Shown here one piece after another: positions 1 to 64,000 of a stretch of DNA of 64,000 bases (the first letter of the stretch is position 1; every line of letters begins with the position of its first letter). Both the position numbers and the translations under genes were made by a program. This stretch comes from Eubacteriaceae bacterium (lineage in GTDB: Bacteria; Bacillota; Clostridia; Eubacteriales; Anaerofustaceae). The notes below the pieces were generated by a model, which saw nothing but the letters and a program-made list of their open reading frames with translations, searched no databases and was not told where the DNA came from. Where the stretch lies: positions 1 through 64,000 of the forward strand of contig JAFXKY010000046.1 of assembly GCA_017531485.1 (NCBI GenBank), given 5' to 3'.

Positions 1-137
1 ACGAATTCACCTGTGCCGAGTCTTTCGTGAAGTACTCTTGTGATTGCTGCTGTAAGTGTTGTCTTGCCGTGGTCTACGTGGCCGATTGTACCGATGTTTA
101 CATGCGGTTTCGTTCTTTCAAATTTCTGTTTTGCCAT
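1..137 (-). CDS. tuf: Elongation factor Tu, N-terminal fragment (runs off the window)
   Basis: Only the first 45 or so codons are inside the window. The reverse strand begins [20 protein letters not shown] and continues into [12 protein letters not shown]. The GHVDHGKTT stretch is the P-loop (G1) of translational GTPase EF-Tu, which delivers aminoacyl-tRNA to the ribosome. The start at 137 follows a TAAGGAG ribosome binding site and a consensus promoter lies about 55 bases further upstream. The rest of the gene, including switch regions and domains 2 and 3, lies beyond base 1. Identification is firm because the EF-Tu N-terminus is almost invariant. Confidence 0.97.
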
Positions 138-189
138 TTTTGCTCCTTATTTTCATCAGATATACGCCATAAAGGCACAATACACGGTC

Positions 190-218
190 ATTGTACTAAA
201 TATATACTCTCGTGTCAA
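190..218 (-). promoter_or_regulatory. Promoter of tuf
   Basis: On the minus strand there is a perfect -35 TTGACA (213-218) and a -10 TACAAT (190-195) separated by exactly 17 bases. It sits between the S4-domain gene and tuf, so tuf has its own strong promoter and does not depend on readthrough from proS. Confidence 0.8.
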
Positions 219-244
219 TTATTTCGCGAAAAATGCTTAAAATT

Positions 245-601
245 TTACAGATCCAGTACGATATATCGCCCTTCGTCGGGCTCTTTTTCTATGGTGATGT
301 ATCCTTCCCAGAAATCTTCCTCCGTGAGAATGCATTCCACCTTCGGAACGACTTCATTGTTTACCGTGAGTCTTCCTTCGTTTATCATCCTCTCTGCCTC
401 TCTCTCCGACGACGCAAGACCGCAGGAAATTAAGATATCGGAAATAAAGATCCCGTACTGTACGCCTTCGAGTTTTACCGGATAAGCAGGAAAGCGGGAG
501 AGGTCCACTTCCACTTCTTCGTACTCGTCGTATTCATCATACTCTCCGTACTCTGAAAAGTCTTCCTCATCCCACTCATAATTTTCAAAATATTCTTCCA
601 T
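245..601 (-). CDS. Small acidic protein with C-terminal S4-like RNA-binding domain
   Basis: A 118-residue protein whose first 32 residues are extremely acidic and aromatic (Glu, Asp, Tyr repeats). Residues 50-85 (ISDILISCGLASSEREAERM followed by INEGRLTVNNEVV) match the S4 fold, in particular the tRNA-binding tail of tyrosyl-tRNA synthetase. It starts 3 bases after the proS stop, so it is co-transcribed with proS and under the same T-box. An RNA-binding role in translation or ribosome quality control is inferred from fold and context; no catalytic domain is present. It is too short to be a synthetase, pseudouridine synthase or HSP15-type protein with the usual extensions. The exact function is unknown. 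Confidence 0.75.
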   Translation of the reverse strand: MEEYFENYEWDEEDFSEYGEYDEYDEYEEVEVDLSRFPAYPVKLEGVQYGIFISDILISCGLASSEREAERMINEGRLTVNNEVVPKVECILTEEDFWEGYITIEKEPDEGRYIVLDL

Positions 602-604
602 GAA

Positions 605-2053
605 TTAATATGCTCTTGCGAAATAAGCGAGCTTCTGAGCTTTTTTGCCGCAGCATACGCAAGTGTCGCTGCCGATGTTTTCCTGTTCAAACGGCATGCA
701 GCGGAGTGTTGCTCCCGTAACTTCCTTGATCTTGTCTTCGCAGGCACGGTCTTCACACCACATAGCTTTGATGAAACCGGGGTTTGTCTTGATAGAAGTT
801 TCGAATGTTTCCATATCGTGAGCAACAGTCGTTCTTTCTTCGCGGTGCTTGAGAGCCATCTGGTACATGTTCTTCTGGATATCTTCGAGAAGGTCACAGA
901 GAACTTTCTTGATGTTTTCGTAATTTTCGCCCCATTCAACGAAGAGTTTTTCGCCTGTGTCGCGGCGTACGAGAACGCACTGACGGTTTTCGATGTCTTT
1001 TGGACCGAGTTCGATACGAACGGGAACGCCCTTCATTTCGTATTCATTGAATTTCCAGCCCGGTGTGTTGTTTTCGTTGTCGTCGAGTTTTACTCTTACG
1101 TCGTCGCAAAGTGCTTCGAAGAGAGCTTTCGCGCTGTCAACAACGCCTTCTTTGTGCTGCTGAACCGGAATGATGACTGCCTGGATCGGTGCGATTCTCG
1201 GCGGCATCTTAAGACCGTTGTCATCGCCGTGAACCATGATGATCCCGCCGATAAGTCTTGTTGAAACGCCCCATGATGTTGAATATCCGTACTGTTCCTT
1301 GTTGTCTCTGCCGAGGAACTTGATGTCGAAAGCTTTTGCGAAGTGATCTCCGAGGTTGTGGCTTGTGCCGCTCTGGAGAGCCTGTCCGTCATGCATGAGG
1401 GCTTCGATTGTGTATGTTGCGTGTGCTCCTGCGAAACGTTCTTTTTCAGACTTCTGACCTACCACCATCGGAATAGCGAGGAATTCTTCAGTTACTTTTC
1501 TGTAAATTTCAAGCATTCTGAGTGTTTCTTCCTGAGCTTCTTCGAATGTTTCGTGAACTGTATGGCCTTCCTGCCATAAGAATTCGCTTGTACGGAGGAA
1601 CGGACGTGTTGTCTTTTCCCAACGGACAACGTTTGCCCACTGGTTATAAAGGAACGGAAGATCTCTGTAAGAGTTGAGCCATTTTGCATACATGCTGCAG
1701 ATGATCGTTTCTGATGTGGGACGTACGCAGAGTCTTTCAGCGAGTTCTTCGTTTCCGCCGTGTGTTACCCATGCAACTTCCGGTGCGAAACCTTCAACGT
1801 GTTCTTTTTCCTTGTTGAGGAAGCTTTCCGGAATGAGAAGAGGGAAGTACATGTTCTGATGTCCTGTTTTCTTGAATTCAGCGTCAAATGCCTTCTGGAT
1901 GTTTTCCCAGAGTGCATATCCGTACGCACGGATTACCATGAAGCCTTTTACAGGTGCATAGTCAACCATTTCTGTCTTTGTGATAACGTCTGTGTACCAC
2001 TTCGCGAAATCCACGTCCATCGGCGTGATAGCGTCTTTTTTCTGTTTTGCCAT
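605..2053 (-). CDS. proS: Prolyl-tRNA synthetase, archaeal/eukaryotic-like type
   Basis: Class II synthetase of 482 residues that charges tRNA-Pro. The order of motifs is N-terminal [10 protein letters not shown], motif 2 around [12 protein letters not shown] (residue ~155), motif 3 near [21 protein letters not shown] (split, ~275), an anticodon-binding domain (~300-400) and a C-terminal zinc-type domain with [10 protein letters not shown] and a terminal Tyr. The length and C-terminal zinc domain are those of the ProS-3 (archaeal-like) group; the long bacterial type with an inserted editing domain is excluded. The start at 2053 has AGGAGC upstream. A proline T-box leader precedes it, which fits the enzyme. 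The downstream S4 gene is 3 bases away. Confidence 0.97.
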
Positions 2054-2084
2054 TTTGTTGCTCCTATATGAATTATATTTTGTT

Positions 2085-2300
2085 AGATAATAAAAGGATC
2101 ATGCTGCTTTTAGAGCGACATGACCCGCGGTACCATCTAAATTTGCAGAAAACTCTGCCTCAATTACGCCTTAACGCGGCAAACGTGCAGGCATTTCCTC
2201 CTGCCGGCTGAAGGGTGGGTAATCATTTTCGGCTTTCTCAGCATCCGCCTTCTCTGTAAGTACGATATTTTCCCTTGTTTTCGCCTTTAAATTACCAGGA
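2085..2300 (-). promoter_or_regulatory. T-box leader of proS (tRNA-Pro sensing)
   Basis: The leader between the promoter and proS contains the hallmark T-box sequence TGGTACCGCGG (complement of 2125-2135). The TGGT can pair with the ACCA end of an uncharged tRNA carrying A73, as tRNA-Pro does. Immediately after it lies a terminator hairpin: GGGTCATG (2126-2119) with CATGATCC (2103-2096), followed by a U-rich tract. The antiterminator and terminator share bases, as expected for this switch. Low charged tRNA-Pro should permit proS transcription. I could not place the stem I specifier codon with certainty. Confidence 0.88.
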
Positions 2301-2301
2301 C

Positions 2302-2330
2302 AGTATATAAAAAAAATCCCTCTTTGTCAA
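2302..2330 (-). promoter_or_regulatory. Promoter of proS, embedded in the rarA terminator
   Basis: Minus-strand TTGACA (2325-2330), 17-base spacer, TATACT (2302-2307). Four bases of the -35 element are the loop of the terminator hairpin that ends the upstream rarA transcript. Confidence 0.85.
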
Positions 2331-2335
2331 GAGGG
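2309..2335 (-). terminator. Rho-independent terminator of plsY-rarA
   Basis: Minus strand: CCCTCTT, loop GACA, AAGAGGG, then A and eight T. A 7-bp stem with a strong U-tract lies 25 bases after the rarA stop. It overlaps the proS promoter. Confidence 0.88.
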
Positions 2336-2360
2336 AATGTATTTATTATTCATTTTTATG

Positions 2361-3686
2361 TTATTTATCTTCCCCCTTGAGGTATTCCTGATATGCTTTC
2401 AGTCTCTTTTCATATCCGATCTCTGTGGGGAAGTAGTACTGCTTCTGACTGCCTTTGGGGCGATAGTCCTGTTTAACGTAGTGCTTCGGATAATCATGCG
2501 GATATTTATAATCCGGATCGTCCTTGTCATTTGACAGCTTATGTCCCGTTGAACGAAGGTGATGCGGAACCTGTGCCGTGGGATTTTTTTCTATGTCCGC
2601 CATCGCCATATTAATCGCCATATAAGCGGAATTTGATTTCGGAGCGCAGGAGAGATATACCGCACAATGCGCAAGATTGATCCTCGCTTCCGGAAGGCCG
2701 ATGATCTCGACGGCGCGGAATGTGGAAACCGCAAGATCGAGAGCCGACGAATCGGCGCAACCGACATCTTCGGAAGCAAATATTACCATTCTCCTTGCGA
2801 TAAACTTCGGATCTTCTCCTGCATACAACATCTTCGCCAGCCAGTATACGGCGCTGTCCGGATCGCTGCCGCGCATGGATTTTATGAACGCGGAAATCGT
2901 GTCGTAATGCTCATTTCCGTTTTTGTCGTAACGTATGGTCCGTTTCTGAACGCAGTCTTCCATTACTTCAAGATCGATCAGGATAACTCCGTCCTCGTTT
3001 TTGCTTGTGCTTAAAAACGCAAGTTCGAGTGCATTCAGGGCCGTCCTTCCGTCGCCGCTTGATACTCTTGCGAGAAAATCAAGGGCTTCATCCGTAAGTT
3101 CGATCTTATGTTTTCCGAGCCCGCGTTCTTCATCACTGAGTGCGTTTCTGACGATGGTCTTGATGTCGCTTTGTGTGAGTTCGTTGAGTGTGATCAGCGT
3201 ACTTCTTGAAAGAAGAGCCGAATTGATCTCGAAATGGGGATTTTCGGTTGTTGCCCCGATCATTGTTATTATTCCTTTTTCCACGGAAGGCAGCAGCGCA
3301 TCCTGCTGGGATTTGTTGAAACGGTGAATTTCATCGATAAAGAGGATCGTCGGCTTGTTATATGCGGATAACAGCTTCTTTGCATCTTCAATGACTTTTT
3401 TTATGTCACCGACTCCGCTTGTGACCGCATTGATGCTCACAAACTCGCTCTTTGTGGACTGAGCGATGATCTTTGCGAGAGTGGTCTTGCCGCATCCCGC
3501 AGGTCCTGCGAAGATCATTGAAGAGATCCTGTCCGCGTTTATCATTCTGTAAAGCAGTTTTCCCTTATCCGCGATGTGCCTCTGGCCGACAAACTCATCG
3601 AGATTTCTCGGGCGCATCCTGTCGGCGAGAGGGGCTTTTGAAGAGAGATTCTCTTCTAAGGTCATGTCAAAAAATGAACCTGTCAA
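2361..3686 (-). CDS. rarA: Replication-associated recombination protein A (MgsA/RarA), AAA+ ATPase
   Basis: A 441-residue clamp-loader-like AAA+ ATPase that acts at stalled forks. Residues 15-35 read [18 protein letters not shown], the family signature. Walker A is GPAGCGKTT (~60), Walker B is [10 protein letters not shown] (~113), a sensor/arginine-finger region follows, and the C-terminal MgsA domain includes [20 protein letters not shown]. The start is taken as TTG at 3686 because AAGGA sits 5 bases upstream. An ATG seven codons inside is a possible alternative. It begins 1 base after the plsY stop, so the two form an operon. Length is normal for the family. Confidence 0.95.
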
Positions 3687-3687
3687 A

Positions 3688-4287
3688 TCAGTCCTTCTTT
3701 CTTAAATATGTCTTTCTTTCCGTTCCCGTGAGAAGTCGGTGGATGTTTGAACGGTGTCCGTAAATGCAAAGTGCCGCATTGACCGCAAAAAATACCGTCG
3801 CAGGAATGCTGTCAAGCATGAACCACGCGAGGATGGGAGTAAGCGCAATACTTACACATGCCCCGAGGGAAACGTATTTTGTCAAAAACGCGATGGTAAG
3901 ACCGATCGTGATCCAGATAAGACCCAATCTCCAGTCAATTGCGAGAGAAACTCCGCCGGAAACAGCGATGCCTTTTCCGCCTTTGAAGCCTTCAAAGATG
4001 GGGTAGTTATGTCCGATAACAGCTGCAAACGCACCTGCATAAACCGCGAGATCACTTCCGCTGAAACGTTTTGCAAGCATAACGGCGATTATGCCTTTTG
4101 CAACGTCAAAGACTATTACCATAAACGCGACTCCGATACCGTACGTTCTGAGAGTGTTGGTCGCTCCCGCATTTCCGCTGCCGTAGTTGCGGATATCATC
4201 GTGTTTTACCATTTTTGAATATATGATAGCTGCATTGAGAGAGCCCAAAAGGTAGGCTGTTGTTATTAAAATAATGTCTTTTACCAT
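3688..4287 (-). CDS. plsY: Acyl-phosphate:glycerol-3-phosphate acyltransferase PlsY
   Basis: Integral membrane enzyme of about 199 residues that makes lysophosphatidate from acyl-phosphate. The first helix reads AYLLGSLNAAIIYSK, followed by the conserved NYGSGNAGATNTLRT, the catalytic/phosphate loop GHNYPIFEGFKGGKGIA and the later helices with SLGACVSIALTP. The ORF is open 41 codons further upstream, but that extension is not PlsY-like, so I start at the ATG at 4287. A GGAGG lies 13 bases upstream, longer than usual; an in-frame ATT three codons earlier would give normal spacing. It is the first gene of the plsY-rarA operon. Confidence 0.94.
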   Translation of the reverse strand: MVKDIILITTAYLLGSLNAAIIYSKMVKHDDIRNYGSGNAGATNTLRTYGIGVAFMVIVFDVAKGIIAVMLAKRFSGSDLAVYAGAFAAVIGHNYPIFEGFKGGKGIAVSGGVSLAIDWRLGLIWITIGLTIAFLTKYVSLGACVSIALTPILAWFMLDSIPATVFFAVNAALCIYGHRSNIHRLLTGTERKTYLRKKD

Positions 4288-4336
4288 TGTCTGAATGTTT
4301 CCTCCGGGAGATTTTTGAAAAATTAATATTTTGTGC

Positions 4337-4365
4337 TTGCATAGCATCTTGTTAGAATTTATAAT
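4337..4365 (+). promoter_or_regulatory. Promoter of iorAB
   Basis: TTGCAT (4337-4342), 17 bases, TATAAT (4360-4365), placing transcription start about 80 bases before iorA. It overlaps the 5' side of the divergent plsY region. Confidence 0.65.
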
Positions 4366-4454
4366 TGATTTTAACACAAACACAAGAATATTTCCATAAT
4401 AAAAAGGCAAGATAAATATTTTCTTACCGAAAAGTCATTTGGAGGAAAAAGTTT

Positions 4455-6251
4455 ATGAAAAATTTACTTACAGGCAACGAAGCTGTCGCTCTCGGTGCTG
4501 TTGACTCCGGAGTGAAGTATGCGGGAGCATATCCCGGCACACCCAGTACGGAGATCGTGGAAAACCTTTCTTTATGTAAGGAAGAACTTTACAGCGAATG
4601 GGCACCAAACGAAAAAGTTGCCCTCGAAGGCGCTATCGGTGCCTGCTATGCGGGAGTGAGATCTCTCGCCTGCATGAAACACGTCGGTCTTAACGTTGCG
4701 GCTGACCCGTTCTTCACAAATGCATATACAGGCGTAAACGCAGGTCTTGTAGTTGTCAGCGCTGACGACCCGGGAATGCACTCTTCACAGAACGAGCAGG
4801 ACAACCGTCATTATGCTTATCACGCAAACGTTCCCATGTTCGAGCCCTCAGACTCTCAGGAATGTTACGATATGATGAGAGAAGCTTATGAAATCAGCGA
4901 AAAGTACGACACTCCCGTCCTTATGCGCCTTACTACAAGAGTTTCTCACTCAAAATCCATCGTCGAAAGAAAAGAAAAACTTGATGTTCCTTTCAGACCT
5001 TTTGAAAAAACTCCGACGAAATATGTCGCTGTTCCCGCAGTTGCAAAGGGACTTAAAGTAAAAGTTATAAAGAGAAAAGAAGAGCTTGAAAAATATTCCG
5101 AAACATCGGTATTCAACAAAGCGGAATATTATGACAAAAAAATCGGCGTCATCGCTTCCGGCATCTGCTATCAGTACGCAGTTGACGTTCTCGGCAAAAA
5201 CGCTTCTTACCTCAAACTCGGATTTACATACCCGCTTCCGACAGACCTTATCAAAGAATTCGCTTCAAACGTTGAACAGATCTACGTTATCGAAGAAAAT
5301 GATCCCGTAATGGAAACACAGATCCGCGCTCTCGGAATCGAGGTCATCGGTAAGGACCGTTTCCCGCTTACAGGCGAAATGCTTCCGCAGATCATCAGAA
5401 AAGTCATCCTTGGTGATGCGAATGAAGTGACAGCAATCGACAAATCCGACATGCCGGCCCGTCCGCCCGCACTCTGCAGCGGATGTCCCCACAGAGGCAT
5501 CTTCTACAGCCTTGCAAAGAACAAGAAAAGACGCGACAGGATCTATATCTCAGGCGACATCGGATGTTACAGCCTCGGATATGCTGATCCGTATAACGCT
5601 ATGGATTCACTCATCTGCATGGGCGCGAGCATTTCAGCGGCTCACGGCGCAAGTAAAGTATATGATATGATGGGTCTTGCGGAAAATAAGGCTGTTGCCG
5701 TTATCGGTGACAGCACATTCTTCCATACGGGCATCAACAGCCTTATGAACGTGGCTTATAACAACTCAAAAGTTATAACCATCATCCTCGATAACCGTAT
5801 CACAGGTATGACAGGACATCAGCAGAACCCCGGCACGGGTTATACTGCTCAGGGAGATGAAGCACTTATGCTCGATATCCCGACGATCGTAAAGGCTGTC
5901 GGCATCAAAAATGTCACAACCATCAACCCCAACGACCTTTCATCAGTCGACGAAGCAATAAATTCAGCTATGGAATATGACGGCCCGTCCGTAATAATCG
6001 CAAGATATCCCTGCGCCCTCAAACGATTCTCCAAAGAGGACAAGAGTGAATTCGGCGAAATGTATGTTGAAAGATATTCTGTTGATGCTGAAAAATGTAC
6101 AGGATGCAAAAACTGCCTCAGAAGCGGTTGCCCGGCAATCAGCTTCGACAAGACTGAAAACAAGGCAAAAATCAGCGATGACAGCTGTCTCGGATGCAGC
6201 ATCTGCTCACAGATCTGCAAACACGATGCGATCAAGAAGGTGGTGAAGTAA
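4455..6251 (+). CDS. iorA: Indolepyruvate ferredoxin oxidoreductase, alpha subunit
   Basis: A 598-residue thiamine-diphosphate enzyme that oxidatively decarboxylates aryl-pyruvates from aromatic amino acid breakdown and reduces ferredoxin. The N-terminal domain begins LLTGNEAVALGAVDSGVKYA and contains GAYPGTPSTEIVE. The TPP-binding region (~350-430) has GCPHRGIFY, GDIGCYSLG and GDSTFFHTGINS. The C-terminus carries two [4Fe-4S] motifs, CTGCKNCLRSGCP and CLGCSICSQICK. GGAGG lies 10 bases before the ATG. The partner gene iorB starts 1 base after the stop. Full length and all cofactor motifs are present. Confidence 0.96.
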   Translation: MKNLLTGNEAVALGAVDSGVKYAGAYPGTPSTEIVENLSLCKEELYSEWAPNEKVALEGAIGACYAGVRSLACMKHVGLNVAADPFFTNAYTGVNAGLVVVSADDPGMHSSQNEQDNRHYAYHANVPMFEPSDSQECYDMMREAYEISEKYDTPVLMRLTTRVSHSKSIVERKEKLDVPFRPFEKTPTKYVAVPAVAKGLKVKVIKRKEELEKYSETSVFNKAEYYDKKIGVIASGICYQYAVDVLGKNASYLKLGFTYPLPTDLIKEFASNVEQIYVIEENDPVMETQIRALGIEVIGKDRFPLTGEMLPQIIRKVILGDANEVTAIDKSDMPARPPALCSGCPHRGIFYSLAKNKKRRDRIYISGDIGCYSLGYADPYNAMDSLICMGASISAAHGASKVYDMMGLAENKAVAVIGDSTFFHTGINSLMNVAYNNSKVITIILDNRITGMTGHQQNPGTGYTAQGDEALMLDIPTIVKAVGIKNVTTINPNDLSSVDEAINSAMEYDGPSVIIARYPCALKRFSKEDKSEFGEMYVERYSVDAEKCTGCKNCLRSGCPAISFDKTENKAKISDDSCLGCSICSQICKHDAIKKVVK

Positions 6252-6252
6252 T

Positions 6253-6828
6253 ATGACAAACAGAATCATGATCGTCGGCGTCGGCGGACAGGGAACGATA
6301 CTTTGCGGCAAGCTCCTCACCATCGCCCTTATGAAGGCAGGCTATGACGTAAAGATGACGGAAATTCACGGAATGAGCCAGAGAGGCGGAAGCGTAAGCT
6401 CAGAGATCAGCTATTCCGATAAAGTGTACAGCCCCGTAACGGAAACAGGCGGAGCGGACATAATCGTTGCTTTCGAAAAGCTCGAAGCCCTCAGATATTC
6501 CGACAACCTCAAACCTTCGGGAAAAATGATCATCAATGATCACGTAATGTATCCTGCAAGCGTTCTTTCCGCAAAAGCGGATTACCCGGAAGATCTCAAT
6601 TCACGCATCAGCGAAAAATTCAACGCAAGCTTTTTAAAGGCAAGCGAAGCAGCAAAAGAGCTTGGCAACACAAAAGTCATGAACATCATCCTTCTCGGCG
6701 CTCTCGCAAAAGCTCTTGACCTTGACGGAGTGAACTGGGATGAGATCATCGAAGAAAATGTAAAAGCAAACTTCGTTGAAATAAATAAAAAGGCATTCCG
6801 TTACGGTCATGACAACATTAATCTGTAA
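6253..6828 (+). CDS. iorB: Indolepyruvate ferredoxin oxidoreductase, beta subunit
   Basis: A 191-residue gamma-type pyruvate:ferredoxin oxidoreductase subunit. The N-terminus IMIVGVGGQGTILCGKLL is the Rossmann-like signature of the family, followed by EIHGMSQRGGSVSSEI, also typical. It forms the heterodimer with IorA and lies directly after it with a GGTGG ribosome site inside the end of iorA, so translation is probably coupled. Confidence 0.95.
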   Translation: MTNRIMIVGVGGQGTILCGKLLTIALMKAGYDVKMTEIHGMSQRGGSVSSEISYSDKVYSPVTETGGADIIVAFEKLEALRYSDNLKPSGKMIINDHVMYPASVLSAKADYPEDLNSRISEKFNASFLKASEAAKELGNTKVMNIILLGALAKALDLDGVNWDEIIEENVKANFVEINKKAFRYGHDNINL

Positions 6829-6834
6829 ATTGTG

Positions 6835-6863
6835 TTGCAGTAACAGCACGAATGTGGTATAAT
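6835..6863 (+). promoter_or_regulatory. Promoter of yebC
   Basis: TTGCAG (6835-6840), 17 bases, TATAAT (6858-6863), 35 bases upstream of the yebC start. Confidence 0.75.
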
Positions 6864-6897
6864 ATAACGAAAAATTTAACTCGAAGAGGAATATATC

Positions 6898-7647
6898 ATG
6901 TCAGGACATAATAAGTGGACCAATATCAAGCATAAAAAAGGCAAACAGGACGCTATCAAAGGCAAGATCTACACAAAAATGGGTAAACTCATTGCCGTTG
7001 CCGCAAGAGAAGGCGGAAGCGATCCGTCCACAAACGCAAAATTAAAAGAAGCTATTGCAAAAGCAAAGGCAAACAATATGCCTAACGACAACATCGAAAG
7101 AGCCATCAAAAAAGGCGCAGGTGAACTCGGCGGCGGAAATTACGAAAACATCACATATGAAGGATACGGCATCGGCGGCATCGCAGTAATCGTAGAAACA
7201 CTTACAGACAACCGTAACCGTACAGCAGGGGATGTACGTTACATCTTCGACAAAAACGGCGGTAACTTGGGTTCTTCAGGATGCGTATCTTACTTATTCG
7301 ACGAAAAGGGAACTATCCTTATCGACGCGGAAGATTGTCCGCTTGATGAAGATGCTCTCATGGAACTTGCTCTTGATGCAGGCGCAGACAACTTCGAAAC
7401 AAGCGAAGACGGTTATGAGATCACAACAGAACCTGCTGATTTCGCAGCTGTTCTCAAAGCTATCGAAGACGCAAACATCCCCACAGTTTCTGCGGAAGTT
7501 GCAAAAGTTCCGCAGACGGAAACAGAACTCACAGATCCGGATCAGCTCAAGAAATTCCTCAAGATGCTGGATATGTTTGATGATAACGACGACGTTCAGG
7601 ATGTTTATCACAACGCTATTCTTCCGGAAGAAGATGACGAAGACTGA
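6898..7647 (+). CDS. yebC: YebC/TACO1-family protein
   Basis: A 249-residue protein of the YebC/PmpR/TACO1 family. The N-terminus MSGHNKWTNIKHKKGKQDA is almost invariant. Three domains follow, with NNMPNDNIERAIKKG, YEGYGIGGIAVIVE and RNRTAGDVRYIFDKNGG. Members are described as DNA-binding regulators or as ribosome-associated factors that relieve stalling at proline stretches; the sequence does not settle which applies here. The C-terminus is acidic. It is a single-gene transcription unit with its own promoter and terminator. Confidence 0.96.
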   Translation: MSGHNKWTNIKHKKGKQDAIKGKIYTKMGKLIAVAAREGGSDPSTNAKLKEAIAKAKANNMPNDNIERAIKKGAGELGGGNYENITYEGYGIGGIAVIVETLTDNRNRTAGDVRYIFDKNGGNLGSSGCVSYLFDEKGTILIDAEDCPLDEDALMELALDAGADNFETSEDGYEITTEPADFAAVLKAIEDANIPTVSAEVAKVPQTETELTDPDQLKKFLKMLDMFDDNDDVQDVYHNAILPEEDDED

Positions 7648-7659
7648 TCATTTGATTAA

Positions 7660-7686
7660 GGCGGAGAGGTTTCTCCGTCTTTTTGT
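7660..7686 (+). terminator. Terminator of yebC
   Basis: GGCGGAGA, loop GGTT, TCTCCGTC, then TTTTTG: an 8-bp stem with one G-U pair, 12 bases after the yebC stop. Confidence 0.88.
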
Positions 7687-7734
7687 TTTATATTGAACTA
7701 ATTGCAGAATATTCTTGAAATTCACCCAGGCCCA

Positions 7735-7763
7735 TTGACTGCAAGTGGAAAATAATATAAAAT
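7735..7763 (+). promoter_or_regulatory. Promoter of the URO-D-like gene
   Basis: TTGACT (7735-7740), 17 bases, TAAAAT (7758-7763), about 45 bases before the start codon. Confidence 0.6.
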
Positions 7764-7807
7764 AATATCAGGCCAACAAAAAAATAATTTTTAAAAGGAG
7801 AAAAATT

Positions 7808-8863
7808 ATGGTTTTAAAGAAAACATTCAGCCCCGAAGAACTTAAAGTTGTTGACGTAAAGCCGGGATTCATGGGAATGGGTCCGGGAGTTCCTCTTCTC
7901 AACACACCGATCTCTTACAGAGAAAACCTCAACGCAATCTACACAACAAAAGACGCTCTCTGGGTCGCTACATTCCAGGAATCAAGCGGAGTAATGTCGA
8001 AGCTTTATAACGACAACTTCTCTCGTCCGGGTCCGGACAACGACGGCATGGTCGACGTATTCGGTGCAAAATGGAAATGGGTCGCAAGCGCAGGCGGTTC
8101 AATCACAGCAGGCGGAGCACCGATCTTCACAGACGCAAACGAATGGAAAGAAAAGATCACTATCCCCGACGTAGACGCATGGGACTGGGAAACTGACCTC
8201 ATCGAATCAAACAAAAACCTTGATACGCGTTTCTCTCCGCAGTTCACTCTCATCAACGGTTTCTGGTTTGAAAGACTCATTACTCTTATGGACTTTGAAA
8301 ACGCTGCTATGGCACTGGTTGACGAAGATCAGCAGGATGCGGTAATCGAACTTTTCGGCGAACTCACAAACGTAGCATGCAAGATCGTCGATAAGGTTTG
8401 TCAGTACGTTCCGGCAGTAGACGGATTCTGCGTACATGACGACTGGGGCAGCCAGAGAAGCCCGTTTTTCTCAGAAGAGATCGCAAGAAAGATCTTCCTT
8501 CCGTTCATGAAACAGCTCGTCGATCATGTTCATTCAAAAGGTCGTTACATCACCATCCATTCCTGCGGACATATCGAAGACAGAATCAACATCCTCATCG
8601 AAGCCGGTCTCGACGGATGGCAGATGCAGAACATGAATGACGTCAAAAAGCTTCATGAGCTTTATGGCGACAAGATCGTTTTCGAAGCATGGCCGGATGA
8701 ATTTGATCCGAATGATGAAGAAGCTGCCAAAAAAGCTGCGAGAGATTTCGTTGATCACTTCTTCCAGCCCGGCAAACAGGCAATCATCGGATATAACGGC
8801 GGCGCAGCAATCGCCTGCAAAGCATTTGCCGACGAGCTTTATACATACGCAAGAACAAAATAA
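7808..8863 (+). CDS. URO-D/MtaA-superfamily protein, probable corrinoid-type methyltransferase
   Basis: A 351-residue uroporphyrinogen-decarboxylase-fold TIM barrel. The substrate-binding N-terminal MRQAGR motif of true HemE is missing, and a His-x-Cys-Gly zinc-type motif is present (IHSCGHIEDRI, ~240), as in MtaA/MtbA-like methyltransferases. Residues ~200-225 (AVDGFCVHDDWGSQRSPFFS) and the C-terminal GYNGGAA also fit the methyltransferase branch. It may move a methyl group between a small molecule and a corrinoid protein or demethylate a methoxy compound, but no corrinoid protein or reactivase gene is adjacent. Its own promoter, an AAAAGGAG ribosome site and a terminator make it monocistronic. 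The substrate is unknown. Confidence 0.8.
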   Translation: MVLKKTFSPEELKVVDVKPGFMGMGPGVPLLNTPISYRENLNAIYTTKDALWVATFQESSGVMSKLYNDNFSRPGPDNDGMVDVFGAKWKWVASAGGSITAGGAPIFTDANEWKEKITIPDVDAWDWETDLIESNKNLDTRFSPQFTLINGFWFERLITLMDFENAAMALVDEDQQDAVIELFGELTNVACKIVDKVCQYVPAVDGFCVHDDWGSQRSPFFSEEIARKIFLPFMKQLVDHVHSKGRYITIHSCGHIEDRINILIEAGLDGWQMQNMNDVKKLHELYGDKIVFEAWPDEFDPNDEEAAKKAARDFVDHFFQPGKQAIIGYNGGAAIACKAFADELYTYARTK

Positions 8864-8882
8864 ATCGCTGTTTCAGCATTTC

Positions 8883-8906
8883 AGACCGCCGGTTGGGCGG
8901 TCTTTT
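8883..8906 (+). terminator. Terminator of the URO-D-like gene
   Basis: AGACCGCC, loop GGTT, GGGCGGTCT with TTTT: an 8-bp GC-rich stem, 20 bases after the stop codon. Confidence 0.88.
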
Positions 8907-8929
8907 GTTGTGATAATAAACAGCAGAAT

Positions 8930-8960
8930 AAAAAAAGTGCGGTCCTCCGCACTTTAGTTT
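8930..8960 (-). terminator. Terminator of the queuosine-precursor transporter gene (possibly bidirectional)
   Basis: AAAGTGCGG (8934-8942) and CCGCACTTT (8947-8955) form a 9-bp stem with a 4-base loop. The minus strand continues into a T-rich run. The stem overlaps the stop codon of the transporter gene. A short T-run on the other strand could let it work in both directions. Confidence 0.82.
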
Positions 8961-9658
8961 TTAATATATCCCTTGTCTTTCATGTATCTTGCAATATAAA
9001 CCACCGGAGTATCGAGAAGGCTCGTTGCGATGTATATCACATAACTGGAGATCATGATATTTATCATTGACGGCGTGTCATACCAGCCATAAAACGCCAC
9101 AGTCGTGAAGATCACAGTATTCACAAGCTGGGAAACAAGCGTGGAACCGTTGTTGCGAAGCCACAGATATCCTTTTGAATCTCCTGTCTTTTTTGTCGTG
9201 TAATCCCACCATTTGTGATACAGCCACACATCAAAGCGCTGAGAGATTACATATCCGAGAAAACTTGCAAGAAGAAGCCTCGGCGTTGATGAGAAAATAG
9301 CCGAAATGTGCGGCATGGCCCAGTCGGAAGAAGCAGGGGAGTACAATAATGCATATTGCGAGAATAACAGCATAGCTACCGATGCGAATACTCCGAGCCA
9401 CACAGCTCTTGCGGCGCTTTGTTTGCCCTCATTTTCACTTAATATGTCCGTAACGAGATATGTCGATGCGAACATTACATTCCCAAGCGTCATTTCCATT
9501 CCGAATCCTTTGACGAGGATGAGGACTTCGATGTTTGCAAACACCGTCGCAAATACGCTCATGGCATAAAGCCCGTCTTTTCCGAAGAGCCTGTAAGATA
9601 TTATTACAACAGAATAAACCAGGACGACGGAAAGGATCAGTAACAGTTCATTTTTCAT
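8954..9658 (-). CDS. Queuosine precursor transporter, VUT family
   Basis: A 234-residue integral membrane protein with about six hydrophobic segments. The segment ASTYLVTDILSENEGKQSA with the later LGYVISQRFDVWLYHKW and NTVIFTTVAFYG identifies the VUT/YhhQ (DUF165) family, which imports 7-deazaguanine precursors of queuosine. The upstream preQ1-I riboswitch supports this role. The ORF is open to 9733, but that upstream start lies inside the riboswitch aptamer and the extra residues are encoded by the terminator region, so the ATG at 9658 with AAAGGGA upstream is the better start. It is monocistronic. No queuosine biosynthesis gene is nearby, which fits a salvage strategy. Confidence 0.92.
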   Translation of the reverse strand: MKNELLLILSVVLVYSVVIISYRLFGKDGLYAMSVFATVFANIEVLILVKGFGMEMTLGNVMFASTYLVTDILSENEGKQSAARAVWLGVFASVAMLLFSQYALLYSPASSDWAMPHISAIFSSTPRLLLASFLGYVISQRFDVWLYHKWWDYTTKKTGDSKGYLWLRNNGSTLVSQLVNTVIFTTVAFYGWYDTPSMINIMISSYVIYIATSLLDTPVVYIARYMKDKGYIKN

Positions 9659-9685
9659 TTTTTCCCTTTCGGGACTTAAACAACC

Positions 9686-9710
9686 AAAAAGTGCGCCGCT
9701 ACGGACGCAC
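9686..9710 (-). terminator. Riboswitch-controlled terminator in the transporter leader
   Basis: Minus strand: GTGCGTC, loop, GGCGCAC then TTTTTGG. It sits between the preQ1-I aptamer and the transporter start, as an expression platform would. Confidence 0.75.
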
Positions 9711-9729
9711 CTGAAAAAGCTGTTTTTGT

Positions 9730-9769
9730 CCATAGTTTTGTTTTAGGACAGGATGGTTTCGAACTGTCC
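9730..9769 (-). promoter_or_regulatory. preQ1-I riboswitch aptamer
   Basis: Minus strand: P1 stem GGACAG (9769-9764) with CTGTCC, a loop beginning TTCGAAACCAT, then the A-rich tail TAAAACAAAACTATGG. The loop CCAT can pair with ATGG at the end of the tail, giving the compact H-type pseudoknot that defines preQ1-I (known examples have a UUC...ACC loop and an AAAAACUA tail). About 40 nucleotides, followed by a terminator and a queuosine-precursor transporter gene. Confidence 0.88.
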
Positions 9770-9781
9770 GTTATGGGTGGG

Positions 9782-9810
9782 ATTATATCATATGGTTATT
9801 TTTGTGTCAA
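9782..9810 (-). promoter_or_regulatory. Promoter of the preQ1-regulated transporter
   Basis: Minus strand: TTGACA (9805-9810), 17 bases, TATAAT (9782-9787): a fully consensus promoter placing the start just upstream of the aptamer. Confidence 0.9.
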
Positions 9811-9858
9811 CTGTTTGTTGTTATAACCGATATTTAAATATAATCACCATACCTTATT

Positions 9859-10632
9859 TCATTCAAAGAGTTCATTCAGAACATCTGTCAGCAATTCTTC
9901 ATATCCCTTCGAATTACTCTTTTTTAAAAGGCTCTGAAAGATATCTTCCCTTGTCATCCCGCGCATATTCATCCTTGCGGCGCTTTTCATAAGGGTATCC
10001 CTGTCGGAATATGATTCGTTGTATCTGTCTTTGATCCTGTCAGCCGCATAAAAAATCGCTGAGTTGGAAAATCCCTTTGACGCCAGACGGGAATAAACCT
10101 TGTTTCTGAGCTTTTCATAATCAAGGCTGTCATATTTCTCTGCTATCTTCGTTGCGAAATACTCCGCATAATCATATTCATCCGAATCCGGATAACTTTC
10201 AAGGGCTTCGGAAATGATATCTTCGGAAATGCCTTTTTCCTTTAATTTATTTTTTATTGCGCGTTTTGAATGGTAGCTTTCCTTTTTATAGGAAACGTAA
10301 TCCTCCGCAAAAGATCTGTCATTGAGATATCCGAGTTCTTCAAGCCTCCGGATGATGCGGTTAACGGCATTGGTCTGTACTTTCTTATCAAAAAGTTTTG
10401 TCTTAATCTCCCTGATTGTCTTTTGAGATATTCCGAGAAGATAAAATGCATGATCAAGCCCGAATAAATACGCAAACTCCTCATTCTCGTCAAGAAGTTC
10501 CGTGAAATTTATATCTTCACCTTCTTCGATACAGTGCTTTTTTATAAGCGCGGGATCAATGACGAATGATCTTTCGTTTTCGAAAGTTACGAGATAATAT
10601 TTTCTCTTTGATGTGACTTCCTTTACGATCAT
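9859..10632 (-). CDS. recX: Regulatory protein RecX
   Basis: A 257-residue, largely helical protein with RecX-type three-helix repeats, including LGISQKTIREIKTKL, IIRRLEELGYLNDRSFAEDYV and KRAIKNKLKEKGISEDII, the characteristic pattern. RecX modulates RecA filaments. It overlaps the upstream pdp gene by 4 bases (ATGA), so the two are translationally coupled; recA is not in the window. The N-terminal 60 residues (DUF-like beta segment, EVTSKRKYYLVTFEN) match the longer Gram-positive RecX form. Confidence 0.92.
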   Translation of the reverse strand: MIVKEVTSKRKYYLVTFENERSFVIDPALIKKHCIEEGEDINFTELLDENEEFAYLFGLDHAFYLLGISQKTIREIKTKLFDKKVQTNAVNRIIRRLEELGYLNDRSFAEDYVSYKKESYHSKRAIKNKLKEKGISEDIISEALESYPDSDEYDYAEYFATKIAEKYDSLDYEKLRNKVYSRLASKGFSNSAIFYAADRIKDRYNESYSDRDTLMKSAARMNMRGMTREDIFQSLLKKSNSKGYEELLTDVLNELFE

Positions 10633-11933
10633 CTTACGATACCGTAAATTATCGGATTGCGTACCGGTTCTTCCAAAGAATATTCGATGGCTTCTTCAGC
10701 TCTTGCGAGAGCTGCGAGGGCTTTGTTTTCGTCTGACGAATAGATCTTTGCGATAACGTCGCCTTTTTTTACGGATGAACCGACTTTCTTATTGAAGATG
10801 ATCCCTGCAGAAAAGTCGATGGGGTCTTCTTTTACGGTTCTTCCTGCACCGCTTGCGAGGGAAGCCATGCCGATCTGTTTGCAGTCGATTCTTGAGATAT
10901 ATCCGTCAGACGGCGCGATGATGTCTTTTGTGATCTCTCCGAGTGGGAGAAGAGAAAGGTCGTTGACGAACTGCGTATCCCCGCCCTGAGCAGAAATGAA
11001 TTCACAGAATTTTTCAAGGGCTTTTCCTGAGGAGATCGTTTCTTCCATCATCTTTCTTGCTTCCACATCATTTCCGGCAATTCCGCTGTCTGTAAGGATG
11101 CAGCTTCCGAGAGTATAAACCACTTCCATAAGATCTTCCGGGCCGTTTCCTTTAAGGGAATTTACTACTTCATGCAGCTCTGTTGAGTTTCCGACTGCAT
11201 ATCCGAGGGGCTGATCCATGTCTGAAATAATGGCACTGACTTTCTTTCCCGCTCCGTTTCCGACATCAACCATAGCCTTCGCAAGGGCTTTGGAATCTTC
11301 CACCGTCTGCATGAACGCGCCTGAACCGGTCTTTACGTCAAGACAGATTATGTCGCTTCCGCCTGCGAGCTTTTTGGACATGATGCTTGAAGCGATGAGT
11401 GAGAGATTATCCACCGTCGCCGTTACGTCACGCAGCGCATATAACTTCTTGTCCGCAGGAGCGATCTCGCCTGACTGAGCGATGATTGCGATTCCCGTGT
11501 TGTTTACGATATTCATGAATTCTTCAGGGCTGAGCTCGACTCTGAAACCTTTGATGGCTTCGAGCTTGTCGATGGTTCCGCCTGTGTGTCCAAGCGCCCT
11601 GCCACTCATTTTCGCAACTTTAAGTCCGCAGCTTGCGAGCATCGGAGAGAGAACAAGGGAAGTTTTGTCGCCGACTCCGCCTGTTGAATGTTTGTCGACC
11701 TTGATGCCTTCAATGCCCGAAAGATCAACAACATCTCCCGAATCTCTCATGTGCAGAGTGAGATCAACCGTTTCGCGGTAATCCATTCCTTTGAAATAAA
11801 TTGCCATCATGAGTGCGCTTGCCTGATAATCGGGGATGGTACCGTCTGTATAGCCTTTGATGAAATAACCGATCTCATCATATGTAAGCGACTGTCCGTG
11901 TTTTTTCTTCTCTATAATGTCATACATATTCAT
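10629..11933 (-). CDS. pdp: Pyrimidine-nucleoside phosphorylase
   Basis: A 434-residue enzyme splitting uridine and thymidine to base and (deoxy)ribose-1-phosphate. The N-terminus is MYDIIEKKKHGQSLTYDEI. The family signature KMSGRALGHTGGTIDKLEAI (~107), phosphate-binding KHSTGGVGDKTS (~81) and the C-terminal domain with GRTVKEDPIDFSAGI are all present. Length is typical of the Pdp/DeoA family. ATG start with GAGG 7 bases upstream; an ATG two codons in is also possible. It is followed by recX in a 4-base overlap. Confidence 0.95.
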   Translation of the reverse strand: MNMYDIIEKKKHGQSLTYDEIGYFIKGYTDGTIPDYQASALMMAIYFKGMDYRETVDLTLHMRDSGDVVDLSGIEGIKVDKHSTGGVGDKTSLVLSPMLASCGLKVAKMSGRALGHTGGTIDKLEAIKGFRVELSPEEFMNIVNNTGIAIIAQSGEIAPADKKLYALRDVTATVDNLSLIASSIMSKKLAGGSDIICLDVKTGSGAFMQTVEDSKALAKAMVDVGNGAGKKVSAIISDMDQPLGYAVGNSTELHEVVNSLKGNGPEDLMEVVYTLGSCILTDSGIAGNDVEARKMMEETISSGKALEKFCEFISAQGGDTQFVNDLSLLPLGEITKDIIAPSDGYISRIDCKQIGMASLASGAGRTVKEDPIDFSAGIIFNKKVGSSVKKGDVIAKIYSSDENKALAALARAEEAIEYSLEEPVRNPIIYGIVR

Positions 11934-12041
11934 ATTTTTACCTCAGTAAAATTTTTATGATTAAATTATAGCACATATCAGTAATAAATGTTATAATAAA
12001 CGAAAAAGAAATGAATAATTCCAATTTTTCAGAGGTGAAAC

Positions 12042-12734
12042 ATGATTATAGGTATTAACGCATCAATGCTGGATGAAATACATTTTGCGAAAGAGAATGA
12101 ACCGTTGAAAAGAGAAACTCACGGAGCATTCGAATTCCTTTTTTATGAGTTCTCAGGCCACACACTCATCGTGTCTGTCTGCGGAACGGGAAAAGTAAGT
12201 GCAGCGGCAAATACGCAGACTCTCATTCTCAAATATAACCCCGACCTTATGCTCAATATGGGAACGGCAGGCGCAGCGAGCTTTGAAGTAAAAAACAAAG
12301 ATATTGTCGTTGCAACAAGCGCAGTTCAGCATGACTTTGACGTAAGTGCATTCGGTTACGGCAAAAACGAACTCGTGGAACTCGGAAAAGTATATCTCGA
12401 ATGTGACACACATTTCGTTGAAACGGCAAAGAAGATCATTGAACGCGACAGCCTTCGTGCTCATTTCGGCGTAGTCTGCACGGGGGATCATCTTATCCTT
12501 ACGAGAGAGCAGAGAGAAGGTCTTATCGAGAACTTCAACGGATATGCAGGAGAAATGGAAGGCGGAGCTGTTGGTGAAGTATGCGCACTCAACAAAGTTC
12601 CTTATGCACTCCTCAAAGGCATTTCCGACGGCGACAGCGAAGGTGAAAACGCAAACGAAGAATTCAGAAGCAACATCGGTTCTGTAGCTGAGATCCTTTC
12701 AGATCTCCTTCTCAAAATGCTGGAGGAAATTTAA
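12042..12734 (+). CDS. mtnN: 5'-methylthioadenosine/S-adenosylhomocysteine nucleosidase
   Basis: A 230-residue nucleosidase that cleaves MTA and SAH to adenine, recycling SAM by-products. Residues 1-7 (MIIGINA), ~45-60 (SVCGTGKVSAAANTQ), NMGTAGA (~70) and the catalytic EMEGGAVGEVC with ISDGDSEG near the C-terminus follow MTAN order. The start has AGAGGTG 6 bases upstream. Its stop codon overlaps the rbgA start in TAATG, so it heads an operon with rbgA and rnhB. Confidence 0.92.
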   Translation: MIIGINASMLDEIHFAKENEPLKRETHGAFEFLFYEFSGHTLIVSVCGTGKVSAAANTQTLILKYNPDLMLNMGTAGAASFEVKNKDIVVATSAVQHDFDVSAFGYGKNELVELGKVYLECDTHFVETAKKIIERDSLRAHFGVVCTGDHLILTREQREGLIENFNGYAGEMEGGAVGEVCALNKVPYALLKGISDGDSEGENANEEFRSNIGSVAEILSDLLLKMLEEI

Positions 12735-13573
12735 TGGCTATTCAGTGGTATCCGGGGCACATGGCGAAAGCCACGCGTCAGATGAAGGAACAGCTTAAAA
12801 ATGTAGATATCATCGTAGTTCTCGGAGATGCCCGTGCTGTCAGAAGAAGTATTATCGGCAGCTTCCTTGAAGTGATCGGAAACAAACGCTACTGCATGGT
12901 CTTCAACAAAAGCGACCTTGCGGACGAAAAAGCCATTGAAGAATGGAAAGTGCGCTTCAAAGAAGAAAATATCGACGCATTCTTCATTGACTGCATGAGC
13001 AAAAAAGGCATCAAAGAACTCCTCACACATCTGTCTTCCCTTAAAGAACGTTTCCGTTTTGACAGGGAAGTCCGCGTTATGATCGCCGGAATCCCGAACG
13101 TCGGCAAATCAATGCTCATCAACTCCATCGCAGGGCGGGCTTCCGCACAGACGGGAAACCGCCCGGGGGTTACCAAAGGCAACAGGTGGGTAAAGGTAAA
13201 CAAAGAATTCTACCTCATGGATACTCCCGGTGTTCTCACTCCGAAATTCGATCAGGAAGCGGACGGATTCGTCCTTGCATCTCTCGGAAGCGTGAAGGAT
13301 ACTGTTTTCGACAAAGAGGAGCTTGCCCTGAAGGTAATAGAATTCATGAGCGAAAAATATCCGGCTCTTTTAAAGGAAAGATATAAACTCTCCGAGCTCA
13401 CTACCCCCATCGAAACATATGAACAGATCGGCATCAACCGCGGATTCCGTTCAAAAGGCGGGATCGTGGATTATGACCGCACGGCGAATATTATTCTCGA
13501 CGAATTCAAAAACGGCAAGATAGGAAGGATATCTTTTGACAGAGTCGGTGACATGGACAATGAAGCTGAATGA
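12734..13573 (+). CDS. rbgA: Ribosome biogenesis GTPase RbgA (YlqF)
   Basis: A 279-residue circularly permuted GTPase required for late 50S assembly. The N-terminus MAIQWYPGHMAKATRQM is the family hallmark. Motif order is permuted: G4 NKSD (~56), then G1 GIPNVGKSM (~122) and G3 DTPGVL (~165). A C-terminal helical domain follows. Start overlaps the mtnN stop by 1 base. The neighbour order rbgA-rnhB-yraN is common in Gram-positive bacteria. Confidence 0.96.
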   Translation: MAIQWYPGHMAKATRQMKEQLKNVDIIVVLGDARAVRRSIIGSFLEVIGNKRYCMVFNKSDLADEKAIEEWKVRFKEENIDAFFIDCMSKKGIKELLTHLSSLKERFRFDREVRVMIAGIPNVGKSMLINSIAGRASAQTGNRPGVTKGNRWVKVNKEFYLMDTPGVLTPKFDQEADGFVLASLGSVKDTVFDKEELALKVIEFMSEKYPALLKERYKLSELTTPIETYEQIGINRGFRSKGGIVDYDRTANIILDEFKNGKIGRISFDRVGDMDNEAE

Positions 13574-14726
13574 TATTGATATTTCAAAATTAAACATAAA
13601 AGAGATAACTGCTCTTGAAAAAGAAGTAAGTGGGGAAGAACTTGAAACTCTTGCCCGTTTTCTTCAGGAAGACAGCCGCGCAGGCGTGAGAAAAAGAGCC
13701 GCAGGCGTAATGAAAAGGTATGAGAAATACCGACTCGAAGAAGCAAGACTCGACGCGGTGAAGATGAGAGAAGATTATCATCACAAAAACGGCATCATTC
13801 ACATCGCGGGAATTGACGAAGTCGGACGTGGTCCGTTATTCGGGCCTGTTGTTGCCGCGGCAGTAATAATGCCGGAAGACAGCCGTATCCCTTATGTGAA
13901 CGATTCAAAACAGCTCTCCGCCGCCAAAAGAGAAGAGCTTTATGATATTATCATGAATGAAGCCGTAAGTGTCGGAATAGGTATCGTTGATAATAACGTC
14001 ATAGACGAGATCAATATTTTAAACGCCACAAAGCTCGCCATGAAGACGGCAGTGGACAATCTTTCCGTGCGTCCTGAGCTTCTCATTCTCGATGCGGTGG
14101 ATATTGAGTGTGATATACCCCAGGAAAGCGTGATAAAAGGCGATGCGAATGTTTACTGTATCGCCGCCGCAAGTATTGTTGCAAAAGTCGTCCGTGACAG
14201 GATGCTTGATGAATATTCAAAGATATATCCTCATTACGGTCTCGAAAAAAACAAAGGTTACGGCACACAGGAACACCTCGACGGAATAAACAAATTCGGT
14301 GCAACGCCGCTTCACAGAAAGACATTCATCTCAAAAATGGACTTCACAAGCGATTCCCTCGGAAGACGATGTGAAGAATTTGTCAAAAACTATCTCACTA
14401 CCACCCTCGGTTATGTTCTTCTCGAACAGCGTTTCAGATCCGACGGCGGAGAAATAGACCTGATAATGCAGGATAAAGATGAGATAGTCTTTGTGGAAGT
14501 CAAGGGAAGAGATCTGAAGGGTGCTTATGACGGGGAAGATGCGGTAACGCAGAGCAAAAAGCGCCGGATTATCCATGCGGCGGAAATGTACCTGAACGGA
14601 CGCGAAGTTCCTGCGAGATTTGACATCATCGCCGTAAAATATAACGCCGAAGAGGGAAAAATAAAAAATCTCCGTCATTATAAAAACGCGTTTTATAAAG
14701 GCGATGTATTTAATACGGGCAAATAA
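13560..14726 (+). CDS. rnhB: Ribonuclease HII fused to a YraN (UPF0102) nuclease-like domain
   Basis: One continuous reading frame of about 388 residues. Residues ~1-80 are the helical N-terminal extension seen in Gram-positive RNase HII. Residues ~82-270 are RNase HII, with AGIDEVGRGPLFGPVVAAAV containing the catalytic Asp-Glu, YVNDSKQLS, and later LILDAV and KGDANVYCIAAASIVAKVVR. Residues ~272-388 are a YraN domain with LGRRCEEFVKNYL, FRSDGGEIDLIM and FVEVKGRD, the restriction-endonuclease-like Glu-Asp-ExK core. RNase HII removes ribonucleotides from DNA; YraN function is not established. rnhB and yraN are normally separate neighbours. The ATG at 13560 has GGTGA upstream; a TTG at 13536 behind GGAAGGA is an alternative. 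Overlaps rbgA by 14 bases. Confidence 0.93.
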   Translation: MKLNDIDISKLNIKEITALEKEVSGEELETLARFLQEDSRAGVRKRAAGVMKRYEKYRLEEARLDAVKMREDYHHKNGIIHIAGIDEVGRGPLFGPVVAAAVIMPEDSRIPYVNDSKQLSAAKREELYDIIMNEAVSVGIGIVDNNVIDEINILNATKLAMKTAVDNLSVRPELLILDAVDIECDIPQESVIKGDANVYCIAAASIVAKVVRDRMLDEYSKIYPHYGLEKNKGYGTQEHLDGINKFGATPLHRKTFISKMDFTSDSLGRRCEEFVKNYLTTTLGYVLLEQRFRSDGGEIDLIMQDKDEIVFVEVKGRDLKGAYDGEDAVTQSKKRRIIHAAEMYLNGREVPARFDIIAVKYNAEEGKIKNLRHYKNAFYKGDVFNTGK

Positions 14727-14843
14727 TACATACAGTGAATTTGTTATTGCAATATGCAATCGCTTTGTGTTAAAATAAGAGCCATATAAGGCGTACAAGC
14801 TTTTAAAGACAATAACTGCCGTACGGCAAATGAAAGGGTAAAA

Positions 14844-15536
14844 ATGGAATATTCTCACGAAGTAAAGAATATGTGTCCTGTAGCGATAGGCGCTAACCAT
14901 GGACCTGCCCCGATTCCCCAGGAAGGAAAATGGGACAAAGTAACTCAGATCGATCAGATAAACGGTCTTACACACGGTGTCGGCGGATGTGCTCCTCAGC
15001 AGGGTGCATGCAAGCTCACACTCAACGTTAAAAACGGCATCATTCAGGAAGCTTTGGTCGAAACTCTCGGCTGCAGCGGTATGACACACTCAGCAGCTAT
15101 GGCAGCGGAAATCCTTCCGGGAAAAACGATCCTTGAAGCGCTCAACACAGACCTCGTCTGTGACGCGATCAACGTTGCGATGAGAGAACTTTTCCTTCAG
15201 ATCGTTTACGGCAGATCACAGACTGCTTTCTCCGAAGGCGGACTCCCCATCGGAGCAGGCCTTGAAGACCTCGGCAAAGGTCTCCGCAGTCAGGTCGGAA
15301 CAACATTCTCAACGCTCGAAAAAGGTCCCAGATACCTCGAGCTTGCAGAAGGTTATGTAAACAGACTTGCCCTTGACGAAAACAACGAGATCATCGGTTA
15401 TGAATTCGTTCACCTTGGCAAGATGATGGCAGCTATCAAAAAAGGAACACCTGCTGACGAAGCACTCAAAAACGCAACAGGTACATACGGCCGTTTTGAC
15501 AGCGCAGTAAAATATATTGATCCGAGGGAGGAATAA
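14844..15536 (+). CDS. NifU/IscU-like Fe-S scaffold-type protein paired with GGGtGRT protein
   Basis: A 230-residue protein whose residues ~45-110 follow the IscU/NifU N-terminal pattern: GGCAPQQGACKLTLNV, then GIIQEALVETLGCSGMTHSA and PGKTILEAL. The first two conserved cysteine regions are visible, but the third canonical scaffold cysteine is not obvious. The C-terminal part (EGYVNRLALDENNEIIGYEF) is not IscU-like. It lies 2 bases before the GGGtGRT gene, and NCBI-type annotation often pairs these two families. A role in iron-sulfur handling is inferred, not shown. A promoter-like TTGCAA-18-TAAAAT lies upstream at about 14751-14780. Confidence 0.82.
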   Translation: MEYSHEVKNMCPVAIGANHGPAPIPQEGKWDKVTQIDQINGLTHGVGGCAPQQGACKLTLNVKNGIIQEALVETLGCSGMTHSAAMAAEILPGKTILEALNTDLVCDAINVAMRELFLQIVYGRSQTAFSEGGLPIGAGLEDLGKGLRSQVGTTFSTLEKGPRYLELAEGYVNRLALDENNEIIGYEFVHLGKMMAAIKKGTPADEALKNATGTYGRFDSAVKYIDPREE

Positions 15537-15538
15537 AA

Positions 15539-16537
15539 ATGGCTTTATTTGAAAGTTATGAAAGAAGAATCGGCAAGATCACAACCGTTCTCGAACAGTA
15601 TAATATCGCATCCCTCGAAGAAGCAAAGGCGATCTGCGACGAAAAGGGCGTTGACGTATATTCAATCGTAAAAGGCGTTCAGCCCATCGCATTTGAAAAT
15701 GCTTGCTGGGCATACACACTCGGATGCGCGATCGCTGTAAAAGAAGGCGCAAAGACAGCCGCAGACGCTGCAAGATATATCGGAATCGGCCTTCAGGCGT
15801 TCTGCATCGAAGGCAGTGTAGCCGAAGACAGAAAAGTCGGTCTCGGTCACGGTAACCTCGGCGCAATGCTCCTCAGCGAAGAAACACAGTGCTTTGCATT
15901 CCTCGCAGGCCACGAATCATTCGCCGCAGCAGAAGGCGCTATCGGTATTGCCGCAAACGCTAACAAATCAAGACAGAATCCCCTCAGGGTTATCCTCAAC
16001 GGCCTCGGAAAAGACGCCGCCAAGATCATTTCACGTATCAACGGATTCACATACGTTCAGACATCTTTTGATTATGCAAGTGGTCAGCTTACAGTAGTAA
16101 AAGAAACAAAATACTCTGACGGTCCCAGAAGCGCAGTGCGTTGCTTCGGCGCTGATGACGTACGTGAAGGCGTTGCTATCATGCATCACGAAGGCGTTGA
16201 TGTTTCTATCACAGGAAACTCAACAAACCCCACACGTTTCCAGCATCCTGTTGCAGGAACATATAAAAAGGAATGTATCGAACAGGGTAAAAAATACTTC
16301 TCAGTAGCTTCCGGCGGCGGCACAGGCCGTACACTCCATCCGGATAATATGGCTGCTGGTCCCGCATCATACGGTATGACAGACACAATGGGACGTATGC
16401 ACTCAGATGCTCAGTTCGCAGGTTCTTCTTCAGTTCCGGCACATGTTGAAATGATGGGCTTCCTCGGCATGGGCAACAACCCCATGGTAGGCGCGACAGT
16501 TGCCTGCGCAGTTGCCGTAAATGAGGCGATGAAATAA
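15539..16537 (+). CDS. GGGtGRT family protein (function unknown)
   Basis: A 332-residue protein with the family-defining SGGGTGRTLHPDNMAAGPAS near residue 262, followed by GMTDTMGRMHSDAQFAGS. Other well-ordered Gly/Ala-rich stretches are KVGLGHGNLGAMLLSEETQC and MGFLGMGNNPMVGATVACAV at the C-terminus. There is no signal peptide and no obvious membrane segment. Conserved Cys and His residues could bind a metal or cluster, in line with the NifU-like neighbour 2 bases upstream. AGGGAGGAATAAAA precedes the start and a terminator follows. The molecular function of this family is not established. Confidence 0.9.
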   Translation: MALFESYERRIGKITTVLEQYNIASLEEAKAICDEKGVDVYSIVKGVQPIAFENACWAYTLGCAIAVKEGAKTAADAARYIGIGLQAFCIEGSVAEDRKVGLGHGNLGAMLLSEETQCFAFLAGHESFAAAEGAIGIAANANKSRQNPLRVILNGLGKDAAKIISRINGFTYVQTSFDYASGQLTVVKETKYSDGPRSAVRCFGADDVREGVAIMHHEGVDVSITGNSTNPTRFQHPVAGTYKKECIEQGKKYFSVASGGGTGRTLHPDNMAAGPASYGMTDTMGRMHSDAQFAGSSSVPAHVEMMGFLGMGNNPMVGATVACAVAVNEAMK

Positions 16538-16557
16538 ATTAAATACTTGATTTTACT

Positions 16558-16587
16558 AAGCTCCTGACATGACTCGGGGGCTTTTTT
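16558..16587 (+). terminator. Terminator after GGGtGRT gene
   Basis: AAGCTCC, a 12-base loop, GGGGCTT then TTTTT. A 7-bp stem with one G-U pair 20 bases after the stop. Confidence 0.75.
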
Positions 16588-16648
16588 ATGTGAAAAACCA
16601 TACATTTTCTGAACCAAACTTGTCAGTACTAAACCATTATAGTTTCTT

Positions 16649-16677
16649 TTGACATTTAAAACAGTATATGTTAGAAT
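16649..16677 (+). promoter_or_regulatory. Promoter of the dockerin remnant
   Basis: TTGACA (16649-16654), 17 bases, TAGAAT (16672-16677), about 60 bases before the signal-peptide ATG. Confidence 0.75.
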
Positions 16678-16739
16678 CATTGTATACGTTTACTGAATAT
16701 TTTGACACATCAACCGTGAAATCAGGGGGAGGATATTGT

Positions 16740-17032
16740 ATGAAAAAGAAAATATTTGTTACGCTTATATCAATAATTTTACTTTGCAGTATCTGTACTT
16801 GTGTTTATGCAGCCGAAGTGGCAAATGGTACTTGATGGCAAGCGTTTACGAGCATTATCATAAAGGCGATATTAATCTTGACGGAAAGATAGAAGTCGGT
16901 GACTTATCCATATTGCTCCATGCTTATTGTTCCGATAACGAAGTAAGCGACATAAACGATGACGGCGTTGTAAATTCTGACGATGTTTCATTGTTACTGA
17001 GCTGGTATGGTACAGAAAGAACAAAATATTAA
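16740..17032 (+). pseudogene. Secreted type I dockerin protein, frameshifted and lacking a catalytic domain
   Basis: An ATG at 16740 behind a well-spaced GGGAGG encodes a clear signal peptide (MKKKIFVTLISIILLCSI, then CTCVYA before the cleavage point) but the frame stops at 16833-16835 after 31 residues. In another frame, open across 16736-17032, lies a type I dockerin: two EF-hand-like Ca-binding segments, GDINLDGKIEVGDLSILLHA and DINDDGVVNSDDVSLLLSWY. Promoter and palindromic terminator are intact. The simplest reading is a secreted dockerin-bearing protein that lost its central domain and frame. A sequencing indel is possible. Between signal and dockerin only about 15 residues remain, so an enzyme domain has been deleted or was never present. 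Confidence 0.8.
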
Positions 17033-17036
17033 TTAC

Positions 17037-17066
17037 AAAATGGGATGCAGATCTGCATCCCATTTT
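17037..17066. terminator. Bidirectional terminator between the dockerin remnant and the Mrp-like cluster
   Basis: A perfect 24-base palindrome (ATGGGATGCAGA and its complement) flanked by AAAA on the left and TTTTAT on the right. It lies 5 bases after the dockerin stop and about 85 bases beyond the last gene of the minus-strand cluster, so it can serve both. Confidence 0.85.
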
Positions 17067-17148
17067 ATATTGAAAATATGTCTGAAAATTGAGTTGTAAT
17101 ATTTACCAATAATTTCTGACTTTGGGGTAAATATTATTCGCCGCTGTT

Positions 17149-19275
17149 TTAAATAATTACCACGAACAGAAGTACAATACTCAACCCCACAACTGTCATC
17201 AGAAGTGCGTATGAGAAACTGTTTGTAATGTTGTTCCAGGTTTTTGAAATGTTGCGCTCCATTTCTGCAAGATAGATCTGGAATTTGTCCTGATGGGTGA
17301 ACTTATCAAGAATTATTCCCACAGCGTCGGATAAGCTGTTTCCGAGATGGATGCTTCCTTCTTTATGTCCTTTTACAAACGGCAGACAGTTTACAATGAA
17401 AACCAAAGCATCAAGGCTTGAAGATATAATATTTGAAATCATTCCGTAAACGGACATGATGAACCCGGATAATGGTTTTGTGATGATGTTTTCACCGAAT
17501 AATGAAAGAACCGAATAAGATGTATTCATTACAGCTTTTGCCGCAGGCATTGATAATTTGTTTTCACCAAAGACAGAAAGTATCTTATGTCCGGTATCTG
17601 TAATTATTCCGATAAGTGGCATATATACGTTGTTCTGCAAATCGAATGAAAACGGATTTACATATTTGCTGCCCTTTAATGTGAATTTTCTTATTACAAA
17701 CAGATAGACACACGCTGCAATACAAATGCTCTTTACTGCGCCCTGTAATTCATGCCATCCGAAAAAGTGAGGAATGTGGTGCAGCTCCGGTACGGCGAAG
17801 AACGCGTTTGCAATATTCAACGTATGAATCAGAAACTCTCCGTTTCCGAAGATTATTATTACACCGCAGAGAATCAAAAGAACGGCAGTTGTCGGAACAG
17901 ACATGTATTTTTTCATTCCGTCATACTTTTCCTGTACTTTTGCATCATCATTTTTTTCCACGAAAACACATACGAATAACTTGCTCATGTATGCTATGGT
18001 GCATCCGCCGCTTATCATGAAGATCAATTCACTGCAGGAGATGACCCAATCGGGCAAATGATGGGCACATTCCAGAAGCGCTTCGTGAATAAGTGTTTTT
18101 GATATATATCCGCTGAATAAAGGGATTGCACCGATACCAAGGCAGCCTATAAGGAAAATGAGTTTCAGTATAGTCTTGTTTCTTCCGAACCCTCTGATGT
18201 CGTTGAGATTGAGTTTATGCGTATTCATGTATATTACAGCCGCAACAGAGAACAGAAGACATTTGAACACCGAATGGTTCATCATATATCCTACGGTTCC
18301 TGTCGTTGCAACTGAAGCTTCTTCTCCGAGTATCGCATAACACGAAATTCCCATTAAGATAAATCCGATCTGCGACATGGAAGAACAGGCGAGAGTTCTT
18401 TTAAAATTGTCGCTCATTACTGCCAGAAATGCACCTATAAACATTGTGAGAAGTGAAAGAACCCACAGTACGATCCCAAAATCAATGTTTCCGTAAAACA
18501 TCGTGGCTGTTACTCCGATTATTCCAAAAATGCCTACTTTTGTAAGAAGCCCTGAAAGAAGTGCACTTGCAGGAGCCGGCGCAACCGGATGCGCTTTCGG
18601 AAGCCATACATGAAGTGGAAATACTGCTGCCTTGGCTCCAAACCCCACGACTATCATGAGTCCGCTTGCGAAGATCATAGAATAATCGTTTTGAAAAATG
18701 GTGATGTTTCTGAGTTCATCGAAATTCAGTGTGCCAAGTCTTGAAGATATTATTCCCATACCAAGAAACATAAACATGGATCCAAGGATCGCGACTCCGA
18801 GATAAGTCTTTGCGGCATAAACGGAGCTGTCATTTTCCTCGAATATTACCCACACGAATGATGAAAATGACATCACTTCAAAACATACGAACGCACTCAT
18901 AAAATCAGCGCTTAAAAATACTCCTACAGTCATCGCCAGAGTTATAAGATAGCAGAAGTAATACAGCTTAGTATTATGGTAGTGATGCATGTATTCAAGA
19001 GATACTACTGCACTGACAAGCCATGCCCCTGAGATGATTATTATGTATACGCATGACAATTCATTTAATTTCAGGGCAAAGCTTCCTGCCAGAACTCCCG
19101 TTATCTCACAGACTGCACCTTTGTAATTAATAGCCGCAAATACGCACAATATTAACTCTGCTGCTGATATTATTACCGCATATATTCTTCCGTATTGTTC
19201 ATCTTTTATAAACAAAGATGCTACAGAAGAAATGAGTGGGAAGAAGATAAGTAAGCAAATAAATGTGTTGTTCAT
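17149..19275 (-). CDS. NuoL/MrpA-type antiporter-like subunit with long C-terminal extension
   Basis: A 708-residue polytopic protein, last gene of the Mrp-like operon. Residues 1-530 form the ~14-helix antiporter-like core. The proton-path residues are present: Glu133 in CFEVMSFSS (TM5), Lys215 in GFGAKAAVFPLHVW (TM7), Lys246 in LLTKVGIFG (TM8) and Lys338 in NHSVFKCLLF (TM10-12). HPVAPAPASALLSG is the family signature. Residues ~535-685 are an extended, partly amphipathic stretch with an internal repeat (ILSVFGEN at 565, VLSLFGEN at 589), and residues 686-708 are a final membrane helix. That layout recalls the lateral helix of NuoL. The DUF4040/MbhE part of bacterial MrpA is not here but encoded separately upstream. 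AGGAGGATAAT precedes the start. Confidence 0.88.
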   Translation of the reverse strand: MNNTFICLLIFFPLISSVASLFIKDEQYGRIYAVIISAAELILCVFAAINYKGAVCEITGVLAGSFALKLNELSCVYIIIISGAWLVSAVVSLEYMHHYHNTKLYYFCYLITLAMTVGVFLSADFMSAFVCFEVMSFSSFVWVIFEENDSSVYAAKTYLGVAILGSMFMFLGMGIISSRLGTLNFDELRNITIFQNDYSMIFASGLMIVVGFGAKAAVFPLHVWLPKAHPVAPAPASALLSGLLTKVGIFGIIGVTATMFYGNIDFGIVLWVLSLLTMFIGAFLAVMSDNFKRTLACSSMSQIGFILMGISCYAILGEEASVATTGTVGYMMNHSVFKCLLFSVAAVIYMNTHKLNLNDIRGFGRNKTILKLIFLIGCLGIGAIPLFSGYISKTLIHEALLECAHHLPDWVISCSELIFMISGGCTIAYMSKLFVCVFVEKNDDAKVQEKYDGMKKYMSVPTTAVLLILCGVIIIFGNGEFLIHTLNIANAFFAVPELHHIPHFFGWHELQGAVKSICIAACVYLFVIRKFTLKGSKYVNPFSFDLQNNVYMPLIGIITDTGHKILSVFGENKLSMPAAKAVMNTSYSVLSLFGENIITKPLSGFIMSVYGMISNIISSSLDALVFIVNCLPFVKGHKEGSIHLGNSLSDAVGIILDKFTHQDKFQIYLAEMERNISKTWNNITNSFSYALLMTVVGLSIVLLFVVII

Positions 19276-19284
19276 ATTATCCTC

Positions 19285-20751
19285 CTAAAAAATAGTGCGT
19301 GCAACAGTCGTAATAAAATTAACAACAGCCGATGGATTCAATCCGAAAAAGATATTTACGGCAGTAAATACACATATCGGAATGAGCATTGTAAGATTTG
19401 CCTCTCTTACATCACTTTTTTCGTAAAGCGCTCTTCCGTTTTTCGGGAAAAAGGCGTGAAGTGTTATTCCCAGCATATAAGCCGCGCAGATAAGGGAAGT
19501 GATTACAAGAGCTATAGCCGCAACAGTTCCGTGAATTCCGCATTTTACAGCAGCATTTACAAGCAGGTATTTTGAAATGAATCCGCAGAATAAGGGAATA
19601 CCCATAAGTGAAAGGGCGCTGATGGTATAGCAGCCGAATGTGACGGGCATTTTCTTTCCGATTCCGTCAATTTCAAAGATATATGAAAACCCTGTCTGGT
19701 GCATAAATGAACCTGCACACATAAATGCCGTTATCTTGATTATTCCATGAAATACCATATGTGTTAACCCTGCAATGAAGCCTTCTTCTGTAAGAAGCAT
19801 AAGAGCTGTAATGATATATGACAGATTGCTGACAGTAGAATAAGCAAGCCTTCTTTTGAAGTGATTTTCTTTAAGTGCCTTTATTGCTCCGTAAAGCATC
19901 GTAAATATAGCAAACGCAAGTGCGGTGTATTGCGCGAATGTTCCGGTGAGGAAGTCTTGTCCGAATGAATAATATGTCAGACGTACGATGGCGAAAATAC
20001 CTGCCTTTACGACTGCGACGGCGTGAAGAAGGGCTGTAACCGGTGTCGGTGCTACCCCCGCTGCAGGGAGCCAGCCGGAAAACGGGAAGATCGCCGCCTT
20101 AACGCCGAATCCGAAAAACATCATAAGGAATACGGCAGATAAAAACGCTGTATCACTTTCTGAAGCGGTTACAAATCCTCCTGCAACAAACTCCGTAGAA
20201 GGGAAGAAACAGCTCAGAATTATTATTCCCACAAAGGCAAATGCACTGCCTCCGATGGAATAGACCGCATATTTTCTTCCTGCATAACGGCTTTCCGCAT
20301 CATTGTAATGAATGACGAGCGGAAGGGTGGTGAGAGTAAACATTTCATAAAATACATACAATGTCATCAGGTTTGCCGCATAACATATGCCCTGAGTCAC
20401 TCCGAAAGCCATAATGAAGAACGCAAAAAACGTATTCTGTCTTTCGTCGTGTTTCATATATTCAAATGCATATATCGTAACGAACACCCATAAACTGCTG
20501 CTCATCAACGAAAAGACCTTTGAAAAACCGTCCATTTTTAATTTCAGGGAAAAGTCCCCGGTTATCTGCAAAAGAGTAATTGAAGATGACGGCGTATTAA
20601 ACGACATGATCCATACAAACACAGTGAACAGGACGACAATCCCTTCGATAAGGATATTTTTTCTCTTACTGTCCTTTGCTTTTATAAACAGCATTCCCGA
20701 TGAGATCAGCATGGGCACAAAGACGGGAACCAATAATAATTTTTCGTCCAT
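19285..20751 (-). CDS. MrpD-like antiporter subunit (third of three in this operon)
   Basis: A 488-residue, ~14-helix protein of the NuoM/NuoN/MrpD family. The TM5 Glu is in LYVFYEMFTLTTLPLVIH, the TM7 Lys in GFGVKAAIFPFSGWLP, followed by the signature GVAPTPVTALLHAVAVVKAG, and the TM12 Lys in FHGIIKITAFM. All charged residues used for ion translocation are kept, so it should be active. It starts 5 bases after the preceding gene, with only a weak ribosome site, suggesting coupled translation. It would form a membrane channel module in the Mrp-like complex. Which ion it moves cannot be read from sequence. Confidence 0.9.
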   Translation of the reverse strand: MDEKLLLVPVFVPMLISSGMLFIKAKDSKRKNILIEGIVVLFTVFVWIMSFNTPSSSITLLQITGDFSLKLKMDGFSKVFSLMSSSLWVFVTIYAFEYMKHDERQNTFFAFFIMAFGVTQGICYAANLMTLYVFYEMFTLTTLPLVIHYNDAESRYAGRKYAVYSIGGSAFAFVGIIILSCFFPSTEFVAGGFVTASESDTAFLSAVFLMMFFGFGVKAAIFPFSGWLPAAGVAPTPVTALLHAVAVVKAGIFAIVRLTYYSFGQDFLTGTFAQYTALAFAIFTMLYGAIKALKENHFKRRLAYSTVSNLSYIITALMLLTEEGFIAGLTHMVFHGIIKITAFMCAGSFMHQTGFSYIFEIDGIGKKMPVTFGCYTISALSLMGIPLFCGFISKYLLVNAAVKCGIHGTVAAIALVITSLICAAYMLGITLHAFFPKNGRALYEKSDVREANLTMLIPICVFTAVNIFFGLNPSAVVNFITTVARTIF

Positions 20752-20755
20752 ACTT

Positions 20756-22219
20756 TTACATTCCCAGAATAATTTCTATTACGCCAACTATCTTTGATCC
20801 GAAAAGACCGCATAAAACAGTCAATGCACTGAGTGCCCCCATTGATGCAACCATAAGCGGACTTTCTTTGATTCTTACGATCTCTTCTTTACGGTTTCCT
20901 TTTTTCTCTTCTTTCGCTCCGAAAAATCCGTCGATAACTATCGGAAGAAGATATCCTGCAGTAAGGATGGCTGAAATTATAAGTGTTACGGGAATGAGAA
21001 CGCCCCATCCTCCTATTTCAGCAGAGAGAGCCGCAGCTGAAATGTACCACTTGCTCAGAAATCCCGAAAGTGGCGGAATACCTATAAGGGAAAGCGCAGA
21101 GATTCCGAAAAACACAGTCGTAAACGGAAGTTTCTTCCCGATTTTGCCGAGTGAATTTACAGTTGTATTATGAGTATAAAAGATGATGGAACCTGCTGCC
21201 ATGAACAGAACACATTTTGCTGCTGCATGGGCAATAAGGTGCATGATTCCTCCCAGAAGCCCTTGCGGGGAAAGGACGGAGAGGGAGAGCATTATGTAAG
21301 ATATGTTACTTACTGTAGAATAAGCAAGTCTCTTTTTGAGGATGTTTTCTTTATATGCCATCATTGATCCCATAAGCACTGTTATAGTTCCGAGTATGAT
21401 CCATGTGTATTGCACCCATGTTCCGGCCAGAATTTCGTAACCGACTGTGTAGTAAATGCATCTTATAACTGCAATTACTCCTGCTTTCGCGATAATTCCG
21501 GAAAGCAGCGCACTTGCGGGAGCCGGAGCAACCGGGTGAGCTGTGGGAAGCCATCCATGCATAGGATACATGCCGGCCTTTGTGCCGAATCCGATTATAG
21601 CCGCCATAGAGGCAATAAGGAGAAGAACGGGGGACTTATGTACCTTTTCCATGTTGAGATTGCCACCGAGGACGAATGTTGCATCATTTGTGTAATTGTA
21701 TACGACGAAAATGAAAAATAATCCTGCCATTGCCCCTGCGATTGAGTAAAACAGGTATTTCATTGCCGCCTGCATTGATTTCTCATCACCTTCATGCAAA
21801 ACAAGTGGCATTGAGAGGAGTGTTGCAAGTTCAAAAAACAGATACATGGTAATAAGGTTTCTTGAATAGCATACTCCCATCATTGCACCTAAAGAAAGTG
21901 TCTGAAATGAGAGGAAGCGGTCTTCGTTGTCTTCATGTTCGAGGTATTTGAACGAAAATATTCCTACCGTCAGCCAGCCTGCAGCCACTACAAGAGCGAA
22001 TATTCCGCCGAGTCTGTCCGCGCCGACAGACAAATCGATCTTTCCCGAAATAAGGGGCATACTCAGAACCGCATGGTCTGTCAACATGAAAAGTGAGATG
22101 ATAAATACGACGAGATATGATGTTCCCACCATTTTCATTTTGGATTTTCTGTCCTTTATCTTCATAAACGGCAAAGCAGTGCCAAGAATGAAGGGGATCA
22201 AAACTGATAACATTAACAT
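20756..22219 (-). CDS. MrpD-like antiporter subunit (second of three in this operon)
   Basis: A 487-residue, ~14-helix antiporter-like protein. TM5 Glu is in MYLFFELATLLSMPLVLHEG, TM7 Lys in IGFGTKAGMYPMHGWLPTAH, then PVAPAPASALLSGIIAKAG, and the TM12 Lys in IAHAAAKCVLFMAAG. It is more NuoL/NuoN-like in its TAHPVAPAPAS signature than the neighbouring 488-residue paralogue. The start MLMLSVLIPF has AAGG 6 bases upstream. A cytosolic Lys/Glu-rich insertion (GAKEEKKGNRKEE) lies near the C-terminus. It is 19 bases downstream of the first mrpD and in the same transcript. Confidence 0.9.
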   Translation of the reverse strand: MLMLSVLIPFILGTALPFMKIKDRKSKMKMVGTSYLVVFIISLFMLTDHAVLSMPLISGKIDLSVGADRLGGIFALVVAAGWLTVGIFSFKYLEHEDNEDRFLSFQTLSLGAMMGVCYSRNLITMYLFFELATLLSMPLVLHEGDEKSMQAAMKYLFYSIAGAMAGLFFIFVVYNYTNDATFVLGGNLNMEKVHKSPVLLLIASMAAIIGFGTKAGMYPMHGWLPTAHPVAPAPASALLSGIIAKAGVIAVIRCIYYTVGYEILAGTWVQYTWIILGTITVLMGSMMAYKENILKKRLAYSTVSNISYIMLSLSVLSPQGLLGGIMHLIAHAAAKCVLFMAAGSIIFYTHNTTVNSLGKIGKKLPFTTVFFGISALSLIGIPPLSGFLSKWYISAAALSAEIGGWGVLIPVTLIISAILTAGYLLPIVIDGFFGAKEEKKGNRKEEIVRIKESPLMVASMGALSALTVLCGLFGSKIVGVIEIILGM

Positions 22220-22238
22220 AATGGACCTTCTTTCAATT

Positions 22239-23726
22239 TTATATAAATAACTCTATTCCTGATGTTATGGCTTTTATTACAGGAACGCTGTAACAGCCAA
22301 GTATAATATTTAATACAGCAAGCATTATTGATGCAAAGACATATTCAGGATATAGCTTTTCTCTCTTTTCGCTATCTTTGGACGTCGAATAGATGTTTAT
22401 TACTGTCCTCAGGAAATATACTGTGTTGAGTATCGTGCTCAAAGCAAGTACGACAAGTATTACCAAGGATAAAGTATTTTCTTTTTCCGCAGCCGCACTT
22501 GAGATAAGTATTTTCGATGAGAATCCGGCAAATGCCGGGACGCCGATCATTGATAGGGATCCGACCGTAAACATCAGCGATGCAAATGGGGATCTTTTTG
22601 CTGCACCTCTCAGATCGTGAAATGCCATTGACTTTCCCGATACACCAATGATCCTGGCGGAGCTGATAAACAACAGGGATTTTGTGACCGAATGGGCAAA
22701 TATATGATATATTCCTGCAGCAATGCCCGATACTGACGAAAGGGATATTGCTGTGAATATATATCCGATCTGGGCTGTTGACGAAAATGCTATCATCCGG
22801 TTAATGTTGTGCTGTTTTATTGCAGATACTGAGCCGATGATAATGGCGATAAGCCCGAAGAGGAGATATATGTTCATCACATTTCTCATACCCTCAACAT
22901 CTGTTCCAATAACGCGGAACATGATTTTTATCATCAGGAATATATATACCTTCGAAGTGAATGACGACAGAATTGCTGATGAGGTGGGAGTTGAATATGC
23001 ATATGTATCCGGCATCCACAGATGAAACGGATAAAGTCCGCTTTTTATTGCAAGACCGGTACATATGACCGCACAGGCGACTGTAAGAGGAAAATCGTAA
23101 TTCCCATTTCTTACGATAAGCACGATCGCTTCATGTATGTTCTCCATCAACAGATGCCCTGTCATTGTGTATATGAGAAATATTCCGAAAAGGAACAACC
23201 CTGAACCGAACAGATTGAGTATCAGGTATCTTGTAGCAGCTATTGTTGTTTTTCCTATCTCCTTTATCATGAGTATTCCGCAGGAAGCAAGGGTGAGTAT
23301 TTCAAGGAATACGTATGCGGTGAAAAGGTCATTTGTGTATACAATAGCAACCATCGCCACACATATGAGATTGATAAGAACGAAATATCGGTTTCTCTTT
23401 TCCCTTCTGACGTTGATGTTGATGTATTCATCTCCTCCCATAAGGGATAAAAGAAGGATTATTCCGAATCCGCAGCACACCAGTGATTCTAACGGGCCGA
23501 CTCTGAGCTCGTTTCCCCACGGGGCAGGGAAGTGTCCGAGAACATAATGATAATATTGTCCGTCTGATGCAGTCTGTATGAACACCGATGCGGAAAACAC
23601 GATTACGATAATAATCGAAACAACGCACACCCTTCTTGCGTTTCTGTCATTGAAAACAGAGCATAAAACCGCACCGATAAGACATGTTATTACTGAGAAA
23701 AACGGAAGATTGATTATAAACGGCAT
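22239..23726 (-). CDS. mrpD: MrpD/MbhH-like antiporter subunit
   Basis: A 495-residue protein with the multi-helix antiporter fold, in the position that MrpD/MbhH occupies after MrpC/MbhG. TM5 Glu is in TAYVFLEILTLASCGI, TM7 Lys in LAIKSGLYPFHLWMPDTYAY, followed by STPTSSAILSSFTSKVYIF, and a TM12 Lys in FAHSVTKSLLF. The ORF is open upstream to 23768, but the start at 23726 (MPFIINLPFF) is preceded by GGAGG and lies 1 base after the mrpC stop. In Mrp complexes this subunit is a main antiporter module. Confidence 0.9.
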   Translation of the reverse strand: MPFIINLPFFSVITCLIGAVLCSVFNDRNARRVCVVSIIIVIVFSASVFIQTASDGQYYHYVLGHFPAPWGNELRVGPLESLVCCGFGIILLLSLMGGDEYININVRREKRNRYFVLINLICVAMVAIVYTNDLFTAYVFLEILTLASCGILMIKEIGKTTIAATRYLILNLFGSGLFLFGIFLIYTMTGHLLMENIHEAIVLIVRNGNYDFPLTVACAVICTGLAIKSGLYPFHLWMPDTYAYSTPTSSAILSSFTSKVYIFLMIKIMFRVIGTDVEGMRNVMNIYLLFGLIAIIIGSVSAIKQHNINRMIAFSSTAQIGYIFTAISLSSVSGIAAGIYHIFAHSVTKSLLFISSARIIGVSGKSMAFHDLRGAAKRSPFASLMFTVGSLSMIGVPAFAGFSSKILISSAAAEKENTLSLVILVVLALSTILNTVYFLRTVINIYSTSKDSEKREKLYPEYVFASIMLAVLNIILGCYSVPVIKAITSGIELFI

Positions 23727-23727
23727 T

Positions 23728-24102
23728 TTATCTTTCCTCCTCATCTGCAGCAAGCAGGTATATTTCATCGAGGTTCAGAGTATGAAACCTTTTGTACAGT
23801 CTGTATGACAAAGATAATGTAATGGACGTGACACTGACAGACACTACAATACCCGTCAACACAAGTCCTGCAGGAACGGGGTTTACATATAACGACGGGT
23901 CTGTATTTCCATTTATGATTATCGGCGCGAGTCTGTCTGAAATGTATCCGACAGACGTAATAAACAAAAACAGCCCTGTGTCCATGATGTTCAGACCTAT
24001 GATCTTCTTTATAAGATTTCTGTGCAAAAGAAGAGTGCTGAGCCCGATCGTAAACAGTATCATGGCTATGATCTGCGGGAAATGTCCGGATATTTTTTCC
24101 AT
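23728..24102 (-). CDS. mrpC: MrpC/MbhG (NuoK-like) subunit
   Basis: A 124-residue protein with three membrane helices. Signatures are LLHRNLIKKIIGLNIMDTG, VNPVPAGLVLTGIVVSVSVT and the terminal LNLDEI, as in MnhC/MrpC. NuoK-like subunits carry glutamates in mid-membrane; here the retained polar residues are few. The start at 24102 has AGGAAGGG upstream; the longer ORF start at 24180 lies inside the previous gene. It follows mrpB with 1 base between them. Confidence 0.92.
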   Translation of the reverse strand: MEKISGHFPQIIAMILFTIGLSTLLLHRNLIKKIIGLNIMDTGLFLFITSVGYISDRLAPIIINGNTDPSLYVNPVPAGLVLTGIVVSVSVTSITLSLSYRLYKRFHTLNLDEIYLLAADEEER

Positions 24103-24103
24103 T

Positions 24104-25009
24104 TTACACCCTTCCTTTCTTGAACATACAGTATATCCCGTACATATTAAGACATACGATAATTCCCACGGCAATATCAAGGGGAAGTATCAGCCCGGCA
24201 CTTATGATCCTGCCGGGGGTGCCTGTTGAGATTATACTGTCAAGATGATTTGCGCCAACATAAAAGGAATATGCTTTTGACAGGCAGTAAAACAAAAGCG
24301 CGGCAGAGCAAATTACCTTGAAACGTTTTTCAGTTACAAATTTTCCTGCAATCTCGTCTCCGAATGCCTCTGAGAAAAGTATCAGGCCTGCACCAAGTAT
24401 CGCACCTCCTGAAAATCCTCCTCCGGGGGAAATGTGACCGTTGATAATTACATATATTCCGTAAACAAGAATTACAGGTACACTTACTTTTGCAGCTTGA
24501 ACGAGTATGTTATCTTCAGTGAGTGGGAAATATCTCTCTACTGAAGAGCGGTTTGTGCGAAGAAGGATCCACACACAGTTCAGTGCCGTGAAAAGTACAA
24601 ATGACTCTCCGAGGGTGTCAAAAGCCCTGTAATCAAGGATCATTCCTGCGACGGCATTCACAGCGCCCGTCTCCTTCATTCCGCTTTGCACATATCGGTC
24701 CGAAACTTCTTTCATCTGTGAATTTACAACGCCAAACTCCGGAAGAGAGCATACCGTCGCAATCAGCACAACCAGTATGACAACGATGCATATCCCTGCA
24801 GAAATATAATAACTGATAGGAAAAGAAGAACTGACGTGTTTTTCTTTTTTCGGAGTATTGACCTCGAATAATGTATTTATAAGGTGTTCTGTATGTCGGA
24901 TCTCTGAATGGGTTTTTGTTACTGTCTCATCGAGCTTTCCCACGTCTTCAAGCCAGTCTTTTGTTCCGTTTATTCTTTCGGAGAAAAAATCTTTGAAGTT
25001 ACTTTTCAT
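24104..25009 (-). CDS. mrpB: MbhE-MrpB fusion subunit with cytosolic N-terminal extension
   Basis: A 301-residue protein. Residues ~1-62 are a charged, helical, non-membrane extension (SERINGTKDWLEDVGKLDE, then TVTKTHSEIRHTEH). A single helix and the MbhE-type segment follow, including MILDYRAFDTLGESFVLFTA, normally near the end of bacterial MrpA. Residues ~170-300 are MrpB, with IINGHISPGGGFSGGAILGA and TGTPGRIISAGLILPLDIAV. Thus two Mbh-type subunits are fused. The ATG at 25009 has AAGGAG 7 bases upstream and overlaps the preceding gene by 11 bases. The N-terminal extension is unusual for the family. Confidence 0.87.
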   Translation of the reverse strand: MKSNFKDFFSERINGTKDWLEDVGKLDETVTKTHSEIRHTEHLINTLFEVNTPKKEKHVSSSFPISYYISAGICIVVILVVLIATVCSLPEFGVVNSQMKEVSDRYVQSGMKETGAVNAVAGMILDYRAFDTLGESFVLFTALNCVWILLRTNRSSVERYFPLTEDNILVQAAKVSVPVILVYGIYVIINGHISPGGGFSGGAILGAGLILFSEAFGDEIAGKFVTEKRFKVICSAALLFYCLSKAYSFYVGANHLDSIISTGTPGRIISAGLILPLDIAVGIIVCLNMYGIYCMFKKGRV

Positions 25010-25277
25010 CCTCTTTCTCCTTTTCAATTATTTTTCTGTCTGTATCCACCTGATGAATTTTTCTTAAGGTCATAAGAAAAAGTATTCCGCTGACTCCTGC
25101 TCCGACAGCTGCTTCTGTTATCGCAAGGTCAGGTGCTGCAAGCAGGATCCATACGACTGACATTGTAATGCTGTAGGACATAAAAATAACTACACTTGTC
25201 AGAAGTCTTTTTGACAGGGATGCACCGACAGCACATATCACAAGCAGAATCAACAGAATATCTCTAAATATGCTCAT
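24999..25277 (-). CDS. MbhD-like (DUF4040) subunit, separate MrpA C-terminal module
   Basis: A 92-residue protein with three hydrophobic segments and the DUF4040 signature LLAAPDLAITEAAVGAGVSG, which in bacterial MrpA forms part of the C-terminal domain. A Lys/Glu-rich tail follows. Here it is an independent gene, as in archaeal Mbh/Mrp clusters. The start at 25277 has GGAGG 6 bases upstream; it overlaps mrpG by 14 bases. Confidence 0.88.
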   Translation of the reverse strand: MSIFRDILLILLVICAVGASLSKRLLTSVVIFMSYSITMSVVWILLAAPDLAITEAAVGAGVSGILFLMTLRKIHQVDTDRKIIEKEKEDEK

Positions 25278-25605
25278 GTATATCCTCCTTGCCTTCAATA
25301 TTTTCGTCCACTTCTCCGGAAGCTGTCTTTAATGTGATTTCCGACAACAGATGCGAAGCGACAGGGCATGTAAACCACATAATGACAAGCACAGTCAGCA
25401 TCTTTATTGCAGCCATGAAGTCAAAAACATAGACTGCCGATGCAAATACTATTCCCATCATCCCCAACGTATCACCCACACCTGCGCAGTGCAGACTGTT
25501 GAGTATAAATGAAAAACGGTTTACGCCGATGACTGCGCTTGTGTATGCAAACGTACCGATGAATATAAATGCCGCAACGAATATAAACTTAATCCATTCT
25601 GTCAT
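25264..25605 (-). CDS. mrpG: MrpG subunit
   Basis: A 113-residue protein with three membrane helices and the MnhG/PhaG pattern: IGTFAYTSAVIGVNRFSFIL, LHCAGVGDTLGMMGIVFAS, VLVIMWFTCPVASHLLS. The C-terminal tail is acidic. Start chosen at 25605 because GGAGG lies 6 bases upstream. It overlaps both mrpF (17 bases) and the DUF4040 gene (14 bases), so these are translationally coupled. Confidence 0.88.
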   Translation of the reverse strand: MTEWIKFIFVAAFIFIGTFAYTSAVIGVNRFSFILNSLHCAGVGDTLGMMGIVFASAVYVFDFMAAIKMLTVLVIMWFTCPVASHLLSEITLKTASGEVDENIEGKEDIHEHI

Positions 25606-25906
25606 TTTCATCCTCCGTATGTTCGTTATTGTCCCCCATGGGAATGTAGACCTTTGCAAATATGACCACCGCCATAAAGCTTATCAGAACGTATATAAGA
25701 GCGATATCTGCAATGGAAGAATCCTTCATTTTGGCAGACAAAAGAAGTATCAGGGAAATGATAATGGAGCTTATCATATTTACACATAAAAGTCTGTCAC
25801 ATACAGATTTGCTTTTTATAGAACGGATAAGAAGTATCCCCGCAAGTATAGAAAGATAAACCGTTGTAAAAGTAAACAAATAAGCGTACGCAGATTGTAT
25901 TTCCAT
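25589..25906 (-). CDS. mrpF: MrpF subunit
   Basis: A 105-residue protein with three membrane helices. The central motif SVCDRLLCVNMISS followed by SSIADIALIYVLISFMAVVI is the MnhF/PhaF signature (DR..A..., D-A-L-.Y-.L). An acidic C-terminal tail extends beyond the usual end. GGAGG 7 bases before ATG; its start overlaps the mrpE stop (TAATG). Confidence 0.9.
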   Translation of the reverse strand: MEIQSAYAYLFTFTTVYLSILAGILLIRSIKSKSVCDRLLCVNMISSIIISLILLLSAKMKDSSIADIALIYVLISFMAVVIFAKVYIPMGDNNEHTEDENDRMD

Positions 25907-26367
25907 TACTCTACCTCCATTTTTCTTAGAATACGGATAAAGTCACTGTTTTCAATTCCGTCAGCAAGTGATTTCTCGATGCAGTGAATGATGAATTTCT
26001 GTCCTGACTGATCAACCGTGATCGTTCCCGGGGTAAGGCTGATGGAATTTGCGAGGATCATATTCAGAAAATCCGAACTTATTCCCGATGAAAAACTTAC
26101 AAGATAAGGATGGGTAAGGTTCTTCTTAGCGTAGATAAGCTTTATTACGGAAATGTTCGATAAGATCAGATTTTTAAAGACGCACCAGAGATATTCAATG
26201 GCAATAAACGTATTTCTGAGTATAATCTTTTCTTTTTTGATAGAGTATCCGAGATATTTTTTGCAAAATAAAAACACGACAATTGATACTCCGCCAAAAA
26301 CAAGTCCGATCTCAACGGTGAACTTACCGCTGATAACGATAGAAAACAATAATAAAAGTACTAAAAT
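25906..26367 (-). CDS. mrpE: MrpE subunit, probable non-ATG start
   Basis: A 147-153-residue protein, first gene of the Mrp-like operon. Two N-terminal membrane helices are followed by the MnhE motif FLNMILANSISLTPGTITVD. No ATG or GTG lies at the N-terminus. The frame is open only from an ATT codon at 26367 (preceded by a stop at 26370) and has a TTG at 26349 with no ribosome site. The residues between (ILVLLLL) extend the first membrane helix, as expected for MrpE, so the ATT is favoured. MrpE supports assembly and activity of Mrp complexes. Confidence 0.85.
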   Translation of the reverse strand: MLVLLLLFSIVISGKFTVEIGLVFGGVSIVVFLFCKKYLGYSIKKEKIILRNTFIAIEYLWCVFKNLILSNISVIKLIYAKKNLTHPYLVSFSSGISSDFLNMILANSISLTPGTITVDQSGQKFIIHCIEKSLADGIENSDFIRILRKMEVE

Positions 26368-26420
26368 TTAAATCATCTTCTTTCTTATTGGATTAGCATA
26401 TGATGCCGTAAATCTTAGCA

Positions 26421-26449
26421 ATTATAGTCCTGCGTTTCGATGATGTCAA
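26421..26449 (-). promoter_or_regulatory. Promoter of the ten-gene Mrp-like operon
   Basis: Minus strand: TTGACA (26444-26449), 17 bases, TATAAT (26421-26426). A fully consensus promoter 55 bases before mrpE and the only strong one seen for the cluster. Confidence 0.88.
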
Positions 26450-26886
26450 TTAAAAAAATGACAAAAATCCATTTTTCGCCTGTCTTTTTTTCTTGCGAAT
26501 ATTAATTCAAATTTATGACAACATAACAATTATTCTTAGGATAATTTATTCAAAATATCCTCAAAAAAACAAACGTATCGTTTTCTGATACAAAAAGAGA
26601 GAATCTTTAAAAGATTTATTGTAAAATGTATTTTAAAGAACATATACGAAGTAGAAATGAGCCGGATGATGCACACATCCCAACGAAATACTCTTTGTTT
26701 ATTACTACTTCGAAAACATAGCATATCTATTGGTTTACGAGTCTATGATATATCCGCAGATTTTTTATTTAAATTTCACTGTTTCCGAATCCGTCGTTAT
26801 TATTTTGCGTCATTATATACAGAAAGAAGAATTTACATTTCATTATAACATGTAAATCTTATTATTATTTCAGGAGATGCGATAAA
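26450..26886. other. AT-rich intergenic stretch without a recognisable gene
   Basis: About 440 bases between the mrp promoter and the next plus-strand gene. Open frames inside it lack ribosome sites and family resemblance. I see short inverted repeats (AATCTTT-A-AAAGATT near 26605; ATTTACAT at 26831-26838 with ATGTAAAT at 26850-26857, the latter 30 bases before the downstream start) and no convincing promoter, RNA gene or riboswitch. Confidence 0.5.
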
Positions 26887-27579
26887 ATGAACGACGATTT
26901 ATGCGGAAGAACTCTTCCGGAAATTGATATAAAATACATCAGGGAAGCGGAAGACATAGTATTATTCAAATCAATGATAAAAAGAAAACGTAAATTGACA
27001 TTTATTGTTGCTGTGACGTTTGTGATCCTCACGATAATCATTTCATTCTTTCATAATGAAAACATCATTCTCAAAGAAGATCCGGGGATCTTAAATGGTA
27101 ATTATTCCATGTTTGGTAGCGGAGCATCAGGTGTCGCAACCTTAGGTATTGACGCGAAAATATGTGATGTTCCCAAGAGTAATCCGATATTTAAAAATGT
27201 TACATCACTCATCCCCGATGAATACGCTCTGTCTGCCTGCCACTCAGTCAACACACGATTCATCTCCGGAAGAGAATATCGTGATTATATCCCTCATGAT
27301 TACGTATTTGAGTTCGTATCTGTATCTGATGACAGATCCTTCACGCTTTCTGTATGCCCATACGAAAAAGTTTTGACGGACTGCATCGTAATATCCGATA
27401 CTTCATATTTATCCACGATAGGTGATATACAAGTCAGGATAACTCGTTTTGCAGACAATTACTATGCTGAGTTTGAGAATGACGGGATGTTTTATGATAT
27501 TGAATCAAAGAATATGTCTGTTGAAGACTTTGCAAACATTATCCGCCTTATCTCAGCATCGGGAGAATGTGATGAATAG
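26887..27579 (+). CDS. Unknown single-pass membrane protein
   Basis: A 230-residue protein I do not recognise. Residues ~1-38 are cytosolic and basic at the end (FKSMIKRKRKL), residues ~39-58 are a strong membrane helix (TFIVAVTFVILTIIISFF), and the remaining ~170 residues would be outside the cell. The topology, with a short cytosolic head and an extracellular domain, is like anti-sigma-type or signalling proteins, but no zinc-binding HxxxCxxC is present. AGGAGATG lies 9 bases upstream. It overlaps the next gene by 8 bases. Confidence 0.75.
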   Translation: MNDDLCGRTLPEIDIKYIREAEDIVLFKSMIKRKRKLTFIVAVTFVILTIIISFFHNENIILKEDPGILNGNYSMFGSGASGVATLGIDAKICDVPKSNPIFKNVTSLIPDEYALSACHSVNTRFISGREYRDYIPHDYVFEFVSVSDDRSFTLSVCPYEKVLTDCIVISDTSYLSTIGDIQVRITRFADNYYAEFENDGMFYDIESKNMSVEDFANIIRLISASGECDE

Positions 27580-27940
27580 AAAGATATTTATTGTTATTTT
27601 TGCATTCACTTCACTGATCATCCTCACGTTTTTATCATCTGCCGATACAATGAAAAATGATCATGAAAAGGTTTGTTTTACAGCGAAAGTTCTTATTGCG
27701 GACGGAGAAAAGGTATCGTTTGAAATCATTGATGCAGGAACATCTGATTTTGAAAAAGGAGATGTGTTTCATGTGTTTGTAAAGGACATCAGTAGTCCGC
27801 TTCCGAAACTCGTTTTGTGGGATTATGTCAGTATCGAGTGCAGAGCCGATATCAGAATGGCGGGAAAAGATAAAAACAGATTCCGTGAAATAATTTCTAT
27901 AAATAAGACCGACTATGCCGGGAATATGATTTGTGAGTAA
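27572..27940 (+). CDS. Unknown small exported or membrane-anchored protein
   Basis: A 122-residue protein starting with a hydrophobic segment (KIFIVIFAFTSLIILTFLSS) and then a soluble domain with alternating beta-type segments (VCFTAKVLIADGEKVSFEII, WDYVSIECRADIRM). This is compatible with a small OB-like or DUF-type extracellular domain, but I cannot name a family. The start at 27572 overlaps the previous gene by 8 bases, so the two are probably co-expressed. Confidence 0.7.
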   Translation: MNRKIFIVIFAFTSLIILTFLSSADTMKNDHEKVCFTAKVLIADGEKVSFEIIDAGTSDFEKGDVFHVFVKDISSPLPKLVLWDYVSIECRADIRMAGKDKNRFREIISINKTDYAGNMICE

Positions 27941-28002
27941 AATCTTGTTTATGATAAAATACTATGGTATAATTATGAAAACTCAAAGAGGAAAATGAAG
28001 AT

Positions 28003-28224
28003 ATGAAGAAAAATTTGTTATGGAAAATTCTCCTTGTTGTCGGTATAGTTCCCTTTGTGGTTCCGTTTGCCGCTGCTGTGTGGAATATATATATGATTCA
28101 TTCTCATCCGGGGTGGACCGTGTTTGATTTTGTATTTATATATTCTTTTTTATACTGGCCTACATACATCCTCGGCCTCGTCCTGATCGGTCTTAGCATA
28201 TATAAACTGAAAAAGAATAGATAA
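28003..28224 (+). CDS. Small two-helix membrane protein
   Basis: A 73-residue protein with two predicted membrane helices (LWKILLVVGIVPFVVPFAAA and LYWPTYILGLVLIGLSIYKL) and a basic C-terminus. No family recognised. AGAGGAAAATGAAGAT precedes the ATG, and a TATAAT-like box occurs about 40 bases upstream. A terminator follows immediately. Confidence 0.72.
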   Translation: MKKNLLWKILLVVGIVPFVVPFAAAVWNIYMIHSHPGWTVFDFVFIYSFLYWPTYILGLVLIGLSIYKLKKNR

Positions 28225-28228
28225 TTGC

Positions 28229-28250
28229 GGCGATTTTCGCCGTTTTTTTG
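28229..28250 (+). terminator. Terminator after the small membrane protein
   Basis: CGGCGA, loop TTT, TCGCCG and then seven T, just after the stop codon. Confidence 0.85.
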
Positions 28251-28314
28251 TAATTATTCTGTAAGAAAATGTTATTACGGATGTCTTATATATGAGATCG
28301 GAAAGGAGGGAGTC

Positions 28315-28812
28315 ATGAAAGATTTTGAAAAGATATACAGACAGTATTTCGCCGACGTATACCGCTATATCCTCAGGCTTTCGGGAGATGAACATATTGC
28401 TGAAGAGATCACTTCCCGTACATTTTTCAAAGCCCTGAGAAAAATAGATTCCTTCCGCGGAGATTGTGATGTAAAAGTCTGGCTTTGCCAGATCGGAAAG
28501 AATGAATATTATTCATATCTCAAAAGAAATAAGAAAAACGCATCTCTGAGCCATGAAGAGTTAATCTCTATCCCCGATGTTACTGAAAATATTGACGACA
28601 GGATCATTTCAAAAGACGATGCAGGAAGAATAAGAATGATCCTTCATGAAATTCCCGAACCATATAAAGAAGTATTTATGTGGAGGGTCTATGGAGAACT
28701 TTCATTCAGGCAGATCGGAAATATCTTCTCTAAAACAGAAAACTGGGCGTGTGTTACATATCACCGAGCAAGAAAAATGATAAGACAAAGAATGGAGGAA
28801 GAAAATGAATAA
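28315..28812 (+). CDS. ECF-type RNA polymerase sigma factor
   Basis: A 165-residue group 4 sigma factor. Region 2 spans ~1-75, with YRQYFADVYRYILRLSGDEH, AEEITSRTFFKAL and FRGDCDVKVWLCQIGKNEYY. Region 4 spans ~105-160, with IPEPYKEVFMWRVYGELSFR and QIGNIFSKTENWACVTYHRA, a helix-turn-helix. The start at 28315 has GGAGGGAGTC in front; the longer ORF start lies in the preceding terminator. The stop overlaps the anti-sigma gene by 8 bases, the normal arrangement for a sigma/anti-sigma pair. It likely drives its own operon. Confidence 0.92.
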   Translation: MKDFEKIYRQYFADVYRYILRLSGDEHIAEEITSRTFFKALRKIDSFRGDCDVKVWLCQIGKNEYYSYLKRNKKNASLSHEELISIPDVTENIDDRIISKDDAGRIRMILHEIPEPYKEVFMWRVYGELSFRQIGNIFSKTENWACVTYHRARKMIRQRMEEENE

Positions 28813-30448
28813 ATTCTGCAATATCATCCGCGATATCCTTCCGCTTTATGTTGAAAAAATGCTTTCTTCCGATACGGAGGAGTTCGTAAATAATCACCTT
28901 ATGGAATGTGAGGAGTGCAGGGAATCTCTCAGGGAAATTCAGGATCAGGAAATTGCGCCTGAGAAAACTCACGAAGATGAAATAAAGCCCCTTACGGAAT
29001 TAAAAAAGAAAGTGCGTCTGAGAAATATCCTCATAGGTATCATCTCCTCCGTATGTACGTTATTTCTCGGTTTCGGAATCTTCTTCCCGACAATAACGAT
29101 TAACAATACTGACTATTCCGTTGTATTTTTAGGATTGCTTCTCGCAGTAATGTTCTTCGGATTACAGCTTATTTTCTGCATCAAAGCCCAAAAGACGTGG
29201 ATGAAGTTTGTGCCGCTTTATACGATCCTCATTGGTTTTGCCGGATGCGGAGCTATGGCGGTTTATCGCCCGTATGAAGGATCGATCATTGGTCTCGTGC
29301 TTGCGGTTGTGCTTATAATAGCAGCGCTTGGTGAATGTGTGGCATGGATAGTATACGGATTTATTCATCGTATAGGTGCACCTGAAGATAAACATGAGTC
29401 AGGGCGAAAGTGGGGACTCAGAATCGCGGCAGTCAGCATCGTTCTCGTCATCGCTGTCAATGTATTTTATTCATCGGGCTTGTATTTTAATCTTACTTCC
29501 GGCTGCGGACAAAAACAGCACGATATAACAGCTGTCGGACATAAGATCTACTTTGTCGAGGGAGAAGATGTTTTTGTTTATGACATCGTGACGAAAAAAA
29601 AAGACAGCCATCCGTTCAGAGGCGGAGCTGAGTTTGTTGAAACGAGCATGGGAGTATACATGACAGGATACGGCTATATGATCTATCCCGTATCCGAAGA
29701 TGCAGGAAAAGGGTTCAGCCTTCAGGATTTTATAAGTTCAGATGAGTACAACCTTGAGATAATAGATATATTCGAAGATTCGGTATATTGGAAAGTCACT
29801 TCTTCGAAAGGCGGACATTTCCTCAGAAAAGTATACTCAGCGAGATATTATGAGAATCCAAAGGACCCCGTCGATGTCATAGTCGATAATGTAAGACTGA
29901 TCCACACAACAGAAAATACTATATTCTTTGATGAAAAGATCATGAATGGAAAACTTTATTATTACGACACTTCCGGTTTCGGTTATGTCAGAACGGTCGA
30001 TATTGAATCCGGCGGGGAAGATATCGTCCTGCGTGGTGAGAGTGAAACGGAATTTCTTGAAAAAGCCATATTCTACGACGATTTCATTCTGATTCAGATG
30101 ACTGACGGGATGTACCGCCTGAATTATGGCGAAAAAGATATGGCAAGACTGAACGCTTCAAAGCCCGTAACGGCAGCAATGGACAGGGTGGGGGATAAAC
30201 TTTACTACGTTATTTACAGACAGACAAACAAAGGTACCCGGGCAAAAGTCCTTACGTCTTACGACCTGACCAAGGGAAAGACTACTGACATCGTAAGGCT
30301 TTCGGAAAATAACGGCATCGGCCATGACATATCCGAAGCAGAGATCACTCCTCACGGTTTTTATTTCACGGACCCGGATGAATCGAAAAAGGGTGGAGTG
30401 TATTACTATAATTATGATACAGAAAAAGTGACACGTATTCATCGATAA
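28805..30448 (+). CDS. Membrane anti-sigma factor with zf-HC2 domain and large propeller-like sensor domain
   Basis: A 547-residue protein. Residues 1-45 form a zinc-binding anti-sigma domain (CNIIRDILPLYVEKML, then NNHLMECEECRESL with His and CxxC). About five membrane helices follow between ~75 and ~225. The last ~320 residues are extracellular repeats with the look of a beta-propeller: HKIYFVEGEDVFVYDI, MNGKLYYYDTSGFGYVRTVD, FILIQMTDGMYRLNYGEK, KLYYVIYRQTNKG and GVYYYNYDTEKVTRI. It probably holds the ECF sigma factor inactive until the outer domain senses a surface ligand or stress. The stimulus is unknown. Confidence 0.85.
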   Translation: MNKFCNIIRDILPLYVEKMLSSDTEEFVNNHLMECEECRESLREIQDQEIAPEKTHEDEIKPLTELKKKVRLRNILIGIISSVCTLFLGFGIFFPTITINNTDYSVVFLGLLLAVMFFGLQLIFCIKAQKTWMKFVPLYTILIGFAGCGAMAVYRPYEGSIIGLVLAVVLIIAALGECVAWIVYGFIHRIGAPEDKHESGRKWGLRIAAVSIVLVIAVNVFYSSGLYFNLTSGCGQKQHDITAVGHKIYFVEGEDVFVYDIVTKKKDSHPFRGGAEFVETSMGVYMTGYGYMIYPVSEDAGKGFSLQDFISSDEYNLEIIDIFEDSVYWKVTSSKGGHFLRKVYSARYYENPKDPVDVIVDNVRLIHTTENTIFFDEKIMNGKLYYYDTSGFGYVRTVDIESGGEDIVLRGESETEFLEKAIFYDDFILIQMTDGMYRLNYGEKDMARLNASKPVTAAMDRVGDKLYYVIYRQTNKGTRAKVLTSYDLTKGKTTDIVRLSENNGIGHDISEAEITPHGFYFTDPDESKKGGVYYYNYDTEKVTRIHR

Positions 30449-30454
30449 AAACAG

Positions 30455-30483
30455 TTGACAAACCGGTTATTATACTGTATACT
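30455..30483 (+). promoter_or_regulatory. Promoter of the DUF2325 gene
   Basis: TTGACA (30455-30460), 17 bases, TATACT (30478-30483). The first palindromic operator begins 9 bases after the -10 element. Confidence 0.88.
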
Positions 30484-30491
30484 AAATATAG

Positions 30492-30551
30492 TTAGCGGCA
30501 ACTAACCACGATTGCCGCTTTTCATAAAAGCGCGTGATTAGCAACAACTAA
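30492..30551 (+). promoter_or_regulatory. Twin TTAG-N6-CTAA operators in the DUF2325 leader
   Basis: TTAGCGGCAACTAA at 30492-30505 and TTAGCAACAACTAA at 30538-30551, 46 bases apart, with 12 of 14 positions identical. The TTAG/CTAA half-sites recall operators of DtxR/MntR/IdeR metal-dependent repressors; that link is inference. Between them an 8-bp hairpin (30494-30501 with 30512-30519) followed by TTTTC could attenuate transcription and shares bases with the first site. Confidence 0.6.
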
Positions 30552-30606
30552 CCAATATAAGGAATTGATATTTGATTTATGTATAATTTTAAAACGGAGG
30601 TATACT

Positions 30607-30885
30607 ATGAAAGTGGCGATAATCGGCGGAAATGAGTGTATGGTATGTGAATATAAAAAACTGTGTGAAAAATATAAATGTAAAGCGAAAATATATCCGA
30701 AAATGACAAACGAACTTAAAAACATCGGATCTCCTGACCTTCTCGTTCTTTTTACAAATACCGTTTCTCACAAGATGATAAAATGTGCCCTGAATGAAAT
30801 AAAAAGTCAGGATACAAAGATCGTCCGCAGTCATACAAGCTCTATGGCATCTCTGAGAGGCATTCTTGAGGAACATACTGTATAG
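30607..30885 (+). CDS. DUF2325 domain protein
   Basis: A 92-residue protein with the DUF2325 pattern: KVAIIGGNECMVCEYKKLCE at the N-terminus, ...YKCKAKIYPKM..., and the signature LVLFTNTVSHKMIKCALNEI. Four Cys in two groups (CMVCEYKKLC, KC) suggest metal or redox binding. Function is unknown; members often sit beside ferrous-iron uptake genes, which would fit the operators upstream. The ATG at 30607 has ACGGAGGTATACT in front. It is monocistronic with its own terminator. Confidence 0.88.
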   Translation: MKVAIIGGNECMVCEYKKLCEKYKCKAKIYPKMTNELKNIGSPDLLVLFTNTVSHKMIKCALNEIKSQDTKIVRSHTSSMASLRGILEEHTV

Positions 30886-30898
30886 ATATATTATCACG

Positions 30899-30932
30899 AA
30901 CTGTTTCCGTAACGGAGCAGTTTTTATTTTTC
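30899..30932 (+). terminator. Terminator of the DUF2325 gene
   Basis: AACTG...CAGTT closed by an inner TTCCG/CGGA stem with a TAA loop, followed by TTTTTATTTTTC. 13 bases after the stop codon. Confidence 0.75.
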
Positions 30933-31036
30933 TTTGATATGTATGTTCATTTGGACTTTATATTTTGTTTTCTTACTGAAAAATTCTGTTTTAATATAAA
31001 ATATAATGTGTTTATAGGCCAAAATAGCTTTTATAC

Positions 31037-31065
31037 TTGAATTTTTAATGCCAATATGATAATAT
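31037..31065 (+). promoter_or_regulatory. Promoter of the ACT-PFL operon
   Basis: TTGAAT (31037-31042), 17 bases, TAATAT (31060-31065), 28 bases before the ACT gene. Confidence 0.6.
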
Positions 31066-31092
31066 ACCTAAAAACGACACCGGAGGAAAACA

Positions 31093-31356
31093 ATGAAAGC
31101 TGTTATCACAGTAATCGGAGAAGACAAAACAGGTATTATCTACAAAGTATCAAAAATCCTTTATGAAATGAACATCAACATCGAAGACATCAGTCAGACG
31201 ATCATGCAGAAGTATTTTACAATGCTCATGCTCGTAAGTATTCCTCAGGATGTAAAGATCTCAGAACTTACAGAAAAGTTTTCAGCACTGAAAGAAGAAG
31301 GTCTCAGTATTCAGGTTCAGAAGACAGACATCTTCGATTCAATGCACAAGATCTGA
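31093..31356 (+). CDS. ACT domain protein (UPF0237)
   Basis: An 87-residue single ACT domain: MKAVITVIGEDKTGIIYKVS, then LYEMNINIEDISQTIMQKYF and a second beta-rich half. ACT domains bind small ligands, commonly amino acids, and regulate partners. It lies 9 bases before the PFL/UPF0210 gene, a pair that is conserved in many Clostridia and lactic acid bacteria. Role in the pair is not known. CGGAGGAAAACA precedes the ATG. Confidence 0.92.
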   Translation: MKAVITVIGEDKTGIIYKVSKILYEMNINIEDISQTIMQKYFTMLMLVSIPQDVKISELTEKFSALKEEGLSIQVQKTDIFDSMHKI

Positions 31357-31365
31357 GGTGATTAA

Positions 31366-32718
31366 ATGGTAATATATAACGACGTTCTCGAAACGATCCG
31401 TATGCTCGAAGAGAAGCTTGATATCCGTACTATCACAATGGGTATCTCTCTTCTTGACTGCTTCAGCGATGATTATAAAGTAACTGCAACCAAGATCTAT
31501 GACAAGATCACACGTTATGCAAAAGATCTCGTAAAGACAGGCGAAGACATTGAAAGTGAATACGGAGTTCCCATTATCAACAAGCGAGTATCAGTAACAC
31601 CGATCGCTCTTTCAGCCATGAAAAACCGTGATCAGTTCGTTCATCTCGCGCATGCCCTCGATAGCGCAGCAAATGAGATCGGCGTAAACTTCATCGGTGG
31701 TTACAGCGCCCTTGTTCAGAAAGGCATAAACGCATCCGAACATGAATTCATAGCTTCAATTCCGCAGGCTCTTACAGAAACATCATGCATGTGCTCAAGT
31801 GTCAACGTAGGAAGCACCAAATCAGGCATCAACCTTGATGCGGTAAAGATGATGGGACACATTATCAAGGAAACAGCTTACCTTACAAGAGAAGCTGACT
31901 CTATCGGATGTGCAAAATTCGTGGTTTTCGCAAATGCAGTTGAAGATAACCCGTTTATGGCAGGCGCATTCCACGGCGTAGGCGAAGGCGAAGCAGTCAT
32001 CAACGTAGGTGTAAGCGGTCCCGGAACTGTAAGCTCAGCAATTGCAAACATGAAAGGCGAACCTATCGACCATATCTGCGAAACGATCAAGAGAATCGCA
32101 TTCAAGATCACTCGTGCAGGTCAGCTCGTAGGAAACGAAGCGTCAAAACGCCTCAACGTTCCTTTCGGAATCCTTGACCTTTCTCTCGCTCCGACACCTG
32201 AAGTAGGCGACTCTGTTGCAGCTATTCTCGAAGCAATGGGACTCGAAAAAGCAGGTACTCACGGAACGACAGCAGCTCTCGCTCTTCTCACTGACGCAGT
32301 TAAAAAAGGTGGCATTATGGCATCTTCTCACGTCGGCGGCCTCAGCGGAGCTTTCATTCCCGTAAGTGAAGACGCAGGCATGATCGACAGCGTAAATTGC
32401 GGTGCTCTCTCATTTGACAAACTCGAAGCTATGACAAGCGTATGCTCAGTAGGTCTCGATATGATCGCTATCGCAGGGGATACACCTGCTGAAACAATCT
32501 CCGCAATCATCGCAGATGAAGCTTCCATCGGCGTTATCAACAACAAGACGACAGCTGTCCGCGTTATTCCGGTTTACGGTAAAGGTGTTGGCGAAGTTGC
32601 CGAATTCGGCGGCCTTCTCGGATATGCACCGATCATTCCGCTTAACAAGTATTCAAGCGCTGACTTCATCAACCGCGGCGGAAGAATTCCCGCACCGATC
32701 CATTCTTTCAAGAACTAA
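31366..32718 (+). CDS. PFL family protein (UPF0210/DUF711)
   Basis: A 450-residue cytosolic protein with the family signatures [53 protein letters not shown] and [13 protein letters not shown] at the C-terminus. The family is structurally related to pyruvate formate-lyase-like folds but lacks a demonstrated enzymatic role, and the glycyl-radical signature is not visible. Always or usually next to the ACT-domain gene, which may be its ligand-sensing partner. CTGAGGTGATTAA precedes the start. Confidence 0.93.
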
Positions 32719-32727
32719 GGCGGTATA

Positions 32728-32751
32728 TTAAAGTTCATTTCAGAACTTTAA
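32728..32751 (+). other. Hairpin after the PFL gene
   Basis: TTAAAGTTC (32728-32736) and GAACTTTAA (32743-32751) form a perfect 9-bp stem with a 6-base loop but no U-run. It may stabilise the 3' end of the ACT-PFL mRNA. Confidence 0.5.
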
Positions 32752-32826
32752 GGTTAACTAAAGTTTTGAGGGGTATACTTACTACAATAAGAATTTCCCC
32801 TATAAAATAAATAATAAAAATGCCTG

Positions 32827-32855
32827 AAAAAAGCCTCGCGATGCGAGGCTTTTTT
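32827..32855. terminator. Bidirectional terminator between the PFL gene and the sugar isomerase gene
   Basis: AAAAAAGCCTCGC, loop GAT, GCGAGGCTTTTTT. A symmetric 7-bp GC stem with A-tract and T-tract on either side serves both converging units. Confidence 0.92.
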
Positions 32856-32877
32856 ACTGTGTAAGTATTTAATTCCG

Positions 32878-33708
32878 TTAAATTTCGCTGTATATCCTGT
32901 CACAGCTTTCTTTTGCTTTTAAAAGGTATTCGAGCGCAGTCATATCCGACGGCTCGAAAATATAATCCGGATCGTCTTCATATTTGTCGAAATCAAACGG
33001 ATAACAACATTCAAGCATGAGAGATCCTTCAAACGGGCTTTTATTTACTTTTTCAAGGAAGTCTTTCCAGTTGATATTTCCTTCATAGGGAATGAGATGC
33101 GCATCCTTCGCAGTATCGTTGTCATGAATGTGCAGCGCGAAAAGTTTGCCGGAATAATCGTCCAGAAGGGACATATCTCCCTTTTTGACTACGTTGTTAT
33201 GTCCCGCATCAAAACACATTCCCACAAACGGAATATCATATACCATAGCCTGAACGCGGCGGATAATTTCATCATCACTGAGATTCTCAACCGCAAGGCG
33301 AACGCCGTATTTATCACAGGCGTCTATTATCTTATAAAGCCTGTCGGAGAACAGCTCAAAACGCTTTCCGCCGACCTGAACTCGGTCATGCGGATGCATT
33401 ACGAGCGTCGGTACACAGCTCTCTCCGGCGGCTCTGACGGCTTCAAGATGCATTTTCAGGATCTCCTGACCATCGAGATTATCAAGCCACAAATTGTCGC
33501 ATCCGTAATAGGGGATGTGTGAATGTTCGAGATACAGCCCGTGTTTCTGGGCCAGTTCGCTGTGTGTGCGATAATCCCCGTCTGTTTCATCAAAATCGTT
33601 ACCCCACCATGTACAGATCGTTTCGAATCCGACATCTTTTATCATTTTCAGTTTTTCTTCTATGGGGAGGATGTATCCGAACCATGTGTATAAACCGCTT
33701 TTTTTCAT
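32878..33708 (-). CDS. Sugar phosphate isomerase/epimerase-type TIM barrel protein
   Basis: A 276-residue protein of the xylose-isomerase/AP-endonuclease family 2 fold. Metal-site residues are visible: AVENLSD (Glu at the end of beta-5), GMCFDAGHNN (Asp and His), LFALHIHDND (His) and LMLECCYP (Glu). N-terminal part starts LYTWFGYILPIEEKLKMIKD. It likely isomerises or epimerises a sugar or polyol, with divalent metal. It begins 1 base after the methyltransferase stop, in an operon of three. Substrate unknown. Confidence 0.85.
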   Translation of the reverse strand: MKKSGLYTWFGYILPIEEKLKMIKDVGFETICTWWGNDFDETDGDYRTHSELAQKHGLYLEHSHIPYYGCDNLWLDNLDGQEILKMHLEAVRAAGESCVPTLVMHPHDRVQVGGKRFELFSDRLYKIIDACDKYGVRLAVENLSDDEIIRRVQAMVYDIPFVGMCFDAGHNNVVKKGDMSLLDDYSGKLFALHIHDNDTAKDAHLIPYEGNINWKDFLEKVNKSPFEGSLMLECCYPFDFDKYEDDPDYIFEPSDMTALEYLLKAKESCDRIYSEI

Positions 33709-33709
33709 G

Positions 33710-34519
33710 TTATTTCACCGTAAATACGATCTGTAATTTTTCCGTCAGGGTATCATCGCCCAAAAACGGAACCCTTTCGCTTTTCAGACCGCATTTTTCC
33801 GCCATTTCTTTCATATCATCATAGGAATATACAATCTGATGATGTTGTTCTGTGTCCACGACTTCTCCTGATTGGGATTTAATAATTACTTCCGTATCAA
33901 GACAAGTCTGCCCGTCATATAATTTAAGGCATCTCAGAAACGTGATCTTTGTTTTGTCGTGAAGAGTTATAGTCTCTTCTTCGGGAACATCTGTCATAAA
34001 ATGCTCCGGATTAATCACGTCAACAATAAACGCAGAGCCTTCTTTAAGCATCTTTTTCACGTTATTAAACGTCTTTTCCATTTTCTCACGTGAAAGATAA
34101 TTCAGTGTATCTCCCATGCAGTATATCAGATCAAATTTTACCGACAGGCAGAATTCCGCAATATCCTTCTGAATCAGAATTGCCGGAATGTAATCATCAT
34201 CTTCATAGCAGTCTCTTATTACTTCGTCTGCACTCATAAACATTTCAGCGGAAATGTCAACACCAACGACAAATGATCCTGCGTCCATAAAATCAAGCAT
34301 AAGATAACCTGCTCCGCACCCCAGATCGAGAACCTTGCTCCTTTCACCTATTTCTATGGGGGAGAGCTTCATGAGATATTCAGACCACAGTCCGAGATCA
34401 TATTCATTGGAATACTCTGTGTAATAATCGGAAAAGCCGACATAATCGTCATCACGGAACATTTTTTCTTCTTCAAGCCCGTCATACTGACTGAGCCACT
34501 CAAATGGATTGTTATTCAT
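33710..34519 (-). CDS. SAM-dependent methyltransferase
   Basis: A 269-residue class I methyltransferase. Motif I is VLDLGCGAGYLMLDF (~63), followed by the acidic loop VVGVDIS and motif IV DLIYCMGDTLNYL (~130). The C-terminal half has a beta-rich extension (TKITFLRCLKLYDGQTCLDT) typical of small-molecule methyltransferases. No substrate can be assigned. It overlaps the upstream cysteine-rich gene by 8 bases and precedes the TIM barrel gene by 1 base. Confidence 0.88.
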   Translation of the reverse strand: MNNNPFEWLSQYDGLEEEKMFRDDDYVGFSDYYTEYSNEYDLGLWSEYLMKLSPIEIGERSKVLDLGCGAGYLMLDFMDAGSFVVGVDISAEMFMSADEVIRDCYEDDDYIPAILIQKDIAEFCLSVKFDLIYCMGDTLNYLSREKMEKTFNNVKKMLKEGSAFIVDVINPEHFMTDVPEEETITLHDKTKITFLRCLKLYDGQTCLDTEVIIKSQSGEVVDTEQHHQIVYSYDDMKEMAEKCGLKSERVPFLGDDTLTEKLQIVFTVK

Positions 34520-34805
34520 TTTCTTTTTCCGGAACTACCGCATATTCCGGTCTTCTTACTTTCTCAACAAGAAGAGCCGCCTTTTCAGTCATTCTGTCAT
34601 AATTTTCCCTTTTGTGGGGAACGAGGCAGTTTGAGCAGTCCTTTACGCCTTTTTTGTTTTTGTAAGTAAAGTTGCCGCCGCATTCTTCGCCGAGAGCGTA
34701 AAGCGGACAATAACAGAAAAGACAACTGAACTTTTCAGGGTCAGCCCCTTCGTGACAGGGGAAATATTCACATTCTTTGTTTTGAAAAAAATCATAATTA
34801 CTCAT
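34512..34805 (-). CDS. Cysteine-rich small domain protein
   Basis: A 97-residue protein with eight-plus cysteines in the pattern of the cysteine-rich small domain (PF04071-like): FFQNKECEYFPCHEG, FSCLFCYCPLYALGEECGG and VKDCSNCLVPHKRENYD. Such domains are thought to bind zinc or a cluster and in some genomes are fused to cobalamin-biosynthesis proteins. First gene of the three-gene operon with the methyltransferase and the TIM barrel protein. Function unknown. Confidence 0.85.
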   Translation of the reverse strand: MSNYDFFQNKECEYFPCHEGADPEKFSCLFCYCPLYALGEECGGNFTYKNKKGVKDCSNCLVPHKRENYDRMTEKAALLVEKVRRPEYAVVPEKENE

Positions 34806-34880
34806 GCCTTAATTCTATCACAAACAGAGCAGTTTGTGTATCTATATTTACTTAAAATATAAAAACCACATTCATCTCAA

Positions 34881-34911
34881 AATAAAAATCCCCCTTCCAA
34901 AGGAAAGGGGC
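34881..34911 (-). terminator. Terminator of the lipoprotein phosphoesterase gene
   Basis: Minus strand: CCCCTTTCC, loop TTT, GGAAGGGGG, then ATTTTTATTT. A 9-bp stem with one G-U pair, 10 bases after the stop. Confidence 0.85.
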
Positions 34912-34920
34912 CAAACTGTA

Positions 34921-36612
34921 TTATTCACGGATTTCATTTTCAGAGGTGTTTTCCGTTGATGACAGTTCTCCGAAATCAAATTCGATATCGACATTTGGCT
35001 TTACGGTAAATTCAAACATTATCGGCTCAGACATCTTTTCCCATGAACTGACGGCTATTACTTCCGCTTTGTAGTTTCCGCCCACCTGCAGGTTGTCAAA
35101 CGTCACGCTGAGCTCTTCAGGAACGGGATATGCAAACGTGCAGGAAAGTCTTCTCTGGGACGAAATGAGTTCATCATCTTTGTACAAATTTACGATGTAG
35201 TTCTGAACATTATCTTCGCACACAGCCTGTCCGAAGCGGAGTTTTGCGGATGAATATGATATATTTTCAGCGTAAAACAGCGTATCTTCTTTAAAATACG
35301 GAACTTCGGAAGCAAGCTTTCTTTCTGCTGTGTACTTAAATTCCTCCGTGCTCTGCACAGACCTCAGACAAAAGACCGCATCATCAATGAATTTGTCATA
35401 TGTCAGGTCATAACCCATGATCTTCACCGCGTTGTTTTTATCAACTTCCACGATATAAAACTGTGCCGCATCAAAAATCCTTGCGGAATATGCGTATCCG
35501 CCTTCATAATCTGTGTGGAAAATACCGTATGATCTGACTCCCACAAGATCCATTTCGAAATAACTGAGAGTGGAAGTTCCGAGAGCTGTAAAATCTCCCT
35601 GCCATATTATTCTCGGATCATTCATCGGGTAGTGAGAATGTCCCGAAAAATCAATTACCTGCGGATATTTTGATAATATATCCGTAAGTTCAGCAACTCC
35701 CCAGTCGTCCGAACCGTGAACGGTTCCCTTGATATGTTCATGCTGGAATACGAATATTGGTCTTTCTCTGCTTTCATCATCTTTTGCCGCAATTTCGAGC
35801 TGTTCGGAAAGCCACATGATGGCATCTTCGCTGAAATTATATCCCGAATTTCTGTCGGGGCTGAGAAGAATGAAGTGATAACCGTTGATCACAATATGCT
35901 CATGGATATCTTCGTATCCGCTTATTCTCAGGTAACGTTCTTTTGTTGCTTCTCCTGCACCGTATTCATGGTTTCCGAGGCAAACATGGGATGTGGTGCC
36001 TTCAAGTGTATACTGATTTATCGCATCGAAGAATTTCTGCATGGAAATTTCCGTTCCTCTGTTCGTGTAATCTCCGACAATGAACGCCCCGTCAAGGGAA
36101 GGATAATCCTGAGAAGAAGAATATTCATATGCCACATCAAACATCTCTTTCAGACGTGCTTCCTGCTTTTCGCTTCCCGCGTCGTCAAAATGTACATCGC
36201 TCGCTACGGCAAAACGCACAACAGGAGTGAAATATTCCTCGAAATATATCTCATCGCTTACGTATATTTCCTCATCATTATCTTCTTCATCCTTCGGCTC
36301 ATCACTTTCCGGTTTGTCAACTTCGGGCTTATCGGGCTTTGACGGCCTGTTGTTCTCTGAAGACGACGAAGATGATGTTTCTTTGTCGGATTCTTCTTTA
36401 CTGTCATCCGAACTGTCGTCGACGGAAGGCTGTTCCGCATCCGCTTCCTGAGTAATCTCTTCCTTTGAGCCATCTTTTTCCGGATCTTTTTCCGGACTGA
36501 TTATCGCAGTGCCGTCATCCGGAAGTTTATCATTGTTCTTATCATTTTTCAAACATGCCGTTAATCCCAGAAGCATTAATACCGCAAGAATAATTGCAAT
36601 AAGTTTCTTCAT
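34921..36612 (-). CDS. Lipoprotein metallophosphoesterase
   Basis: A ~563-residue exported lipoprotein. The start at 36612 has AGGAGATAACG in front. Residues 1-20 are a lipoprotein signal (MKKLIAIILAVLMLLGLTAC) with a lipobox Cys. Residues ~25-125 are a low-complexity linker rich in Ser, Asp, Glu, Lys and Pro that would span the wall. Residues ~130-400 are a calcineurin-like phosphoesterase: FAVASDVHFDD, GAFIVGDYTNRG, CLGNHEYG, FVFQHEH and DFSGHSHYP, all metal-binding motifs. A fibronectin-like beta domain ends the protein. It hydrolyses an unknown phosphoester outside the cell. Confidence 0.9.
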   Translation of the reverse strand: MKKLIAIILAVLMLLGLTACLKNDKNNDKLPDDGTAIISPEKDPEKDGSKEEITQEADAEQPSVDDSSDDSKEESDKETSSSSSSENNRPSKPDKPEVDKPESDEPKDEEDNDEEIYVSDEIYFEEYFTPVVRFAVASDVHFDDAGSEKQEARLKEMFDVAYEYSSSQDYPSLDGAFIVGDYTNRGTEISMQKFFDAINQYTLEGTTSHVCLGNHEYGAGEATKERYLRISGYEDIHEHIVINGYHFILLSPDRNSGYNFSEDAIMWLSEQLEIAAKDDESRERPIFVFQHEHIKGTVHGSDDWGVAELTDILSKYPQVIDFSGHSHYPMNDPRIIWQGDFTALGTSTLSYFEMDLVGVRSYGIFHTDYEGGYAYSARIFDAAQFYIVEVDKNNAVKIMGYDLTYDKFIDDAVFCLRSVQSTEEFKYTAERKLASEVPYFKEDTLFYAENISYSSAKLRFGQAVCEDNVQNYIVNLYKDDELISSQRRLSCTFAYPVPEELSVTFDNLQVGGNYKAEVIAVSSWEKMSEPIMFEFTVKPNVDIEFDFGELSSTENTSENEIRE

Positions 36613-36667
36613 CGTTATCTCCTGATATTTTCTTTTCACCGATTGTATTACCGACAGACGTATTTTG

Positions 36668-37393
36668 TCAAGAATTTCCGTCCTGATCTGTCAGTGTAAA
36701 CGTCTTCATATCGTCGAGCCTGAGAAGGGTAGGGCAGTTGCCCATAGCAGCTCCAGTATCAATGTCGATCCATGTATCTGTTATAAATATCTTGCCTTTA
36801 TACTCTTCTCCGAAATATTCCGTGGGAGTATGTCCGAAGATAGTTATGATGTCGTCAAAATATCTGTCGCTTATATCCGGACGATTCCAGAGAAGATCGT
36901 AAGAAGAGTATTCCGACAGCTTCTTGTCTTTTCTGAAGTTGCCAAGCCCGCTGTGAGTGAGAAGAAAATCCTTTTCTCCGACGCTTACAAGCTCCCAGAG
37001 TTCGCAGTCATGAAGATAATCGAGGATATCATTGATGATCTCCCTGTCATTTTTCATCAACTCGCGGATCCCTTCAAGAGTCGGATCTGCACCGTTTATC
37101 TGCCAGTTCGCAAAGATAGTAAGATTCTCTGTATTGAGAGATGAAATATTCTCTTCTGTTACTTCCGCAAATACAAATTCACACACAAGCATCATCTCTT
37201 CGTGATTTCCGAGAATCAGTTGTGCATTTGGAGTCGAAAGAAGCCATTTAAGATATTTTGCTCCGTCCGGTCCTCTGTCGATGACATCTCCGAGGATGAA
37301 AAGATAATCTTCGTCATTGAAATTTGCTTTGTTGAGAAGTGAAAGAAATTTATCAAACGGATAACCGTGAATGTCGGATATTACATATATCAT
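36668..37393 (-). CDS. Serine/threonine-type metallophosphoesterase (PrpE/ApaH-like)
   Basis: A 241-residue cytosolic phosphoesterase. Metal-site motifs are in order: YVISDIHGYPFDKF, FILGDVIDRGPDG, LILGNHEEMML, FLLTHSGLGN and IFGHTPTEYF. The GDxxDRGP and GNHE motifs mark the PPP/ApaH class, so it may act on protein phosphoserine or on dinucleoside polyphosphates. GGAGGTAAAAA precedes the start. It is followed by the lipoprotein phosphoesterase after 55 bases, but the two folds belong to different subfamilies. Confidence 0.9.
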   Translation of the reverse strand: MIYVISDIHGYPFDKFLSLLNKANFNDEDYLFILGDVIDRGPDGAKYLKWLLSTPNAQLILGNHEEMMLVCEFVFAEVTEENISSLNTENLTIFANWQINGADPTLEGIRELMKNDREIINDILDYLHDCELWELVSVGEKDFLLTHSGLGNFRKDKKLSEYSSYDLLWNRPDISDRYFDDIITIFGHTPTEYFGEEYKGKIFITDTWIDIDTGAAMGNCPTLLRLDDMKTFTLTDQDGNS

Positions 37394-37425
37394 TTTTTAC
37401 CTCCGTCGGTCTGAGTGAAATGAGT

Positions 37426-37460
37426 AAAAATTCAGCCGGTACATTACATGAACCGGCTGA
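37426..37460 (-). terminator. Terminator of metK
   Basis: Minus strand: TCAGCCGGT (37460-37452), loop of 11, ACCGGCTGA (37440-37432), then ATTTTTAC. A 9-bp stem, 8 bases after the metK stop. Confidence 0.85.
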
Positions 37461-37467
37461 GAAAAAA

Positions 37468-38652
37468 TTAAAGTGCTGCAACGTAGTTTTTGAGTGTTTC
37501 GACTTTGTCGAGCTTTTCCCACGGAAGATCGAGATCGTTTCTTCCGAAGTGTCCGTATGCTGCTGTCTGCTTGTAGATCGGTCTTCTGAGCTTGAAGTGA
37601 TCGATGATAGCTACCGGACGAAGGTCAAAGTTGTCTGAAACGAGTTTTGAAAGCTGTTCGTTTGTAAGGGAGCTTGTTCCGAACGCGTCTACAAAGATGC
37701 TTACGGGCTGTGCAACGCCGATAGCGTAAGCTACTTCGATCTCACATTTTGTTGCGATGCCTGCTGCTACGATGTTCTTAGCGATATATCTTGCCATGTA
37801 GCAAGCTGAACGGTCAACTTTTGTGGGGTCTTTGCCTGAGAAAGCGCCGCCGCCGTGACGTGCATATCCGCCGTATGTGTCAACGATGATCTTTCTTCCC
37901 GTAAGTCCGCTGTCGCCGTGCGGTCCGCCGATAACGAATCTGCCTGTCGGATTGATAAGATATCTTGTGTTTTCATCGAGCATATCCGCGGGAATTACCG
38001 GTTTGATGATGTGTTCGATAACGTCTTTTTCGATAGTTGCATGCTCAACATCCGGTTCGTGCTGTGTTGATACGACGACTGTGTCTACTCTTACGGGTTT
38101 GTCGTCTTCGTACTCAACTGTAACCTGTGTTTTTCCGTCCGGACGGAGATATTCAAGTTCGCCTGATTTTCTTACTTCCGCAAGCTTTCTTGCAAGGCGG
38201 TGTGCGTATGTAATGGGGAAGGGCATATATTCTTCCGTTTCATCACACGCAAATCCGAACATAAGTCCCTGATCTCCTGCGCCTGTTGAGAATTCGTCTG
38301 CCGTTTCGCCTTCTTTTGCTTCTTTGGATTTGTCTACGCCGAGAGCGATGTCGCTTGACTGTTTGTGGATCGCTGAAAGGATAGAGCATGTTTCGCCGTC
38401 AAATCCGAATTTGGCTCTGTCATAACCGATATTGATGATAGTATCTCTTGCGATCTGCTGGAAATCAACTGTGCAGTCTGCCGTAATTTCGCCCATGATA
38501 AGTACAACGCCTGTTGTTGTGGCACATTCACACGCAACTCTTGCGTTGGGGTCTTTTTCGAAAATCGCATCCAGTACAGCATCGCTGATCTGGTCGCACA
38601 TTTTATCCGGATGACCTTCCGTTACTGATTCTGATGTAAAAAAGTGTCTCAT
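37468..38652 (-). CDS. metK: S-adenosylmethionine synthetase
   Basis: A 394-residue enzyme making SAM from methionine and ATP. The N-terminus [20 protein letters not shown], the central [20 protein letters not shown] and the later [36 protein letters not shown] are invariant family stretches. Length is normal. A SAM-I riboswitch lies upstream, giving feedback control. AGGTAATATG at the start. Transcribed alone from its own promoter. Confidence 0.98.
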
Positions 38653-38677
38653 ATTACCTCCGATATATTATCCCCAT

Positions 38678-38819
38678 AAAAAAAACCTCACATGAGGCGC
38701 TCTGACATTAAAATATCAAAACCTCATCATCCGGGTCTCCCCGTAGGTATTGGCACCGTGCGTATTCGTCGGTTGCCGCAGTTTCATCGTGCCTATTCAC
38801 TCCGCTGCTCGTAATAAGG
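38678..38819 (-). promoter_or_regulatory. SAM-I (S-box) riboswitch controlling metK
   Basis: Minus strand aptamer from P1 CCTTATTA (38819-38812) to its partner TGATGAGG (38729-38722). Core conserved bases are GATGAAACTGCGGCAACC, then GGTGCCAATACC and GGGGAGACCC, as in S-box leaders. Downstream, CCTCATGTGAGG (38697-38686) followed by eight T is a short terminator; TGATGAGG of P1 can alternatively pair with CCTCA of that terminator as an antiterminator. SAM binding should stabilise P1 and turn metK off. Confidence 0.93.
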
Positions 38820-38835
38820 ATTATTAACGGTCGGT

Positions 38836-38864
38836 ATTATAACATAAAAAAAAGAAAAGTGCAA
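38836..38864 (-). promoter_or_regulatory. Promoter of metK
   Basis: Minus strand: TTGCAC (38859-38864), 17 bases, TATAAT (38836-38841). The -35 element is inside the arm of the terminator of the upstream transcript. Confidence 0.8.
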
Positions 38865-38891
38865 TACATATATAGCACATATTGCACTTTT
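38846..38891 (-). terminator. Terminator of the nrdR-nudix-PG-binding operon
   Basis: Minus strand: AAAAGTGCAATA (38891-38880), 13-base loop, TATTGCACTTTT (38866-38855), then CTTTTTTTT. A 12-bp stem, 10 bases after the stop, overlapping the metK promoter. Confidence 0.85.
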
Positions 38892-38900
38892 TTGAATGCT

Positions 38901-39590
38901 TTATTCAGCATCAACTTCGCCTGAACTGCTGTCAGAAGGCACACTTCCCGAATCAAGCGCCGCGATATCGTTCAGAAGGGAAGTCACAGTATCGGAACTG
39001 AATGTTGCGGTAACACCGAGTTTCTTTTCTTCCTGATATTTTTTCAGCGCGGTTTCGGTAAGTTCATCAAAAGTATTTATGGTATATTCACCTTCGAGAT
39101 ATCCGAGACGACCGAGCATTGACTGATAATCCCCGATCTCTTCGTTTGTATCCCCAAGCTTATAAGCGATCTCAACACTGTCGAGAAGGCTCATGGTGAG
39201 AGAATCAAGCAGACCCGTTTCTTCAAGATTGTTCTGTTTCTGGAAATCCTTCACAGCCTGCTGCGTCGGCGTATCGAATATTGATGAATCAGGATGCTTC
39301 ATCAGCCCGAGATACGCAAGCTTCATCTTGTATTCCCTTATGTATGGAGAGATGTCGCCGAGGGTATAGCTTTCCTTCTTTTCTTCTTCGTCATCATCGG
39401 CTTCGATAATCGTTCCGGCAAATTCGGACAATTCATCCGCCTTGTCCGCATAAACCAGAAACATTCTGTCCGGAGCAAGACTCACTTTGTCCGAATATGT
39501 AAAGAATCCCCCTGTTTCAAAAGATGCGAAAAGGCATATCAGAAACATAACGGATATAATATATAAACAACAGCTTTTGAATTTTTGCAT
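38901..39590 (-). CDS. Exported peptidoglycan-binding (PG_binding_1) repeat protein
   Basis: A 229-residue protein with an N-terminal membrane/signal segment (SCCLYIISVMFLICLFASF). Two PG_binding_1-type three-helix repeats follow: YIREYKMKLAYLGLMKHPD with TPTQQAVKDFQKQNNLEETG, and YQSMLGRLGYLEGEYTINTF with LTETALKKYQEEKKLGVTAT. An acidic linker (DDDEEEKK) precedes them, and the tail is rich in Ser, Asp and Glu. No catalytic domain is attached, so it may anchor or organise at the wall. Last gene of an operon with nrdR and the nudix hydrolase. Confidence 0.82.
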   Translation of the reverse strand: MQKFKSCCLYIISVMFLICLFASFETGGFFTYSDKVSLAPDRMFLVYADKADELSEFAGTIIEADDDEEEKKESYTLGDISPYIREYKMKLAYLGLMKHPDSSIFDTPTQQAVKDFQKQNNLEETGLLDSLTMSLLDSVEIAYKLGDTNEEIGDYQSMLGRLGYLEGEYTINTFDELTETALKKYQEEKKLGVTATFSSDTVTSLLNDIAALDSGSVPSDSSSGEVDAE

Positions 39591-39601
39591 GTTTCACCTC
39601 A

Positions 39602-40153
39602 TTATCTAATAAATCTTTCATAATACGTCATTATGGCGATCACCGTCTTTGAATCTTCGATCTCTCCCGAAACGCACATATCATACGCCTTTTTCATCGG
39701 GATCTTCACCACATCCACAAACTCGTCTTCATCCGGATGTGCCGCACTCCTTGTGAGATCTGTTGCAGCATAAAGATGAATGACTTCGGAAGAATAGCCT
39801 GCGGCAGGGATGTATTTTCTAAGGAAAACCATATTTCTGCTGTTATATCCCGTTTCTTCTTCGAGTTCACGCACAGCACAGTCGTACGGATCTTCATCTT
39901 CGCTGTCAAGCTTTCCTGCAGGGAGTTCCAGCATGATCCTTCCGATTGCCGCACGGTACTGCACGACAAAAATAACGTCATCTCCGTCAATGGGGAGAAC
40001 GCATGATGCGCCTTTGTGTTTTATGATGTATCTTTCGGCTTCCTTCTCGTCCGGAAGCTTTACCGTCAGCTTTTTCAGCTCAAATATCTTCGCATCACAC
40101 ACATCCTGCGAAGACACTGTTTTTTCAATAAGATGAGAGAATCTGTCAGTCAT
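39602..40153 (-). CDS. NUDIX hydrolase, ADP-ribose pyrophosphatase type
   Basis: A 183-residue NUDIX protein. The Nudix box reads [20 protein letters not shown] then ETGY, with one extra residue in the first loop relative to GX5EX7REUXEEXGU. Upstream ELPAGKL is typical of the ADP-ribose pyrophosphatase (NudF/YqkG) subgroup, as is the C-terminal [20 protein letters not shown]. It would cleave ADP-ribose to AMP and ribose-5-phosphate. It overlaps nrdR by 8 bases. Confidence 0.92.
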
Positions 40154-40613
40154 TTTTCCCTCTTGCTTCCAGCATATTGGTTAGCTCGGTTATGAACGTG
40201 TCGATGTCTTTGAACTGCTTGTAAACAGATGCAAATCTTACATATGCCACATCATCTATCTTTCTGAGCTTTTCCATTACCATTTCCCCGATCTGCTGAG
40301 TGGGGATCTCTTCTTCGCTCTTTTCCCACAATTCAAACTCTATCTCGTTTGCGATAGCCTCGATTTTGGCCATGGAAACAGGACGTTTTTCACATGCCCT
40401 TGCAAGACCGTGGATCACTTTGTTGCGGTCAAATTTTTCCCTTGAACCGTCTCTTTTTATTACATAAAGCGGGGATAATTCTATTCTTTCATATGTTGTA
40501 AAGCGGAAACCGCAGGAAAGACATTCGCGCCTTCTTCTGATGCTTTTGGAATCATCAGCGGAACGTGAATCAACTACCTTGCTGTCGGGATGACCGCATT
40601 TAAGACATTTCAT
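40146..40613 (-). CDS. nrdR: Transcriptional repressor NrdR
   Basis: A 155-residue protein with a zinc ribbon ([29 protein letters not shown]) and an ATP-cone domain ([20 protein letters not shown], then [11 protein letters not shown]). It senses dNTP/ATP ratios and represses ribonucleotide reductase operons. First gene of the operon; no nrd structural genes are in the window. The minus-strand TATAAT near 40640-40650 is a probable -10 element. Length and motifs are standard. Confidence 0.97.
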
Positions 40614-40708
40614 ATGTGACTCCGTAGTAATATTTTTTTACATTATACCACCATATGAGAAAAAACGAAATATTTTATACGGTTTTTTTTTATTTTATCC
40701 TTCATATC

Positions 40709-40737
40709 TTGCCATGCGCCGCAGAAAAGGGTATAAT
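40709..40737 (+). promoter_or_regulatory. Promoter of cysK operon
   Basis: TTGCCA (40709-40714), 17 bases, TATAAT (40732-40737), 29 bases before the cysK ATG. Confidence 0.7.
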
Positions 40738-40765
40738 TACATAAAATATTCGGGAGGTATAACCA

Positions 40766-41692
40766 ATGAAAGTATACGATTCTGTAACTCAGCTTATCGG
40801 AAACACACCTGTTGTGAAACTTGGGAGAATTAAAGAGAAATATTCTCTCAGCGGAAATCTTTTCGCCAAACTGGAATCTTTCAACCCCTGGGGTACGGCA
40901 AAAGACCGTATCGGATATTACATGATCAAAGATGCCCTCGATTCGGGAAAACTTTCCCCCGGCGGACTTATCATTGAGCCCACAAGCGGCAACACCGGAA
41001 TCGCCCTCTGTGCAAGCGCCGTTATAATGGGTTTTGACGTTATAATAACCATGCCTTCCAATATGAGCGTCGAAAGAATAAAACTCATGCAGTCTTTCGG
41101 AGCAAAAGTCATCCTCACTCCCGCCGAAAACGGAATGCAGGGTTCCATTGACGAAGCAGAAAGGATCCATAAGGAAAATCCCGGTTCATGGATCGCAGGA
41201 CAGTTCGACAACTTATCCAACCCGAAAGCCCATTATCTTTCAACGGGGCCCGAATTGTGGAACGATATGGACGGAAATATTGATATCCTCGTTGCAACAT
41301 TCGGAACGGGAGGAACAATCACGGGAACAGCGAAATATCTCAAAGAAAAGAATCCCGATATAAAAATAATTGGTGTCGAACCTAAGTATTCACCTCTCGT
41401 GAGCGAAGGAAAAGTCGGTTCACACAAGATCGCGGGAATCGGAGCGAACTTCGTGCCGTCCGTTCTCGATACTGAGATCATTGACGAAATAATCGCCGTA
41501 ACCGATGAAGACGCATTTGAGTATGCAAGATCCCTTACCGTAACCGAAGCTATTATGGCAGGCATTTCAACAGGTGCGGCGCTGAAAGCGGCTGTGGAAG
41601 TTGCTTCAAGGGAAGAAAACAAGGATAAGAACATCGTGTTTATTGCGGTGGATTCATCTGAAAGATATATGTCAACGGAGCTTTTTGACTGA
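40766..41692 (+). CDS. cysK: Cysteine synthase (O-acetylserine sulfhydrylase)
   Basis: A 308-residue PLP enzyme. The PLP lysine is in NPWGTAKDRIGYYMI (~40), the substrate loop in EPTSGNTGIALC (~72), and phosphate binding in FGTGGTITGTAKYL (~175). The C-terminal SSERYMSTELFD is typical. The usual NPGGSVKDR is NPWGTAKDR here; the bulky Trp next to the PLP motif is uncommon but the catalytic Lys remains. GGGAGGTATAACCA precedes the ATG. The stop overlaps the next gene by 1 base (TGATG). Confidence 0.93.
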   Translation: MKVYDSVTQLIGNTPVVKLGRIKEKYSLSGNLFAKLESFNPWGTAKDRIGYYMIKDALDSGKLSPGGLIIEPTSGNTGIALCASAVIMGFDVIITMPSNMSVERIKLMQSFGAKVILTPAENGMQGSIDEAERIHKENPGSWIAGQFDNLSNPKAHYLSTGPELWNDMDGNIDILVATFGTGGTITGTAKYLKEKNPDIKIIGVEPKYSPLVSEGKVGSHKIAGIGANFVPSVLDTEIIDEIIAVTDEDAFEYARSLTVTEAIMAGISTGAALKAAVEVASREENKDKNIVFIAVDSSERYMSTELFD

Positions 41693-42390
41693 TGAAAGAA
41701 AAAGCTCTTGATTATCTATCATACGACAAAATACTTAACACAGACCTCATTCAGCAGATCGTCCGTTACGATGCGGAAATTCTTTATGCTGAAGAAGACG
41801 GCGTTCTCGTAAGAAACGGCGGAATGTATTATATTTCCACAGAAAGCCATAAAACCTGCGAAAAGCTTGTTCCTCTTATGGGAGATGATCCGTATTTTAC
41901 AGCTCATAATGATTATGAAGTTGAAACCATATCAAGACTCACAGGAAGAAAGTGGGAGATAAGAATATGTTATCACGCAGTGTATGAAGGCGAAAAAATG
42001 CCTCTGCCGTATGAACATGAAATAAGAATGCTCGACACATCATATCTGCGTTTTGTGAGAGATACATATAAAACATTCGGTGATGACAAATACATTTCCG
42101 AAAGACTCACAAACGGAGATCTGTTCGGCGCGTTTGACGAAAGCGGTGAGATAATGGGATTCTGTGGACATCATGACGACGGGATCCTCGGGATGCTCGA
42201 AGTTCTGCCCATGCACCGCGGTAAAGGCGTTGCAAAACAGCTTATGACTTATCTGATCAATATGGATATCGAAAACGGATATATTCCGTACTCTCAGATA
42301 TATATAACAAACGAAGTATCAAAGGCTCTGCACCGTAAACTCGGATTTACACTCAGCAGGACGCCTGTATACTGGAATGTTCAAAATTAA
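41692..42390 (+). CDS. GNAT-family N-acetyltransferase
   Basis: A 232-residue protein. Residues ~105-232 are a GNAT domain with ...GMLEVLPMHRGKGVAKQLMT (acetyl-CoA P-loop R/QxxGxG/A) and a final strand ending TPVYWNVQN. The first ~100 residues form a separate region (ILYAEEDGVLVRNGGMYYIS) without a recognised domain. Substrate unknown; adjacency and 1-base overlap with cysK suggest co-expression, possibly with amino acid metabolism. Confidence 0.85.
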   Translation: MKEKALDYLSYDKILNTDLIQQIVRYDAEILYAEEDGVLVRNGGMYYISTESHKTCEKLVPLMGDDPYFTAHNDYEVETISRLTGRKWEIRICYHAVYEGEKMPLPYEHEIRMLDTSYLRFVRDTYKTFGDDKYISERLTNGDLFGAFDESGEIMGFCGHHDDGILGMLEVLPMHRGKGVAKQLMTYLINMDIENGYIPYSQIYITNEVSKALHRKLGFTLSRTPVYWNVQN

Positions 42391-42407
42391 AGAAGGAGAA
42401 AAGAAAC

Positions 42408-43550
42408 ATGAAGTACAGACATTTTAACGGAAAAGACATTTCACAGCTCGGTTTCGGAGCAATGCGTCTTCCGACGCTCGAAAACGGAGAGATCAACAAA
42501 GAAGAAAGTTTCAGACTCTTCAAATACGCTTTTGACGAAGGCGTAAACTATTACGACACAGCATATGTATATCATGGCGGAAAAAGCGAAGTTGTTCTCG
42601 GTGAATGGGTAAAAAACGAAGGTATCAGGGATAAAGTGTATATCGCTGACAAACTCCCCACACTCCAGCTCAATGATGATTTCGACGCAAACGCAATTTT
42701 CGCAGAACAGCTCGAAAGACTTGATACGGATTACATCGATTTTTATCTCATGCACGCCCTCAGCCTCGACAAATGGAACAAGCTCAAAGAACTCGGCATC
42801 ATCAAATTTATGGACGAGATCAGAGCAAAGGGTAAAGTGAAATATATCGGTTTTTCTTTCCACGACGATTACGATGCATTTGTCAAAATCATTGATGATT
42901 ATGACTGGCAGTTCTGTCAGATTCAGCTCAACTTCATGGATATCGAAATTCAGGCAGGAATCAAAGGCCTCGAATATGCGGCATCAAAAGGCATCCCCGT
43001 TACTATCATGGAACCGTTGAAAGGCGGCAAGATCACTCAGATCAAAGATCCGTACACAACAAAGCTTAAAAACGCATATAAACTTCAGGACGTTCCTACA
43101 GCAACGATTTGCCTCAACTTCCTCTTTGACCGTCCGGAAGTCCTTACGGTTCTCAGCGGTATGAACGTATATGATCACGTTGTCGAAAATATCAAAGCCG
43201 CTTCAAACTGTCAGCCCGGCGCTCAGAGCGAAGCAGAAAAGAGATTCCTCACAGATCTCCGTGATTACATCAACGGAAAAGCAACTATCCCTTGCACAGC
43301 ATGTCGTTATTGCGTAGACGGATGTCCCAACAGCATCAACATTCCGAGAATCTTCGATATGTATAACGACGCAGTAATGTACGATACATTCGAAAGAAAC
43401 AAAGCCGGTTACGACAGAATGCCTTCAACAGGCAAGGACTGCGCTGAATGTGGTCAGTGTGAAGATGCTTGTCCGCAACACCTCACAATCATGGACTACC
43501 TCAAGAAGGTTGATGAATATTTCTCAGCAAATTCACCGGTAGCAGACTGA
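42408..43550 (+). CDS. Aldo/keto reductase with C-terminal [4Fe-4S] domain
   Basis: A 380-residue protein. Residues 1-270 form an AKR barrel with FNGKDISQLGFGAMRLP, the catalytic NYYDTAYVYHGGKSE (Asp, Tyr), a Lys in IADKLP and a His in YLMHALSLD. Residues ~275-370 are a ferredoxin-like tail with CTACRYCVDGCPNSINIP and CAECGQCEDACPQHLTI. Such AKR-Fe-S proteins may couple substrate reduction to ferredoxin-type electron carriers. GAAGGAGAAAAGAAAC precedes the ATG. Substrate not assignable. Confidence 0.9.
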   Translation: MKYRHFNGKDISQLGFGAMRLPTLENGEINKEESFRLFKYAFDEGVNYYDTAYVYHGGKSEVVLGEWVKNEGIRDKVYIADKLPTLQLNDDFDANAIFAEQLERLDTDYIDFYLMHALSLDKWNKLKELGIIKFMDEIRAKGKVKYIGFSFHDDYDAFVKIIDDYDWQFCQIQLNFMDIEIQAGIKGLEYAASKGIPVTIMEPLKGGKITQIKDPYTTKLKNAYKLQDVPTATICLNFLFDRPEVLTVLSGMNVYDHVVENIKAASNCQPGAQSEAEKRFLTDLRDYINGKATIPCTACRYCVDGCPNSINIPRIFDMYNDAVMYDTFERNKAGYDRMPSTGKDCAECGQCEDACPQHLTIMDYLKKVDEYFSANSPVAD

Positions 43551-43551
43551 T

Positions 43552-44988
43552 ATGAAACAAATATATATTCTGGGTTTTGGTTGTGCCGATCGCAGTGAGA
43601 TAACTCTCGGCACAATCGACACCCTTAAAAAATCTGACATGGTGTATGTCAGGACAATGCAGCATCCTGCCGCTGTCATTCTTGATGAATTCAATATTCC
43701 GTATATTGATTTTGACAACGTGTATGACAGAAGTGAAACGTTTGAAGACGTTTACGAGAAGATCGCCGACACAGTTATCAACGCTCCTGCGGAAGTCGTA
43801 TCTTACATCGTTCCGGGAAGCGCTGTTTTTGCGGAAAAAGCCGTTCAGATCATCGTCCGCAAGGCAACATGCCCTGTAAAGATAATTCCCGCTGTAAGCT
43901 TCCTTGATGGCATATTTGCGGCTTTGAAGATGGATGCCATCGAATCATTCAAGCTCATTGATGCTCTTGATATAATAAATTCAAAGCCCGACGTTTCAAC
44001 GACCAACATAATCGCACAGGTCTATGACCGTGATATCGCATCCGACGTCAAACTCGAACTCATGAATTATTACGACGATGAATTTGAAGTATTCGTTATC
44101 GTCGGCGCCGCTGCGGAAGATGAAAAGGTTATACCCGTAAAGATCTGCGAAATGGATTATGTCGAAGAGATCGACCATCTTACAAGCGTCGTGGTTCCTC
44201 CTGCATTGGGAGAACATGGCGCCGGGGCGTTTGAATCTCTGTATCACGTTATCAAAGAACTTCGCGGTGAAAACGGATGTGAATGGGACAAAGCACAGAC
44301 TCACGAAAGCCTTGTTAAATATCTTATCGAAGAATCCTATGAGTTCATCGATGCCATTAAAAATTCAGATCCTTACGGAATGTGTGAAGAGCTCGGAGAT
44401 GTCCTTTTGCAGATTATCCTTCATGCTGTCATCGCCGAAGAAGAAGGGGAGTTTATGCTTTCCGACATCATCAGGGACGAAACAAAGAAGATGATCCGTC
44501 GTCATCCACACGTCTTCTCCGAAGACAGACACCACACCGACTGGGAAGAGATCAAGAAAGAAGAACATCAGTACAAAAACACATCTCAGTCCATGAGTGA
44601 GATCCCGAGAAGTCTTCCGGCAATCATCTACGCCGACAAGATTCAGTCAAAGGCCGCAAAAGTCGGATTTGATTTTGATGATGCACTTCAGGCTATGGAT
44701 AAGCTTTATGAAGAAGCTGATGAGGTTATTGAAGCTGTAAAGGAAAACATCCATGTCATGGAAGAATGCGGAGATCTTCTCTTTGCGGCAATCAATGTGG
44801 TCCGTCTTGCGGGAGTCGATCCTTATGAAGCTCTCAGCCATGCAAACGACAAATTTTTCACCCGTTTTTCCCTTATGGAACGCCTTATCGAAGAAAACGG
44901 GCAACATATTTCCGAAATGAGTGTAAAAGAAGCGGATGTTTTCTGGGAGAAAGCAAAAAAAATGCTGAATTCCGAAAAAAACTCTTGA
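43552..44988 (+). CDS. mazG: MazG nucleotide pyrophosphohydrolase with tetrapyrrole-methylase-like N-terminal domain (YabN type)
   Basis: A 478-residue two-domain protein. Residues ~1-215 resemble the tetrapyrrole methylase fold (IYILGFGCADRSEITLGTID, SYIVPGSAVFAEKA). Residues ~225-475 are tandem MazG domains: RGENGCEWDKAQTHESLVKY, LIEESYEFIDAI and EELGDVLLQIILHA, then a second half with LYEEADEVIEAVKENIHVME. MazG hydrolyses NTPs, including damaged or alarmone-related ones. It is followed by the HU gene, as the YabN-type gene often is in Firmicutes. Starts 1 base after the AKR stop. Confidence 0.93.
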   Translation: MKQIYILGFGCADRSEITLGTIDTLKKSDMVYVRTMQHPAAVILDEFNIPYIDFDNVYDRSETFEDVYEKIADTVINAPAEVVSYIVPGSAVFAEKAVQIIVRKATCPVKIIPAVSFLDGIFAALKMDAIESFKLIDALDIINSKPDVSTTNIIAQVYDRDIASDVKLELMNYYDDEFEVFVIVGAAAEDEKVIPVKICEMDYVEEIDHLTSVVVPPALGEHGAGAFESLYHVIKELRGENGCEWDKAQTHESLVKYLIEESYEFIDAIKNSDPYGMCEELGDVLLQIILHAVIAEEEGEFMLSDIIRDETKKMIRRHPHVFSEDRHHTDWEEIKKEEHQYKNTSQSMSEIPRSLPAIIYADKIQSKAAKVGFDFDDALQAMDKLYEEADEVIEAVKENIHVMEECGDLLFAAINVVRLAGVDPYEALSHANDKFFTRFSLMERLIEENGQHISEMSVKEADVFWEKAKKMLNSEKNS

Positions 44989-45013
44989 TAAGAATGCATT
45001 AAATGTGTATTAT
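44985..45013 (+). promoter_or_regulatory. Promoter of the HU gene
   Basis: TTGATA (44985-44990, overlapping the mazG stop), 17 bases, TATTAT (45008-45013). It would give a 5' leader of about 140 bases. Confidence 0.65.
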
Positions 45014-45156
45014 ATTCATTGTGCTGAAAACAGCCTTGAAAAATATTTGACTGATTCAAAAACATACTTTTCATATGTTTTCTCACAAGGCATTATGCAT
45101 CGATCCGCCCGCAACAGGGAGAAAATAACATTTATTTCACAGGAGGAATTTTTAAA

Positions 45157-45429
45157 ATGAATAAAGCTGAACTTATTGCTGCTATTTCTAAGAAAACTGA
45201 TATTTCAAGAAAGGATGTAGAAAAAGTTGTTATGTCTATGCTTGATACTATCACGGAAACATTAAGAGAAGGCGATAAAGTATCACTCGTAGGCTTTGGC
45301 ACATTTGAATCCAAACAGAGAGCAAGCAGAGAAGGCATCAACCCCAGAACAAAGGAAAGAATCGTCATCCCCGCAACAAAGTCTCCGACTTTCAAAGCAG
45401 GAAAAGTTCTTAAAGAAGAAATCAACTAA
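45157..45429 (+). CDS. hup: DNA-binding protein HU
   Basis: A 90-residue histone-like protein. MNKAELIAAISKKTDISRKD at the N-terminus, GDKVSLVGFGTFESKQRASR in the core, and the DNA-contacting arm GINPRTKERIVIPATKSPTF, all standard. Bends and compacts DNA as a homodimer. Strong AGGAGGAATTTTTAAA ribosome site, own promoter, long leader and terminator, consistent with high expression. Confidence 0.97.
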   Translation: MNKAELIAAISKKTDISRKDVEKVVMSMLDTITETLREGDKVSLVGFGTFESKQRASREGINPRTKERIVIPATKSPTFKAGKVLKEEIN

Positions 45430-45442
45430 TTTTATATATCAC

Positions 45443-45469
45443 AGCGCAAAGTCCACTTTGCGCTTTTTA
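45443..45469 (+). terminator. Terminator of the HU gene
   Basis: AGCGCAAAGT, CC, ACTTTGCGCT then TTTTT, 13 bases after the stop codon. Confidence 0.88.
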
Positions 45470-45567
45470 TTTATATATATTTTACGACGTACAGTATATT
45501 TTTCTTTAAATTTTGAGTGAGTTGTGGTAGAATTACCCTGTATATTATTTTCAATAAGAGGTCACCC

Positions 45568-45990
45568 TTGGATAATACAAACACAAGATTTACATTAATG
45601 CGAGCAAAAAGCAGGGAAGAAGTTTTCAAGAGCGTTTTCTCTATGGAATTCAATGACGAATATCTTCCTGCAGATATTGAAATTACGGATGAAATAAAAA
45701 ACGATGAGAAATATATTCTCCGTACAGTTGAAGGAATAAAAACAAACCGCGAAGAGATCGACAACATCATTTCGTCTTCCCTCAGAGGCAGATCCCTCGA
45801 CCGCCTTTCAAAGCAGGTCGTTGCGATCCTCAGAGTCGGAACGTATGAAATTTGTTTTGCTGAAAATATTCCGCCTGTAACAGCTATATCAGAAGCTGTT
45901 AAGCTCGGTGATATTTACTGCGAAGATAACGAAGTTTCTTACATCAACGGTGTTTTAAACGGAATTTACAAATCCCGCAAACAGGACTGA
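45568..45990 (+). CDS. nusB: Transcription antitermination factor NusB
   Basis: A 140-residue all-helical protein. RAKSREEVFKSVFSMEF begins the fold, followed by LRGRSLDRLSKQVVAILRVG and the C-terminal PPVTAISEAVKLGDIY and SYINGVLNGIYK, all typical NusB. NusB with S10 supports rRNA antitermination. The start is TTG at 45568 with GAGGT 5-6 bases upstream; there is no suitable ATG except Met9 which lies inside the first helix. First gene of nusB-tsaD-like-xseA-xseB-ispA. Confidence 0.93.
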   Translation: MDNTNTRFTLMRAKSREEVFKSVFSMEFNDEYLPADIEITDEIKNDEKYILRTVEGIKTNREEIDNIISSSLRGRSLDRLSKQVVAILRVGTYEICFAENIPPVTAISEAVKLGDIYCEDNEVSYINGVLNGIYKSRKQD

Positions 45991-46925
45991 TGATCTTAGG
46001 TATCGATACAAGCAACTACACCACATCTGTCTGTATGATCGACAAAAGCGGGAATATCGTTTACGAAAACAGAAAGATCCTTCCCGTCAAAGAAGGTCAG
46101 AGGGGGCTCAGGCAGTCCGACGCCGTGTATGAACACGTAAGAAACCTTCCGGAACTTACTGACGGAATTGATAAATTTGATATATCCTGTATTGCAGCTT
46201 CCGTAACCCCAAGAAGGGTCGAAGGGTCATTCATGCCGTGCTTTCTCGTCGGAAAGAATTTCGCAAAGACAATGGCCAATCTCCTTCACGTTCCGTTTCA
46301 TGAAACAACTCATCAGGAAGGCCACATTGCCTCAGCACTTATGGGGAATGCTGACATAGACGCATCACGTCCGTTTATATTCGTTCATCTTTCCGGAGGC
46401 ACAACGGAGATTTTACTTTGCAGGGAAGATGAGTATGGATACGACTGCAAAATTATCGGAAACACCTCTGACATAAGTGCAGGTCAGTTCATAGATCGTG
46501 TCGGAGTAAATCTCGGAATGCAGTTTCCGTGCGGCGCGGAAATGGACAGTATTTTTGACAGTGAAAATAAGGAACTGACACTTCCGACATCGGTAAAAGG
46601 CTCTGTGATCAGTTTTGCAGGCGTCGAAACAAAGGTTGCCGGATTGATCGAAGAGGAAAGTATCACCCGCGCTTCTGCCGTCAGCGCCGTCTTCAGGTGT
46701 GTCGGAAGAAGCATCGGCAGAGCTGTCGAATATGCCGCAAAAGAACATGGAATAAAGGACATTATCCTTGGCGGAGGAGTTTCGTCAAGCATGAATGTAA
46801 AAAATATTATTTTAAAAGAACTTCACCCGTCCCGTTCTGTTCATAGCTCACCGAAAGGACTTTCCGCAGACAATTCCGTGGGGGTAGCGCTTCTGGGACT
46901 TAAACACGGAGGAAGAAATGACTGA
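45990..46925 (+). CDS. TsaD/Kae1 paralogue (ASKHA-fold protein)
   Basis: A 311-residue protein related to TsaD (formerly O-sialoglycoprotein endopeptidase). The N-terminal phosphate loop is LGIDTSNYTTSVCMID, the metal-binding His pair is in HETTHQEGHIASAL (~108), and later FVHLSGGTTEILL and ILGGGVSSSMNVK are typical ATP-binding segments. It is shorter and more divergent than true TsaD (no full GIETSCDET), which makes the tRNA t6A modification, so it is more likely a paralogue of unknown function. Found between nusB and xseA in several Clostridia. Its start overlaps the nusB stop by 1 base (TGATG). Confidence 0.85.
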   Translation: MILGIDTSNYTTSVCMIDKSGNIVYENRKILPVKEGQRGLRQSDAVYEHVRNLPELTDGIDKFDISCIAASVTPRRVEGSFMPCFLVGKNFAKTMANLLHVPFHETTHQEGHIASALMGNADIDASRPFIFVHLSGGTTEILLCREDEYGYDCKIIGNTSDISAGQFIDRVGVNLGMQFPCGAEMDSIFDSENKELTLPTSVKGSVISFAGVETKVAGLIEEESITRASAVSAVFRCVGRSIGRAVEYAAKEHGIKDIILGGGVSSSMNVKNIILKELHPSRSVHSSPKGLSADNSVGVALLGLKHGGRND

Positions 46926-48123
46926 TACGATAAGCGTAAGCCAGCTTAACAATTACATCAGCGCAGTTCTGGAGTTTGACGAAAACCTCGCAAATATCAG
47001 CGTCACAGGTGAACTTTCAAACGTCAAGAGCCATACTTCCGGACATATTTATTTCACACTCAAAGATGAGGAATCAAGAATCAGCGGAGTAATTTTCCGC
47101 GGACAGGCTTATTCCCTTAAATTCCGCCCGAAAGACGGAATGAAGGTCGTTGTGAACGGAAGAATATCCGTTTATTCAAAAGGCGGCACTTATCAGATCG
47201 TTGCAAATTCCATCACAAAGGCAGGAGAAGGCAATCTTTACGAGAATTATCTCAGGCTTATGGAAGATTATCGCAAGATGGGATATTTTGACAGTGAAAT
47301 CAAAAAGCCGCTCCCGTTTTTTCCTGAAAAGATAGCGCTTGTGACTTCTCCGACAGGTGCGGCGGTAAGGGATATGATAAGCGTCATTTCAAGACGGAAC
47401 ACTGCGGTTAAGATGATCGTATGCCCCGTAAAAGTTCAGGGCGTGGGGGCAGCTTCAGAGATCGGTCGGATGATAGATTACATCAACCTCCATGACATAG
47501 CCGACCTTATCATCACTGGACGCGGCGGCGGTTCCATCGAGGAACTCTGGGCATTCAACGAGCCTGAAGTTATCGAAAGCGTACACAATTCCCGTATCCC
47601 CGTAATTTCCGCAGTCGGACACGAAACGGACTTCACTATCTGTGATTTTACGGCAGACGTCCGCGCGGCGACGCCATCCGTAGCAGCGGAACTTGCGGTA
47701 TTCGATCTTGAGGATATGAGATATACGGTTTCGTTAAAGGGAGAAAAACTCTCATCGATCCTGCTTTCAAAGACTGAAATTCCGAAAAGAAGAATAAGCG
47801 ACATAAGGGAAACTATCCTGCCACTCCGTATTACGAAAGTGCTTGAAAAGAATATGATGAATGTCGACAAACTGACTTTATCGATGAATGACAAGATCGG
47901 AAGACTTCTGGAAGGATATAAAAACAGGATCCTGATGAGTAAGGCACTTATTGAATCATCATCTGTGGAAAATACCCTTAAAAGAGGCTTCTGGGTACTT
48001 ACCGACAAATCCGGAAACGTTTCTTCCGGAGAAAAACTGACGACGGGAAGCAAAGCGAACTTCGTAACGTCCGGAATGGAAGTTTCTGCGGATATTACGG
48101 AAATAAGGAAAAAATATGAGTAA
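46918..48123 (+). CDS. xseA: Exodeoxyribonuclease VII large subunit
   Basis: A 401-residue protein with an N-terminal OB fold (SVTGELSNVKSHTSGHIYFT, VVVNGRISVYSKGGTYQIVA) and the catalytic region SPTGAAVRDMISVISRRNT, IITGRGGGSIEELWAFNEPE and ISAVGHETDFTICDFTADVR. The helical tail is shorter than in E. coli. With XseB it degrades single-stranded DNA. Overlaps the preceding gene by 8 bases and xseB by 8 bases. Confidence 0.96.
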   Translation: MTDTISVSQLNNYISAVLEFDENLANISVTGELSNVKSHTSGHIYFTLKDEESRISGVIFRGQAYSLKFRPKDGMKVVVNGRISVYSKGGTYQIVANSITKAGEGNLYENYLRLMEDYRKMGYFDSEIKKPLPFFPEKIALVTSPTGAAVRDMISVISRRNTAVKMIVCPVKVQGVGAASEIGRMIDYINLHDIADLIITGRGGGSIEELWAFNEPEVIESVHNSRIPVISAVGHETDFTICDFTADVRAATPSVAAELAVFDLEDMRYTVSLKGEKLSSILLSKTEIPKRRISDIRETILPLRITKVLEKNMMNVDKLTLSMNDKIGRLLEGYKNRILMSKALIESSSVENTLKRGFWVLTDKSGNVSSGEKLTTGSKANFVTSGMEVSADITEIRKKYE

Positions 48124-48346
48124 TAAAAAGACATTTGAAGATAAACTGCAAAGACTTGAGGAGATCGTCTCTCTCATGGCAGACAGTAATGCGACACTTA
48201 CTGATTCCGTAAAACTTTTCAAAGAAGGTATGTCTCTCTCAGAAAGCCTTCAGAAAGAGCTCGAAAAAGCCGAAGAGGCTGTGAAGATGCTCGTAATGAA
48301 AAAAGACGGTCATGAATTTAAGGATTATGATGAAGAGCAATTTTGA
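48116..48346 (+). CDS. xseB: Exodeoxyribonuclease VII small subunit
   Basis: A 76-residue helical protein: FEDKLQRLEEIVSLMADSNA, then TLTDSVKLFKEGMSLSESLQ, the standard XseB hairpin. Partner of XseA; overlaps it by 8 bases and ispA by about 17 bases. Slightly extended acidic C-terminus. Confidence 0.96.
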   Translation: MSNKKTFEDKLQRLEEIVSLMADSNATLTDSVKLFKEGMSLSESLQKELEKAEEAVKMLVMKKDGHEFKDYDEEQF

Positions 48347-49229
48347 TATTTTGTATGAAAAATACCGCAAAATGACGGAAGAGATCATTTCCGGTCTTTA
48401 TCCGAAGGATTATCTCCCAACGGGACTTCCGCCTGTGCTGGATGAAAGCATGGCGTACAGTCTGTTTTCAGGCGGCAAAAGACTTCGTCCCATCCTCGTC
48501 CTCAGCACATATTATTCTCTCGGCGGAGACGGCAAAGAAATAGAATATCTCGCTTGTGCGGCGGAAATGATCCATACGTATTCCCTTATTCATGATGATT
48601 TGCCGTGCATGGATGATGATGAACTCAGAAGAGGAAAACCGACGAATCACATCGTCTTCGGTTATCCGATGGCGGTCCTCGCAGGGGACGGACTTCTTAA
48701 TCTTGCATATGAAACGATGCTGGAAGGGATGTTCGTTGCAAAGGACAAAGACAAATATCTCTCAGCTGCTTATACCCTCGCAAAAGCGGCAGGAATGAGA
48801 GGAATGGTCGGCGGTCAGGCTGCGGATATATCCTGGGAAGGAAGCGAACCTGACAAGGAAAAACTCAGTATAATTCATCGCAACAAGACCGGCGCCCTCA
48901 TCAGGGCAAGCATCCTTGCGGGATGTCTTTGTATCTGTGATGACAAGGAAACCGTCGATTCTCTCTTTCGGTACGGTGAATACATCGGAGAGATGTTTCA
49001 GATCACCGACGACATTCTGGATGTGACATCCGATGCTGAAACCCTCGGAAAAAATGTCATGAAGGATGCTGAGATGAATAAGATGACATATCCTTATGTA
49101 TATGGACTGGAAAATTCAAAAAAACGCGTTGAGGAACTTGCCAAATCAGCTGAAGAAGCAGTTTGCGGTATAAAAAACAACGAATTTTTCATTTCCCTTA
49201 TTGAATATCTTAAAAACAGGACAAAATAA
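48330..49229 (+). CDS. ispA: Farnesyl diphosphate synthase (polyprenyl synthetase family)
   Basis: A ~299-residue all-helical prenyltransferase. First aspartate-rich motif is HDDLPCMDDDELRRGKPTNH (~88), preceded by SGGKRLRPILVLS; the second is FQITDDILDVTSDAETLGK (~225). GGQAADISWEG and IHRNKTGALIRAS match IspA. It makes farnesyl diphosphate from isopentenyl and dimethylallyl units. The second of two adjacent ATGs (48330) has the better AAGGA spacing; 48327 is possible. Last gene of the nusB operon, before a promoter for cggR. Confidence 0.94.
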   Translation: MKSNFDILYEKYRKMTEEIISGLYPKDYLPTGLPPVLDESMAYSLFSGGKRLRPILVLSTYYSLGGDGKEIEYLACAAEMIHTYSLIHDDLPCMDDDELRRGKPTNHIVFGYPMAVLAGDGLLNLAYETMLEGMFVAKDKDKYLSAAYTLAKAAGMRGMVGGQAADISWEGSEPDKEKLSIIHRNKTGALIRASILAGCLCICDDKETVDSLFRYGEYIGEMFQITDDILDVTSDAETLGKNVMKDAEMNKMTYPYVYGLENSKKRVEELAKSAEEAVCGIKNNEFFISLIEYLKNRTK

Positions 49230-49252
49230 CAAAATTAAGTGAATTAATACTG

Positions 49253-49281
49253 TTGCATAATTTGTCTGAACAATATATAAT
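49253..49281 (+). promoter_or_regulatory. Promoter of cggR-gap operon
   Basis: TTGCAT (49253-49258), 17 bases, TATAAT (49276-49281), 28 bases before cggR. Confidence 0.7.
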
Positions 49282-49308
49282 TAAAGTGTGTATTCTGAAA
49301 GGTGGAGT

Positions 49309-50322
49309 ATGGATATATACAGTGCACAAAGACTTATCGGTGAGGATGCCGTAAATACTATGCATGAAAGATATAATATTCTCAAGTTTCTCTCAGAAAC
49401 CGATCATGCAGGCAGAAGGATGATTTCTGACAATCTGTTTCTGAGTGAAAGGACTGTGCGTAACCACCTTGAATATCTTGAGATGAAAGATCTCATTACT
49501 GTCGGCAAATCAGGGGCAGCAATAAAAAAGGAAGGGCTCACAGCACTTTCGGTGCTTACGGATTATTTCTCTCGTATGTTTTCTTCAAAAGAGAAAGAAA
49601 CTGCCCTGAAAGAACTTCTCGGAATCGATGATGTCGTCATCGTAAGAGGGGATTCATCGTTTGATCAGCTCTCCGTTCATAACATCGCATATGAAGCTGA
49701 CAAGATCCTTACGGGTTCTCCGCTTGGCGCGAAAGTCATCGCTGTAAGCGGCGGAAATACCATGAAAGCCGTATCCGACAATCTCAAAGGAATGATTTCC
49801 GACCAGTGTACGGTTATCCCCGTTAGAGGAGCTGTAGGAAGGAGCCACGCGGCGAGTGCCAACAGCATTTCTTCCACAATGGGAATGAGACTGAAATGCA
49901 ACGCTTACAGGCTGAATATTCCTGACGGAATAAGCCTTGCAGACCTTGATGTCCTTGCAGAAAGTCCGGACATTACGGCAGTGACGGATCTGTATGACAA
50001 GATAGACATTCTGTTTTTCGGCATATCCGATCCGAAGATCCTCATTGAAAACAGGACATTCGGCGAGCTTGAAAAAGGTCTCGTAAGTTCTCCGCTTTGT
50101 GTAGGGGAGGCGTTGGGATTTTATCTTGATTCGGAAGGAAGGGTCATCAAATCTCCGGAAAAGGTGGGACTCAGCAAAGACCAGATAAACAGAATACCTA
50201 AAAAATACGCCGTTGCCGGCGGTTCCGGCAAAAGTAAAGCAATCAAAGCGTTATGCGCATTCATAAATGATATAGTCCTTATCACTGACGAAGGTTGCGC
50301 AGATGCTTTATTGAATAAATAA
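49309..50322 (+). CDS. cggR: Central glycolytic genes regulator CggR (SorC family)
   Basis: A ~337-residue repressor. The N-terminal winged helix contains ILKFLSETDHAGRRMISDNL and FLSERTVRNHLEYLEMKDLI. The C-terminal SorC sugar-binding domain holds AVSGGNTMKAVSDNLKG, VIPVRGAVGR and CVGEALGFYLDSEGRVI. In Bacillus it represses gap-pgk-tpi-pgm-eno and is released by fructose-1,6-bisphosphate. The position directly upstream of gapA supports this. Start at 49309 (MDIYSAQRLI) with GGTGGAGT; a longer frame to 49288 lacks such a site. Confidence 0.93.
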   Translation: MDIYSAQRLIGEDAVNTMHERYNILKFLSETDHAGRRMISDNLFLSERTVRNHLEYLEMKDLITVGKSGAAIKKEGLTALSVLTDYFSRMFSSKEKETALKELLGIDDVVIVRGDSSFDQLSVHNIAYEADKILTGSPLGAKVIAVSGGNTMKAVSDNLKGMISDQCTVIPVRGAVGRSHAASANSISSTMGMRLKCNAYRLNIPDGISLADLDVLAESPDITAVTDLYDKIDILFFGISDPKILIENRTFGELEKGLVSSPLCVGEALGFYLDSEGRVIKSPEKVGLSKDQINRIPKKYAVAGGSGKSKAIKALCAFINDIVLITDEGCADALLNK

Positions 50323-50361
50323 TCTAACAAATTTTATGCCTTATAGGCGCAGGAGGAAATA

Positions 50362-51372
50362 ATGGGAGTAAGAATAGCAATCAATGGTTTCGGCAGAATT
50401 GGCAGACTGGCATTTCGTCTTCTTTTTGATGACAATGATTTTGAGATCGTTGCAATTAACGACCTTACAGACTCAAAAACTCTGGCTCATCTTTTAAAAT
50501 ACGACTCATGTCAGGGCTCATACAAGACAGATTCTATCAGCTACACTGAAGATTCTATCATTGTTGACGGTAAAGCAATTACTGTTCATAAAGAAAAAGA
50601 CCCCGAAGCTCTTCCCTGGAAAGAACTTGACGTTGATGTTGTGCTCGAATGCACAGGTAAATTCACAAATTATGACGGCTGCATGAAACATATCAACGCA
50701 GGCGCAAAGAAAGTTATCATCTCAGCACCGGCAAAAGGCGCCGGCGATGTTAAAACTATCGTATTCAACGTTAACCATGACATCCTCGACGGAACAGAAG
50801 TTATTCTTTCAGGAGCTTCTTGCACAACAAACTGTCTTGCTCCTGTTGCTAAAGTTCTTGACGAAAAATTCGGTCTTGAAAAAGGCTTCATGACAACTGT
50901 ACACGCTTACACAAACGACCAGGTAACTCTTGACGGTCCGCACAAAGATCTCAGAAGAGCAAGAGCCGCAGGCGTTAACATCGTTCCCACAACAACAGGC
51001 GCTGCAGCTGCTGTAGGTCTTGTTCTCCCGCAGCTCAAAGGCAAACTCGACGGTTCAGCACTCCGCGTTCCTGTCAAGACAGGTTCCCTCGTAGACCTCA
51101 CATGCACACTTTCCAAGAAAGTAACAGTCGAAGAAGTAAACAATGCTTTCATCGAAGCTAAAAACGAAACACTCGGCGTAACAAAAGATCCAATCGTTTC
51201 AAGCGACATCATCGGCATGAGCTATGGTTCACTTGTAGACCTCGGACTTACATCAGTTATGGAAGTTGACGGTCAGCAGCTCGTTAAAGTCGTTGCATGG
51301 TATGACAACGAAATGTCTTACACATACCAGCTCATCAGACTTGCTGATTACATTGCAAATATGAACAAATAA
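50362..51372 (+). CDS. gapA: Glyceraldehyde-3-phosphate dehydrogenase, type I
   Basis: A 336-residue NAD-dependent dehydrogenase. N-terminal [17 protein letters not shown] binds NAD, with Asp in INDLTD favouring NAD. The catalytic Cys is in [20 protein letters not shown] (~153). [20 protein letters not shown] and [15 protein letters not shown] complete the fold. Preceded by AGGAGGAAATA and followed by pgk after 14 bases. Confidence 0.97.
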
Positions 51373-51386
51373 CAAAGGAAGAGAAA

Positions 51387-52574
51387 ATGAAAACTCTTAA
51401 AGATGCAGAATTTCAGGGCAAGACGGTCCTGATCAGAGTGGACTACAATGTTCCCCTCGATGAAGAAAAAAACGTTACTGACAATCTCCGTATCGTAAGT
51501 ACTATCCCCACAGTGGATTATATCCTCGAATGTGGCGCAAAGGTAGTTCTTTGCTCACACCTCGGTCGTCCGGACGGCCAGCCGAAGCCGGAATTTTCCC
51601 TCAGACCGGTAGCCGAAGAAGCTGCAAGAGTGTTTGAAGAAGAAGTTGTGTTTGCTGATGACGATGAAGTTGTCGGTGAAAAGACACTCGCAATGCTCGA
51701 ACAGTTCAAAAAATCAGACGCAAGGATCATGCTCCTTCAGAACACACGTTACAGAGCCGAAGAAGAAGCTAACGACCCTGAGTTCTCAAAACAGCTCGCG
51801 AGCCTTGCTGATGTTTTCGTAATGGACGCATTCGGCGCTGCACACCGCGCTCACGCATCAACAGTCGGCGTTGCTGATTATCTTCCGACATACGCAGGCC
51901 TTCTTATGGCAGACGAAGTAAAATATCTCGGCGAACTCCTCGAAGAACCGCACAGACCGTTTACGGTAGTCATGGGCGGATCAAAGGTAAGTGATAAGAT
52001 CCAGGTATTCAGAAATCTCCTCAAAAAGGCTGATTCAATCATCGTTGGCGGCGCTATGGCATATACATTCCTCAAAGCTCAGGGATATAACGTAGGTATC
52101 TCCAAGGTAGAAGCCGACAAACTTGACCTTGCAAACGAGATCCTCGAACTTGCCAAGGAAAAAGGCGTGGAATTCTATCTCCCGACAGACTGCTCAGGAA
52201 GCACGGAATTCTCTAACGACACACCGAAAGTTTCTTACGCATACAACGAAATGCCGGATGACTTCATGGGTCTTGATATCGGACCTGAAACTCAGGCAAA
52301 ATACAAAGAAGTTCTCAAAAACAGCAAGACCATCGTACTGAACGGTCCAATGGGCGTTTTTGAAATGGAAAATTACACAGACGGAACAATTGCCGTACTC
52401 GAAGGAATGGCTCTCGCGAAAGATGCAGTCAAGATCGTCGGCGGCGGAGACAGCGCAGCAGCTGTTTCACAGTTCGGTTACACAGACGACATGACTCACA
52501 TCTCAACAGGTGGCGGAGCTTCCCTCAAACTCATGGAAGGAAAACTCCTTCCGGGTGTTAAAGTTTGTCTGTAA
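51387..52574 (+). CDS. pgk: Phosphoglycerate kinase
   Basis: A 395-residue kinase. N-lobe: GKTVLIRVDYNVPLDEEKNV, CSHLGRPDGQP and DAFGAAHRAHAST. C-lobe: VVMGGSKVSDKIQVFRNLL, FYLPTDC and the nucleotide site IVGGGDSAAAVSQFGYTDDM with STGGGASLKLMEGK. Converts 1,3-bisphosphoglycerate to 3-phosphoglycerate with ATP formation. AAAGGAAGAGAAA precedes the ATG. Confidence 0.97.
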   Translation: MKTLKDAEFQGKTVLIRVDYNVPLDEEKNVTDNLRIVSTIPTVDYILECGAKVVLCSHLGRPDGQPKPEFSLRPVAEEAARVFEEEVVFADDDEVVGEKTLAMLEQFKKSDARIMLLQNTRYRAEEEANDPEFSKQLASLADVFVMDAFGAAHRAHASTVGVADYLPTYAGLLMADEVKYLGELLEEPHRPFTVVMGGSKVSDKIQVFRNLLKKADSIIVGGAMAYTFLKAQGYNVGISKVEADKLDLANEILELAKEKGVEFYLPTDCSGSTEFSNDTPKVSYAYNEMPDDFMGLDIGPETQAKYKEVLKNSKTIVLNGPMGVFEMENYTDGTIAVLEGMALAKDAVKIVGGGDSAAAVSQFGYTDDMTHISTGGGASLKLMEGKLLPGVKVCL

Positions 52575-52586
52575 TAAAGTTCAATT

Positions 52587-52611
52587 AATGCAGAGGCTTT
52601 GCCTCTGCATT
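52587..52611 (+). other. Strong hairpin between pgk and tpiA
   Basis: AATGCAGAGGC (52587-52597), loop TTT, GCCTCTGCATT (52601-52611): an 11-bp perfect stem with no U-tract after it. It is more likely an mRNA processing or stability element between pgk and tpiA than a full terminator. Confidence 0.6.
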
Positions 52612-52650
52612 GTTTGGATGTTATCAAAAATTGTTAATATGGAGGAGTTT

Positions 52651-53391
52651 ATGAGAAAGAAAGTTATTGCCGGAAACTGGAAAATGAACAAACTCGCAAG
52701 TGAGTGCGGTGAATTTATCTCACGCATCATCAAAGATATCGACACAGACGAAAAGGATGTCATCATCTGCCCGACATTTTTGTCAATTTCATCTGCTGTT
52801 AATGCTACAGCAGGAACATCTGTCGGAATTGGTGCGCAGAATATGCATTATGAAGAAAAAGGTGCGTATACAGGAGAAGTCAGCGCAGAAATGATAAAGG
52901 AAGCCGGATGTAAATACGTCATCATCGGTCACTCCGAAAGAAGAAAATATTACGCTGAAACAGATGATTCTATTTCACTGAAGATCAAAAAAGCATACGA
53001 AACGGGACTTATACCCATTATGTGCATCGGTGAAAGCCTTGAAGAAAGAGAAAGCGGAGAGACGTTCAACGTTCTTGAAAATCAACTTGTAAACGCTCTT
53101 AAACCCATAGAAACTGACGAAAACCTCATCGTAGCATATGAACCCGTATGGGCTATCGGAACAGGAAAAACAGCCACAGATGAGCAGGCGCAGGAAGCCT
53201 GCTGCTTCGTCCGCAATACATTAAAAGAGATCGTCGGAGAAAAGAGTGACAAGATCAGAATTCTTTACGGCGGAAGCGTAAACGAAAAAAATATCAAAGC
53301 CCTTATGGCAATGCCCGATATCGACGGAGCTCTCGTCGGAGGAGCAAGCCTCAAGGATGAATTCATTAAGCTGGTAAATTATGACAAATAA
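52651..53391 (+). CDS. tpiA: Triosephosphate isomerase
   Basis: A 246-residue TIM barrel enzyme. VIAGNWKMNK (Asn, Lys) at the N-terminus, KYVIIGHSERRKYY with the catalytic His (~95), AYEPVWAIGTGKTATDEQAQ with the catalytic Glu and loop 6 (~165), and RILYGGSVNEKNIKALM. The start at 52651 has GGAGGAGTTT directly before it; the frame is open into pgk but that part is not conserved. Overlaps gpmI by 11 bases. Confidence 0.97.
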   Translation: MRKKVIAGNWKMNKLASECGEFISRIIKDIDTDEKDVIICPTFLSISSAVNATAGTSVGIGAQNMHYEEKGAYTGEVSAEMIKEAGCKYVIIGHSERRKYYAETDDSISLKIKKAYETGLIPIMCIGESLEERESGETFNVLENQLVNALKPIETDENLIVAYEPVWAIGTGKTATDEQAQEACCFVRNTLKEIVGEKSDKIRILYGGSVNEKNIKALMAMPDIDGALVGGASLKDEFIKLVNYDK

Positions 53392-54904
53392 GGCATTACT
53401 TGTAATACTCGACGGCTTCGGCATCGCTCCCGCAGGGGAAGGCAATGCTCAGAGCCTCGCAGATACTCCCAATTTAAATAGATTATTCGATAAATTCCCC
53501 ACAAACATCCTCAGATGCTCCGGTCTTGACGTCGGTCTTCCGGAAGGACAGATGGGCAACAGCGAAGTCGGGCACCTCAACATCGGTTCCGGCAGAGTAA
53601 TTTATCAGGAACTCAGCAGAATATCCAAGTCAATAGACGACGGTGATTTCTTTGAAAACGAAGAATTCCTCAAAGCTTGTGAACACGTAAAAAAAACAGG
53701 CGGCAATCTTCACATCATGGGGCTCACGTCCGACGGAGGTGTTCACAGCGCAGAAAAGCACTACAAAGCGCTTTTACTCCTCGCAAAACAGCAGGGGCTT
53801 GCAGATAAGACATACATTCACTGCTTCACTGACGGAAGGGACACACCACCGAAAAGCGCTATGGATTTCATAGCAGAGCTTGACAGATACATAAACGAAA
53901 TCGGTTCAGGCAAGATCGCCCTCATCAGCGGCAGATATTACGCTATGGACCGCGACAAGCGTTATGAACGAAACAAACTCGCTTACGATGCCCTCGTTTA
54001 CGGTCAGGGCGAAAGATTCTCTTCATTCCGCGATGCAATTCAGGACAGTTATGATAAAGACATTACCGACGAATTCATTCTGCCAAGACTTATCGAGGAT
54101 GAAAACGGAGAGATACATACGGTAAATGACGGTGACAGCATTATCTTCTTTAATTTCCGTCCCGACAGGGCAAGACAGATAACCGCCGCATTCACACAGC
54201 CTCAGTTCGACGGTTTTGAAAGAAAAGTATTTGAAGATCTGTTTTATGTCACAATGACGAACTATGAAGCAACATTCACAGGCGTCAACGTTGCATATAA
54301 ACCGAATGTGATAAAAAATACTCTCGGCGAATATCTCTCTTCCATCGGCAAAAAACAACTCAGGATCGCAGAAACGGAGAAATATGCACACGTTACATAT
54401 TTCTTCAACGGCGGAATCGAAAAAGATTATGAAGGCGAAGACAGAATCCTCATTCCTTCGCCGAAAGTCGCGTCTTACGACCTTCAGCCAGAAATGAGCG
54501 CTTATGAAGTAACGGAAAGTCTTCTTGAAAAGCTTGAAGGTGATTATGATTTCGTGCTCGTGAATTATGCCAACTGCGACATGGTCGGACATACCGGAAT
54601 AATTCCCGCGGCAGTAAAGGCAGTTGAAGCGGTTGATGAATGTGTTGGAAAGATCGTTGAGAAGGCGAGGTCGCTTGGTTACAGCGTAATCATCACGGCG
54701 GATCACGGCAATGCAGAAAAGATGATCGAAGGGACAGAGCCGCACACGGCACATACGACAAATCCCGTTCCCGTATGCGTAATTGCTGACGGAGTGACGG
54801 AGGTTTCCACAGGCGCCCTTTGCGATATTGCACCAACAGTTCTCGGGCTTATGGGAATTGAGCTTCCGAAAGAGTTTGAAGGCAAAAATCTTGTAAATAA
54901 ATAA
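53381..54904 (+). CDS. gpmI: 2,3-bisphosphoglycerate-independent phosphoglycerate mutase
   Basis: A 507-residue manganese-dependent mutase of the alkaline-phosphatase fold. LLVILDGFGIAPAGEGNAQS gives the first metal Asp, and the catalytic Ser is in GQMGNSEVGHLNIGSGRVIY (~62). Later motifs are FTDGRDTPPKSA, IIFFNFRPDRARQIT, CDMVGHTG and SVIITADHGNAEKMI. Converts 3- to 2-phosphoglycerate. Overlaps tpiA by 11 bases. Enolase does not follow, so the operon ends here at a terminator. Confidence 0.97.
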   Translation: MTNKALLVILDGFGIAPAGEGNAQSLADTPNLNRLFDKFPTNILRCSGLDVGLPEGQMGNSEVGHLNIGSGRVIYQELSRISKSIDDGDFFENEEFLKACEHVKKTGGNLHIMGLTSDGGVHSAEKHYKALLLLAKQQGLADKTYIHCFTDGRDTPPKSAMDFIAELDRYINEIGSGKIALISGRYYAMDRDKRYERNKLAYDALVYGQGERFSSFRDAIQDSYDKDITDEFILPRLIEDENGEIHTVNDGDSIIFFNFRPDRARQITAAFTQPQFDGFERKVFEDLFYVTMTNYEATFTGVNVAYKPNVIKNTLGEYLSSIGKKQLRIAETEKYAHVTYFFNGGIEKDYEGEDRILIPSPKVASYDLQPEMSAYEVTESLLEKLEGDYDFVLVNYANCDMVGHTGIIPAAVKAVEAVDECVGKIVEKARSLGYSVIITADHGNAEKMIEGTEPHTAHTTNPVPVCVIADGVTEVSTGALCDIAPTVLGLMGIELPKEFEGKNLVNK

Positions 54905-54936
54905 TAATGCGGCACATCGCCGCATTATTATTTTAT
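54903..54936 (+). terminator. Terminator of the glycolytic operon
   Basis: AATAATGCGGC, loop ACATC, GCCGCATTATT, then ATTTTATT. The 11-bp stem overlaps the gpmI stop region. Confidence 0.85.
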
Positions 54937-54996
54937 TCAGACATTATATTTGTTTTTATTGAAAATTATGATACAATCGTTTTACTGGAGGAGTGT

Positions 54997-56331
54997 ATGT
55001 ATACAGACTGGAGATATACCAAATACGCAGGATATTATCATCCGCGCACATTTACTCATATAAAACGAAACAACACCACCGATGTCAACAAAACATTCCG
55101 CGAAAGAAAGCAGCCAAAAGCCGGGGGAAAATTCTTCTTCGCGTCAAATGTTGACATCGAGAAATATAATGACAAACCGGAACTTATTCATCTTGCCGTG
55201 TTGTCATCATTTTATATGGAGTTTTATACTCTTTTCCCGACTGAGCTGTTTTATTTCTCAGTCTTATTTCTCATGCCGAAACTCGATGAAAAGCCGGAGA
55301 AGAATTCTGCTCTGAGCGAGATCGTAAATGATCCGGAAGTCCGTTCACAGCTTATGATCCTCAAAAGAGAATATGAAAAACAAAAGGGATTCAGAATCAA
55401 AAATATTCTTTCCTTCGGGAAACTCTCATGCAAAAGAGTATGCAAAGAAGAATTTGAGCTATACCGGCTTATCCGTGAAAGAACTGTTGCGGGAAATTTC
55501 AGGTGTATTTACATTCATTCCGGACTCGACTTCTCTCCTGAAAACGATAACATGAAGATCCCGAAAGACATTCTCGCAAAGGTACCTGAGCATGAATTTA
55601 ATGATGTTTATTCGTATTATCCCGAATCGGAACTGGTTGACCTTTGCTTCAAACAAAAGATCAATTCTTATGATCACCTCAGAAAAGCAAAGAAACTCCT
55701 CGAAAAAGATCCACCGAAAGTCAATACAAAATATATAAAACGAAAATTTTCTTCGGAAGTAACAGAGATCAGGCTCTTTGAAATAATAATAGCCGTTATA
55801 TTGTCATATCCGACATCATGGCTGTATTTAAGAGCGTTCCGGTACCGTTCGACGATGTATCTTGCTTTCTTTGACACCATAATGGAACATTTCATGTTTT
55901 CGGATATAATGTACTTCATTCTCCTCGGAATGCTGTATCTGTTTATCCGATCAGGTATGTCCCGCACGATTCTCTCCCCGTCATGCTACTTTGCCGAGAA
56001 CCGCATCGTATGTAAGGCTATTTCCGGAATTGAACAGGATGGCGGGGCAGAAAGGCGTTCCCTCAGACAAAATTATGAGCTGCACACCGAACATTTATAC
56101 ACTTACACATATTCATCGATCCGTCAGTACGGTATCTTCAGGAGAATGGGGAAGAAGTATTTCTATTTTTCTAAAAAACTGCTCACAGACGAAGAGCTGA
56201 ACCGTTTCAGAAACAAAATGATCCTTTGTGATGAAAATACGGTTGCCATGAGTTACGATGAAAAAATATATGAACTTGCAAAACAGATCATTCCACCAAA
56301 AAAACAGAATAATCAGATAAACAGCTTGTAA
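54997..56331 (+). CDS. Unknown 444-residue protein with central membrane hairpin
   Basis: I do not recognise a family. The start at 54997 (MYTDWRYTKYAGYYHPRTFT) has GGAGGAGTGT in front. Residues ~1-255 are soluble, basic and Lys/Glu-rich, with FFFASNVDIEKYNDKPELIH and a helical part LRKAKKLLEKDPPKV. Residues ~265-330 contain two to three hydrophobic helices (LFEIIIAVILSYPTSWLYLR and MYFILLGMLYLFIRSG). Residues ~335-444 are again soluble, with TYTYSSIRQYGIFRRMGKKY and FYFSKKLLTDEELNRF, which looks like the YcxB-like C-terminal pattern (membrane pair, a tyrosine-rich strand region, then a kinked end). That last resemblance is weak. Own terminator; monocistronic. Confidence 0.7.
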   Translation: MYTDWRYTKYAGYYHPRTFTHIKRNNTTDVNKTFRERKQPKAGGKFFFASNVDIEKYNDKPELIHLAVLSSFYMEFYTLFPTELFYFSVLFLMPKLDEKPEKNSALSEIVNDPEVRSQLMILKREYEKQKGFRIKNILSFGKLSCKRVCKEEFELYRLIRERTVAGNFRCIYIHSGLDFSPENDNMKIPKDILAKVPEHEFNDVYSYYPESELVDLCFKQKINSYDHLRKAKKLLEKDPPKVNTKYIKRKFSSEVTEIRLFEIIIAVILSYPTSWLYLRAFRYRSTMYLAFFDTIMEHFMFSDIMYFILLGMLYLFIRSGMSRTILSPSCYFAENRIVCKAISGIEQDGGAERRSLRQNYELHTEHLYTYTYSSIRQYGIFRRMGKKYFYFSKKLLTDEELNRFRNKMILCDENTVAMSYDEKIYELAKQIIPPKKQNNQINSL

Positions 56332-56350
56332 TGAGCTGTTTATTTTTTCA
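56319..56350 (+). terminator. Terminator of the 444-residue protein gene
   Basis: AAACAGCT (56319-56326), 7-base loop, AGCTGTTT (56334-56341), then ATTTTTT. The stem spans the stop codon. Confidence 0.8.
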
Positions 56351-56356
56351 TAAATA

Positions 56357-56373
56357 TATGATACAATATCATA
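56357..56373 (+). promoter_or_regulatory. Palindromic operator over the -10 box of the EFR1 gene
   Basis: TATGATA-CAA-TATCATA, a perfect 7-3-7 palindrome that contains a -10 TACAAT (56362-56367). A bound protein would block the promoter. Start codon is 26 bases downstream. Confidence 0.55.
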
Positions 56374-56398
56374 AAGAATATATCCCAAGGAGTTACAT

Positions 56399-57157
56399 AT
56401 GAGCATTTATTCAATTTATTTCAGCCCGACAGGCGGAACTGAAAAGGTCTGTGACATTATTTCAGCCACTTTTTCAAAAGATTACAAAGCTATCGAACTT
56501 ATCGCAGCGGAAGATGATTTCGCATCAGTAAAACTCACCCAGGACGACATCGCTATCATCGGCGGCCCCGTTTACGGCGGCAGAATCCCCGGTGTTGCAA
56601 TGGAAAGACTTGAACAGATCTCAGGCGGCGGCGCAAAAGCTGTTCTCGTAGCTGTTTACGGCAACAGAGCATATGATGACGCACTCATGGAACTTAAAGA
56701 CGGTTCTGTAAGAGCAGGTTTTGTTCCCGTAGCAGGAATCGCCGCAAATGCAGAACACTCAATCGCAAGAACCATCGCAGCAGGAAGACCCGACAAAGAT
56801 GACGAAGTCGTATTAAAAGAATTCGTTGAAAAGATCAAAGAAAAGATCGCAAAAGGCGAAACAGGCCTTGAAGTTCCGGGTAATTCTCACGATGAAAGAA
56901 GAAAAGACTCTGCAATGCCCATCATGGTAACAGAAGACTGCAACGAATGTGGTTCATGCGTTGATGAATGTCCGACAAGAGCGATCCCGTCTGACGCACC
57001 GAATACGACCGACGCAGAAAAATGCATGGGTTGCATGAGATGTATCTCTATCTGCCCGAACGAAGCTAGATGCCTTCCGAAAGAAAGGATCGAAGGTGCA
57101 ACACAGATGCTTATGAAAGCTTGTCCCGACAGAAGCAACAACGAACTTTTCCTGTAA
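56399..57157 (+). CDS. EFR1-type flavodoxin-ferredoxin protein
   Basis: A 252-residue electron-transfer protein. Residues 1-150 form a flavodoxin-like domain with the phosphate-binding loop YFSPTGGTEKV and GGPVYGGRIPGVA. The C-terminal ~75 residues carry two [4Fe-4S] motifs, CNECGSCVDECPTRAIP and CMGCMRCISICPNEAR. This flavodoxin-plus-ferredoxin arrangement is the EFR1 type of anaerobes, so it may link ferredoxin with a flavin-dependent partner. AAGGAGTTACAT precedes the start. Confidence 0.9.
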   Translation: MSIYSIYFSPTGGTEKVCDIISATFSKDYKAIELIAAEDDFASVKLTQDDIAIIGGPVYGGRIPGVAMERLEQISGGGAKAVLVAVYGNRAYDDALMELKDGSVRAGFVPVAGIAANAEHSIARTIAAGRPDKDDEVVLKEFVEKIKEKIAKGETGLEVPGNSHDERRKDSAMPIMVTEDCNECGSCVDECPTRAIPSDAPNTTDAEKCMGCMRCISICPNEARCLPKERIEGATQMLMKACPDRSNNELFL

Positions 57158-57161
57158 AAAT

Positions 57162-57198
57162 CAGCGACCGGTATTGGTTGGCGCTGTAAATACCGGTC
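57162..57198 (+). other. Mutually exclusive hairpins in the leader of the 5'-nucleotidase-like gene
   Basis: CAGCG (57162-57166) can pair with CGCTG (57182-57186), or GACCGGTATT (57166-57175) with AATACCGGTC (57189-57198), 10 bp. The two stems interlock, with no base between the first arms, so both are unlikely together. Lies 50-90 bases upstream of the downstream start, with no U-tract. Confidence 0.5.
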
Positions 57199-57249
57199 CA
57201 TGAATTTAAAATAACCGCTTAGAGTGCGTATAAGCATGTGAGGTTTTCT

Positions 57250-58704
57250 ATGAATACTAAAAAACTTACAATACTCCACTCCAACGATATCCACGGAGAT
57301 TTTACGCCTACTATCGTCGACGGCAAAGAAACAGGAGGTGTTTCATTCCTTTCAGGTTACATCCAGAAGGCGAGAAGCGAAGGAAACACACTCTATACAG
57401 TTGCAGGGGATATGTTCCTCGGCTCGGTAATCGACAGCGAATACAAAGGGCTGTCTACAATCGAGCTTTTCAATTTGATATCTCCCGATGTTGCAACAAT
57501 AGGCAACCACGAAGTTGATTACGGTGTGGCACATCTTCTTTTCCTTGAAAAATGTGCAAAATTCCCCATAATCAACGCAAATATGTATATCACCACAAAT
57601 AATGCAAGATTATTTACTCCGTACATCAACGTAGAGATAGACGGACTGAAGATACTTTTCATCGGTATTCTCACACATGAAGTTCTTGCAACGACAAAGC
57701 AGGAATCAATAATCGGAACGTTCCTTGATATCAAAGAGGCGGCGAAGGAGATAAGCGTTATTTGTGATAATTACCGAACAACAAGCACTGATCTCACGGT
57801 GGTTTTGTCACACATCGGATATGAACTCGACATCGAGCTTGCGAAGATTCTTGATGAATACGCAGGCGTTGATATCATCATCGGCGGCCACAGCCATACT
57901 TACATCCATGAAAAGACTGTTGTAAATGACATTCTTATCACTCAGGCAGGCACCGGCACAGATCAGATCGGCAGGATCGATATCGAATTTGATGAAAACA
58001 GAAACATCACTTCAATGGACTACGCTCTCGTGCCTATCAATGAAGATACCGCTCCCAGAGATGAAATACTTGACAATCTTATCGCTTCTTATCAAAGCGA
58101 AACAGATAAAAAATATAAAAGGATAGTTACACGTCTTGCGAGAAAACTCACTCATCCATCCCGCGAGCAGGAAACGGAGCAGGGTAACCTGTATGCGGAT
58201 GTTCTGCAGTGGGAATCAAGCTTTGATATCATGATGATGGGTTCAGGCAGTATCAGAAAGACAGAGATCGGACCTGTTATCGAATATCAGGATCTTGTTA
58301 CAAACACTCCGTATGATGATCAGCTATGGATGATAGAAGTTACCGGTGCGCAGTTCAGAAGAATGATAAAACACGTATTAAGACCTGCGGCATGGACAGG
58401 CGATACTGAATTTTATCAGTACTCTAAAGGCGTCCGCATAGTGTGGTCTAAGAGTAAGGGGGATTTTGAAGAATTCAAATTCAATGGTGAAGACATCACA
58501 GATGATATGCGACTGAGGATCGGAATTCAGGAATTCCACTATAAAAACTTTGACGAATTCCTCGGGGTCCCGCTTGCGGAAGTATCTCAGAACCGACGTC
58601 CGCGAGTAGTCGCTTCATCCATCAACAACATCATTGAAGAATATTTCTCCACAAATACCAATCTCGACGCAAAAGTCGAAGGCAGACTTGTAGTTCTTGA
58701 CTGA
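57250..58704 (+). CDS. 5'-nucleotidase/UshA-family metallophosphoesterase, apparently cytosolic
   Basis: A 484-residue protein with both UshA domains. N-terminal metallophosphoesterase: LTILHSNDIHGDF, GDMFLGSVIDS, IGNHEVDYG, LSHIGYELD and GGHSHTY, all metal motifs. C-terminal substrate-binding domain: EQGNLYADVLQWESSFDI, GSGSIRKTEIG and EYQDLVTNTPYDDQLWMIEV. It hydrolyses nucleotides or related phosphoesters. No signal peptide is present, unlike secreted UshA. The start at 57250 has GTGAGG 6 bases upstream; a longer frame at 57238 lacks a site. Own leader and terminator. Confidence 0.9.
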   Translation: MNTKKLTILHSNDIHGDFTPTIVDGKETGGVSFLSGYIQKARSEGNTLYTVAGDMFLGSVIDSEYKGLSTIELFNLISPDVATIGNHEVDYGVAHLLFLEKCAKFPIINANMYITTNNARLFTPYINVEIDGLKILFIGILTHEVLATTKQESIIGTFLDIKEAAKEISVICDNYRTTSTDLTVVLSHIGYELDIELAKILDEYAGVDIIIGGHSHTYIHEKTVVNDILITQAGTGTDQIGRIDIEFDENRNITSMDYALVPINEDTAPRDEILDNLIASYQSETDKKYKRIVTRLARKLTHPSREQETEQGNLYADVLQWESSFDIMMMGSGSIRKTEIGPVIEYQDLVTNTPYDDQLWMIEVTGAQFRRMIKHVLRPAAWTGDTEFYQYSKGVRIVWSKSKGDFEEFKFNGEDITDDMRLRIGIQEFHYKNFDEFLGVPLAEVSQNRRPRVVASSINNIIEEYFSTNTNLDAKVEGRLVVLD

Positions 58705-58706
58705 TA

Positions 58707-58734
58707 AAAAGCACGGTTTACCGTGCTTTTGTTT
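58707..58734 (+). terminator. Terminator of the 5'-nucleotidase-like gene
   Basis: AAAAGCACGGT, short TT loop, ACCGTGCTTTT then GTTTG. The stem starts 3 bases after the stop codon. Confidence 0.85.
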
Positions 58735-58807
58735 GTGCCGAAAAATCCCATTATCAAGCCAATGCTACTTCAGGTTGCGTAGTTTCAAGCCTGAGTTGGT
58801 AGACTTT

Positions 58808-58835
58808 TACAAAGGTGTTTTGTAGGATATACAAA
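58808..58835 (+). promoter_or_regulatory. Operator cluster upstream of the first HTH-membrane regulator
   Basis: TACAAA (58808-58813), 5 bases, TTTGTA (58819-58824): a perfect inverted repeat, followed by another TACAAA (58830-58835). These overlap a weak promoter (TTTACA-16-TATACA). The arrangement suggests autoregulation by the downstream HTH protein. Confidence 0.5.
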
Positions 58836-58848
58836 AAGGAGATATATT

Positions 58849-59547
58849 ATGAACTTCAAAGATCAGCTTTTAAGACTAAGAAAAGAAAATAATCTCTCTC
58901 AGGAGGAACTTGCGGAGAAACTCGGTGTGTCGCGTCAGGCAATATCAAAGTGGGAAACGGGAACGGCTTCTCCCGAGCTTTCAAACCTTACTGCCCTTTG
59001 CGAGCTTTTCGGAGTCACGCCGAATGCGATGCTTGGGTATGAAAAAGAAGTATGCACATCTGCTATACCTGACAAAGAAAACAAAATGCAGTGGTGGAAG
59101 ATTCTCCTGATTGCAACAATCGGTCTTTTGCTTCTGTCGACAGTCGGAAGATGTCTGTTCTTCGGATTATTCACCATTGATCCGGACAGCGGAAATGCAA
59201 GTACTGATCAAAGCGGTCCGGAGTTATTGTTTGATGCGGAATTTGTATCCATAGATTCGCTTGGATGTACAGGAGATATTCACAATTTCAGACTTGCCTT
59301 CAGAACCCAGTCTCCTGTGGAAGAAGGACAAGTCGTCGTAAGTGTTTTTGATACGACTTCGGGAAAATTTAAAGAATATGATGCAATTAAAAACGGCGTG
59401 TATTATACTGCAGAAATACCTGTATCGTTCAGAAGCAACGTCATAATAAGTGCTGCGCATAAACTGTACGGCGAGATAGTAACAGGGCGGGAGCTCATAC
59501 AGATAACCGACGCAGACGACAAAGGATATTCCCATGAACTGCGATAA
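58849..59547 (+). CDS. XRE-type HTH regulator with membrane segment and extracellular domain
   Basis: A 232-residue protein. Residues ~1-65 are an XRE/Cro HTH: LRLRKENNLSQEELAEKLGV, SRQAISKWETG. A membrane helix lies at ~83-103 (KILLIATIGLLLLSTVGRCL). The last ~120 residues are a soluble beta-rich domain, presumably outside. Such proteins couple an outside signal to DNA binding; the signal is unknown. AAAAGGAGATATATT precedes the start, and the inverted-repeat cluster upstream may be its own binding site. Confidence 0.88.
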   Translation: MNFKDQLLRLRKENNLSQEELAEKLGVSRQAISKWETGTASPELSNLTALCELFGVTPNAMLGYEKEVCTSAIPDKENKMQWWKILLIATIGLLLLSTVGRCLFFGLFTIDPDSGNASTDQSGPELLFDAEFVSIDSLGCTGDIHNFRLAFRTQSPVEEGQVVVSVFDTTSGKFKEYDAIKNGVYYTAEIPVSFRSNVIISAAHKLYGEIVTGRELIQITDADDKGYSHELR

Positions 59548-59566
59548 ACAGAATTATTATGATAAC

Positions 59567-59590
59567 AGCACGGAAAACCGTGCTTTTTGT
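59567..59590 (+). terminator. Terminator after the first HTH-membrane regulator
   Basis: AGCACGG, loop AAAA, CCGTGCT then TTTTGTTTG, about 20 bases after the stop. Confidence 0.82.
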
Positions 59591-59618
59591 TTGTAAAGAA
59601 AGCAATGTATGATAAAAT
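59591..59618 (+). promoter_or_regulatory. Promoter of the anchored phosphoesterase, possibly leaderless
   Basis: TTGTAA (59591-59596), 16 bases, TAAAAT (59613-59618). The ATG starts 7 bases after the -10 element, which is where RNA synthesis usually begins, and no ribosome site is visible. Confidence 0.5.
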
Positions 59619-59624
59619 ATTTTC

Positions 59625-60476
59625 ATGAAGAACTTAAATTCTGTAAAAATAATAGTCATTATATTTCTTACCCTTACCATATGGGCTGTGTGGGCAAATA
59701 AGGCCATAGAAATAAATTACCATGAAGTTATATCACCACTCATTCCTGACGCTTTTGAGGGCTTTAAGATAGCTCATCTGAGTGATCTTCATAACGAAAG
59801 CTTTGGAGAAGATAACGAAAAACTGATCGATGTTCTCAGGGAAAATTCTCCCGATATTATCGTTATAACCGGCGACATCATAGATTCCCGAAGGACAAAT
59901 ATGGATGTGGCGGAAAATTTCGTTTCTGAGGCTGTGAAGATCGCTCCCGTATATTATGTAAACGGAAATCATGAAGCGAGAATCAGCGGATATGATGATT
60001 TTGAAAAGCGACTTATATCCTGCGGCGTCGCTGTGCTTAACAACGAAAGCATATTTCTCAAAAAGGGAGACGACAGCATCAACCTTATTGGGCTGAGAGA
60101 TCCGTCATTTGACCGTGGAGAATATATTGAGGATACGGAAGGGAAGCTCACAGATCGTCTTGAAAATCTGAAAAAAGAAGGATATAACATTCTTCTTTCG
60201 CACCGTCCGGAATACTTTGAAGTGTACGTAAAAAGCGGCATTGACCTCGTATTCACCGGCCACGCTCACGGCGGACAGTTCAGACTGCCTTTCATCGGTG
60301 GACTGTATGCACCGGGACAAGGTATTTTTCCGAAATATACCTCAGGAATGCATACTTCGGAAAATACAAGCATGCTCGTCAGCCGAGGTCTTGGAAACAG
60401 CATTATTCCGATAAGGATAAATAACCGCCCGGAAGTGATATTCGTCATGCTGAAAAGCGAAAAATACGGGATGTAA
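59625..60476 (+). CDS. Membrane-anchored metallophosphoesterase
   Basis: A 283-residue calcineurin-like phosphoesterase of the YaeI/YkoQ type. Residues ~7-27 are an N-terminal membrane anchor (VKIIVIIFLTLTIWAVWANK). Metal motifs follow in order: FKIAHLSDLHNESFG, IIVITGDIIDSRR, YYVNGNHEARISG, ILLSHRPEYFE and VFTGHAHGGQFRLP. Enzymes of this group cleave lipid-linked or UDP-type phosphoesters at the membrane; the substrate here is unknown. No ribosome binding site is obvious, so the mRNA may be leaderless. It lies between two HTH-membrane genes. Confidence 0.9.
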   Translation: MKNLNSVKIIVIIFLTLTIWAVWANKAIEINYHEVISPLIPDAFEGFKIAHLSDLHNESFGEDNEKLIDVLRENSPDIIVITGDIIDSRRTNMDVAENFVSEAVKIAPVYYVNGNHEARISGYDDFEKRLISCGVAVLNNESIFLKKGDDSINLIGLRDPSFDRGEYIEDTEGKLTDRLENLKKEGYNILLSHRPEYFEVYVKSGIDLVFTGHAHGGQFRLPFIGGLYAPGQGIFPKYTSGMHTSENTSMLVSRGLGNSIIPIRINNRPEVIFVMLKSEKYGM

Positions 60477-60501
60477 AGTCGATGTACATATATGTAAAGT
60501 C
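60472..60501 (+). promoter_or_regulatory. Direct repeats upstream of the second HTH-membrane regulator
   Basis: TGTAAAGTC occurs at 60472-60480 and 60493-60501, exactly 21 bases apart (two helical turns). Between them TACATATATGTA is a palindrome. Likely a protein-binding region; the first copy contains the stop codon of the upstream gene. Confidence 0.45.
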
Positions 60502-60564
60502 TGTTTGGTGGAAATAAAATGATCATTCAGCTATCATATATCCACAAACATCAAGGAGGAATAT

Positions 60565-61227
60565 ATGAACATATCCGAAAAATTACTTACACTCAGAAAA
60601 CAACATAACCTTTCACAGGAAGAACTCGCGGAGAAATTAAACGTATCCCGTCAGGCGATCTCTCGCTGGGAATCAAACCAATCCCTTCCGGACACATTAA
60701 ACATCATTCAGCTAACAAAATTATATCAAGTGAGTGCGGACTATCTTCTGAATGATGAATATGACTATGAAGAGGATATACCCATTGTAAAATACGCGAC
60801 GGATCAGGCGACAAATCGTTCGGTCATGGAAATGAGCTGCATTTTGTCCATTTGTCTTTCGATAATATCCGTCGTAATCGGGGCCACAGGTCTTTTTATT
60901 TCAAAATCGACCATTATGACAGTTATATCAATAATTCTGTCAATTATTACTGTCGCATGCTTCGAAGCAAGCCTTGTGAAGTATGGAAAAAACGATAAAA
61001 AGGTTTACAGGAGCCGATTTTATGACATATCCGTGTGGCTTTTGTCATTTATCCCTGCATGCATTGTAACCGGATTCTCCGACTTTCTTGTCTGGTCGCT
61101 GCTCAATAAGATATTCAGCTACTCCGCATTTCATTCAGTACTTTCGTTAATCATAAATCTGATATATTTTATTGCAATATATCTTCTTATGGTATTTGTT
61201 TCAAAATATTTTATAAGAAAAAGATGA
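60565..61227 (+). CDS. XRE-type HTH regulator with multi-helix membrane domain
   Basis: A 220-residue protein. Residues ~1-62 are an XRE HTH: LLTLRKQHNLSQEELAEKLN, VSRQAISRWES. The rest has about four membrane helices, e.g. ILSICLSIISVVIGATGLFI and LIINLIYFIAIYLLMVFVSK. The HTH part is close to the one 1.7 kb upstream, but the membrane parts differ. Signal unknown. CAAGGAGGAATATAT before the start. The operator-like repeats upstream could be self-binding. Confidence 0.88.
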   Translation: MNISEKLLTLRKQHNLSQEELAEKLNVSRQAISRWESNQSLPDTLNIIQLTKLYQVSADYLLNDEYDYEEDIPIVKYATDQATNRSVMEMSCILSICLSIISVVIGATGLFISKSTIMTVISIILSIITVACFEASLVKYGKNDKKVYRSRFYDISVWLLSFIPACIVTGFSDFLVWSLLNKIFSYSAFHSVLSLIINLIYFIAIYLLMVFVSKYFIRKR

Positions 61228-61240
61228 TTCGATACGACAA

Positions 61241-61275
61241 TATGCGCCTGTTTTATTTACGGGCGTATTTTTTAT
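61241..61275 (+). terminator. Terminator of the second HTH-membrane regulator
   Basis: ATGCGCC, 12-13 base loop, GGGCGTAT then TTTTTT. It lies just before a TATAAT box (about 61278-61283) for the next gene, so terminator and promoter are adjacent or overlapping. Confidence 0.7.
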
Positions 61276-61300
61276 GCTATAATAGACAAAAGGAGGTATT

Positions 61301-61651
61301 ATGAACTCGATCTATTACCATGATTACGACACAGACTATCCTTATTTCGATATGTGGAAAGAATACATTATAAAATACTTATCTGTTTCCAGAACTTTCG
61401 AGCTGCATATCTGGAACGAAGAAAAGGATATCATAACATTTGCTCTTAAATATGGAAAGATAAAAGATGATCCGTGGAGATACGGGAAGATAATCACAGG
61501 AGAGGTTACGGAGGAATTCATTGATATGATCCTCTCCACAGCGAAAGAAACGTATGACGGAATTTTCACTAAGATGACACCGTTTTTCAGCATCTTTCTC
61601 GATGATATTTTTGAGAGTTCACACTACGGAACGGAAATACATTATGTTTAA
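61301..61651 (+). CDS. Unknown small protein
   Basis: A 116-residue soluble protein rich in aromatic and acidic residues (NSIYYHDYDTDYPYFDMWKE, TFELHIWNEEKDIITFALKY). No family or motif recognised. AAAGGAGGTATT precedes the ATG, and a TATAAT box lies about 20 bases upstream. It is followed by the lipoprotein gene after 9 bases, so they form an operon. Confidence 0.7.
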   Translation: MNSIYYHDYDTDYPYFDMWKEYIIKYLSVSRTFELHIWNEEKDIITFALKYGKIKDDPWRYGKIITGEVTEEFIDMILSTAKETYDGIFTKMTPFFSIFLDDIFESSHYGTEIHYV

Positions 61652-61660
61652 GGAGAACAC

Positions 61661-62380
61661 ATGAAAAAAACTATATTTATCGCAATCGTCTCATGCCTTT
61701 GCATCGCCGCGCTTTTCAGCTGTTCAAAAAACAGATTCACCGTTGATTACTGCGGACAAAAAGAGTTATTCAAAAATGCAAAGGATTCCTACAAAGCGGG
61801 AACCAGAGTAAAGCTGTATTTCGATATGATAGCGACAGATACTGATTATCGTTTTTACGTTGACGGTGCATCCCCCGAAAAGGTATATTATGATGAACAA
61901 AAAGGCTACGTAATTGAATTCACAATGCCTGCTAAGGACATCACTGTGGATGTTGAAACCAAAAATTCAATGACATACGTTCCCGAATTTAATGAGGGCC
62001 TCCTGCTTGTAAATTATTACACCAGAACAATATCTGCCGATGATAATTATTCGACTTATGAGATCGTGCTCAAAGAAGAAAACAATGAATACTTAATTGA
62101 TGAATATTCCTACGATCCCGAAAACCCGATCGCTGTTTATTCCGCGTCAAACGAAGTTTATGAGAGATGCATGGATGTATTTGATGAATATGAGATGAAT
62201 AAGTGGCAGAAAAGGGAAGATCTGACAAGTCTTGAAGGGAAATATATCGTTGTGAAGATATATGACGGAAAACAACACCTCAGATTCACAACAGATGAGA
62301 TCCCGTCCGACGGAGAAGAAGTATTCGAAAAGATAAGAAGCATTTTATCGGAATACATGACCAAAGATAATCTTTTATAA
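61661..62380 (+). CDS. Unknown lipoprotein
   Basis: A 239-residue protein with a lipoprotein signal (MKKTIFIAIVSCLCIAALFS followed by Cys), giving a mature protein of about 219 residues. The mature part has beta-type segments (VKLYFDMIATDTDYRFYVDG, GYVIEFTMPAKDITVDVETK) and a helical C-terminal end. No enzyme motif found. AAGGAGAACAC precedes the start. In an operon with the preceding small gene. Function unknown. Confidence 0.78.
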   Translation: MKKTIFIAIVSCLCIAALFSCSKNRFTVDYCGQKELFKNAKDSYKAGTRVKLYFDMIATDTDYRFYVDGASPEKVYYDEQKGYVIEFTMPAKDITVDVETKNSMTYVPEFNEGLLLVNYYTRTISADDNYSTYEIVLKEENNEYLIDEYSYDPENPIAVYSASNEVYERCMDVFDEYEMNKWQKREDLTSLEGKYIVVKIYDGKQHLRFTTDEIPSDGEEVFEKIRSILSEYMTKDNLL

Positions 62381-62505
62381 ATAATATATACCAAATTCAA
62401 ACGGCAATCAAAAGTACATACTATAAACCACCTCTTATTTTCGTGCATATAACGAGAGGAATCTGCGGGAAAAATATAATATAATCATTTCGTCAGGAGG
62501 ATTTT

Positions 62506-63354
62506 ATGCAGTGGATCGAACTACTAAACAAATCCATAAAGTATATTGAAGAAAACCTTACGGGTGAAATTGATTACAATACCCTCGGAAGCATTGCCGC
62601 ATGCTCGTCTTATCATTACCAGAGGATGTTTACATATATGGCAGGCGTTCCGTTATCCGAATATATCAGAAGACGCAGAATGTCCCTTGCCGCAGTTGAC
62701 CTTATGGAAACGGACGAGAAAATAATCGACATCGCCCTTAAATATGGTTATTCTTCTCCGACAGCTTTTAACAGAGCGTTTCAAAGCGTGCACGGGATCG
62801 CTCCGTCGAAAGTAAGGGGAGGGGAATTGAGCGTAAAATTCTATCCTGCGATTACATTTACAATCTCGATCAAAGGAGCAGAAGAAATGAACTACACAAT
62901 TTCTCATAAACCGCCGTTTCGCATCGTGGGTTATTCGATGACTATCCCGAAAGAAGTGGAAGAAAGCTTCCGACTCGTTCCGAAAATGTGGGTCGATCTT
63001 GCGGAAAGCGGAAAGATACCGGAATTATACGCCATGTCGGACTCTGAACCGGACGGCCTTTTGGGTGCCTGCATCGAAAAAGGCAATGAACTTAAATACT
63101 TTATCGCCGTATCCTCAACAAAAGAGCCTATGGAAGATATGGATGAAAGCATCATTGATGCATACACATGGGCTGTCTTTAAAGGAAACGGTGAGTGTCC
63201 TGCCGCCATTCAGGAACTGGAAAGAAGGATCGTCACCGAATGGCTTCCGAATTCCGGATATGAATATGCAGATGGTCCGGATATTGAAGTATATCTCTCG
63301 CCGGATACGCAGAACGCCGTATTTGAAGTATGGCTGCCTGTGGTTAAAAAGTAA
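62506..63354 (+). CDS. AraC-family regulator with GyrI-like effector domain
   Basis: A 282-residue protein. Residues ~8-105 are an AraC DNA-binding domain with two HTH motifs: LGSIAACSSYHYQRMFTYMA and ALKYGYSSPTAFNRAFQSVH. Residues ~130-282 are a GyrI-like effector-binding domain (YTISHKPPFRIVGYSMTIPK, ...AYTWAVFKGNGECPAAIQEL). This domain pair occurs in Rob/BltR-type regulators that sense amphipathic or toxic compounds. CAGGAGGATTTT precedes the start. A possible terminator follows. Confidence 0.92.
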   Translation: MQWIELLNKSIKYIEENLTGEIDYNTLGSIAACSSYHYQRMFTYMAGVPLSEYIRRRRMSLAAVDLMETDEKIIDIALKYGYSSPTAFNRAFQSVHGIAPSKVRGGELSVKFYPAITFTISIKGAEEMNYTISHKPPFRIVGYSMTIPKEVEESFRLVPKMWVDLAESGKIPELYAMSDSEPDGLLGACIEKGNELKYFIAVSSTKEPMEDMDESIIDAYTWAVFKGNGECPAAIQELERRIVTEWLPNSGYEYADGPDIEVYLSPDTQNAVFEVWLPVVKK

Positions 63355-63370
63355 AAAAATAATTAAAACA

Positions 63371-63410
63371 AGATCCTCACGTTTACTTCGTGAGGATCTG
63401 TTTATGTGTA
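63371..63410. terminator. Bidirectional terminator between the AraC gene and the DUF5131 gene
   Basis: AGATCCTCACG (63371-63381), 7-base loop, CGTGAGGATCT (63389-63399), an 11-bp perfect stem. Flanking T/A-rich tracts make it usable on both strands; it overlaps the end of the minus-strand gene (63383-63385). Confidence 0.75.
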
Positions 63411-64000
63411 TTGATATTAGCTTTTTTCGCCTGTGAGGAATGAAGTTTTCGTGGGATAGTATATAACCTGCCGTCTTTCCGGAAATGAGTTCCTGTCTGT
63501 CGGAATTCAAAAGGAATATCCGCATCAATGCACTGCTGCCTTATTGACAGTATCCAGTCATAATTACATTCCCTCGCATCCACTCCCGATTCTCCGCCGA
63601 CACTGACCTGCCTTATTTCGGGTGTAAGATATTTCCTCAGATCGATCTCCTCCAGAAGCGGCTCACATACAATGAGCTTATGTTTTATCGGCGCGTTAAT
63701 AAATATCGGAAGTCTGTAATCCGCCATCTGCTGGTTTTCCACAGTACAGCATATTATCACATTATCGTATCCATCGCCCCAGTCTTCAGGGATGCAGTCG
63801 TAAAAACGGTGGATGCGCTTTGTGATAAAAAGAAACATCGCATCCTGCCGCTGACGTATCATATCCCACGCTTCTTTTCTCCACTCATCCGCTTTATCAA
63901 GAAGAAAATCGGATGTGAAACACGTGTATATTATCTCTCCGGAAGGCAGTTTCCAGCTCCCGTCGCGTTTTTTCTTTATCGGATCGTAAAATGAGGCATT
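63383..64000 (-). CDS. DUF5131 family protein (phage Gp37/Gp68-like), 5' end outside the window
   Basis: Reading from the edge, the frame begins with AsnAlaSerPheTyrAspPro and continues through a CFTSDFLLDKADEWRKEAWD segment. The rest has the DUF5131 pattern: MFLFITKRIHRFYDCIPEDW, CCTVENQQMADYRLPIF, HKLIVCEPLLEEIDL, VGGESGVDARECNYDWIL and FEFRQTGTHFRKDGRLY. This family is related to phage Gp37/Gp68 proteins of unknown function, and partial radical-SAM-like Cys are seen in related entries. At least 205 residues of the C-terminal part are inside the window; the N-terminus, with any CxxxCxxC, is not. The family is common on chromosomes as well. Confidence 0.85.
   Translation of the reverse strand, partial: NASFYDPIKKKRDGSWKLPSGEIIYTCFTSDFLLDKADEWRKEAWDMIRQRQDAMFLFITKRIHRFYDCIPEDWGDGYDNVIICCTVENQQMADYRLPIFINAPIKHKLIVCEPLLEEIDLRKYLTPEIRQVSVGGESGVDARECNYDWILSIRQQCIDADIPFEFRQTGTHFRKDGRLYTIPRKLHSSQAKKANINTHKQILTK

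Follow-up and report, generated by a model that had tools for sequence, protein, structure and literature searches.

What does a membrane machine with four antiporter-like subunits do when no redox partner is encoded beside it? The question arises in the window (the whole stretch of 64,000 nucleotides analysed here, from the start of a contig of 203 kb), where ten ORFs run nearly contiguously on the minus strand from 26349 to 17149, at least 17 kb from both ends of the DNA that was read. Pfam matches for all ten gave the order mrpE-F-G-mbhD-(mbhE+mrpB)-C-D1-D2-D3-L (Table 1). This is the cluster proposed by the initial annotation, and we found all of its genes in the proposed place, strand and order, each matching its own Pfam family; the four large NuoL/MrpD-like subunits correspond to four Proton_antipo_M (PF00361) proteins. 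The description of an Mbh/Mrp-type arrangement with a split MrpA also held, with the correction that the order described as archaeal is common in Clostridia as well.

Judged from the sequence, the ten genes probably form a single operon that encodes a cation/proton exchanger of the Group 3 Mrp type, which would stand alone without a redox part and have four antiporter-like subunits, and we place the probability of this joint reading at about 75%. Among its parts, MbhD (DUF4040) is the counterpart of part of the MrpA C-terminus, the MbhE-MrpB fusion keeps the FDTLGE and PGGGFSGG motifs in the alignment, and the top PDB match of D1 is MbsH (1.8e-52). The ORF caller probably starts three genes too early, with likelier starts at about 24102 for MrpC, 25611 for MrpG and 23726 for D1; MrpE may start slightly further upstream than the TTG at 26349. 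NCBIfam models also match, all under their cut-offs; "hydrogenase 4 subunit B" is one of their labels, "monovalent cation/H+ antiporter subunit D" another. An annotation as "NADH dehydrogenase" or "hydrogenase 4", which the family models favour for such genes, can occur in a genome without complex I.

Table 1. Genes and flanking signals of the cluster (positions in the window)
Feature	Position	Strand	Observations
Promoter-like site TTGACA-17-TATAAT	26421..26449	-	12/12 sigma-70 consensus match only; about 70 bases upstream of mrpE
MrpE (MNHE)	25906..26349	-	147 aa from TTG; PF01899 4.3e-20
MrpF	25589..25906	-	PF04066 1.5e-10 (MrpF_PhaF)
MrpG	25264..25659	-	PF03334 5.5e-15 (PhaG)
MbhD / DUF4040	24999..25298	-	PF13244 2.2e-20; MbsD 9e-10 in PDB
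MbhE-MrpB fusion	24104..25027	-	PF20501 + PF04039 (MbhE + MnhB); MbsE 2.4e-20
MrpC/NuoK-like	23728..24180	-	PF00420 4.2e-20 (Oxidored_q2); alignment
D1, MrpD/MbsH-like antiporter subunit	22239..23768	-	about 495-509 aa; PF00361 5.1e-49
D2, antiporter-like subunit	20756..22219	-	487 aa; PF00361 2.7e-55; separate clade in trees
D3, antiporter-like subunit	19285..20751	-	488 aa; PF00361 1.3e-54
L, antiporter-like subunit	17149..19275	-	708 aa; PF00361 9.6e-54; C-terminal extension and final TM helix
Terminator-like hairpin, 16-bp stem	17034..17069	-	scan; 80 bases downstream of L

In a pattern scan, a promoter-like and a terminator-like site enclose exactly the ten genes; such patterns are overall no more frequent than in shuffled sequence, and the 12/12 promoter-like site is the best of the region. 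Adjoining the operon terminator, a small ORF (16736-17032) has a weak dockerin type I match, under the Pfam cut-off. Elsewhere in the window, a NifU-like protein adjoins a GGGtGRT family protein (14844-16537), and a single protein (13536-14726) combines ribonuclease HII with a UPF0102 (YraN-like) domain as a fusion.

Regulation differs among the relatives. A GAF-PAS-sigma54 activator-HTH protein is encoded just 5' of mrpE in L121 (4643-6634), L122, L123, L124, L125, L126 and L128, which are redox-less relatives with mostly three large subunits; the activator is 50-74% identical between loci, and five of these relatives have -24/-12 sites (TGGCAC-N5-TTGCT type) directly before mrpE. Such a site was found in only 1 of 58 four-subunit loci. 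The sigma-54 regulon paper that we searched does not hold this mrpE-linked activator or these sites. A Na+ riboswitch (DUF1646) was considered as regulator and rejected, with no Rfam match for it in the window, in 14 four-subunit loci or in 8 loci of the class. On the minus strand of the window, a SAM riboswitch lies at 38721-38820.

The cluster is not a peculiarity of one contig. An MrpC scan of GTDB species contigs gave at least 502 relatives, and we fetched the best 80 loci, which come mostly from Lachnospiraceae and Oscillospiraceae of guts and rumens. The complete ten-gene set was present in 58 of these 80 Clostridia loci, 56 of them in strictly the same order, so the cluster of the window is not due to chance; nearly all uncut loci among the 80 read E-F-G-MbhD-EB-C-D1-D2-D3-L. 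An extra L-like match 5' of mrpE in L058 and L075 resembles an ABC-transporter ORF and was taken as false. Within the window's own family the cluster was found in 3 of 13 genomes, one of the three having three large subunits, and it was absent from one genome of the same genus and nine others of the family. This patchy occurrence indicates that the operon is not essential for an economy based on Rnf and ATP synthase. Smaller forms exist as well: L111, L112, L113 and L114 (bacteria, same order) carry a redox-less E-F-G-MbhD-MbhE-B-C-D with a single large subunit, similar to the stand-alone Mrp of P. furiosus, and the three-subunit clusters L131 and L132 have D1 and two L-type subunits, without a middle subunit. 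The operon is real and widely conserved, and it is an enlarged version of the known Mrp machine, which as a rule has one or two such large subunits. In the literature searched, a partial library, we found no description of a four-subunit redox-less clostridial operon.

For the genome as a whole (2.17 Mb, 95% complete), we ran the search for redox subunits that the initial annotation had called for. None of PF00346 (NuoD/hydrogenase large subunit), PF00146 (NuoH) and PF01058 (NuoB) matched anywhere in it at E<=1, and the same searches gave matches in 11-12 of 14 control genomes. The reported lack of NuoB-, NuoD- and NuoH-type subunits in the window thus extends to the genome. It encodes exactly four PF00361 proteins, all within the cluster, and it has one RnfD-type match. 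It also has, on contig C65 of G000 (L136), a tandem pair of F-type ATP synthase c-subunit genes that are not identical. Each carries the pattern GQG...VAETTGIYG, in which established work links the Q in GQG and the VAETTGIY to Na+ binding.

Group 3 Mrp systems are defined by the lack of mrpA and the presence of mrpD, sometimes in several copies (PMC8415708), and this definition can be tested on the cluster. The small Mrp subunits E, F, G, B and C are encoded together, no full-length mrpA is present, the large subunits are all of mrpD type, and MbhD and MbhE-MrpB are separate genes. The marks of redox-driven pumps (MBH, MBS, complex I), namely NuoB-, NuoD- and NuoH-like subunits, are missing, as are those of canonical Group 1/2 Mrp, which are an mrpA with MrpB-like C-terminus, the order ABCDEFG and two large subunits. 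Since the redox-less mrpEFGBB'CD of P. furiosus is reported to use Na+ as its coupling ion (PMC8415708), a stand-alone cation/proton exchanger is the most likely reading. The option of an antiporter with many ion paths, raised by the initial annotation, gained from the stand-alone operon, the conserved residues of cation module and pump units, and the missing NuoB/D/H-type subunits.

To set residue positions over the 58 complete loci, we aligned the subunits with PDB chains and with NuoL/M/N of E. coli. The proton-path residues of the Mrp superfamily, TM5 Glu, TM7 Lys and TM12 Lys, are all there in the large subunits, so the TM5 Glu and TM7 Lys claimed for each of the four were recovered. In D1, D2, D3 and L alike, the TM5 Glu is kept in 57-58 of 58 loci (one Glu-to-Asp exception), and TM7 Lys, TM11 His, TM11 Lys and TM12 Lys in 58 of 58. 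The four units are not equivalent, as the TM8 His of MrpA/NuoL is present only in D3 (58/58) and missing from D1, D2 and L; the middle subunit of most three-subunit relatives carries it.

Invariant residues of the cation module are MbhD Glu62 (58/58), MbhE Asp137 and Glu141, MrpB Phe205, and MrpF Asp37 and Asp67. In the three-subunit cluster of G004 (L027:11499-12236) the otherwise invariant MbhD Glu is replaced by Lys, with an Asp four residues further; this extra Asp lies near where MrpA has Glu. MrpF also has Asn43 (58/58) at the position of Asp38 of B. pseudofirmus, for which simulations show Na+ binding (PMC9568556); Asp38 is a proposed Na+ site and no published criterion of membership. 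MBH, MBS and canonical Mrp have Asp at this position, so the cation route may differ in the window's cluster. Asn is the residue in all of the 16 redox-less clostridial relatives that were examined, whether their large subunits number one, three or four; Asp was found in the three loci of G147 and G094, where a NuoB-type gene is nearby. The Asn/Asp difference may mark lineage rather than mechanism.

Trees of the large subunits, which the initial annotation had proposed to build, were made with 73 and 81 sequences; their deep branches relative to MrpA/NuoL have weak support, and the analysis flagged long branches. In both trees D1, D2, D3 and L each form an old clade of their own; D2 is the sister of D3 (support 100/99), and D2, D3 and L together are split from D1. 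The D2/D3 split is older than the loci. Recent duplication of the large subunits is thereby ruled out, and the reservation that two of the four might be inactive or recent duplicates is contradicted by these old clades and by the core residues kept in all four.

Three-subunit clusters have a single middle subunit between D1 and L, and in most cases it lies outside the D2+D3 pair in the trees (moderate support for the pair, SH-aLRT 93), which points to duplication of a middle subunit; the fourth large subunit of the window's cluster probably arose in this way. The number of modules has changed several times: G004 has three large subunits with a D2-type middle one, so D3 was probably lost; the fourth subunit of G180 is on a separate branch and was gained independently; and each of G239 and G286 has two L-type subunits.

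The AlphaFold model of L (pLDDT 84) has a confident antiporter core, followed by broken, low-confidence helices from 546 to 660 and the last TM helix, and its fold is best matched in the PDB by MrpA (7qru_A), then by MrpD, HycC of E. coli formate hydrogenlyase and NuoL. The model of L from the three-subunit G004 has one long helix at 559-601. TM15 and TM16 are 185 residues apart in the window's L (median 159), compared with 103 in NuoL and 121 in G004, and the C-terminal segment is longer than that of NuoL in all compared loci. This lateral segment spans 119 to 224 residues across loci; scaling with subunit number was rejected, several four-subunit loci having only 119-123.

The exchanger would work as follows. 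E, F, G, MbhD, MbhE-MrpB and C would form the cation module, and D1, D2, D3 and L would be aligned in the membrane as four proton-translocating units, with L at the distal end, anchored by its long C-terminal segment. Na+ (or K+) would be exchanged electrogenically for H+, in a direction set by the two gradients, and the exchange would link the Na+ gradient of the predicted Rnf and Na+-type ATP synthase with the proton gradient and with pH control. We infer this link to Rnf and ATP synthase from their co-occurrence in one genome. If correct, the operon marks a likely Na+/H+ link in many Rnf-carrying gut and rumen Clostridia.

How proton units divide their work is still disputed in the complex I superfamily. 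Four working units could move several H+ per Na+, the modules acting as gears in an antiporter that equals an enlarged complex I arm in length; this is possible but doubtful. Lineages with one, three or four units would then convert between Na+ and H+ gradients at different ratios. As the forms with one, three and four units lack a redox part and share a common cation module, the dependence of the H+/Na+ ratio on module number is testable in them without electron transfer. A real chance, though below even, goes to an ordinary Mrp behaviour in which only some of the large subunits move protons and the extra D2 or D3 is structural or tunes the coupling. The restriction of the TM8 His to D3 and the three large subunits with which G004 manages speak for it, against the core proton-path residues kept in each subunit across the 58 loci. 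The small subunits might also be shared by two alternative complexes, D1-D2-L and D1-D3-L, like the variant NdhD/NdhF of cyanobacteria. D2 and D3 are sisters, and stand-alone forms with one middle subunit exist in relatives; however, both are kept together in one operon of fixed order (56 of 58 loci) and G180 gained its fourth subunit independently, which leaves this idea a small probability.

The initial annotation had also considered a membrane arm docking to a redox module encoded elsewhere. Its electron module would have to differ from NuoB/D/H; Rnf or a soluble hydrogenase docking to L would be examples. Among solved structures, D1, MbhD and MbhE-MrpB have their closest relatives in the redox-driven MBS, RnfD is encoded here and in most of the carriers that were checked, and Rnf genes lie close to the cluster in two of the fetched 80 loci. 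However, carriers G076 and G108 have neither RnfD nor NuoB, relatives of the three redox families are absent from the genome, and clustering of flanking ORFs gave no family in more than 8 of the 80 loci, so the conserved linkage that would have favoured a redox partner was not seen. Among 243 genomes of the class, a strong match to MbhE-MrpB over nearly its full length occurs in nine; PF01058 is missing in seven of them and lies on another contig or megabases off in the other two (G099, G179). The redox-linked relatives in G147 and G094 keep PF01058 within about 5 kb of MrpB, so linked modules elsewhere would have shown up. Docking to an unlinked redox module is thus unlikely, with only a slight probability.

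The stand-alone exchanger has its nearest known counterpart in the Group 3 Mrp of P. furiosus (mrpEFGBB'CD, PMC8415708), likewise redox-less, without mrpA and in the order E-F-G-MbhD/E-MrpB-C-D. That system has one large subunit, whereas the window's cluster is bacterial and has four; MbhE is fused to MrpB here and to MbhD there, and the MrpF Asp38 position is Asn here, unlike in P. furiosus. The redox-less three-subunit clostridial clusters (L121-L125, L128, L027) share the small subunits, D1, a middle subunit, L and the MrpF Asn, but they have MbhE and MrpB separate, and several have the sigma-54 promoter and activator.

Canonical Group 1/2 Mrp (B. pseudofirmus 7qru, Anoxybacillus 6z16) shares the small subunits, the antiporter core residues and the stand-alone state, but has an intact MrpA, a different order and two large subunits; in the window the TM8 His belongs to D3, a subunit without the C-terminal part of canonical MrpA. 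Four large subunits are also found in 2M complex I, through an extra antiporter subunit (Chadwick et al. 2018, cited in PMC7117926); it is redox-driven and quinone-reducing, whereas the window's cluster has no redox part. The MBS membrane arm (PDB 6u8y) has the MbhE-MrpB fusion (MbsE), MbsH as closest relative of D1, and in MbsH' extra C-terminal helices as in L; it differs by its redox module and two large subunits. The closest solved parts for this cluster are the membrane arms of MBS and MBH.
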